Source of the DNA: a virus
Virus record (IMG/VR): IMGVR_UViG_3300030012_000916
Span: 1-22,634 of that record
Strand: one strand, 5' to 3'
Length of the DNA: 22,634 nt
Shown here: in pieces, positions 1 to 22,634 of the stretch
How positions within the stretch are numbered: the first letter of the stretch is position 1
How the letters are laid out: every line of letters starts with the position of its first letter
The notes under the pieces: model-generated
Database searches by the model: none
Told to the model about the DNA's origin: nothing
What the model saw: only the letters and a program-made list of their open reading frames with translations
Position numbers and translations under genes: made by a program

Positions 1-528
1 TTGAAGTCCAAGACCATGTACAGTAGTTACATAGTCTAGGTAGTTTTCTTTCTTATCAAGAGCAAGCTCAATCTGTTGCTCCATCAAATAACGATCTTGC
101 TGCAAGGTGGCGAACCCTTCTGCAACTTCGTTGAATCCTGTCTGCTGTGTAAACTGCGTTAGGCTTTGATCATACTCTAGAAGTTCTCGGCTGTGTTCGT
201 AATCACGGATAGCCATTCCGTAATTCCAAGACTGCTGACGTTCCTTTTCTTGGAAAGAAAGGTTTTGTTCGTTATTTGCTTTAGCAATCTTAAGGCCTTC
301 TTTCTCGTATTGGTAAGCCCGTTCGAGTTCTTTGCCTTCAAACTGGTACGCTTCAGCTTGTGCGCGGTTGTTTTCTGCCGCAATCTTTTCGTTTTGTTTG
401 TTACGGGTGTATGCACCACCAGTGAAAATGTCCGCAACAAAACCAAAGATGTCATTTTCGATACCAGATACAGCTAACTGGTCATCTAAAATACTACCTT
501 TAGGATTAAATTCATACGGGTTATTCAT
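1..528 (-). CDS. Internal virion protein, gp14-like, partial (cut by the left edge)
   Basis: An open frame starts at ATG 528 and runs without a stop to the window edge (176 codons). It overlaps the tail tube B stop by 4 bases (ATGA). Residues 1-40 contain a Gly/Phe-rich stretch (NDIFGFVADIFTGGAYT). The rest is a long, charged, Gln/Glu/Lys-rich helix with strong coiled-coil character, for example NEKIAAENNRAQAEAYQF. T7 gp14 sits in this region of the genome, forms part of the internal core and is ejected into the host envelope at infection. The assignment rests on position after gp12 and on composition; no catalytic motif is visible. It could equally be another core protein such as a gp13 or gp15 equivalent. 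The gene itself is well supported; its exact role is not. Confidence 0.7.
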   Translation of the reverse strand, partial: MNNPYEFNPKGSILDDQLAVSGIENDIFGFVADIFTGGAYTRNKQNEKIAAENNRAQAEAYQFEGKELERAYQYEKEGLKIAKANNEQNLSFQEKERQQSWNYGMAIRDYEHSRELLEYDQSLTQFTQQTGFNEVAEGFATLQQDRYLMEQQIELALDKKENYLDYVTTVHGLGLQ

Positions 529-3164
529 GAAATCCTCTTGTAATAACGTGGAGTGTATCTACCTTCCCACATCATCGAGTTGACGGCAATAGGAAACGGT
601 GAGTTGTTGAACAATTTGAGACTAAAGTTTTCAGTACGTTGGTGAATAGGTAGAGTAAAAACTGTATCATTGTCCAACGGCACGTCATTAGCAAGATATG
701 TATTTGCTTCGATTACAGGTTGAACATCGAACCACTCTTCAACAAAAAATATAATCTCTGCGTTGTTTGCTGGTGCAGTTGTAAAGACAATAGTAGTGTC
801 GTTTGTGAAACTAAATCCAGTTTCAGGAGCACCGTTGACAGTAACTTTGACGTCAGACCTATTTTCAAACTCAAGGTCATGCTCACTAAACGTAAATGTT
901 GTAGTGCTACCATCACCTGTAAAGGTCCTGCTGTAGGGCAAACGTCCAGTCTGCTTTAGTTTGAAGCTCATGTTGCCTGACAGTCCTACAGCAAACTTCA
1001 TCCGTGAGATAGTCAAGTTAGCCGTAAAGTCAGTTTGATTAGATTCAGGTCTGAAGTATGTTCGTGGTAGTTCTACATCGAAGTTATACTTGTAACCAAC
1101 AATTACATCACCAGCCACGTTAAGTGCGTCATCACCAGATGCTGTCAAATTTTTGCTGGGAATTATGAAGAAGGTTTCTGTAGCAGGAGAGTTAGGTCCA
1201 TTAGTATCTGAACCACGTTCGGGTGTGATCGTAAAGCCAGACTCAACGAAGTCACCTGTACTAGTATTGCCCTTAATAACAATAATAGGTGTCAAACCAG
1301 ACACATCGTTGTACGGAATGTAACACTTAGTACGTCTGTTAGTTGCGTCGTACACGACAGCACTGGACGCAATGTTTTTGTACAGGTCAACACAAGGATT
1401 AACCTTTTCACCTTTGTTGTTTACAATAATTGCTTGCTCAGGGCTTTGACTAAGAGCTGCCTTTACCAAGGTAAACTGACTGGCTTGCTTTGTGACAGCA
1501 TACATTTCGTCTGAGTTAGTAGCTAAGAACTGGACGTTGCCGGGCATCAACCAACTGACCCACGCTTCCATGAGATTTTTTTCACCATCGTTGTAATAAC
1601 GATAGATAAACACTTCGTTGAGGCTTTGACCACTAGCAGCAATCATAGAGTTTTGCGGACTAGCGATCATAGAGTCAATGTCAGGACTGATCCATTCTTT
1701 GACAACACGCGAGATGTCTAAAACTTGTGGGTTCTCTTCCTGACCCCTCGTTACCATGCCAAAGACTCTAGAGTAACCAGGAGTCTTACTGACAAAGTTA
1801 ATGTTTGTACCAACCTCAACTGGCTCAATGTTCTTGTCTGTCTGGTAGTTAGACAACGTTCGGATCGTTGCCAACGACGGTGTAAGCACACCAGTGTCAG
1901 AGAACATGATGAACTGCTGGTTCTCAGAGAACAGCACTACACCCTGTGCAGTAGGCAGCACGGAGTGTAAAGAGGTAGGTCTGACAGACGAACAGCTAAT
2001 ATCTACAGGGTCACTGTCTACGATAGTCTGTGCGGTAGAAAAGAAAAAGTTATAAAAATCACCGGATCTACTAAGAATTACATTATCATCGCTAATGAAT
2101 CCGAGACGGTTGTTGTGAAAGAATGCACTTGCAATCTTACTACCAACAAAACTAGGGTTAGAGTTAGTTGTCAGGTCACCGACAAGACGGTCAGTATAGT
2201 CAATCTGCCTAAAGATAAAGGTGTTCAGTGCAGTGTTGACTAGCTCGTGTGGCATTGTCGAGTTGTCAAGACCCTTAGAAACTAAAGGGTTAATAGTCTC
2301 TTCGTAGTAACCCTCACCACTCACACCGTCGTTAGCAACAAACTTGACCCAAAAGTCAGAGTCGTTACCTGCTGTCAGTTTAATTTGGAACAGACGTCCA
2401 TGTCGTGACTGCACTGGCAAGTCAGAAATGCTGACTGCAACCTCTTTGATTGCAACTAAACCCAGGTTGTCAATACCACCTTCTGCATGGACATCCATGT
2501 CTGCAGTGTGCTGAAGCTCCAGTTCGTTGGCAAGTTTTGTTACTGTAATGTTTGCGTGCGAACCAGTCATCGCTTCGATGTCAAGCTTAAGATCATTAAG
2601 AATGTCATCTGCAGAGGATGAAGCGGAAGTGGTAAAGGTGGCAGATTGTGTAGAACCACCGATAGTAATGTCTACAGTGTATGTCTCACTTGCTAAAACA
2701 GTCTTGAGAATAATAGAAGCTGACCTGTCAGAGTCGTAGCTAGAATCTGTGACGGCTGTGTCAGCAGCTACAGTCTTACTGCCATTGACAATAATACTGG
2801 TGTCCTGAATGGTGATGATCTTATAGTCATCCTTTGTACCACTCAGATAACCAGTGCCGTCTGTAAAAGAAACTGTTGCCGAAACACCAGACACTGCATT
2901 CCAGATGTCGATGTCTGTTCCTTTAATGACGCCGATGTACTCTTCTGCATCGTCACGTCTAATGTAAAACCACTTACCACTATCGTAAGTAGAGCCTGTG
3001 CCAAGATTGACAATATGTTCAAATCCAGGTCTTTTTGTCAAACCATAGGTGACATCAGGAAAGCCGTTGAAGCACTCACGGACTTGACCTGGAAGTTTTT
3101 TGTTGTCTGATTGTTGGGAAACACCGCCGAGGTAGTTTCCGATCCGTTGAGTTACTGCAGGCAT
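525..3164 (-). CDS. Tail tubular protein B (gp12-like, tail nozzle)
   Basis: 879 residues, against about 794 in T7 gp12. The N-terminus (MPAVTQRIGNYLGGVSQQSD, then GFPDVTYGLTKRPGFEH) is the typical opening of this family, in which the protein forms the hexameric nozzle below the gp11 ring. The rest is beta-rich with many Thr, Ser and Asn residues, as expected of a tail structural protein. The ATG lies immediately after the tail tube A stop (TAA at 3165, ATG at 3164), so the two are probably coupled. The extra length may come from inserted beta domains near residues 130-230 and 740-800 (GDGSTTTFTF, FTNDTTIVFTT). No enzymatic motif was recognised. Confidence 0.95.
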   Translation of the reverse strand: MPAVTQRIGNYLGGVSQQSDNKKLPGQVRECFNGFPDVTYGLTKRPGFEHIVNLGTGSTYDSGKWFYIRRDDAEEYIGVIKGTDIDIWNAVSGVSATVSFTDGTGYLSGTKDDYKIITIQDTSIIVNGSKTVAADTAVTDSSYDSDRSASIILKTVLASETYTVDITIGGSTQSATFTTSASSSADDILNDLKLDIEAMTGSHANITVTKLANELELQHTADMDVHAEGGIDNLGLVAIKEVAVSISDLPVQSRHGRLFQIKLTAGNDSDFWVKFVANDGVSGEGYYEETINPLVSKGLDNSTMPHELVNTALNTFIFRQIDYTDRLVGDLTTNSNPSFVGSKIASAFFHNNRLGFISDDNVILSRSGDFYNFFFSTAQTIVDSDPVDISCSSVRPTSLHSVLPTAQGVVLFSENQQFIMFSDTGVLTPSLATIRTLSNYQTDKNIEPVEVGTNINFVSKTPGYSRVFGMVTRGQEENPQVLDISRVVKEWISPDIDSMIASPQNSMIAASGQSLNEVFIYRYYNDGEKNLMEAWVSWLMPGNVQFLATNSDEMYAVTKQASQFTLVKAALSQSPEQAIIVNNKGEKVNPCVDLYKNIASSAVVYDATNRRTKCYIPYNDVSGLTPIIVIKGNTSTGDFVESGFTITPERGSDTNGPNSPATETFFIIPSKNLTASGDDALNVAGDVIVGYKYNFDVELPRTYFRPESNQTDFTANLTISRMKFAVGLSGNMSFKLKQTGRLPYSRTFTGDGSTTTFTFSEHDLEFENRSDVKVTVNGAPETGFSFTNDTTIVFTTAPANNAEIIFFVEEWFDVQPVIEANTYLANDVPLDNDTVFTLPIHQRTENFSLKLFNNSPFPIAVNSMMWEGRYTPRYYKRIS

Positions 3165-3779
3165 TTATCGAATTAGGGCTTTGTAAGGTTGATAACTAAT
3201 ATACTGATTCGTGTTTCCACTGTGACCAAAGAATGTGTAATCACCTTGATTGCATTCATACTCCATAGCCATAGCCCTGGTGAATGCTTCCTTCTGTTGC
3301 AGAATCTGATATAGATTGTTGTCGCCTACAATCCTGCTAGATGTAATGGTGGCAGCACGTGCAGTAATAAAGTCAGCAATCGGCTTAGGCAGGTCAACCC
3401 AGTCAAACAGCCACACGATGTCAACTTCGATGTCTTTGTCAAAAGTATATTTGTGATGAGCTTTGTCGTACAGTTTTCCGCTTCGACGAATAACGTCTAG
3501 CTCAACGTTTTCTGCATTGTCTGTGGCGTCTATCTGCAGGATGTTATTAGGAATTAAGATTTCATTGTCCGTGTTCCTAACCATCTTATAATGGTTTTCT
3601 TTGTTGAATGTCCATCCCTCCGCCTGTACTTCCCGAGAGACTTCAAGCAAAGTCTGATAGGCAATCGCAACGTCCGGGTTGGTTTGATCTAGGGTAGTCA
3701 CAGGCGCTTGACCACATGACTGCAGAATTTGATTCACAGCTGGAAGTTCTTGCTGCGAGTTAGTGGTAGGAAAAGCCAT
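3165..3779 (-). CDS. Tail tubular protein A (gp11-like, adaptor ring)
   Basis: 204 residues, close to the 196 of T7 gp11. This protein forms the dodecameric ring joining the portal to the tail nozzle. The N-terminus (LPAVNQILQSCGQAPVTTLD) and the following helical section with EVSREVQAEGWTFN are characteristic of the gp11 family, as is the central DIVWLFDWVDLPKPIADFIT stretch. It starts at ATG 3779, only 7 bases downstream of the U-tract of the terminator that follows the capsid gene. Its transcripts therefore probably come from read-through of that terminator, giving less tail protein than capsid. No Shine-Dalgarno sequence is visible before the start. Confidence 0.95.
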   Translation of the reverse strand: MAFPTTNSQQELPAVNQILQSCGQAPVTTLDQTNPDVAIAYQTLLEVSREVQAEGWTFNKENHYKMVRNTDNEILIPNNILQIDATDNAENVELDVIRRSGKLYDKAHHKYTFDKDIEVDIVWLFDWVDLPKPIADFITARAATITSSRIVGDNNLYQILQQKEAFTRAMAMEYECNQGDYTFFGHSGNTNQYISYQPYKALIR

Positions 3780-3785
3780 ATAAAT

Positions 3786-3810
3786 AAAAAAAGGGACCCC
3801 GAAGGATCCC
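3786..3810 (-). terminator. Intrinsic terminator between capsid and tail tube A
   Basis: On the minus strand, GGGATCC and GGGTCCC (with one U-G pair) form a 7-bp stem closed by a UUCG tetraloop and followed directly by seven U residues. It lies 14 bases after the capsid stop and just before the gp11 start. This is the position of T7 T-phi, which reduces transcription beyond the capsid gene. Confidence 0.9.
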
Positions 3811-3824
3811 TGTAGGTTGATAAA

Positions 3825-4961
3825 TCAGAATGCGGCAGGCTTGGTAGCGGTGCCAGCAAACAGTTCCACTGCACAAGCAGGGTTCAGGTAGTCTGCGCCC
3901 ATGGCGAGACGACCCAGGATCACGTCACCTTGGTAGACCACGGAGACGTCACCGCTGGTGACCTGGACCTGAGGGCCAATAGCTTCAACGCAGCCAGCGG
4001 CTTCGCGTTGGAAGATAAGACCACAGGAGTTTGCGAATTCGGTTTCTTCACCGTACTCGTTGTTGATGCCAGAGACATCGTTAGCAGCATCTTCCAGAGC
4101 TTCGCTGACAAAGGAGCCAGTGTTACCGGGGGAAGTGGTGCCAGGGTTGGTAGCAGAACCAGTACCGTACTTAGTGCCATACTGGCTGAAGAACGGAATG
4201 TTCATGGACTTGAAGATCTTGATACCAGCAATCTCCACAATGCCCTGACCGGACTGCAGGCCATCGCCTTGCTCGTCACGGTTGATCAGTCCGTTGTTGC
4301 CAACTTCCTGAATTAGTGCATAGTATTGACGGGGGTTCAAGATTCCCACACGTCCCTCTTGAGACACACCCTTTTCGTCGAGTGCTGCTGCGGCATCGAA
4401 GAAGGCGGTGGTCAGTTTTTGAGCATCATAAGCGTCAGAAGCGTTGGCAGTAGCGCCAACACGGATTTGGGTGCCACCCGGCTCAACGAAGTTAGACTTG
4501 GTGATAGGGGAAGCAGCACGTGCCCCGCGAGTGATAGCGCGGAAGATCAGACGATCATACTTTTGTGCAAGTGCATAACCGATCTTGCGTGAGATTTCAG
4601 AACGCAGATCGTAGTGGGCAAGAGTTTCATCCAGGTCATACAGGAATGCACTGGAGATGAGCAGATCATCAACGGTGATAGTCTTCTCAGCCACCGGAGG
4701 TGCACCGTCGGAGTTACCGAGGATTGCGTTTCCGGGGGTGTGGTACTCAGCCGTGGTGCGACCAGTGTAGATGAACTGCATAGATTTGCCGTTCTTCAGC
4801 GTACGCTTCATGACAAGATCACGAGCGATCGCATTATACTGGAAGCCTTTGAACATCTCTCCACTGAACAACTTCAGGTAGAGAGCGCGGGTGTCACCCG
4901 CAGAGTTAGCCTGACCAGGACGAGTCAGACTCGTGGTCAGTGATGAACTTTGATGTGCCAT
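3825..4961 (-). CDS. Major capsid protein (gp10-like, HK97 fold)
   Basis: 378 residues, close to T7 gp10A (345). The N-terminal SLTTSLTRPGQANSAGDTRA, the LYLKLFSGEMFKGFQ stretch and the RLIFRAITRGARAASP region match the T7-like capsid family. The C-terminus, DVILGRLAMGADYLNPACAV, is a conserved closing segment. Around residues 255-290 is a Gly/Thr/Ser-rich loop (GTGSATNPGTTSPGNTGSF) that is probably surface-exposed. The gene is flanked by a terminator downstream and a structured leader of about 150 bases upstream, and is expected to be the most strongly expressed late gene. The start at ATG 4961 fits the family N-terminus although no Shine-Dalgarno sequence lies within 15 bases. No gp10B-type frameshift extension was identified. 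Confidence 0.95.
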   Translation of the reverse strand: MAHQSSSLTTSLTRPGQANSAGDTRALYLKLFSGEMFKGFQYNAIARDLVMKRTLKNGKSMQFIYTGRTTAEYHTPGNAILGNSDGAPPVAEKTITVDDLLISSAFLYDLDETLAHYDLRSEISRKIGYALAQKYDRLIFRAITRGARAASPITKSNFVEPGGTQIRVGATANASDAYDAQKLTTAFFDAAAALDEKGVSQEGRVGILNPRQYYALIQEVGNNGLINRDEQGDGLQSGQGIVEIAGIKIFKSMNIPFFSQYGTKYGTGSATNPGTTSPGNTGSFVSEALEDAANDVSGINNEYGEETEFANSCGLIFQREAAGCVEAIGPQVQVTSGDVSVVYQGDVILGRLAMGADYLNPACAVELFAGTATKPAAF

Positions 4962-5109
4962 TGTAAGGAGTAAATAGTATTAACCAACTCCCAAAGCTTT
5001 GAGAAAAATTTTTGTGGTCTATCCCACCGTCTAGACGGCTAATGGGTATCCGCGTACGGGCCAAAAGCCAATGCAAGGGAGGTCCGACTCTGAGGTGCCT
5101 CCCAAGCTT
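4962..5109 (-). promoter_or_regulatory. Structured 5' leader of the capsid gene
   Basis: 148 bases without a convincing gene. On the minus strand, GGGAGG (5097 region) pairs with CCTCCC (5076 region) around a 15-base loop. A second hairpin has CCCA and TGGG outside a 12-base palindrome, CCGTCTAGACGG (5027-5038). Nearest the gene, GGAGT (4991-4987) can pair with ACTCC (4971-4967), only 5 bases before the capsid ATG. A promoter is expected here, since this gene needs strong late transcription. TAATACTATTTACT at 4982-4969 resembles the left half of a T7 promoter, but I cannot confirm it. Function is inferred from position and base pairing only. Confidence 0.5.
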
Positions 5110-5304
5110 TTACAGAAGACCTTTAAGGCACTTCTTTTGTTTGCGACATTGTGGTTTTTTAGTGCCACAGTAACCACAACGATTGAAAGCAATACCGTTA
5201 TCGACAGTATCAGGTACTATTTTAGTAACAGCAGCTTTGACAACCTTAGATTGATGTGGCATGATCTTTTCAATAATAAATAGGCGTGGACGCTTTCCGA
5301 TCAT
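5110..5304 (-). CDS. Small Cys-rich (zinc-knuckle-like) protein, unknown function
   Basis: 64 residues from ATG 5304, preceded by AAGGAG three bases upstream, a strong if close ribosome binding site. The N-terminal part is basic and hydrophobic (KRPRLFIIEKI). The C-terminal third holds four cysteines in the pattern C-x2-C-x6-C-x5-C (CGYCGTKKPQC and on) within a Lys/Arg-rich stretch. This suggests a small metal-binding fold that contacts nucleic acid or protein. An internal ATG at 5262 (MPHQSK) would give a 50-residue version that keeps all four cysteines. It lies between the riboswitch-controlled peptide and the capsid leader. I do not recognise a named family. Confidence 0.65.
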   Translation of the reverse strand: MIGKRPRLFIIEKIMPHQSKVVKAAVTKIVPDTVDNGIAFNRCGYCGTKKPQCRKQKKCLKGLL

Positions 5305-5359
5305 CCACTCCTTAAACCGTCCCTTCGGGCTTTACAATTTTGGAAAGCTCAGAAGATAT

Positions 5360-5476
5360 TTAGTTGGATGCGATATTACGCTTAACAATGTAAGCGACAC
5401 CACGATACTTCAAGACAATTTCTTTTTGCTTGGCTTGCTGTTCGCGGACACGTTGACGCAATTCAATAAGAGACAT
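5360..5476 (-). CDS. 38-residue DUF4278-like peptide under riboswitch control
   Basis: Starts at ATG 5476 with GGAG six bases upstream (5486-5483) and stops at TAA 5360. The first half is a charged helix (SLIELRQRVREQQAKQKE). The second half, VLKYRGVAYIV, matches the core of DUF4278, the short cyanobacterial family with a K-L-x-Y-R-G-V-x-Y signature. Function is unknown. The ribosome binding site begins four bases after the 3' strand of a pseudoknot in the glutamine-II-like RNA just upstream, so translation is probably reduced when that RNA is folded. Short peptides are the usual genes downstream of this RNA class. The coding call rests on the good binding site, the riboswitch and the family motif; length alone would not support it. 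Confidence 0.7.
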   Translation of the reverse strand: MSLIELRQRVREQQAKQKEIVLKYRGVAYIVKRNIASN

Positions 5477-5490
5477 GATGAACTCCAAAT

Positions 5491-5541
5491 ACCTTACCCC
5501 CCGTTCCATGAGTAAGATGCCTGCGTCCCGAAGGATGAACG
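5491..5541 (-). ncRNA. Glutamine-II (Downstream-peptide) riboswitch-like RNA
   Basis: On the minus strand P1 is CGTTC (5541-5537) paired with GAACG (5506-5502). Inside it, P2 is a TCC/GGA hairpin with a UUCG loop (5535-5526). ATCTTACTC (5518-5510) pairs over nine positions, two of them G-U, with GGGTAAGGT (5499-5491), which lies beyond P1 and so forms an H-type pseudoknot. The strings CGTTCATCC, GGACGCA and ACTCATGGAACGG agree with my memory of the Downstream-peptide motif, later shown to bind glutamine. The pseudoknot ends four bases before the ribosome binding site of the following peptide gene, so ligand binding should lower translation. It occurs in cyanobacteria, cyanophages and marine metagenomes. 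Confidence 0.85.
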
Positions 5542-5553
5542 TACGGCTGAAGT

Positions 5554-5703
5554 CTATTTCTTTTTTGCAGTTTTTGCAGCACGCTTAAAGTTTGCTGCGG
5601 TTGGTGCGCCTTTAGATCCAGGCTTACGCATCTTCTCGCCACTGCCTGCAGCGATCCGCTTACGTTTTGCGTGGATGTTAGCGTAGAGTCCAGGCTTAGC
5701 CAT
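5554..5703 (-). CDS. 49-residue basic phage protein (MAKPGLYANIHAKRKR type)
   Basis: ATG 5703 to TAG 5554, overlapping the preceding gene by 8 bases. The protein is very basic: GLYANIHAKRKRIAAGSGEK, then a Lys/Arg/Gly/Ala section ending in three lysines. I recall near-identical short proteins beside capsid genes of other marine and cyanobacterial phages, always uncharacterised. The charge suggests binding to DNA or RNA, or to the acidic scaffold, during head assembly; that is inference. It is the last of five basic micro-genes between scaffold and the riboswitch, and its stop lies 12 bases before the riboswitch. Confidence 0.85.
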   Translation of the reverse strand: MAKPGLYANIHAKRKRIAAGSGEKMRKPGSKGAPTAANFKRAAKTAKKK

Positions 5704-5911
5704 AGGATTTTTTGGATTTCTTTTTAGCTAGAGGTAGTTGAGGTCCAGTCCGCTTAAGAAATGTTTCTTTTTCGTGCGGATTGTTTGTGCTCTTACCTTT
5801 GTTGTAAATCTTTTGTTTCTTTTGTGCACCTCTGTGGCCTGGGCCAATGTCAAAGGACTGGGAAACAAAGTTACTACCAAAGGCTTTTTGGTCAACTCGT
5901 TTGCTTTTCAT
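5696..5911 (-). CDS. Small basic protein, unknown function
   Basis: 71 residues from ATG 5911, whose A is also the last base of the upstream TAA stop (TAATG). This is better coupled than the in-frame ATG at 5923, which would add four residues. The sequence has GSNFVSQSFDIGPGHRGAQK in the middle and a Lys-rich end (KKKSKKSYG). No catalytic motif or membrane segment is present. It overlaps the next small gene by 8 bases and belongs to the tightly packed basic micro-protein operon between scaffold and capsid. I do not recognise a named family. Confidence 0.75.
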   Translation of the reverse strand: MKSKRVDQKAFGSNFVSQSFDIGPGHRGAQKKQKIYNKGKSTNNPHEKETFLKRTGPQLPLAKKKSKKSYG

Positions 5912-6171
5912 TAGCATTTCCATTTACGTAGTGCAAGAGCCTTCCGTGTAGGACGACCCTTGCTGTCTTTCATTGGTCCTTTGACACCAGACATGCGGGC
6001 ACAAAAAGAACGCTTGCGTGGTCCACCTTCAGGCTGTGGTGCCTTCAGGTTAGACCCTGTAGCTCTGTTATATTTACGCCGACCGGCAGCCGTTAAGCCA
6101 CCGGACCGCGATTTGTGTACACCGATCTTGAGACTTACTGAACGTGTACTACTTTTTGTTGCCTTTGCCAC
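5911..6171 (-). CDS. Small basic protein, DUF6321-like
   Basis: 86 residues with a GTG start at 6171. The central pattern, KIGVHKSRSGGLTAAGRRKY followed by NRATGSNLKAPQPEGG and RKRSFCARMSGVKG, matches a short phage family that I recall as DUF6321, of unknown function. The C-terminus ends with RKALALRKWKC. There is no ATG before the conserved region, so GTG is chosen; it is supported by GGAGG eight bases upstream, inside the preceding 20-residue gene. It overlaps that gene by 23 bases and the next gene by one. Charge and position suggest a minor virion or DNA-binding role, but nothing here proves one. Confidence 0.85.
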   Translation of the reverse strand: MAKATKSSTRSVSLKIGVHKSRSGGLTAAGRRKYNRATGSNLKAPQPEGGPRKRSFCARMSGVKGPMKDSKGRPTRKALALRKWKC

Positions 6172-6211
6172 CTTTCTTGCCTCCGCAAGAGCCTTTACCT
6201 TTGTATGCCAT
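6149..6211 (-). CDS. 20-residue Gly/Lys-rich micro-protein
   Basis: ATG 6211 overlaps the upstream TGA by one base (TGATG) and the frame ends at TAG 6149. The peptide begins MAYKGKGSCGG and is otherwise almost only Lys, Gly and Asn. Its stop lies inside the next gene, so the two frames overlap by 23 bases. The evidence for translation is the coupled start and its place in a run of genes of the same basic type. Such a short frame could also serve only to deliver ribosomes to the GGAGG site it contains. Function unknown. Confidence 0.5.
   Translation of the reverse strand: MAYKGKGSCGGKKGGKGNKK
6180..6184 (-). promoter_or_regulatory. Shine-Dalgarno GGAGG deciding a GTG start
   Basis: GGAGG lies 8 bases upstream of GTG 6171 and inside the 20-residue gene at 6211-6149. 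It selects this start for the DUF6321-like protein, which has no ATG before its conserved region. Confidence 0.75.
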
Positions 6212-6381
6212 CAGCGCATACCTCTCTTACGACGGAGTGCTGCAAAGTCTGCAGACTCAATTTTGAGTTTGTTGCCAGCTTGTCCTGCGATCATACGCTG
6301 ACCACGTGAAAGCTTTTTCATTTTCTTTTTTTTAGGAGGGCGTCCAACTTTGGAGCCGTATGTTCCAGGTCCGTAAGGCAT
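6211..6381 (-). CDS. 56-residue basic protein, unknown function
   Basis: ATG 6381 follows the scaffold stop after two bases, and the frame ends in TGA at 6211, overlapping the next ATG. Residues 1-15 (MPYGPGTYGSKVGRP) are Gly/Pro-rich. Next come a run of lysines, LSRGQRMIAGQAGNKLKIES and DFAALRRKRGMR. It is first in the basic micro-protein operon and is strictly co-oriented and coupled with the scaffold gene. No known fold was recognised; a nucleic-acid or scaffold-binding role is inferred from charge only. Confidence 0.8.
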   Translation of the reverse strand: MPYGPGTYGSKVGRPPKKKKMKKLSRGQRMIAGQAGNKLKIESADFAALRRKRGMR

Positions 6382-6383
6382 AG

Positions 6384-7139
6384 TTAAAAATCAATATCGG
6401 AAAATTCAAGCTTACGCATAACGTCAGTCCTGTATGCAGCGTCACGTTCGTAACGAGGATCGTTCATAGCTTGCACAAGTTCAGCTTGACTGCGAAAACC
6501 TTGAGAAGAATCAGTAGCAGCTTTGCCCTGGATCAACTCACCCTCAGTACCTACCGAATCTTGGTACCGAAGGGCGAGTGCCTGGATAGCAAAAAAGGCA
6601 GCCTCAGCGTTGCCGCTGTCCATAATGTTGTCATACATATTAATCTCTTGCTGAGAAAAGTTATCCTTCGCCCAACCAAGTAGTTCTGTATAACTTTCAT
6701 CACCACCGACAGTACCTTTCAGGTCAGCAACAACCTCTTCAGTCATTTGCATCGGTTGGTTCTCTTGCATTTGACGACGATAGTCAAGGTGCATCTGTGC
6801 TAGATCAGTAGGATCAGCATTAGATAGTTCATCCAACAACTCGTCACTAAATTCATTGTTGAGTTCACCTTCCCACAGCCTGTCGAATAGGTCACTGTCA
6901 ACTTCTTCAGACTCTTCAGTTTGCTCTGCTTCTTCAGCAGGTTCTTCTTCGTCAGAGCCTAGTTTCTTCTGCAGTTCAAGGTATGCAGATTCAAGTTCTT
7001 GTGCGTTCTTGTATTTACCAGCGAGCATTTGCTCCTGGTCTTCCTGCATCTGTTCACCGACTTGCAACGAATCTTGTTCGTCTGCATTCAGTTCACCCGG
7101 AGCGTTTTCGTCCGGGATCATAGACATTACTTCTGCCAT
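6384..7139 (-). CDS. Capsid assembly scaffolding protein (gp9-like)
   Basis: 251 residues, strongly acidic, with Glu/Asp-rich segments at about residues 60-85 (DEEEPAEEAEQTEESEEVDS) and a more basic C-terminus (RTDVMRKLEFSDIDF). That charge layout and a predicted helical, low-complexity body are typical of T7-like scaffolds, which guide the capsid protein into a procapsid and then leave. T7 gp9 is about 307 residues. It begins two bases after the portal stop. In T7 the capsid gene follows directly; here about 1.4 kb of micro-genes and leader lie between. The assignment uses composition, length and position, since scaffold sequences diverge quickly. Confidence 0.85.
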   Translation of the reverse strand: MAEVMSMIPDENAPGELNADEQDSLQVGEQMQEDQEQMLAGKYKNAQELESAYLELQKKLGSDEEEPAEEAEQTEESEEVDSDLFDRLWEGELNNEFSDELLDELSNADPTDLAQMHLDYRRQMQENQPMQMTEEVVADLKGTVGGDESYTELLGWAKDNFSQQEINMYDNIMDSGNAEAAFFAIQALALRYQDSVGTEGELIQGKAATDSSQGFRSQAELVQAMNDPRYERDAAYRTDVMRKLEFSDIDF

Positions 7140-7141
7140 AG

Positions 7142-8704
7142 TTATTGGGTGGGAGGTTGTTCTTGTGCTAATTCAGGATTCTTTGTAGGATCCATCATTG
7201 GTGTTTTCATTGCATCAACTTCGAGCTTCTGTTGTTCGAGCTGCATTTGTTGTTGCATTGCGGCTTGCTGTTCCTGTTGTACTTCTTCCATAGAACGTAC
7301 AAGGTTAAGTACATCAATGCCTTGTGCTGCAGCCAGACGTTTAATAACTTCGTCAGTGTTAATAAACTGTGCAATGGACTCAGGTCCGATTGTCTGTGCA
7401 AGAGTTGTCAGGAAAGATCCAAGACTCTCACGATCTTGGCCGCGGCCTAGTGCATTTACACCTGCAACGATAGTAGGTTTAACAATGTTCTTAGGGATGC
7501 GAGGAATCTCACCTTTACGTTGTGCTTCGCTGAGTTTACGGTTCAGGTACGGAACAAGGAAGTCAACAGTCAAAAGGCTAAACAAACCACCGAGCTGTTG
7601 CTCCAGTTCCATCTGTGTCATCCGTACTTCTTCTGCAGTCGTGCGTTCACTCTGCCTGACGTTTAGGATCAGGAATGCTTCGCTAAGACGACGTTCGAGA
7701 ATCTGTGTCATCTCAAATGCTGTACGGAAGTCAGCGGTCTTACCGACCTGCACAACACCGACATCATCAGGACGACCTTGGATGATTGCACCGTTACCTG
7801 CAGCGGCTAAAGTGCTGGGCTTTGTAGTAGACGAGGGGCTAACAGTAAACACAACCTTTGCGGCTGCTGCAGAGCCTTCTACCAGTGCCTGAGACAATCC
7901 TTCGAGTGACTTAAGATCACCGATAAACTGACCAACACGTCCGCGTCCATAGCTTTCACCATCGACTGTGTTAAACCTGAGCGGAATCCAAGGTGTATTG
8001 TTAATAGGTGACTTACCTTGAGACCCTTTGATAATTTTGTCACCGACTTCTTGATGCCACATGAAGCGATTGTTGTCACGCCTTACATGTGTGTACACAT
8101 CCATGTCGTCATTGTATTGTCCGTCTTCACTAACACTCTTAGTGTCAGCAAAGAAATCAGGTGGTAGTTGATCTTTGAGAATACGTTTTGAGATACGTTC
8201 TTTCGTGATTATTTCAACCACTTGACCGTTGCCATCCCGATCCACAACGTAGCGATTCAAAGGATAGATCTTCAGTCCAAACTTGCTCATGTAGACAAGA
8301 GCGTTGCCACTGACGACAAGATGCAGCAGTGCTTGGTGTACAGCTACACGGTCATCTGATGCGGCAATAGATTCAAGAATGATACGCTCAATCTTTGCAA
8401 AAGACAAATCGAGTTCGGATTTAATTTGTGGCCCGAAGTCTTGACCCAACTGACTTTCGTCGAGTTGCAGTTTGAAAAACGAAGTCTGCACAGGAAGCAG
8501 AGCTAGCATCAATTTAGATGCCAACGTCACACAACCCTTAGCTCCAACGCTTTGGTACGGTGTCTTAAGTTGTTTCATGCCCATGGTGTATTCTTCATGA
8601 CCACGAATCAAGTATGGAAGAGTCAGCTCTGATGCTTGACGTGCTTCTTCTAAGAACTGGGAACGATCGCTGGCTAAATAATCATATCGTGTACGTGCTG
8701 ACAT
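7142..8704 (-). CDS. Portal (head-tail connector) protein, gp8-like
   Basis: 520 residues, against 536 in T7 gp8. The dodecameric portal is the vertex through which DNA is packaged and released. Recognisable segments are the N-terminal RYDYLASDRSQFLEEARQAS and TLPYLIRGH, GAKGCVTLASKLMLALLP, the PLNRYVVDRDGNG core, and WIPLRFNTVDGESYGRGRVG in the middle. A Gln-rich C-terminus (EVQQEQQAAMQQQMQLEQQK) probably forms the crown helices. The start at ATG 8704 overlaps the upstream stop by one base (TAATG). It is the first gene of the head assembly block. Confidence 0.95.
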   Translation of the reverse strand: MSARTRYDYLASDRSQFLEEARQASELTLPYLIRGHEEYTMGMKQLKTPYQSVGAKGCVTLASKLMLALLPVQTSFFKLQLDESQLGQDFGPQIKSELDLSFAKIERIILESIAASDDRVAVHQALLHLVVSGNALVYMSKFGLKIYPLNRYVVDRDGNGQVVEIITKERISKRILKDQLPPDFFADTKSVSEDGQYNDDMDVYTHVRRDNNRFMWHQEVGDKIIKGSQGKSPINNTPWIPLRFNTVDGESYGRGRVGQFIGDLKSLEGLSQALVEGSAAAAKVVFTVSPSSTTKPSTLAAAGNGAIIQGRPDDVGVVQVGKTADFRTAFEMTQILERRLSEAFLILNVRQSERTTAEEVRMTQMELEQQLGGLFSLLTVDFLVPYLNRKLSEAQRKGEIPRIPKNIVKPTIVAGVNALGRGQDRESLGSFLTTLAQTIGPESIAQFINTDEVIKRLAAAQGIDVLNLVRSMEEVQQEQQAAMQQQMQLEQQKLEVDAMKTPMMDPTKNPELAQEQPPTQ

Positions 8705-9897
8705 TAAACATTAAGTGCTGAAATTTTCATAAGTCGGCCACCTTTGCGGCCAAAGGTTCCAGATATACCTCGCATACCTTTTTGTGCAGCAGGACCACGT
8801 GTAGCAAAACGAATGCCTTCAACCTGCGGAGCACCTCTTTGAGATGCAAGTGATCGTTGGAACGACATAGCTTGCTCTTGTCTTGCCTGTTCATTGGCTG
8901 CACGTTCAGCAGCAAGACCAGCTTCATACTGTTGTCTTTGCTGTGACATGGTACCGCGCAAAGCTTCAAACTCTTTCTGTGAAGCAGATTGTTGAGAAGC
9001 TAGAGTCTCTGAAAACTTAAGCCTGTCTGCAGCAGCAGTTTTTTGTTGTGCACTGAGAGCTTCTTGAAACTTTAACTGATTAGCAGCGGATGTTTGTTGT
9101 TGTGAACTGAGAGCTTCTTGAAACTTTAACTGATTAGCAACGGATGCTTGTTGTTGTTGCTTGAGTGACTGCTCAAGCGTTTGACGTTCGAGTGCAGCAG
9201 TACCAAGTTGTGATTGGTACATACCCTTCAATTCATTAAGTGTTTTGGCTGAAAGGGTTTGTTGTCTCGCAAGCTGCTCCTCTGCTGATTGACGTTGAGA
9301 TGTTAAACGGCTAGTAAAATCACTTTGCTGACCAGTAAAACGTTCATTAAATGCTTTTTGTTGTTCAGAAAGCTGCGATTGAAATGACATACCTAGTTGC
9401 TTTTCAGCAGCTTCTCGTTCAGCCTGCATTTTCGCTGTAAGGTCTGCGAGTGTAGTCTTGTATCCACTTTGAATGTTGCCAATGCGTTCATTCAAGCCAC
9501 TGATTCTCTGTTCATACTCAGCTCTTTCTTTAGAGAAATCATACGGCTCGTACTTCGGTACGTCTTGCAGAATCTTTAGTTGCTTTTGCAGCTCTGCAAT
9601 TTGGTTTGCCTGTTCTGGATTGTCGCGGTATTCAATTTTAAGGGCTTGTTGTTGTTGTTTAGAAAAATCTCGATAGACGTGTTGACCAGTGCCAATTCCA
9701 TCATCATCTAAATATCCAACAATATCAACTAGAACTTTGTTATCACCGGGTTTGAATGAAACATCATCCTTGAAAACCGATTGCTGAGGGTCACGGTGAA
9801 TTTTTTTAAAGAGGCTAGGGTTTTTACGCGATAAGTTATATACAAGGTCATGAATGGAATCAATTCCGACCAAGTCAGGATGTTGATCTGCTATCAT
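8704..9897 (-). CDS. Large coiled-coil protein just upstream of portal; likely virion or ejected protein
   Basis: 397 residues. Residues 1-85 look globular; about 90-345 are an almost unbroken Gln/Glu/Ala-rich coiled coil. In that region an 18-residue unit occurs at least three times (NQLKFQEALSSQQQTSAA, then NQLKFQEALSAQQKTAAA, then a DRLKFSETL copy). The last 45 residues are different: Gly/Arg-rich, with GMRGISGTFGRKGGRL and ending SALNV. T7 has the small virion proteins gp6.7 and gp7.3 at this locus, and gp7.3 also ends in a Gly/Lys-rich, hydrophobic tail, so a virion-associated role is likely. No enzymatic motif is seen. It overlaps both neighbours by one base. Confidence 0.85.
   Translation of the reverse strand: MIADQHPDLVGIDSIHDLVYNLSRKNPSLFKKIHRDPQQSVFKDDVSFKPGDNKVLVDIVGYLDDDGIGTGQHVYRDFSKQQQQALKIEYRDNPEQANQIAELQKQLKILQDVPKYEPYDFSKERAEYEQRISGLNERIGNIQSGYKTTLADLTAKMQAEREAAEKQLGMSFQSQLSEQQKAFNERFTGQQSDFTSRLTSQRQSAEEQLARQQTLSAKTLNELKGMYQSQLGTAALERQTLEQSLKQQQQASVANQLKFQEALSSQQQTSAANQLKFQEALSAQQKTAAADRLKFSETLASQQSASQKEFEALRGTMSQQRQQYEAGLAAERAANEQARQEQAMSFQRSLASQRGAPQVEGIRFATRGPAAQKGMRGISGTFGRKGGRLMKISALNV
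9052..9159. repeat. Tandem 54-base repeat, two copies
   Basis: Copies at 9052-9105 and 9106-9159 match at 50 of 54 positions. They encode two of the 18-residue units of the coiled-coil protein. The near-identity at DNA level points to a recent in-frame duplication; a third, more diverged unit lies at lower coordinates. Confidence 0.9.
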
Positions 9898-10079
9898 TAC
9901 TTATTATCCTCCATATATTTAATGACCCACTCAACGACACTACGTTGACCGGATCGGTACATAATCTTTTGCATTGTATCGTCAGGTGTAGGGTTGGTGG
10001 GTGGGAAAGATTCTTCGAGTGCATGAATCAATCCTTGAGAGTTCATCCCAAGGACTTCAAGCATATTGAGGGAGGTCAT
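9897..10079 (-). CDS. 60-residue protein, unknown function
   Basis: Begins at ATG 10079 (MTSLNMLEVLGMNSQG), overlapping the RNR beta stop by 23 bases, and ends one base into the next gene (TAATG at 9897). A GTG at 10109 would add ten residues. The sequence has a Pro-rich middle (SFPPTNPTPDD) and an amphipathic C-terminal helix (SVVEWVIKYMEDNK). There is no clear ribosome binding site, so coupling to nrdB translation is likely. It lies where T7 has gene 7 and small virion genes, but I do not recognise a family. Confidence 0.65.
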   Translation of the reverse strand: MTSLNMLEVLGMNSQGLIHALEESFPPTNPTPDDTMQKIMYRSGQRSVVEWVIKYMEDNK

Positions 10080-10773
10080 TGTTACTGTGTTCAAAGAAGG
10101 CTGGAACACGTGATGCTTTTGTGAAAGACAGCTCAGGGGCTTTACCTTTATACATCAAACGATCACTTGAATCCATCCAAAAATTTTTGTTTAGATATTT
10201 GTCAGGGTTGGATGCAGACAGAGGCTGCAAAACCCAACTCATAGTTGCCTTCCTGAGACGATCAAGAGAAGGACTGATGTTATACCCCAGCTCAGTATGA
10301 ACCAAACTATTGGTAGCCACATGAATTTGTTCATCTCTGGAAATATCTGCACTACAGGTCCTCATCCCAGGGTCACCAAGAGCGCGAAAGAGTGGTAAAA
10401 GAACAAAGAAAATCGCACGTTCGGCCACCATTGCTTTGGTGATCGTGTGATCAGGATGCGAAGTCCAAGCTTCACGGAGTCGAAAGGCTTCATCCTCAGC
10501 TTTCTCATCAACGCCGTGAGCAGCGGCAATGAAACCAAGTGCGAGGTCATGTTTTTCTTCGTCCTTGACGTTGGACAGAAGTAGTTCACGCGCCAACTCT
10601 GGTACTTCAGTGGCGAGAGCTTCATTAATAAAATCTCCCACAGGCAGTTCCATGTGACGCAAGGCAAGGGCACGTTTTAATACATCGTGTGCCCCTTCTT
10701 TGATAGTACCAGCAGTCGTCTGTACTGGTGTCCATGTTCTTTTTCGTTCGAGTAATTTTTGATACGGGTTCAT
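10057..10773 (-). CDS. nrdB: Ribonucleotide reductase class I beta subunit, non-tyrosyl type
   Basis: 238 residues, shorter than E. coli NrdB (376), with a ferritin-like di-metal site. Likely ligands are E42, E72 and H75 (DEEKH), E118 (VAERA), E148 and H151 (DEQIH). The residue four places after H75, where E. coli has the radical Tyr122, is Leu79, so a stable tyrosyl radical cannot form there. The protein ends with a Tyr (DLPQYA) that may serve the radical path to alpha. It starts inside the nrdA stop (ATGA). The product would hold the metal cofactor that activates the alpha subunit for dNTP synthesis. Cyanopodovirus RNRs were once called class II because this subunit had been overlooked. Confidence 0.85.
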   Translation of the reverse strand: MNPYQKLLERKRTWTPVQTTAGTIKEGAHDVLKRALALRHMELPVGDFINEALATEVPELARELLLSNVKDEEKHDLALGFIAAAHGVDEKAEDEAFRLREAWTSHPDHTITKAMVAERAIFFVLLPLFRALGDPGMRTCSADISRDEQIHVATNSLVHTELGYNISPSLDRLRKATMSWVLQPLSASNPDKYLNKNFWMDSSDRLMYKGKAPELSFTKASRVPAFFEHSNNDLPQYA

Positions 10774-12140
10774 TCTTGACAGTCGCAGGTTTGTTCTTCA
10801 TTAAGAATGTCTGCAAGGTACTGGTCAACATCATCTTCAGCTAGTGCAGCGTACGCATCTGACTTATCTTGAGTGTCTCCCATAACTTGTAGACTGTAGT
10901 AAAGGGAGGTCTGTGGAGATTCCAACCACTCTTCGATAAAGGCTTCGTCATATGTAACGACATCACTCCAACTGTTGAAGCTGTACCCGTGAAGAAGTCC
11001 CGTGCGGTCAAGCATGGTCATGATGCCATCGGCAACACGTTTGTAGTTTGCCCAACCAACTTCTGATGCGATTTCTACATCGCCATATTCGTATGTCTGG
11101 ACACCAAAGGTGCCACTATCTCTGTCTACTGTACGCCCGACAGGCGGCGCGATTTCTGGTGTGCAAGTATAACCATCTAAATCCTTGCTGCGGTAACTGC
11201 AGGAGGCAGTGGGTGCGATAGCAAAGGCGCGAACCATATTGTGAGACCTAGCCATTGCTGCGGCAGACTCAATACCAATGGCAAACTTAGAGACCAACTC
11301 ATAAGCTGGTGTGCGTACCACCTCACCTGCATTGTATTGGTCTAAAGCAATGCCGAATTGCTCATAGGTTATTCCGTACCGCCGTAAGAGATTTGCCAGT
11401 CCGAGCATTCCGAGTCCAACTTGTCGGTCGGTCTCAGGTCTGAGGTATTCTCCAGAATCGCCAACGCCAGTTTTAGCCAGGAGGGTGCACAGCTCCGACA
11501 TACCCTGAACGAAAGCTCCTGGAATCTCGTCGAACTCACAGGCACCGAGATTACAATGTTGAAGCAAGCAGGTACCTCGTGAGGGCAGGTAAACTTCAAG
11601 GCAGACGTTTCCTCGTATCCGGTTTCCATCATTGTCGTACTTTACTTTGTTGAGCCAGACATCGCCCGCTTTAATTGATTGGAGTAGTTGTTCCTTGAAC
11701 GTGCACGACCGCCACCAACCTTCAGTGATGTTGATGCATCGTTTGACCCATGGCAATTCGTGGCGTGGTGTAGTAATAAACTCAAGGGCATCGTCATGGC
11801 AAAGATCAAGGTGGCAGACCACAGCGCCGTTTTTATACACGCCACCACGACGTAGGATTTCATTTAGTGTTGAGTAGATTTTTGCGAAAGAGACTGGTCC
11901 AGATGCAACCAAGCCTTTACCATTTTCTGCTCCTTTGGGTCGCAGTTCCGACAAGTGGACAGCGCAGCCTGCTCCATGGCGTAAAGCGTGGCTAGTAAAT
12001 CTCCAGCTCGCTTCAATTCCATCTGGACCCTCCATAGAATCCTGGACAACAAATACCGTGCACGAAACCGGCAATCTGGACGTTGGATCATCCATCCAAG
12101 ATTGGACACGTCCGGTGCGAGTAATTACTGAGGTAGTCAT
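10770..12140 (-). CDS. nrdA: Ribonucleotide reductase catalytic (alpha) subunit, short cyanophage form
   Basis: 456 residues with no ATP-cone, against 761 in E. coli NrdA. Catalytic features: C27 (PVSCTVF, first redox cysteine); N178, C180 and E182 (NVCLEV, thiyl radical site); HCNLGACEF right after; APTASCSY at 310-316; a tyrosine pair Y414-Y415 (SLYYSLQ); and a C-terminal C452-D-C454 pair for re-reduction. The tyrosine pair is the radical path of class I enzymes and is not expected in class II, which agrees with the beta gene that follows. It reduces ribonucleotides to deoxyribonucleotides for phage replication. It overlaps mazG and nrdB by 4 bases each, forming a compact dNTP operon. Confidence 0.92.
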   Translation of the reverse strand: MTTSVITRTGRVQSWMDDPTSRLPVSCTVFVVQDSMEGPDGIEASWRFTSHALRHGAGCAVHLSELRPKGAENGKGLVASGPVSFAKIYSTLNEILRRGGVYKNGAVVCHLDLCHDDALEFITTPRHELPWVKRCINITEGWWRSCTFKEQLLQSIKAGDVWLNKVKYDNDGNRIRGNVCLEVYLPSRGTCLLQHCNLGACEFDEIPGAFVQGMSELCTLLAKTGVGDSGEYLRPETDRQVGLGMLGLANLLRRYGITYEQFGIALDQYNAGEVVRTPAYELVSKFAIGIESAAAMARSHNMVRAFAIAPTASCSYRSKDLDGYTCTPEIAPPVGRTVDRDSGTFGVQTYEYGDVEIASEVGWANYKRVADGIMTMLDRTGLLHGYSFNSWSDVVTYDEAFIEEWLESPQTSLYYSLQVMGDTQDKSDAYAALAEDDVDQYLADILNEEQTCDCQE

Positions 12141-12508
12141 TCGATAATAAGATCAAGAAGATGTGGTTCTTTATAGTTAGGTCCCTTCAGGACTTTGCCG
12201 TCTGCACGGTAGATAGGTTTGCCGTTGTCATCCAACTTAGACATGTTGGATTCGTGGACCCGACGCATGGCTTCGTCAAGGTCCCACTCTTGTGACGCAG
12301 CAAACTGGTAGCAAACGTACACAAGGTCTGCTAGTTCTTTAAGCTGGTCACAATCATCTTTCATGTGGTAAGCCTCATGAAACTCTGACCATTCCTCATC
12401 GATCAAAGCTTTCTGCACGCCTTTTTCCGCTATCCCAGTCATCAACATATACGCTGAGCGGAACTGTTCGGCCATCGTCATCAGGCTGCGATGAATGTAG
12501 GAGTTCAT
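12137..12508 (-). CDS. mazG: MazG-like nucleotide pyrophosphohydrolase
   Basis: About 123 residues from ATG 12508 (MNSYIHRSLMTMAEQF). Starts at 12481 or 12475 are also possible, and none has a strong binding site. The fold signature is complete: EEWSEFHEAY carries the E-E-x-x-E metal motif, and KELADLVYVCYQFA carries E-x-x-D. Such enzymes cleave NTPs or dNTPs, or related alarmones, to monophosphates plus pyrophosphate. In cyanophages mazG is a common auxiliary gene thought to adjust host nucleotide or ppGpp levels. The C-terminal NMSKLDDNGKPIYRADGKVL also fits the family. The gene overlaps DUF3310 by over 100 bases and nrdA by four. Confidence 0.85.
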   Translation of the reverse strand: MNSYIHRSLMTMAEQFRSAYMLMTGIAEKGVQKALIDEEWSEFHEAYHMKDDCDQLKELADLVYVCYQFAASQEWDLDEAMRRVHESNMSKLDDNGKPIYRADGKVLKGPNYKEPHLLDLIIE

Positions 12509-12686
12509 TTTCAAGATAGTGGATAGCTTTTTTAAGGTCTTGAATCTTTGTGTCAGGACTCTTGTAACCGGCTCGGCAAATATATTTAATAGCATTGCCG
12601 AGATGGTAGTTGAGGTCTTGGTCTCTGATGAAATCCCAAACTTCTATTGCTCCTCGGGTGTAGTGAGCAGGGGATTGTTCGGCCAT
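12396..12686 (-). CDS. DUF3310 protein (SaV-like family)
   Basis: 96 residues from ATG 12686; an upstream in-frame GTG at 12728 would add 14. The DUF3310 pattern is clear: HYTRGAIEVWDFIRDQDLNY, HLGNAIKYICRAG, and DLKKAIHYLENEL. This short helical family is very common in phages, is sometimes annotated as nucleotide kinase, and has no proven activity. Here it sits between nblA and mazG with overlaps on both sides, consistent with a role in nucleotide metabolism or host modulation. The region after about residue 70 (SSQPDDDGRTVPLSVYVDDW) is not conserved and overlaps the start of mazG in another frame. Confidence 0.85.
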   Translation of the reverse strand: MAEQSPAHYTRGAIEVWDFIRDQDLNYHLGNAIKYICRAGYKSPDTKIQDLKKAIHYLENELLHSSQPDDDGRTVPLSVYVDDWDSGKRRAESFDR

Positions 12687-12886
12687 TTCTTTACTAGGTT
12701 TGTAACAGTGTTGGACAGGCAGAAGCACTGTCGTTGTAGCGCAAGGAAGACAGTAATTAGATCTGCCTTCTCTGCTTCTGGCAATAGGTCTTCAAGCCTT
12801 CTAAGTTTGAACTGCTGCTCTACCGTCAGCTCTACTACTGGTGGTGGTGGGAAGCCATGGTATGACTCTCCGTTCGACTGCATCAT
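12644..12886 (-). CDS. nblA: NblA-like phycobilisome degradation protein
   Basis: 80 residues (59-65 is usual for the family). After a Pro-rich N-terminus (HGFPPPPVV) comes ELTVEQQFKLRRLED, matching the NblA signature L-S-x-E-Q-x-F-x-L. Then come ADLITVFLALQRQ, equivalent to the L-x-x-x-x-R-Q second helix, and a C-terminal NTVTNLVKKW. NblA binds phycocyanin or allophycocyanin and the ClpC chaperone and drives phycobilisome breakdown. Phage copies are known mainly from freshwater cyanophages. The only in-frame ATGs are 12886 and 12883, inside the exonuclease gene, so the two genes overlap by 86 bases. It could free amino acids or cut light absorption late in infection. Confidence 0.85.
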   Translation of the reverse strand: MMQSNGESYHGFPPPPVVELTVEQQFKLRRLEDLLPEAEKADLITVFLALQRQCFCLSNTVTNLVKKWPNNPLLTTPEEQ

Positions 12887-13556
12887 AATCAGTATGCTGT
12901 AATATTTTTGCGAGACGTGCGTTCATCAATGCAATGTCTTCATCCAATTCTTTGGACTTAAATGCTTTGACAACTGTGTCCCATGTGTAGCCATCCTTTT
13001 CAAACAAGTCGATGGCACGTTTGACACCAACACCAGGCACTCCACTGTAACCATCGGTCTGGTCACCGGCAAGTGTCTGAATCAGATGCCAACGCATACC
13101 TTCTTCCTCTGTGATGTCTACAGTTTCTTTAAGGTCATACAGTCTTCCAGGAATCTGTCGCATGTCTTTGTCTGGACTAACAATGATGTTGCCAGGTTCG
13201 TGTGTTGCAAAGATACCCATGGCATCGTCAGCTTCCAGCTCAGGGATGCGAACGACTTTGTAGAAGGAACTTAGTTCTGTGATAACTCGCTTGTAGCCAC
13301 AGGGTTTCTTACGATTTCGGTGACCCTTGTAATCAGGGTAAATTTTTTTCCTAAAATTCTGAGAGTCACTGAAGAACAGAACAGGCTCTGCAAACATGAA
13401 CTCAGACCGGATTTTGACAACCTCTCGTTCGACTGCAGCGTATGCTTCGCTAAACTTGCTGACTACAGTGATGACATCATCACCCCAGTCAATTTCATCC
13501 TCTGCTGCAGCACAGCACTTGTAAACAATGAAGTCAGCGTCGATGAGCAGTTTCAT
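12801..13556 (-). CDS. 5'-3' exonuclease (T7 gp6-like, FEN family)
   Basis: 251 residues. The acidic metal-site motifs are in order: LLIDADF at 3-9, ELEADDA around 105, SPDKDMRQI around 127, and GDQTDGYSGVPGVGVKRA around 165-182 (the last with the helix-three-turn-helix). T7 gp6 removes RNA primers and degrades host DNA to nucleotides. The gene starts inside the stop of the LAGLIDADG gene (ATGA). The conserved protein seems to end near VIPWLP; the last 17 or so residues (TTTSSRADGRAAVQT) overlap the nblA start and look like filler. Its place after DNA polymerase agrees with T7. Confidence 0.93.
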   Translation of the reverse strand: MKLLIDADFIVYKCCAAAEDEIDWGDDVITVVSKFSEAYAAVEREVVKIRSEFMFAEPVLFFSDSQNFRKKIYPDYKGHRNRKKPCGYKRVITELSSFYKVVRIPELEADDAMGIFATHEPGNIIVSPDKDMRQIPGRLYDLKETVDITEEEGMRWHLIQTLAGDQTDGYSGVPGVGVKRAIDLFEKDGYTWDTVVKAFKSKELDEDIALMNARLAKILQHTDYDAVERRVIPWLPTTTSSRADGRAAVQT

Positions 13557-13996
13557 TTTTTTGAGTGATACCAGGCAAAGAACTCGTCACATTTGGCACG
13601 GCGACGTTCGTGCATGTAAGGGTAAAATCTGATAATCAAATCATGAATTGTTTTACGAGCACCTGTCTTCCACTTACCAGAAGGCTTGTGGTTTTCCTTT
13701 CTAGAAGGTGATTTACGCAAACCATTGAGGTTTCCTACAAAACCGATGGCTTCATAATATGACCACAACACATCCATGTCGGTCATTTCAACACTCATTT
13801 CCCATTTGTCTTCAGTTGTGCAATAGCTAAGACAACCTTCGCCTTCAAAAATACCAGTAGCCCAGGCAAAAGGGTCAATGAACGTCAGCCCAACTGTGTC
13901 CTTCTTTGGCTTCGGCTGCGATTGGTATTCTGAGATTGTAGTATTCTCCGGCTCGTCTTGCGGATTCGAGAAGATATTCTGAAAGATACTTTGCAT
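13553..13996 (-). CDS. LAGLIDADG homing-endonuclease-like protein, start uncertain
   Basis: The conserved domain starts right after the DNA polymerase stop: DPFAWATGIFEGEGCLSY carries one LAGLIDADG motif with its acidic residue. It is followed by WEMSVEMTDMDVLWSYYEA and a basic region ending FYPYMHERRRAKCDEFFAWY, typical of short single-motif phage members, which would act as dimers. No ATG, GTG or TTG precedes the domain outside the polymerase gene. ATG 13996 lies 120 bases inside it and would add residues that are merely polymerase sequence in another frame. An ATT at 13879 overlaps the polymerase TGA by one base and could be a rare start. It ends with an ATGA overlap onto the exonuclease. 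Coordinates use ATG 13996 as the nearest standard start. Confidence 0.75.
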   Translation of the reverse strand: MQSIFQNIFSNPQDEPENTTISEYQSQPKPKKDTVGLTFIDPFAWATGIFEGEGCLSYCTTEDKWEMSVEMTDMDVLWSYYEAIGFVGNLNGLRKSPSRKENHKPSGKWKTGARKTIHDLIIRFYPYMHERRRAKCDEFFAWYHSKK

Positions 13997-15149
13997 TTTT
14001 AGGGTGGGTTTCGTACTGCAATTCGTCATGGATAAACGCAAGCTGGTGACAGTCGATGTCTTTAAGAGACTCGTTTGCCAATACCATCCAGCGTTTTGCT
14101 ACAACACCGGCTCCTGACTGGAGCAGGTAGTTTAATGACTTATGTTTACTTTCGACCTTAATAGGTCTGCCGTCAATAGATTTTACGTAGCCTTTTTGGC
14201 TTGCTCGTTTTATAGCCTTAAGGAGTTCTGCAAGGCCATCAATAGCAGAAACAAATGCCTCTCTAATTTCTGACCCTTTCTTTTTTGCTGCATTAGCTTT
14301 CAGGGTAGAGTCAAAAGAGAGTCCAATTTTGGCGTCACCTGCACCGTAGAGGAAGGCGTAAGTGACTGTTTTAACTTCGCGCCTGCTGATTCCAATCTTG
14401 TCTGCGTTGACTTGATGGATGTCTCCGTTGAGGAGAATGTCCGCATAGCGTCCTTCATCATATTTAGCAAGGTAATGTGCGAGCATCCGTAGCTCAATGC
14501 CACTAAGATCGGCACCCACCATAACTTGACCAGGCGATGCTTTAAAAAGTTGTCTACAGTCATGATCAGAAGGTACTTGGCTTAAATTAGGTTTACGGTG
14601 TGCACATCTATGCGTATTAGTTGAAACTGAACAGTGGTGATGTATACGGCTAGCAGTCGTACATAGCTTCAGCCATGCGTTCATGCCTTCCGAGATCATC
14701 CCCAATTTCTTTGTAATAGTTAGACACTTCAGAAAGTCCTCTGCAATGGTAATCCCACTTGCAGCAACTTCCTTCAGTACAGTCTCGTCGATCAGGATTT
14801 TGCCTGTTTTTGTTTTTTGTGTCGGCTTCCATTTGTAATGCCACTGTAAGCACCACGCTATGTGGTCACGTGATACAGGATTGAATTCGGTGGTGCGGGT
14901 GAATGTTGCTCCGGCAATATACCCGTAGCGTCGGTTATTTGCTTTAGGAGTAAATTCCGATCGTGGGTAGAAAGGATGCCTGTCTTGTAATAGCCTACAA
15001 GTTTCTTCAAGCTCTCTTCGGAGAGAAGATGACAGTTCCCATGCAGCGCGTTCATCAAAATACCATCCATGGAGTTCCTGTTGGGTGAGAATTTGTGCTA
15101 CCTGATGTTCTAGCGTGCACCAGTCAGGTAAGGGTGGAAGTGGTCGCAT
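13875..15149 (-). CDS. DNA polymerase, polymerase domain (T7 gp5-like, split)
   Basis: 424 residues covering the family A polymerase part. Catalytic Asp214 lies in VGADLSGIELR and Asp375 in AFIHDELQ; the O helix is KTVTYAFLYGAG with Lys260 and Tyr264; ILLNGDIH is also conserved. The C-terminus SWADVH keeps the final His found in T7 gp5 (NWAICH). In T7 the loop before the FNPSSRDHI region carries about 76 residues that bind host thioredoxin; here this stretch (about 58-82) is only some 25 residues. The exonuclease domain is a separate upstream gene, and the two frames overlap by 40 bases. No strong ribosome binding site precedes ATG 15149. Confidence 0.92.
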   Translation of the reverse strand: MRPLPPLPDWCTLEHQVAQILTQQELHGWYFDERAAWELSSSLRRELEETCRLLQDRHPFYPRSEFTPKANNRRYGYIAGATFTRTTEFNPVSRDHIAWCLQWHYKWKPTQKTKTGKILIDETVLKEVAASGITIAEDFLKCLTITKKLGMISEGMNAWLKLCTTASRIHHHCSVSTNTHRCAHRKPNLSQVPSDHDCRQLFKASPGQVMVGADLSGIELRMLAHYLAKYDEGRYADILLNGDIHQVNADKIGISRREVKTVTYAFLYGAGDAKIGLSFDSTLKANAAKKKGSEIREAFVSAIDGLAELLKAIKRASQKGYVKSIDGRPIKVESKHKSLNYLLQSGAGVVAKRWMVLANESLKDIDCHQLAFIHDELQYETHPKNAKYLSEYLLESARRAGEYYNLRIPIAAEAKEGHSWADVH

Positions 15150-15637
15150 AGTTTGCGAGTAACGTTGACATCTTGTATGCAGTAATCTTGCATCTCTTGA
15201 GACCAGTCTTGCCAGTCGGTGTGTTTACCGAAGCAACCTTTGTACTCTTCGAGCCTGTAGCCGTAGCTCTCAAGCGAGTGGCGACCATAGAGCTGCAGTG
15301 GCATTTGATACCACTTGTGTCTGTGATCAATGTCCAACATGTCTGTGTGATACAGACGTGACAGGAGCAAAGTGTCTACAACCAAGGCGGTTGGTGTGAA
15401 CCACGGGTAAATTTTCTGAAGACAGGGGATGTCGTATCCCAACACGTTATGGCCGACCATAACCTCACAGTCTTCGAGCCTTTGGACACCGCGTGTAATC
15501 GGCTCAGCGTCACCTTGATCGTTAAAAACAATCGTCTGATTAGTTTCTTGCTCATAGATAACAAGGCAGTGGATGCAGGTAACATCATTCAGGAGTCCGT
15601 TGCTTTCGAGGTCGAACACTAGCGTGTTTCCAGACAT
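15110..15637 (-). CDS. DNA polymerase, 3'-5' exonuclease domain (T7 gp5 N-terminal part)
   Basis: 175 residues with the DnaQ-like proofreading motifs in T7 gp5 order: VFDLESNGLL (Asp and Glu of Exo I), VGHNVLGYDIP (Exo II) and YCIQDVNVTRKL (Exo III). Between these, VVDTLLLSRLYHTD, RHSLESYGYRLEEYKG and MQDYC align with T7 gp5. The frame ends in TAG at 15110 while the polymerase part is already open from 15149 in the -1 frame. The last residues (PYLTGAR) are not family-like. In unsplit relatives DHFHP would be followed at once by the LPDWCTLEH found in the other frame. It lies 50 bases after the primase-helicase stop. Confidence 0.92.
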   Translation of the reverse strand: MSGNTLVFDLESNGLLNDVTCIHCLVIYEQETNQTIVFNDQGDAEPITRGVQRLEDCEVMVGHNVLGYDIPCLQKIYPWFTPTALVVDTLLLSRLYHTDMLDIDHRHKWYQMPLQLYGRHSLESYGYRLEEYKGCFGKHTDWQDWSQEMQDYCIQDVNVTRKLCDHFHPYLTGAR

Positions 15638-15687
15638 AGGTTTTGTCTACAAATTGTGCACGTTTCACCATCTCTGGCGTAGGTGGG

Positions 15688-17295
15688 TTAGGAGGTCCAA
15701 GTAGTTTTATTTGTTGGATCGAAGTCCGAGGGAGCTTCAGTTTCATTAAATTTACAGGTAGATAAATCGTAATCTAATAAGCACGCGATGCCAGTTTCGC
15801 CAGAATATCGATTCTTAAGGACTCGCACTGTTGTAGCATTGTGTTTAGATCCACTCTGCTGATTTCGTTCGAGTGCAATGACGCTATCTGAGAGCTGAGC
15901 AATTGCAGCTGAGCCGCGTAACTGGCCGAGAGTAACTCTTGCTCCTTCTTCATGATTCTTGTCCGATTGTGTTGTACGTCGAAGGTGGGACACCAAGAAC
16001 ATGGCAATGCCAGTACGTTCCACAAGACTGCGGAGACGGGTCATAGTGATGTCCAGCATCCGTCGCTCGTCGCCATCTAGGCCAGACAAAAGAATGCTGA
16101 GGTGATCAAGAAAGACAACACGGGTTTCTAACCCTGCTGCCATGTACTCAATACGGTTGTAGATATGGTCAGGGTCATAGCTACCGAAACCGTCAAAGAG
16201 GTGGAGGTTCCAGTTAGCTATGGTTTTGTCAAAGTGATTTGTCAGGTCTCGCTTGCTGTGTTCTCCGATGTGAAGGGACTGTCCGACTGCGGAAGACATG
16301 AGTCCGAGAGCAGTACGGCGGTTAGATTCTTCAAGTGCCAGGTAACCGACCCGTTCTCCTGTATTAAGAAGGTCAACTGCGAGTTGACGACAGAAGGAGC
16401 TTTTTCCGATGCCAGACCCCGCAGTAATTGTTGTAAGTTCGCCAAACCTGATCCCGTGAAGCTTTGTTTGTAATCCTTGAAAGGAGTAGTCATGGTCAGC
16501 AGGTGGTGAGGGTGTGGTTACAACTTCTAGCAGGTCTTTGGCATCAATAATGCCATCGGGTGTGTACTTTTGATGGTCGTAGTTACATACTGCTCGGATA
16601 GCTTCTGTATCTCCGGCCTGTAAAGCCTCTGAGGCGTCCTTGTAACCGTCTAGAAAGCCGGTGTAAACCTTGCCAGGTGGTAAGACCCCGGCGCACTCTT
16701 TTGCAGCCTCTCTACCGGCATCATCGTCATCAAAAAAGATTACGATTTTGTCGTAGTAGTTGACCCATTCATAGTTGTTTTGAATGGCTTTTTTGGCAGC
16801 AGGTGCACCGTTGGGGATGGAGACCACGTCCCAATTCGGTTGTGCCTCCCAGACGCTCATTGCATCCATCTCCCCTTCGACGATGACAAGCTTGGTGGTT
16901 TTCTTTGTCGTCTTGTGCCGGAAGTTTTGCATTCCGTACAAGGTTTTGACCTCCCCTTCACAGCGGAAGTCTTTGCCTTTGGTTCTTACCTTAGCCCCAG
17001 TAAGTTTTCCATCCACATCATAGTAATAGTGGCGTAGAACTTGTCCATCCTTGTAGGCTTTAAACAGTTCTGCCGTCTTTTCACTAATCTTCCGTGTAAC
17101 CAGTCGGGTAGCAGACCCTTTGAGTTGAACATCGGACATTTTGTGATTGTGAATGGATGTTGAGCCATCACTGCCTGTGCGGTAGTGACACTTGTGACAA
17201 AACGTGTGACCATCGGTGTACAGAGCGTTGGCATCTGAAGAACCGCAGTTAGGACAGGCCATGTGCCTAACAAACTCGCTGTCTAAATCAGCCAT
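15688..17295 (-). CDS. Primase-helicase (T7 gp4-like)
   Basis: 535 residues from ATG 17295 (MADLDSEF); a TTG at 17325 would add ten. A zinc-ribbon with C14-x2-C17 (CPNCG) and C33-x2-C36 (CHKCHY) reads the priming template. A TOPRIM primase domain has VIVEGEMDAMS near 137-147 and IFFDDDDAGREAA near 187-198. A RecA-type helicase has Walker A AGSGIGKSS at 292-300, Walker B VVFLDHLSIL near 393-402, and the MFLVSHLRR segment. The C-terminus is acidic and ends FDPTNKTTWTS; in T7 the acidic tail binds polymerase. It overlaps endonuclease I by 13 bases. Some 50 bases without a supported gene follow it. Confidence 0.95.
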   Translation of the reverse strand: MADLDSEFVRHMACPNCGSSDANALYTDGHTFCHKCHYRTGSDGSTSIHNHKMSDVQLKGSATRLVTRKISEKTAELFKAYKDGQVLRHYYYDVDGKLTGAKVRTKGKDFRCEGEVKTLYGMQNFRHKTTKKTTKLVIVEGEMDAMSVWEAQPNWDVVSIPNGAPAAKKAIQNNYEWVNYYDKIVIFFDDDDAGREAAKECAGVLPPGKVYTGFLDGYKDASEALQAGDTEAIRAVCNYDHQKYTPDGIIDAKDLLEVVTTPSPPADHDYSFQGLQTKLHGIRFGELTTITAGSGIGKSSFCRQLAVDLLNTGERVGYLALEESNRRTALGLMSSAVGQSLHIGEHSKRDLTNHFDKTIANWNLHLFDGFGSYDPDHIYNRIEYMAAGLETRVVFLDHLSILLSGLDGDERRMLDITMTRLRSLVERTGIAMFLVSHLRRTTQSDKNHEEGARVTLGQLRGSAAIAQLSDSVIALERNQQSGSKHNATTVRVLKNRYSGETGIACLLDYDLSTCKFNETEAPSDFDPTNKTTWTS

Positions 17296-17636
17296 TTGAG
17301 TGGAATGTTGGTGTATGAACACCAAAGAATGCCCAGCTTTTCGCAGTATTGGGCGTAGGTAGTTTTAGATTTTTTAGAGATGGTGTTGAACGGAGACTGA
17401 AAGACCATCCGCAAGTCGAGTTCAGGGTGCTGTTGTTTAACAGCTTTGATCTTGCGACGGTCAGCACTATCCCAATACCCTTTACATTCCAAGTGCACAC
17501 CGTTAGGCAGCACGAAGTCAGGGCAGTACAGGTGTGAGATAGTGTAGTCAACCTTGACGCTTTCGTATTCGTACTTGACGTCAAGGTCAACCAACAGGTC
17601 CGCTACTTTCTCTTCGAGCTTGGACCTAAATGCCAT
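17283..17636 (-). CDS. Endonuclease I, Holliday junction resolvase (T7 gp3-like)
   Basis: 117 residues, against 149 in T7 gp3. The active site is present: Glu in FRSKLEEKVADLL, Asp in CPDFVLPNG, and Glu plus Lys in HLECKGYWD. These correspond to T7 E20, D55, E65 and K67. QHPELDLRMVFQSP and YCEKLGILW also match T7. The enzyme resolves branched DNA before packaging and helps to break down the host chromosome. It starts with a one-base overlap on the SSB stop (TGATG). The basic tail of T7 gp3 (about 25 residues) is missing. Confidence 0.95.
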   Translation of the reverse strand: MAFRSKLEEKVADLLVDLDVKYEYESVKVDYTISHLYCPDFVLPNGVHLECKGYWDSADRRKIKAVKQQHPELDLRMVFQSPFNTISKKSKTTYAQYCEKLGILWCSYTNIPLKWLI

Positions 17637-18205
17637 CAGAAATCATCTTCCAGAGCAGCGTCATTGCTGACGTCACTTATGACATTTGGATCACCCAGCT
17701 TGAAGCCTTCAGTCTTGCCGAACATTGCGGCAGGGTCGATTTCTTCAGCATCGCCAACGTCAACACCGGCAGAGCCTGACAGTGCGACAACTTGGATTGC
17801 CTCCATAACAAGGCGAGTGCCAATCGTGCCAGTAGGCAGTGAGTATGGCTTTTGGTAGAAAGCCAACTTAACCTTGCTCCCGTTGTAAATAGGGATAGTG
17901 TCATCTTCGATAATTGTGCCCTCAGTGTCTACGATGACAGGCTTGGCATCATCACCCCAGGTGAATCGAGTCTTGTACTTACCTTCAGAGACAGGTTTCC
18001 AAGGCTCATCGTTAGTTGTGTAGTTGCGCTTCTTTTGTTTAGAAGCAGCCCAGTCAAGGGCAGCAGGACGATCAGCTTCAAGGATGTCGATGATGCTTTC
18101 GTCTAGGATTGCCTCCAGTTGGAACTTACCAAACTGGCTGACCTGCAAGACTGCCTGAAAGCCGTCAAGGACAACAGGCTCAGGAGTTTTGATGATCTTT
18201 TTCAT
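17636..18205 (-). CDS. Single-stranded DNA-binding protein (T7 gp2.5-like)
   Basis: 189 residues from ATG 18205, which overlaps the RNA polymerase TGA by one base (TGATG); two extra in-frame codons upstream start with TTG and are less likely. The body has an OB-fold-like pattern, with RPAALDWAASKQKKRNYTT, EGKYKTRFTWGDD and YNGSKVKLAFYQKPYSLPTG. The C-terminus is acidic and ends ALEDDF, the terminal Phe with acidic neighbours that lets T7 gp2.5 dock on polymerase and helicase. It coats ssDNA during replication and aids annealing. Its position between RNA polymerase and endonuclease I is as in T7. Confidence 0.93.
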   Translation of the reverse strand: MKKIIKTPEPVVLDGFQAVLQVSQFGKFQLEAILDESIIDILEADRPAALDWAASKQKKRNYTTNDEPWKPVSEGKYKTRFTWGDDAKPVIVDTEGTIIEDDTIPIYNGSKVKLAFYQKPYSLPTGTIGTRLVMEAIQVVALSGSAGVDVGDAEEIDPAAMFGKTEGFKLGDPNVISDVSNDAALEDDF

Positions 18206-20544
18206 CAGCAAAAAAAGTAGGTGGATTCGATCACCCGTGACGGTTCAAGGTCACCGATGATGGGTGGTTCAGTTTCTGCTCCTATTTGCTGTGCAAAACA
18301 TGTGAGGTAGTCATGCTCAGCAAACAGAAACATGTATGTCTCCCTGACAACGTTTGACAGGATTGACATATCTGTAGCTCTACACAACACAGAGTCGTGT
18401 ATTAAAGCTAGTGGTGCGTTAAATCTAAGCGCAGATAAATGTAACAGGCTGGCATCTAATGAGTGAATTAGATTAGGAGCAGTTGCGTTTTTATGGTGTG
18501 CACGATCAACCTTTGCCTCTTCATCAGTGGCAACGGCAATCTTGCAACGACCCAAAAGAATCAATTTAATTTCTTGAGTCTTTCTTTTCATAAGACGCTG
18601 TGTAACGACAAACCCTGATGGTGTAACCCATCTGAGTTCTTGTTCACCGCGATCAATGGCAGCAGCTACTTCTTTTTCAATCCATTTCATTACACGCATA
18701 GGACCAGGAACAACCTCATCCATTGCGTCACGCACAGCCTTTACCGTTGCGTTTAGATCTTCCTTCTCAATCTCTACACCTTTGTCTCTCAGTGCGTCAC
18801 GAATGTAACTTCTGTTAGAAAAAGGTTTAGCATTGTAAGGTACCGTCATGACAACTCGCTTGACGGTTTTCCTGTCCATGTGTGGTTTCACAGAATCAGG
18901 AACGTGTGGCTTAGCTGTTTCTGCAACTACCTTGTATGCGTCCTGTGGTTTATTACTAGGAACAACATTGACAAGACGAGCTGTAGATTCGTCACGAGCA
19001 AGACCAGCTAAGACCTGAAGTCCACTGCAAGTTGCATCAGTCGCCACCATCAATGATGTGTGTTGCCTAGTGCAAGCAATGACAGTTGCGTAGTATTCCT
19101 CTGCAGCAGCTAAGAATTGCCATGGTTCATCAGCACATTCCCAATCAGATATGCACCCGATTGGATCTTTCGCTACACGTTCGATAAGTGAACGATTGTT
19201 AGTCACCCACTCAAGTCGTTCAGGTAGCGTTGCTTTGTCCAGACCATACGTTGTTGCTACTTGGAACGCTAGCCATCCTTCAGCCTCTGGTGTCATGTAT
19301 GACTGTTCGTAAAAACGAATCAATGATTTACCAAAGTCTGTACATTGTGGTGTCAAGAATGCAGGAATTGGATATGCCCTTCCCCTGTAATCCAGACTCC
19401 ACGGCAGAAAGAACTTTTCCTTGTCACGAAAGATCTTGACTGCGTTCATTGTCATACGTGTGCGGCATGACCTTTGAAACGCATGTGCGTTGATGTTCAT
19501 AGCCTCAGCCGCACGTCGCCTATAATCCTTCCGAGACTCATAGTTCTCGGCAATGTCAACAGGCTTAGGCGGCAGCGGTACTTCAACGACAGGGATAAAC
19601 TTACCTACAGCTATTTGCCGTTTCATCAACGTCTCAGCGACGTCAACAATGAACGGGTTCAGGGTGTAGGCCACCTTCTGGATCCTGTTCAGGAACTGGA
19701 TTGGTGTTTCTCCCTGTATACAGGTGCTATCGCCCCTGCGCACCATGTCATGCCCTTTCATGATCTCGTTTAACAAGTAACCACCTTGCCGTTCGTTAGA
19801 CCAGTCGTTGGGTTCGACAAGCATGGGCCATGCAATGGGGCTGAACAACTCTGCTGACGACATCACTGCGTCCTTGATTTGCAAAAACTCAGGTGTCGGC
19901 TCAATAAAGTTGTACTGCCGCTTGCCTTCTCGTTTGGTTGTACGCATGAACCACTGACTGGATTCACAAATACAGTCCAACAACCAACTTCCCAGCCTTA
20001 TACGGTTGGGTCTACCCCAGGGTTCCCAATGGTCAACGTCATAACGGTTCATCAGTGTCCGAATGACAACAACCTTCTGATGCGTACCGATTGACTTGTG
20101 CCAATAGTTCTGCTTCAGGGTGTGCATTAACCCAGGCACTGTTGCTTCGTAGTGACGCATCATGCACTCGTTCTCAAGTGCTTGACCAATGGCGTCTGTG
20201 ACGCTCTGTAAGAGGTTTGATTTAGGCTTGGTACTAAATACCTTGTCAAACGTCACCTTGCAGCTTATGGCGGCTGCTGCCTCCGCTTCAAGACCACTCA
20301 GATACTGGTTGATCTCTTTGAAGGCAACACCCAACTTGCCCTCCTTTATTCTGTTGGTAGTTGTTTCAATACGACTAACCACATCAGGGAGAAGCTGCTC
20401 AATAGAAGCCACCCCGTACACTGAAGCACTTGCATAGTCCTTGTCCTCAAGTTTAGCGGTGTTAGAATGTAGCTGTTGCAGTCCTTGACTGATTTGTTGT
20501 CGTTCAAGAGCAATTTGTTTGTCAATTTCAGATGGTGTCGGCAT
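18205..20544 (-). CDS. Single-subunit phage RNA polymerase (T7 gp1-like)
   Basis: 779 residues, against 883 in T7. Catalytic Asp503 lies in TDATCSGLQVLAGL and Asp717 in LALIHDSVL. The O helix, VKRVVMTVPYNAK, holds Lys562 and Tyr570; ATAPNLIHSLDASLL is the conserved C-terminal helix. PWSLDYRGRAYPI is also typical. The specificity loop (about 641-680, LILLGRCKIAV) differs from T7: Lys660, Lys668 and Ala670 stand where T7 has Asn748, Arg756 and Gln758. The enzyme transcribes the middle and late genes, so promoters will not be plain T7 ones. It starts at ATG 20544 within the end of a 47-residue gene, with GAGCGAGG directly upstream. Confidence 0.97.
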   Translation of the reverse strand: MPTPSEIDKQIALERQQISQGLQQLHSNTAKLEDKDYASASVYGVASIEQLLPDVVSRIETTTNRIKEGKLGVAFKEINQYLSGLEAEAAAAISCKVTFDKVFSTKPKSNLLQSVTDAIGQALENECMMRHYEATVPGLMHTLKQNYWHKSIGTHQKVVVIRTLMNRYDVDHWEPWGRPNRIRLGSWLLDCICESSQWFMRTTKREGKRQYNFIEPTPEFLQIKDAVMSSAELFSPIAWPMLVEPNDWSNERQGGYLLNEIMKGHDMVRRGDSTCIQGETPIQFLNRIQKVAYTLNPFIVDVAETLMKRQIAVGKFIPVVEVPLPPKPVDIAENYESRKDYRRRAAEAMNINAHAFQRSCRTRMTMNAVKIFRDKEKFFLPWSLDYRGRAYPIPAFLTPQCTDFGKSLIRFYEQSYMTPEAEGWLAFQVATTYGLDKATLPERLEWVTNNRSLIERVAKDPIGCISDWECADEPWQFLAAAEEYYATVIACTRQHTSLMVATDATCSGLQVLAGLARDESTARLVNVVPSNKPQDAYKVVAETAKPHVPDSVKPHMDRKTVKRVVMTVPYNAKPFSNRSYIRDALRDKGVEIEKEDLNATVKAVRDAMDEVVPGPMRVMKWIEKEVAAAIDRGEQELRWVTPSGFVVTQRLMKRKTQEIKLILLGRCKIAVATDEEAKVDRAHHKNATAPNLIHSLDASLLHLSALRFNAPLALIHDSVLCRATDMSILSNVVRETYMFLFAEHDYLTCFAQQIGAETEPPIIGDLEPSRVIESTYFFC

Positions 20545-20671
20545 CCTCGCTCAGGTACCTCACTGAGTTTTCGTCATCAATTTGTTGATGCATCAACTCA
20601 ATAATTTCGTCTTTGTGTGGATGTTTATCCAACTCAATGATGAATCTTGCGTATTGCAATTCAGTCATCAT
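20528..20671 (-). CDS. 47-residue acidic protein, unknown function
   Basis: ATG 20671 (or 20668) to TGA 20528. It overlaps the end of the preceding gene by 11 bases and the RNA polymerase start by 17. The product is a short acidic, helical protein (ELQYARFIIELDKHPHKDE, then IIELMHQQIDDENS). The coupled arrangement on both sides supports translation. Small acidic early proteins of T7-like phages often inhibit host enzymes (T7 gp2 and gp0.4, for example), but no similarity to those is visible here. Confidence 0.6.
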   Translation of the reverse strand: MMTELQYARFIIELDKHPHKDEIIELMHQQIDDENSVRYLSEDADTI

Positions 20672-20978
20672 TTGTATCCTCTTTAAGTTGTTCGGGATGC
20701 ACGTAATACAATGCTTCTTCAGCGCAAATCACAAGTTCATGTGTTTTGTATGCCATGTATTGCCGGATTTTTGATTCAGCAGCAGACATACGTTTGTATA
20801 CGTGCTCTTTAATTTTGTGGTTTTCGAGATTGCGTGCGCGGATGACACAGGCAATGTTAGGCGGCAATTCCCAACCGGCAACCTTCCACTCCATTACGTC
20901 TTCGTAAAAGAGTGGCTCGAACTTGTCGGCTGGGATTTTTGCAACTTTACGCCATTTATTAGGGAAGTCTTTAGCCAT
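20661..20978 (-). CDS. 105-residue protein, unknown function
   Basis: ATG 20978 to TGA 20661, overlapping its neighbours by 8 and 11 bases. The N-terminal half is Trp/Pro-rich (FPNKWRKVAKIPADKFEPLF, WKVAGWELPPN). The second half is helical and basic (ENHKIKEHVYKRMSAAESK), followed by ELVICAEEALYYVHPEQ and an acidic tail. No signal peptide, membrane segment or catalytic motif was seen. It lies just before the RNA polymerase, in the early region. Not recognised. Confidence 0.75.
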   Translation of the reverse strand: MAKDFPNKWRKVAKIPADKFEPLFYEDVMEWKVAGWELPPNIACVIRARNLENHKIKEHVYKRMSAAESKIRQYMAYKTHELVICAEEALYYVHPEQLKEDTNDD

Positions 20979-21096
20979 CGATTAAGCGTACGTCTAAGAG
21001 ATAAGAGTCCATGTCAATGGACAATTCCAAGGCCATCCATGCGGCTTCCTCGGAACTGGCGGCGAGTATGTAAATCACCTCGTCGCTAAGACACAC
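20971..21096 (-). CDS. 41-residue acidic protein, GTG start, unknown function
   Basis: Begins at GTG 21096, one base after the upstream TGA, and ends at TAA 20971, overlapping the next gene by 8 bases. An in-frame ATG at 21294 lies far inside the upstream gene and would only add residues that are that gene read in another frame. The peptide (CLSDEVIYILAASSEEAAWM, then ALELSIDMDSYLLDVRLIDG) is acidic, with an alternating hydrophobic pattern. Spacing and the overlap with the next gene support translation. Not recognised. Confidence 0.6.
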   Translation of the reverse strand: MCLSDEVIYILAASSEEAAWMALELSIDMDSYLLDVRLIDG

Positions 21097-21097
21097 C

Positions 21098-21328
21098 TCA
21101 TAGCTCTTTAGTCGGCTTTCGAGTAGCCCGCCTAGCCCTTCGTGGATTTGGCAATGGTTTTCCGATGTAGGATTCCCGTTCTGCCAAGTCCTTATAAATG
21201 GAGTGCCATTTGTGCTTTTCGTCGAAGTAATACAACCAACAATAGATTGCATTACGGATGAAATAGTCTTCATCCAACGCTTTCGCTTTCCCATCGTTAG
21301 TCAAATGACCCCCATTAGAATTGGACAT
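21098..21328 (-). CDS. 76-residue basic protein, unknown function
   Basis: From ATG 21328 (MSNSNGGHLTNDGKAKALDE) to TGA 21098. An in-frame GTG at 21406 would add 26 residues of unlikely composition. The middle is aromatic (DYFIRNAIYCWLYYFDEKHK) and the C-terminus is Arg/Lys/Pro-rich (PNPRRARRATRKPTKEL). No ribosome binding site stands out. It is the first gene after a long stretch that carries a terminator, and is probably first in the transcript leading into the RNA polymerase. Not recognised. Confidence 0.65.
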   Translation of the reverse strand: MSNSNGGHLTNDGKAKALDEDYFIRNAIYCWLYYFDEKHKWHSIYKDLAERESYIGKPLPNPRRARRATRKPTKEL

Positions 21329-21548
21329 GTAGCTACACGTGAGTGTGAAAAAAGTTTGTTCAGTTGTCCAGGTTCTGCGTGGTTTGGAGTAACCCGCCCC
21401 TCGCACTTACAAGATAGTGACCTTGGACTGTGGTGCCATAAAATCAGTTTACTAAGTGGCACATTACACAACTTAATTTTGCGTTTTCGTGCTTCTTCGT
21501 TATTGCCACAGAATGTAGGGCTTGACACATAGTGAGCCGTGCGAACAG
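21329..21548. other. 220-base stretch without a supported gene
   Basis: It lies between the terminator at 21551-21581 and the 76-residue gene. A 96-codon minus-strand frame crosses it but can start only inside or before the terminator hairpin, so I do not call it. A 28-codon frame from ATG 21530 is too weak. The stretch holds one T7-promoter-like string near its upstream end. It is the most natural place for a promoter serving the RNA polymerase operon. No tRNA or clear hairpin was found. Confidence 0.5.
21526..21544 (-). promoter_or_regulatory. Weak T7-promoter-like candidate
   Basis: TCGCACGGCTCACTATGTG matches the T7 promoter (TAATACGACTCACTAT) at 12 of 16 positions, including all of CTCACTAT. 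It lies 7 bases after a terminator U-tract and upstream of the RNA polymerase operon, which is a sensible place. However, the phage polymerase here has changed promoter-reading residues, and roughly one such match is expected by chance in a window this size. Confidence 0.25.
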
Positions 21549-21550
21549 CC

Positions 21551-21581
21551 AAAAAAAGACCCCCACCGTTAAGTGGAGGTC
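21551..21581 (-). terminator. Intrinsic terminator in the early region
   Basis: GACCTCCAC and GTGGGGGTC form a 9-bp stem with one U-G pair and a 6-base loop (UUAACG), followed directly by seven U residues. It lies 34 bases after the stop of the 75-residue gene. It would separate the earliest small genes from the RNA polymerase operon, or let only part of the transcripts pass. Confidence 0.92.
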
Positions 21582-21614
21582 CAACACCCAATCTAGTGCA
21601 GACAGGTTTACTGC

Positions 21615-21842
21615 CTACGTGATCATTTTAGTGTTGTCATTGGGCTCGTCCTTGGTTTGTTCAGGTACTTTTTGACCAGTAGGTGTAGATGCAGGATACG
21701 CGGCAAACTTGATAGCCTTCTTCACGTCCGTAAAAATACGTGCGGTGTTGGGCTTCCAAACTGTGTACGTGACCGGTGGTCCTTCTTTGTTAAGACTGCG
21801 CTCGATCCACAGGCCACCTGCGGTGAAGTAGTCAGTCTTCAT
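21615..21842 (-). CDS. 75-residue protein, unknown function
   Basis: ATG 21842 overlaps the upstream stop by 4 bases (ATGA); it ends at TAG 21615, ahead of the terminator. The first two thirds are beta-like with aromatic residues (DYFTAGGLWIERSLNKEGPP, VTYTVWKPNTARIFTD), resembling a small single-domain fold. The tail is Pro/Lys/Asp-rich (GQKVPEQTKDEPNDNTK). No motif was recognised. It is the last gene before the early terminator. Confidence 0.75.
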   Translation of the reverse strand: MKTDYFTAGGLWIERSLNKEGPPVTYTVWKPNTARIFTDVKKAIKFAAYPASTPTGQKVPEQTKDEPNDNTKMIT

Positions 21843-22024
21843 TCATCAAATCCAGTGTTGAGCATGATGTGAGTCTTGAGGTTGATGGCTTTGCACACAT
21901 CTAGTTCATCTGTGGTTTGTGATGTGTAGTAACTCACAGCTTTTTGAATGACTGCTAGTTCTACAGAATCAAACTCATACATCTGATCTAGGCTGCATCC
22001 TTGCCATTGTGCTGAGATTTGCAT
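21839..22024 (-). CDS. 61-residue acidic protein, unknown function
   Basis: ATG 22024, inside the end of the upstream gene, to TGA 21839. A second ATG at 21982, five bases after the upstream stop, would give a 47-residue version (MYEFDSVELAVIQKAVSYYT) and may be the true start; neither has a strong ribosome binding site. The core is helical and acidic, with TTDELDVCKAINLKTHIMLN near the end. Coupled by ATGA to the next gene. Not recognised. Confidence 0.65.
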   Translation of the reverse strand: MQISAQWQGCSLDQMYEFDSVELAVIQKAVSYYTSQTTDELDVCKAINLKTHIMLNTGFDE

Positions 22025-22188
22025 GATTGGTCTTTGTATTTTTGGTAGAAACCTCGTTCAAGTGTTGTCAGTTTGATTGATGGATCTGTGAGTGCAAGAC
22101 GTGCACGGGCTTTAGCCTTGGCTATGTACGTCCCTGGGTTGCCGTACCACTGCGAGACCTTTGCAGGTCCCTCTCGATCGTTACTCAA
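21988..22188 (-). CDS. 66-residue basic protein, TTG start, unknown function
   Basis: The first available start is TTG 22188, which overlaps the upstream gene end by 8 bases; no ATG or GTG precedes the likely domain. It ends at TAG 21988. The sequence has SQWYGNPGTYIAKAKARARL followed by a Lys-rich, polar end (GFYQKYKDQSCKSQ). It is basic with one predicted helix. The rare start lowers certainty, but the reading frame is continuous, and the coupling resembles that of its neighbours. Not recognised. Confidence 0.55.
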   Translation of the reverse strand: MSNDREGPAKVSQWYGNPGTYIAKAKARARLALTDPSIKLTTLERGFYQKYKDQSCKSQHNGKDAA

Positions 22189-22360
22189 GCTGTTGAACAG
22201 TAGTTATATGTACTTTAGACAAGGTGTTAGGTATTGCTACCATTGCTTCCGTAATAGCGTGGTTTGCTGACAAAGCCTTGACCTTGACATGTCCAGTTGA
22301 TACACGTCCAGTTGTACGGGCTTTGCCTGCGTACTTGATTAGCCATTTAGTGTAGTTCAC
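22181..22360 (-). CDS. 59-residue basic protein, GTG start, unknown function
   Basis: GTG 22360 has AAGGAG four bases upstream, a good ribosome binding site that decides this start. It ends at TAA 22181. It overlaps the gene before it by 14 bases and the next by 8. The protein begins NYTKWLIKYAGKARTTGRVS and continues with TGHVKVKALSANHAITEAM; it is basic with a mixed helix/strand pattern. Another frame over the same bases (ATG 22346, 38 codons) has no such binding site. Not recognised. Confidence 0.65.
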   Translation of the reverse strand: MNYTKWLIKYAGKARTTGRVSTGHVKVKALSANHAITEAMVAIPNTLSKVHITTVQQLE

Positions 22361-22550
22361 GGCACTCCTTCATAAGGGTTTCTTCAAGTTCTGTTCCTTT
22401 AATGTCGCCATACTTCGGAGCATAATCGACATACATCCAGTTTACACCTTCTGCAAGCAATAACCCAACCGTTTGTTTGATTGAGCGTAGCTCTGCTTTA
22501 GCGATGGCCTCAACCACAGCTTGTTGTGCGTCCGTGAGTACGTAATTCAT
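22347..22550 (-). CDS. 67-residue protein, unknown function
   Basis: ATG 22550 has GAGG six bases upstream and overlaps the preceding stop by four bases (ATGA), so it is preferred to the longer frame from 22601. The sequence is helical at the start (LTDAQQAVVEAIAKAELRSI), then KQTVGLLLAEGVNWMYVDYA and an acidic, helical end (GTELEETLMKECRELH). No motif or membrane segment was recognised. It belongs to the early gene cluster. Confidence 0.75.
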   Translation of the reverse strand: MNYVLTDAQQAVVEAIAKAELRSIKQTVGLLLAEGVNWMYVDYAPKYGDIKGTELEETLMKECRELH

Positions 22551-22634
22551 GCAAACCTCGCACGTGTTTTGAACTTGTTCTCTGTTGCCATGCAGTACCA
22601 CTTGGCAGCTACATAGATTTCAGTGGGTGCATAA
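22547..22634 (-). CDS. C-terminal end of an early gene, cut by the right edge
   Basis: An open frame enters from the right edge and ends at TGA 22547, overlapping the next ATG by four bases. The visible 28 residues (YAPTEIYVAAKWYCMATENK, then FKTRARFA) contain an aromatic helix and a basic end. Too little is present to assign a function. The ATGA junction is the same as at many other gene borders here, which supports it being real. Confidence 0.6.
   Translation of the reverse strand, partial: YAPTEIYVAAKWYCMATENKFKTRARFA

Follow-up and report, generated by a model that had tools for sequence, protein, structure and literature searches.

Results

The window and the features at the locus

The stretch of DNA analysed as a whole (the window), 22,634 bases long, is the IMG/VR record of a marine virus of cyanobacteria. 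T7-like replication genes, a class Ia ribonucleotide reductase, and portal, scaffold, capsid and tail tube proteins are encoded on its minus strand only, some of these names having been assigned by homology to an annotated relative. The closest named genome, AP013539 (uncultured phage MedDCM-OCT-S28-C3; Autographiviridae, Pedosvirus), is 93.7% identical over the region, and its counterpart of the peptide described below carries the sole label "hypothetical protein" (BAQ94037.1). The features of interest, in the direction of transcription, are:

5548-5553, minus: candidate anti-Shine-Dalgarno ACUUCA, pairing with UGGAGU at 5487-5482 (minimum-energy leader fold; relatives L002, L022 and L102)
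5492-5544, minus: glutamine-II riboswitch aptamer (RF01704, formerly Downstream-peptide; cmscan 47 bits, model positions 1-60 of 60)
5537-5541, minus: pseudoknot 5' strand CGUUC, pairing by sequence with 5506-5502 (U-A replaces the C-G pair 5537/5506 in 18 distinct relatives)
5526-5535, minus: P1 hairpin UCC-UUCG-GGA, 3 bp by sequence (5535-5533 / 5528-5526); relatives show changes on both sides of pairs 1, 3 and 4
5511-5518, minus: P2 5' strand AUCUUACU, pairing over 8 bp with 5498-5491 (relatives have 44 distinct 5-bp cores)
5502-5506, minus: pseudoknot 3' strand GAACG, within the P2 loop, pairing with 5541-5537
5491-5498, minus: P2 3' strand GGUAAGGU, read from sequence and ending 4 nt 5' of the Shine-Dalgarno
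5483-5486, minus: Shine-Dalgarno GGAG, 6 nt upstream of the ATG
5360-5476, minus: 38-codon ORF MSLIELRQRVREQQAKQKEIVLKYRGVAYIVKRNIASN, a DUF4278-like YRGxxY micropeptide (dN/dS, invariant motif, phrog_5049 at E 6e-4)
3825-4961, minus: major capsid protein gene (Pfam Gp10A-like, 255 bits), the constant downstream neighbour of the riboswitch-peptide unit

Upstream of the unit are a DUF6321 protein (5911-6171, minus, 92 bits) and a 49-aa basic protein (5554-5703, minus, phrog_16028), both of which are kept in many T7-like cyanophages. Downstream, 399 nt separate the peptide stop (5360) from the capsid start (4961), and a 64-aa ORF (5304-5110, minus) with the cysteine pattern CGYCGTKKPQC lies in between. 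No Pfam or PHROG family matched this ORF; copies with 46-72% identity come after the riboswitch-peptide unit in several other phages. Directly ahead of it, GCCCGAAGGGACGGUUUAAGGAG (5311-5335, minus) forms a CCC-GAA-GGG hairpin adjoining its Shine-Dalgarno, and cmscan with all Rfam families made no call there.

The leader RNA belongs to the glutamine-II family

When the window was scanned with all Rfam families, RF01704 was the only one above threshold, matching 5544-5492 (minus) over the full model length at 47 bits (E 9.9e-9), the gathering score being 33. The model matched 0 of 14 control genomes; given that score and these controls, the helices are more than chance. Glutamine-I (RF01739, cut-off 35 bits) was not called in the window, and the close copy in AP013539 scored 14.5 bits against it. 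Thus, the covariance model bears out the sequence-only reading, which had placed the RNA in the Downstream-peptide/glutamine-II class, and on its sequence the window RNA is a member of this known family. The folding energy of the leader (z-score -0.64) is uninformative as evidence.

From 5541 to 5474 on the minus strand, the leader reads CGUUCA UCC UUCG GGA CGCA GGC AUCUUACU CAUGGAACGGGG GGUAAGGU AUUU GGAG UUCAUC AUG. The three helices that the sequence-only reading had described are all present, with labels permuted relative to those of the published structure: the helix that it called P1 forms the pseudoknot, its P2 corresponds to P1, and what it took for a pseudoknot is the P2 stem. Its "9-pair pseudoknot" exists likewise, as a P2 stem of 8 contiguous pairs, the ninth being the closing C-G that the Rfam model adds. 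It was correct that the 3' strand of this helix ends four bases ahead of GGAG (5486-5483) and that a 38-codon gene follows at 5476-5360. The ATG lies 15 nt past the aptamer end, with a spacing of 6 nt from GGAG.

Compensatory changes in relatives

Comparison with related phages, as that reading had proposed, was made with 134 distinct phage aptamers among the matches listed. Their P2 helices averaged 6.6 pairs, compared to 3.9 with shuffled partners (shuffle maximum 4.2, n=200), although registering P2 by its best helix favours pairing, and P2 was built from 44 distinct 5-bp cores. Both-sided changes numbered 15-63 per P2 pair and 12-21 at P1 pairs 1, 3 and 4, these counts referring to sequences and not to independent events.

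For the pseudoknot, three altered patterns were searched separately. The double-change pattern (GUUUA with GAAAC) occurred at 30 loci, 23 of them with the peptide; 18 distinct aptamers, from 23 loci, have U-A in place of the C-G pair, and SS120-1 is one named genome with the double change. The one-sided C.A pattern was found at 5 loci, none followed by the peptide (0/5), and no genuine C.A break was found. The U.G pattern accompanied the peptide at 45 loci, mostly representing another variant with a degenerate 5' half. Most pseudoknot pairs are invariant and hence uninformative in either direction. The search pattern itself fixes GTTCA and GGAACGGG, so their constancy in the main set was left uncounted. 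Taken together, the relatives support the predicted P1, P2 and pseudoknot by compensatory change.

Variant units at other viral loci

About 42 viral loci (within L302-L347; for example L302, minus, and L312, plus) keep the YRGxxY peptide together with the 3' aptamer half. Their 5' half overlaps the end of the upstream ORF, which terminates in FLETQFTKMVLESTIDA with the TGA stop inside CGCATGA, and their pseudoknot is reduced to GUUU or GUUC with GAAC. RF01704 called none of the five variant loci tested. These loci are possibly a variant aptamer shaped by the overlapping coding sequence. In the viral contig L326, a variant unit is followed closely downstream by a group I intron at 12709-12479 (minus; RF00028, 109.6 bits).

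The ORF encodes a conserved single-motif micropeptide

In the clade of the window, dN/dS for the 38-codon ORF was 0.09-0.29, a substitution pattern by which the ORF is coding and under purifying selection. The tyrosine of YRGxxY, which lay outside the selection criteria, was invariant in 97 distinct phage peptides among the matches listed. A tblastn search of phages with the 38-aa peptide returned 2 records only, the query being too short for power.

The likeness to DUF4278 that had been read from the sequence holds, but at 18.2 bits (E 0.0034) the window peptide falls below the Pfam cut-off for PF14105 of 25.3. Phage peptides generally scored ~17-18 bits, whereas two host-type peptides passed with 30 and 39. 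As in DUF4278 proteins, to which the N-terminal portion of the glutamine synthetase inactivating factor IF17 belongs, the peptide has an LxYRGxxY core and is under the same kind of riboswitch control (PMC6316151). Unlike them it scores below the cut-off, and it is without the rest of IF17, in which the DUF4278 part is followed by a C-terminal part that inhibits glutamine synthetase (GS): the ORF ends 9 residues past YRGVAY, leaving no room for such a domain.

AlphaFold2, run on the window peptide with 29 relatives from viral contigs (mean pLDDT 79, pTM 0.43), placed a helix at residues 3-18, strands at 19-24 and 27-32, and YRG at the turn. Judged by the model, hardly anything beyond the beta-hairpin would be present in 17-residue peptides such as that of P-SSP7. 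The peptide profile matched no solved structure by sequence.

The ORFs that follow the aptamers of Prochlorococcus and Synechococcus have two or three YRG motifs (e.g., MTLIYRGQKYVQNK...LTYRGKAY), whereas each phage peptide has a single YRGxxY. Directly behind YRG, nearly all phage peptides among the matches listed have V, I or T, and hosts mostly K, Q or H. Such a single copy could compete with the multi-copy host DUF4278 proteins, so that the phage peptide would oppose the host and keep nitrogen assimilation running as glutamine rises. The difference in motif number and the tie between host-type DUF4278 and IF17 (PMC6316151) are consistent with such opposition; however, inactivation by IF17 is described as not requiring its DUF4278 part (PMC6316151), and we regard this explanation as quite unlikely.

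The unit occupies a fixed place ahead of the capsid gene

A pattern built on the conserved strings matched at least 120 stretches in IMG/VR which, together with named phages and including the window, amount to at least 129 phage or viral copies. A YRG ORF starts 21-30 nt past the aptamer in 123 of these; among the matches listed, five of the six copies without one reach the end of the sequence, and the sixth (L132) looks frameshifted. Pattern matches outside picocyanobacteria in the genome contigs scanned were discarded as chance, none having a YRG ORF.

Matches to window genes by tblastn placed T7-like structural genes at 123 of 128 loci, all on the strand of the riboswitch (among the matches listed). 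A major capsid gene followed on the same strand in 84/84 viral contigs with at least 1.5 kb downstream, at a gap of 228-1440 nt (median 366; likewise among the matches listed). Upstream, psbA was present at 40 and hli at 54 of the 61 listed loci with at least 2.5 kb on that side. At this position psbA is missing from the window phage, SS120-1 and S-TIP28, indicating that the unit is independent of psbA.

The constancy of the capsid gene, also in phages without psbA there, would suit a switch that serves this gene, the peptide ORF being a short leader and glutamine tuning late-operon output, above all capsid protein, to amino-acid supply. We consider this unlikely: the aptamer stands at translational distance from the peptide start and not from the capsid start, which is removed from the peptide stop by 399 nt and the 64-aa ORF, and the peptide sequence is itself conserved.

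Whole-genome searches of 22 named T7-like cyanophages, picked by similarity and not randomly, were positive for RF01704 in 17, among them P-SSP7, S-TIP37, S-RIP1, S-RIP2, S-CBP1, S-CBP4, 9515-10a, NATL1A-7, NATL2A-133, P-SSP2, P-GSP1, SS120-1 and S-TIP28. In P-SSP7, a 17-codon peptide, MKVTFVYRGVAYTRVIG, follows the aptamer without an annotated gene. The remaining five (7B11-B, P-SCSP1a, S-CBP2, Syn5 and P60) lack the RNA. That it is a decayed remnant from a host, functionless in the phage, would fit these absences and the ~42 loci with a degenerate 5' half, but strikes us as very improbable in view of the full-length model match, the compensatory changes, a dN/dS well under 1, the invariant YRGxxY and the fixed position. 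The unit is found at the same spot in most of the related viruses examined, often unannotated; its setting between head genes, which had seemed odd from the window alone, is instead its regular place in marine T7-like cyanophages.

Pairing of the 5' flank with the ribosome binding site

In the leader fold without the pseudoknot, ACUUCA (5553-5548) pairs with UGGAGU (5487-5482), masking GGAG. The counterpart pair is CUCCAG/UUGGAG in the close relatives L002 and L022, both the flank and the ribosome binding site (RBS) sides are altered in L102 (UCAGG/UCUGA), and in the S-TIP37 group the helix UUCGUACG/UGUACGAA overlaps the pseudoknot 5' strand. The flank-RBS match exceeded that of shuffles across all leaders among the matches listed (9.11 vs 8.04, sd 0.13) and in 25 representatives (8.92 vs 7.93, sd 0.35), while control segments displayed little or no excess. 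These results are suggestive of a 5' flank that can mask the Shine-Dalgarno. Since a stricter test of the Shine-Dalgarno core in 10 representatives failed to reach significance (7% of shuffles), the anti-Shine-Dalgarno step is one that we infer. Withholding the pseudoknot strands left mean RBS accessibility unchanged, and a recognisable Shine-Dalgarno was missing in 32 of the 134 leaders, about a quarter, among the matches listed. A pairing of the P2 loop with GUUC beside the Shine-Dalgarno (5483-5480), seen by eye in the window, was rejected as a switch, as by eye it was not conserved in relatives.

Discussion

The RNA family and its link to DUF4278 in picocyanobacteria are known, and glutamine riboswitches have been described from phages, T4-like cyanophages among them (PMC2864571, PMC6316151, PMC9964418, PMC9602691, PMC9004378); what is new is the constant position of the unit ahead of the capsid gene. 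The literature searched contained no description of a fixed unit in T7-like cyanophages, of which an earlier mention may exist, and mentioned phage glutamine riboswitches for T4-like cyanophages and a few other myophages only. Like the RF01704 members of marine picocyanobacteria, the window RNA passes the full model and is followed by a small YRG ORF; unlike them, it sits in a phage late operon ahead of the capsid gene, and its ORF has one YRGxxY in place of two or three. It shares a phage-borne glutamine aptamer with the T4-like cyanophages and phage Melnitz (PMC9964418, PMC9602691, PMC9004378), but the Melnitz copy is glnA-class-like and controls tmRNA, whereas the window copy is of class II, in a T7-like phage, ahead of a micropeptide and the capsid gene. 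Glutamine-I aptamers of T4-like cyanophages lie at or just below threshold (RF01739, cut-off 35): P-SSM2 (AY939844) scores 35.1 bits at 245155-245206 and S-PM2 (AJ630128) 33.3 at 142317-142415, S-PM2 having two weak ones in tandem.

Glutamine-II aptamers bind L-glutamine, and a Prochlorococcus element activates expression on binding, the ligand stabilizing the pseudoknot and probably competing with an RBS-masking structure (PMC6316151; PMC6698751). Combining glutamine binding and the ON direction from these published host members with the family membership, compensatory pairing, coding under purifying selection and fixed place from the present analysis, we think it probable that the locus is a glutamine-II riboswitch gating translation of the micropeptide, ON with glutamine, in the late operon of a T7-like marine cyanophage. 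Plentiful L-glutamine would bind the aptamer and stabilize the CGUUC/GAACG pseudoknot between P1 and P2; the 5' strand would then be kept in the aptamer, leaving GGAG free and allowing the peptide to be made. When glutamine is low, the pseudoknot would open, and the flank at 5553-5548 could pair with UGGAGU and presumably mask the Shine-Dalgarno. The peptide may be viewed as a one-copy version of the YRGxxY motif repeated in the host DUF4278 proteins under glutamine-II control, and its most likely target is the nitrogen metabolism of the host during late infection. We infer that the phage senses nitrogen status, as had been proposed from the sequence, and likewise this role of the peptide.

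A broader proposal, which we find conceivable though somewhat doubtful, is that marine T7-like cyanophages carry the glutamine-gated micropeptide as a near-core part of their capsid operon and that it reprograms host nitrogen assimilation late in infection, for example as a mimic or a blocker of the host DUF4278 proteins that regulate glutamine synthetase. If true, the action of the micropeptide would coincide with the heaviest demand for amino acids, that from capsid synthesis. The finding places a putative metabolite sensor of nitrogen status at a constant spot in a widespread group of marine phages that includes the model phage P-SSP7. With the isolates P-SSP7 on Prochlorococcus MED4 and S-TIP37 on Synechococcus WH8109, the roles of a phage riboswitch and of an unstudied YRGxxY protein are directly testable.

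Follow-up and report, generated by a model that had tools for sequence, protein, structure and literature searches.

We analyzed a 22.6-kb virus record, the whole of which we refer to as the window. It comes from a marine, T7-like cyanopodovirus whose nearest annotated relative is the uncultured phage MedDCM-OCT-S28-C3 (Autographiviridae, Pedosvirus; 93% identity over half of the query). On the minus strand, the gene order is portal, scaffold, a cassette of five micro-genes, two further small ORFs, capsid, and tail tube A (Table 1). Only p86 and p71 of the five are annotated in the MedDCM-OCT-S28-C3 record, both as hypothetical proteins.

Table 1. Genes and features between scaffold and capsid, in minus-strand order, and one chain protein from another phage (last line). 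Positions are in the window unless a locus is given.
Feature	Position	Strand	Match or remark
Acidic scaffold (T7 gp9-like), directly upstream of the cassette	6384..7139	-	PF05396 and phrog_1052
p56	6211..6381	-	N-terminal MPxGxGTYGSxxGRPxK family and C-terminal 'LSxxQ+xIA..KI.A.D...LR' part; basic micro-protein
p20	6149..6211	-	MAYKGKGSCGGKKGGKGNKK micro-protein; recurring peptide, nucleotide-level constraint
p86	5911..6171	-	DUF6321 protein (PF19846), GTG start
p71	5696..5911	-	Basic micro-protein; a homologous module occurs in chain proteins of T4-like cyanophages
p49	5554..5703	-	GLYANIHAKRKR micro-protein; phrog_16028
Glutamine-II riboswitch, between p49 and ORF 5360-5509	5492-5544	-	RF01704, 47 bits (gathering 33)
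Small ORF in the scaffold-capsid interval	5360-5509	-	Weak DUF4278-like match
ORF of 64 aa preceding the capsid gene, rich in Cys and Lys (CGYCGTKKPQCRKQKKC)	5110-5304	-	Homologues in several relatives
Major capsid protein, bounding the interval downstream	3825..4961	-	PF21703, E = 1.3e-75
S-SZBM1 gp082, 707-aa multi-module protein beside the small terminase gene	L405:11253-13376	-	SAM-lyase-like module

The five micro-genes are real genes. The preliminary description of this locus had proposed overlapping genes of 20, 49, 56, 71, and 86 residues, coupled by TGATG, TAATG, and overlaps of 8 to 23 bases, and both the coordinates and the couplings hold: p56 and p20 meet at TGATG, p20 and p86 overlap by 23 bases, p86 and p71 meet at TAATG, and p71 and p49 overlap by 8 bases. 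p56 starts 2 bases past the stop of the scaffold gene. The micro-proteins were rightly said to be rich in lysine and arginine and to sit beside an acidic scaffold (K+R of 25-35%, pI of 10.2-11.9, and net charge of +7 to +22, as compared to a net charge of -45 and a pI of 4.1 for the scaffold). Just 6 of the 182 ATG ORFs of at least 20 aa in the window reach 25% K+R, and all five micro-proteins have homologues in other phages, with relatives occupying the same site, so the cassette is not a chance occurrence.

Two of the micro-proteins belong to known families. p86 matches the DUF6321 profile at 92 bits (the cut-off is 28.5), and DUF6321 is present in 528 phage records, or about 530 of the 50,697 that were searched. 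The predicted model of p86 is a small three-helix fold (pLDDT of 80); with Foldseek, it had no match in PDB and its top matches in the viral library were DUF6321 proteins. Residues 1-49 of p49 align to positions 1-49 of the 50 in phrog_16028 (E = 1.9e-31), which is a full-length match to the profile, and p49 is found in 125 phage records, from phages of SAR11, Roseobacter, and cyanobacteria. Searches of the profile libraries gave no family match for p71, p56, or p20 (sub-cut-off Pfam matches of p49, p56, and p71 were disregarded). There were also no matches between the profiles of p86 or p49 and PDB sequences, and none from NCBIfam or PADLOC. The N-terminal part of p56 recurs in over 30 short ORFs, and its C-terminal part is also free-standing elsewhere.

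Comparisons to relatives show purifying selection on p86, p71, p49, and p56. dN/dS was 0.00-0.13 for p86, 0.07-0.10 for p71, and 0.08-0.11 for p49, so these three are as strictly constrained as the capsid protein (0.06-0.20); p56 was looser (0.00-0.44). (Saturated pairs yield no value.)

The p49 family extends to bacteria, so it is not exclusively a head protein. Proteins of 50-60 aa that are similar to p49 are present in five bacterial assemblies (L390, L397, L400, L383, and L380; Variovorax, Xenophilus, and others), some of them on long chromosomal contigs. Some of the bacterial proteins have Lys/Ala-rich tails, which would fit nucleic-acid binding. As judged by eye, the ORFs around the p49-like gene in L390 appear to be chromosomal and not from a phage.

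To avoid circularity, we gathered related loci with portal or capsid queries, that is, without using the micro-genes. The counted set is 53 loci with scaffold followed by capsid; some of these overlap or derive from related phages, so the counts are descriptive and do not measure natural frequency. Between scaffold and capsid, p49 is present in 41 loci, the N-terminal family of p56 in 30, p86 in 21, p71 in 16, p20 in 11, and hli and psbA in 33 each. The exact order p56-p20-p86-p71-p49 occurs in 7 of the 53, and many relatives combine hli or psbA with micro-genes. The micro-genes thus form a mixable, variable cassette, in a slot also used by hli and psbA. The grouping of the five as a fixed set, as the preliminary description had it, is not borne out. 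Its statement that at least two of them resemble short proteins beside head genes turns out to be true of all five, and we looked for conservation of order and of sequence in relatives and found both.

This synteny spans cyanopodoviruses and pelagiphages. At the same site, Pelagibacter phage Bylgja has p49 alone, and Pelagibacter phages HTVC168P and Eistla have a 35-aa basic peptide, p49, and p86. In P-SCSP1u, p86 and p49 lie immediately past the capsid gene. In Roseobacter phage CRP-5, p49 is distant from recognized head genes. Cyanopodoviruses such as P-SSP7 use the same insertion interval, with hli and psbA, whereas the window's interval has neither. No p86 or p49 is annotated in this interval of P-SSP7 or Syn5.

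Matches to PHROGs first placed p49 and p86 within longer proteins. In T4-like cyanophages, p86, p49, and p71 all recur as modules of such proteins. In the Kyanoviridae, DUF6321 is usually the last module in proteins of about 100 to 1000 aa, which are mostly encoded between gp16 and gp17 (near gp17 in S-SCSM1 and elsewhere in S-SSM7). p49 is found in such chain proteins either alone or joined to DUF6321 (ACG-2014i gp093). p71 has a tblastn match to DSL-LC02 (E = 3e-4), and a p71 profile matched S-SSM7_236, L336, and L342 (E = 4e-17 to 6e-17). Because DSL-LC02 was among the seeds of this profile, independent support comes from these three profile matches and from the tblastn match, which used no profile. 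The proteins of the T4-like cyanophage cluster T4-GC119 (S-SM1_115, S-P4 gp060, and S-SSM7_236) have the DUF6321 module in common, and S-SSM7_236 has the p71-like module as well. Unlike the window's single micro-genes, these are long multi-module proteins, located between gp16 and gp17 or elsewhere. Proteins of the chain class also carry DUF192, DUF5661, or a SAM-lyase-like module. The latter is in S-SZBM1 gp082, a chain without DUF6321, and follows an FIAE/G site (E = 6.8e-8). An enzyme within a chain protein suggests cargo for delivery, and it is possible that this module is packaged anti-restriction cargo.

Protease-type sites often precede these modules. [LIVM]-x-E occurs at most 8 residues before the module in 107 of 148 contexts, as compared to about 15.6 expected from random positions within the same proteins. 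The six kinds of module are unrelated to each other, and the site precedes 9/12, 16/24, 18/30, 21/25, 4/5, and 39/52 of them. (The contexts were made non-redundant for these counts; single-linkage clustering of the carriers was dropped, as it merged nearly everything.) The stricter form [LI]-x-E is in 56 of the 148 contexts, which is a raw count with no null. T4's gp21 cuts after L/I-x-E (PMC9026906). In S-CREM2, the capsid protein contains GLLTE/APTQ at about residue 56, which is consistent with a site of this type. None of 32 free p49 proteins has [LIVM]-x-E, versus 7 of 10 fused ones (p = 4e-6, Fisher's exact test). For DUF6321 with the AW leader, free and fused forms differ weakly (p = 0.095), since the "free" group includes several T4-like proteins with a targeting-like leader.

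Eighteen distinct proteins that bear p49 or DUF6321 share a leader pattern at their start, M[KR]x[YFL]xE[FL]...LxE. In most of them, the module follows the leader directly or within a few residues (MKSYSELKNLTE/AAWTKK... or MRDFREFKELCE/AKRGLYANIH...), and several contain little beyond the leader and DUF6321. Among 20,632 Met positions of other ORFs, none fits the pattern; it was devised after seeing examples, so this figure describes the leaders rather than testing them independently. The leaders resemble the start of the T4 internal head protein, MKTYQEFIAEA, and the first 50 residues of that protein are a 100% match to T4 records (annotated internal head protein/ipII). The cyanophage leaders are like T4's at residues 4 (Y/F) and 7 (F/L). 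In T4, targeting is mainly by residues 4 and 7 and processing by residues 8 and 10 (PMC9026906). The window's proteins start with MAKPGLY..., MAKATKSS..., or MKSKRVDQ... and show no capsid-targeting leader, so they would need a different route into the head.

Evidence from virions is positive but mixed for DUF6321, and all of it is from T4-like phages. S-CREM2 gp137, which has a C-terminal DUF6321, was detected in CsCl-purified virions (4 unique peptides, 4.1% coverage; PMC10665884, Table 3). S-SCSM1_29, another DUF6321 protein, is labeled "virion protein" in its record, as are other S-SCSM1 proteins (the mass spectrometry study of this phage is PMC9602691). The DUF6321 protein of S-SZBM1 is absent from that phage's mass spectrometry table, and S-SM1_115 is annotated as hypothetical. 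We considered whether S-SZBM1_195, an abundant 87-aa virion protein, might be a DUF6321 protein and rejected this: the 87-aa gene that fits, beside the small terminase gene, is not one. The cryo-EM paper on P-SCSP1u has no mention of mass spectrometry, scaffold, or hypothetical.

We propose that the products of the cassette are small, basic proteins of the head interior, either cargo or lining, that are released into the cell with the DNA (probability about 0.58). The evidence for a role in the head is the purifying selection, the recurrence by head genes in separate phage groups, the shared modules, the sites (with their absence from free p49), the leaders, the two DUF6321 proteins reported from virions, and the SAM-lyase-like module in one chain. 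The shared head-associated role that the preliminary description suggested gains indirect support for p86, p49, and p71, from the T4-like leaders, the protease-type sites, and the two DUF6321 proteins reported in virions. These three micro-genes may be unfused versions of packaged internal head peptides. In T4-like cyanophages, the same modules would be made as chains, with the leader first and [LIVM]-x-E sites between the modules, and the prohead protease would cut the chains apart; the T7-like phage would encode the mature pieces as separate micro-genes. T7 has no prohead protease, and this phage may likewise lack one. The micro-genes are coupled to the scaffold gene, and their products would probably be made alongside the scaffold. 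They would then gather in the procapsid, perhaps by charge attraction to the acidic scaffold, stay with the DNA once the head is mature, and accompany it into the cell. The steps that we infer are cleavage itself, uptake into the heads of the T7-like phage, attraction to the scaffold by charge, binding to DNA, and ejection.

The natural comparison is to T4's IPI, IPII, IPIII, and Alt, which have a capsid-targeting sequence and are processed by gp21. Like these, the window's proteins are small, mostly basic, and made with head genes, and the relatives of p49 and p86 in T4-like phages begin with a comparable leader and contain sites of the L-x-E type. However, the window's forms lack both leader and site and are encoded one by one in a T7-like phage, where they are putative virion components; no sequence similarity to the T4 proteins is reported. 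As they have no leader ending in a protease site, we do not class them as T4-type internal head proteins. More tentatively, and with the odds somewhat against it, marine T4-like and T7-like phages might share a pool of interchangeable basic head peptides, encoded in the former as leader-tagged polyproteins that the prohead protease cuts within the procapsid, and in the latter as a cassette of micro-genes beside a scaffold whose acidity gathers the products, with both delivered along with the genome.

The micro-proteins could instead act inside the cell as late accessory proteins, for nucleic-acid binding or host takeover, that are encoded in a hotspot of gain and loss and are not packaged in T7-like phages. 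The use of this interval as the insertion site for hli and psbA in most relatives, the podovirus forms' lack of a targeting leader, the chromosomal relatives of p49 (in L390, none of the neighboring genes is evidently from a phage), and the fact that P-SSP7 and Syn5 manage without p86 and p49 all fit this explanation. The facts that count against head cargo are P-SSP7 and Syn5, the bacterial p49 proteins, the location of p49 in CRP-5, the missing S-SZBM1 protein, the hypothetical annotation of S-SM1_115, the leader pattern's origin in known examples, and the lack of a leader in the window's proteins. Against accessory proteins are the T4-like homologues with targeting-like leaders and protease-type sites, two of them reported in virions, and the location by head genes in separate phage groups. 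We consider this explanation unlikely, but it is the strongest competitor to internal head proteins.

DUF6321 might also be a C-terminal sorting tag. It would draw carriers of various kinds into the prohead, or hold them on DNA, before being removed, and the free p86 would be either a remnant or a competitor. In favor of a tag, 18 of the 19 DUF6321-bearing proteins that we scanned end with this module, and the carriers differ. Nevertheless, the chains of S-SSM7_236 and L322 continue beyond it, several proteins are nearly just leader and DUF6321, and the free p86 is under strong selection, so we find a tag improbable. For p20, there is the narrower idea that it is a translated leader that holds the ribosome-binding site of p86 and makes no functional protein. 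The sequence GGAGG lies within p20 at Shine-Dalgarno distance from the GTG of p86, and is likely its ribosome-binding site, and synonymous sites in p20 scarcely vary (pS of 0.07, versus 0.38 in p86). The nucleotides of p20 are themselves constrained, so its dN/dS ratio is uninformative. However, the peptide is maintained in about ten loci, ahead of p86 or of p49, and in L029, L041, and L043 it precedes p49 rather than p86 and is kept with different codons. This makes a mere leader very improbable, and it would have no bearing on the other four micro-proteins.

Internal head proteins were already known, and the relation between polyproteins and micro-genes is the new part. In the open-licence literature, we found no paper that names DUF6321 and none that combines cyanophage, polyprotein, and prohead protease. 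DUF6321 and p49 had no function assigned, and the link to leaders and protease sites gives these hypothetical genes a testable role. Our proposal predicts virion proteins that standard tryptic proteomics might miss, because they are short and rich in lysine and arginine. It also marks where cyanophages may keep proteins that are delivered at the moment of infection.

Other elements lie between the cassette and the capsid gene. The first listed ATG of ORF 5360-5509 is inside the aptamer of the riboswitch, so the true start may be further in. ORF 5110-5304 had no family match. At 5282-5330 on the plus strand, opposite to the genes, there is a weak match to the PhotoRC-I RNA (26 bits, below the gathering threshold of 45). 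Upstream of the capsid gene, at 5000-5070 on the minus strand, is an element that is strongly conserved in eight cyanopodoviruses (GGATACC...CCGTCNNGACGGTGGG-A(T/A)AGACCACA). It is not in Rfam and its fold is unexceptional (z = -1.2); it is possibly a promoter or an RNA signal.

A similar pair of micro-genes is found in another phage group. In Vibrio phage 5P1a (L102:3917-4270, plus strand), a short C-terminal part that resembles DUF6321 is followed by a Lys/Met-rich peptide, and the pair sits a few genes from the terminase.

Follow-up and report, generated by a model that had tools for sequence, protein, structure and literature searches.

A probable phage-borne nblA in the replication and nucleotide-metabolism block of a T7-like cyanopodovirus

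The window analyzed here is a 22,634-base virus record. Judged by family matches and collinearity, its genes are those expected of a T7-like cyanopodovirus. They include those for RNA polymerase, SSB, endonuclease, primase/helicase, a split DNA polymerase, exonuclease and ribonucleotide reductase (RNR), together with portal, scaffold, capsid and tail tube, and every listed gene lies on the minus strand. The replication genes were assigned by family and the remaining genes by collinearity with S-TIP37 and the uncultured phage MedDCM-OCT-S28-C3 (AP013539, Pedosvirus, Mediterranean; S28-C3 below). The NblA-like gene that the initial annotation had proposed was recovered as exactly that ORF of 80 codons on the minus strand (Table 1).

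Table 1. Positions and assignments of features in the window.
Feature	Positions	Strand	Assignment and remarks
nblA-like gene	12644..12886	-	80 aa; N-terminal ELTVEQQF, helix-loop-helix with L64/K66/W68 close to the C-terminus of helix 2
T7-like 5'-3' exonuclease	12801..13556	-	Pfam 5_3_exonuc_N; phrog_107 exonuclease
DUF3310 protein (PHROG 'nucleotide kinase')	12396..12686	-	PF11753 (E 4.6e-15); phrog_236
MazG-type nucleotide pyrophosphohydrolase	12137..12484	-	PF01503 (E 1e-9); phrog_671; start codon chosen by us within a longer open frame
Ribonucleotide reductase large-subunit-like protein	10770..12140	-	456 aa; PF02867; phrog_367
Ribonucleotide reductase beta-subunit-like protein	10057..10773	-	238 aa; phrog_6799, class Ia beta subunit (E 1.4e-122)
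DNA polymerase (3'-5' exonuclease and polymerase ORFs)	13875..15149 and 15110..15637	-	
Small ORF between DNA polymerase and exonuclease	13553..13981	-	phrog_5046 'HNH endonuclease' (E 4e-14)
Scaffold-capsid interval	5110..6381	-	
DUF6321 protein	5911..6171	-	
Glutamine-rich coiled-coil-like protein	8704..9897	-	397 aa

Several other features of the window deserve mention. The two DNA polymerase ORFs overlap by 40 nt, an arrangement likewise annotated in S-TIP37 and P-SSP7 that could reflect either a split gene or a programmed frameshift. The small ORF that follows overlaps the polymerase end and contains a GIFEGEGCL motif, which makes it look more like a remnant of a LAGLIDADG homing endonuclease than its PHROG match suggests. 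The scaffold-capsid interval holds small unknown ORFs besides the DUF6321 gene and gave no match to psbA or hli, both of which S-TIP37 carries in the corresponding stretch. The coiled-coil-like protein encoded between the RNR genes and portal matched no PHROG or Pfam family; a comparable gene occupies the same place in the S28-C3 genome.

The order exonuclease-nblA-DUF3310-MazG-RNR is complete on one strand in 108 of 127 loci. Exonuclease lies immediately upstream of nblA wherever enough sequence is available (119 of 119 loci), and a DUF3310, MazG or RNR gene lies downstream in all of 112 loci, with these counts slightly inflated by a few contigs that were entered twice under two locus numbers. 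The position initially described, between the exonuclease and dNTP genes, is correct and holds across the relatives, with DUF3310, MazG and RNR as the genes that follow, and the place of nblA in the replication/nucleotide block is nearly invariant. This conserved order makes a link between nblA and phage DNA synthesis plausible, although gene position by itself is no proof of a functional link.

The first 86 nt of nblA are shared with the 3' end of the exonuclease gene and the last 43 nt with the start of the DUF3310 gene, and the selection test was therefore confined to the 37 codons that overlap neither neighbor. In this core, comparison of the window with relatives at loci L003 and L005 gave dN 0.05 and dS 1.14, and dN 0.04 and dS 1.35, respectively; the corresponding values were dN 0.22 and dS 2.48 against S-TIP37, and dN 0.01 and dS 0.21 against S28-C3. 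Substitutions fall mostly at third codon positions, and strong purifying selection acts on the core. All relatives examined except S-RIP1 keep the frame open, while the plus strand across the same interval is closed by stops. In S-RIP1 (locus L049, about 1385-1593), the two halves of nblA match in different frames, an apparent frameshift that could reflect a pseudogene or a sequencing error.

Residues 19-67 of the product match the Pfam NblA family PF04485 at 29 bits (29.3 in a second search; E 1.5e-6), against a gathering cut-off of 25, and both features that had initially been read as signs of NblA were located, ELTVEQQF at residues 19-26 and the LALQRQ helix at residues 48-53. L20, T21, E23 and Q24 are invariant in the phage-family alignment A1, built from the window protein plus 21 relatives from phages (22 sequences). 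When the window protein alone was searched against the PDB, the top match was the NblA entry 3CS5 (E 0.0023); with profile A1, the four NblA entries 3CS5 (E 2.6e-8), 1OJH (0.0014), 2Q8V (0.006) and 2QDO (0.019) outrank all other chains. Sequences of host NblA came from 388 genomes searched with Pfam, 278 of which had a match, and alignment of A1 with 13 cyanobacterial NblAs by hhalign gave a probability of 96% (E 2.8e-9) and a score of 48.9, which is 3.5 times the best score among 60 column-shuffled profiles (14.0); the reversed profile scored 11.5. The equivalog cut-off of NCBIfam NF045916 (phycobilisome degradation protein NblA) was missed, at 22.5 versus 100 bits. A search of the genome contigs with profile A1 returned five loci only, some in apparently misbinned genomes, and no picocyanobacterial NblA.

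The hhalign comparison pairs L64 and K66 with L51/K53 of host NblA, reportedly identified by Bienert et al. in 2006 as C-terminal phycobiliprotein-contact residues of the Anabaena protein. L64 is invariant in A1, whereas K66 is variable, being T in S-TIP37 and E in P-SSP7, and is not kept across the phage family. AlphaFold2 placed helices at residues 22-37 and 40-67 and packed them as a hairpin, with mean pLDDT of 92-96 over residues 21-60 and 83 over 61-70, in agreement with the two-helix fold anticipated for NblA. The product is thus predicted to adopt a helix-loop-helix of the NblA type over about 60 residues. Foldseek of this short model (pTM 0.50, little power) against the PDB gave no match, and neither BFVD nor VIA-align yielded a usable one; these blanks count neither way, because a lone two-helix model holds too little fold information. 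Profile and profile-profile matches, predicted secondary structure, synteny and selection together identify the window protein as a genuine NblA relative. It shares the EL(S/T)xEQQF motif and the helix-loop-helix with cyanobacterial NblA (3CS5, 1OJH, 2Q8V), as well as a lysine and a tryptophan close to the C-terminus of helix 2, but identity is about 25%, its N-terminus is longer and proline-rich, and its C-terminal tail differs.

The initial annotation held phage nblA to be known from a few, mainly freshwater, cyanophages, a view that does not survive the wider search: at least 589 viral contigs in IMG/VR encode a relative, and 14 cyanopodovirus strains had been predicted to carry nblA by Nadel et al. 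(2019; cited in PMC9602691). The phage collection contains 38 matching records, of which 37 belong to cyanophages or uncultured marine phages. Many of these records leave the gene unannotated, and it is often missed because it overlaps the exonuclease gene. The closest copy, in S28-C3, is 95% identical over all 80 residues and has the same position after the exonuclease, but is not annotated as a gene. The marine or estuarine T7-like cyanophages S-TIP37, S-RIP2, S-SBP1 and S-CBP1/3/4 carry copies 59-70% identical to that of the window, with the same locus and gene order and minor differences in sequence and C-terminal tail length. The window gene is an ordinary member of an auxiliary family already known in marine cyanopodoviruses and very common there.

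The family extends to phages of Prochlorococcus. Homologs lie at the same locus in P-SSP3 (host MIT9312), NATL1A-7 (host NATL1A) and P-SSP7 (PSSP7_019A; the host field of the record is empty and Prochlorococcus is named in its title), and P-GSP1 (host MED4) has a weak match just upstream of RNR. The first three are 40-49% identical to the window protein, with a two-residue insertion between the helices and K66 replaced by E or Q. Their profile (A3) aligns with A1 at a probability of 100%, yet they fall below the Pfam NblA cut-off and match host NblA weakly by hhalign (probability 42%, E 2.6e-4, score 25.2 versus a shuffled-control maximum of 13.8). P-SSP7 and P-SSP2 differ by 19 synonymous and 4 non-synonymous changes in the 37 codons (dN 0.05, dS saturated). 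The Prochlorococcus-phage homologs are collinear with the Synechococcus-phage sequences and nested among them, with moderate support because the alignment is short. Prochlorococcus uses chlorophyll-binding antennae in place of phycobilisomes and has no nblA orthologs (PMC7439483); its lack of nblA rests on that paper, taxon names not being given in the 388-genome search. Because homologs under selection occur in phages of such hosts, nblA alone sets no host limit, and the initial narrowing to phycobilisome-bearing cyanobacteria does not hold. The window protein groups beside the Mediterranean S28-C3 and passes the Pfam cut-off, which makes Synechococcus a reasonable, though unproven, host.

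Could the reading frame merely be a side effect of the two genes that overlap it, exonuclease and DUF3310? The extent of both overlaps and the missing annotation in several genomes invite this explanation, but purifying selection on the overlap-free codons, and a frame kept open in every examined relative but S-RIP1, make it vanishingly unlikely; chance-ORF and overlap-artefact readings are ruled out by the 37-codon selection test, since the gene is conserved where it overlaps nothing. A second explanation accepts a real gene and takes its product for an unrelated small helical protein, for example an accessory of the exonuclease or of a nucleotide enzyme, that resembles NblA by chance. The fixed position within a replication/nucleotide operon and the modest single-sequence Pfam score would fit, as two-helix proteins match easily. 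Against this, all four PDB NblA entries head the A1 matches, the hhalign score far exceeds its shuffled controls, and the NblA signature motif is among the conserved columns, so that we regard chance resemblance as very improbable.

A different target is harder to dismiss. The protein could be an NblA-derived Clp adaptor that during infection delivers not, or not only, the phycobilisome to the host ClpC protease, for example residual phycoerythrin, photosystem or defence proteins. The same-locus homologs in phages of a host without phycobilisomes or nblA, maintained by purifying selection (P-SSP7 versus P-SSP2) and nested among Synechococcus-phage sequences, point in this direction. The window protein itself, however, exceeds the NblA cut-off, while the forms in Prochlorococcus phages are divergent and lack a Pfam match; those phages may also meet Synechococcus, and the recorded host of P-SSP2 is Synechococcus WH8017. 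That the cyanopodovirus family consists of broader Clp adaptors, not strictly phycobilisome-specific, thus seems possible but rather unlikely. If true, retention in Prochlorococcus phages would mean that host ClpCP proteolysis is redirected to other targets; the diverged yet selected copies raise the testable question of what role NblA has without a phycobilisome.

We consider the window gene most likely to be a functional phage-borne nblA encoding an antenna-degradation adaptor. Our analysis bases this on homology, the helix-loop-helix prediction, the strength of purifying selection and the fixed block position; counted against it are the NCBIfam equivalog score far below cut-off, the non-conserved K66 and the persistence of homologs in phages of phycobilisome-free hosts. 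Work published in 2025 on a genetically modified cyanophage reportedly showed that viral NblA accelerated infection and reduced host light harvesting. Binding of ClpC and phycobiliproteins, antenna loss and a benefit to the phage would be expected by analogy with known NblA proteins. NblA is a ClpC adaptor for phycobilisomes (PMC7966870), with a ClpC motif near the N-terminus and a phycobiliprotein motif near the C-terminus (PMC4103541), and expression in model cyanobacteria of nblA genes from marine viral metagenomes and freshwater phages led to a loss of phycobilin (PMC9602691). A mechanism is proposed where the product forms an NblA-type helical hairpin (solved relatives are dimers) that would link the host phycobilisome to the ClpC chaperone; the conserved N-terminal EL(T/S)xEQQF motif would contact ClpC, and the C-terminus of helix 2 a phycobiliprotein. 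ClpCP would then degrade the antenna, freeing amino acids during phage replication. The window phage can probably dismantle the light-harvesting antenna of its host, as is common among marine T7-like cyanophages.
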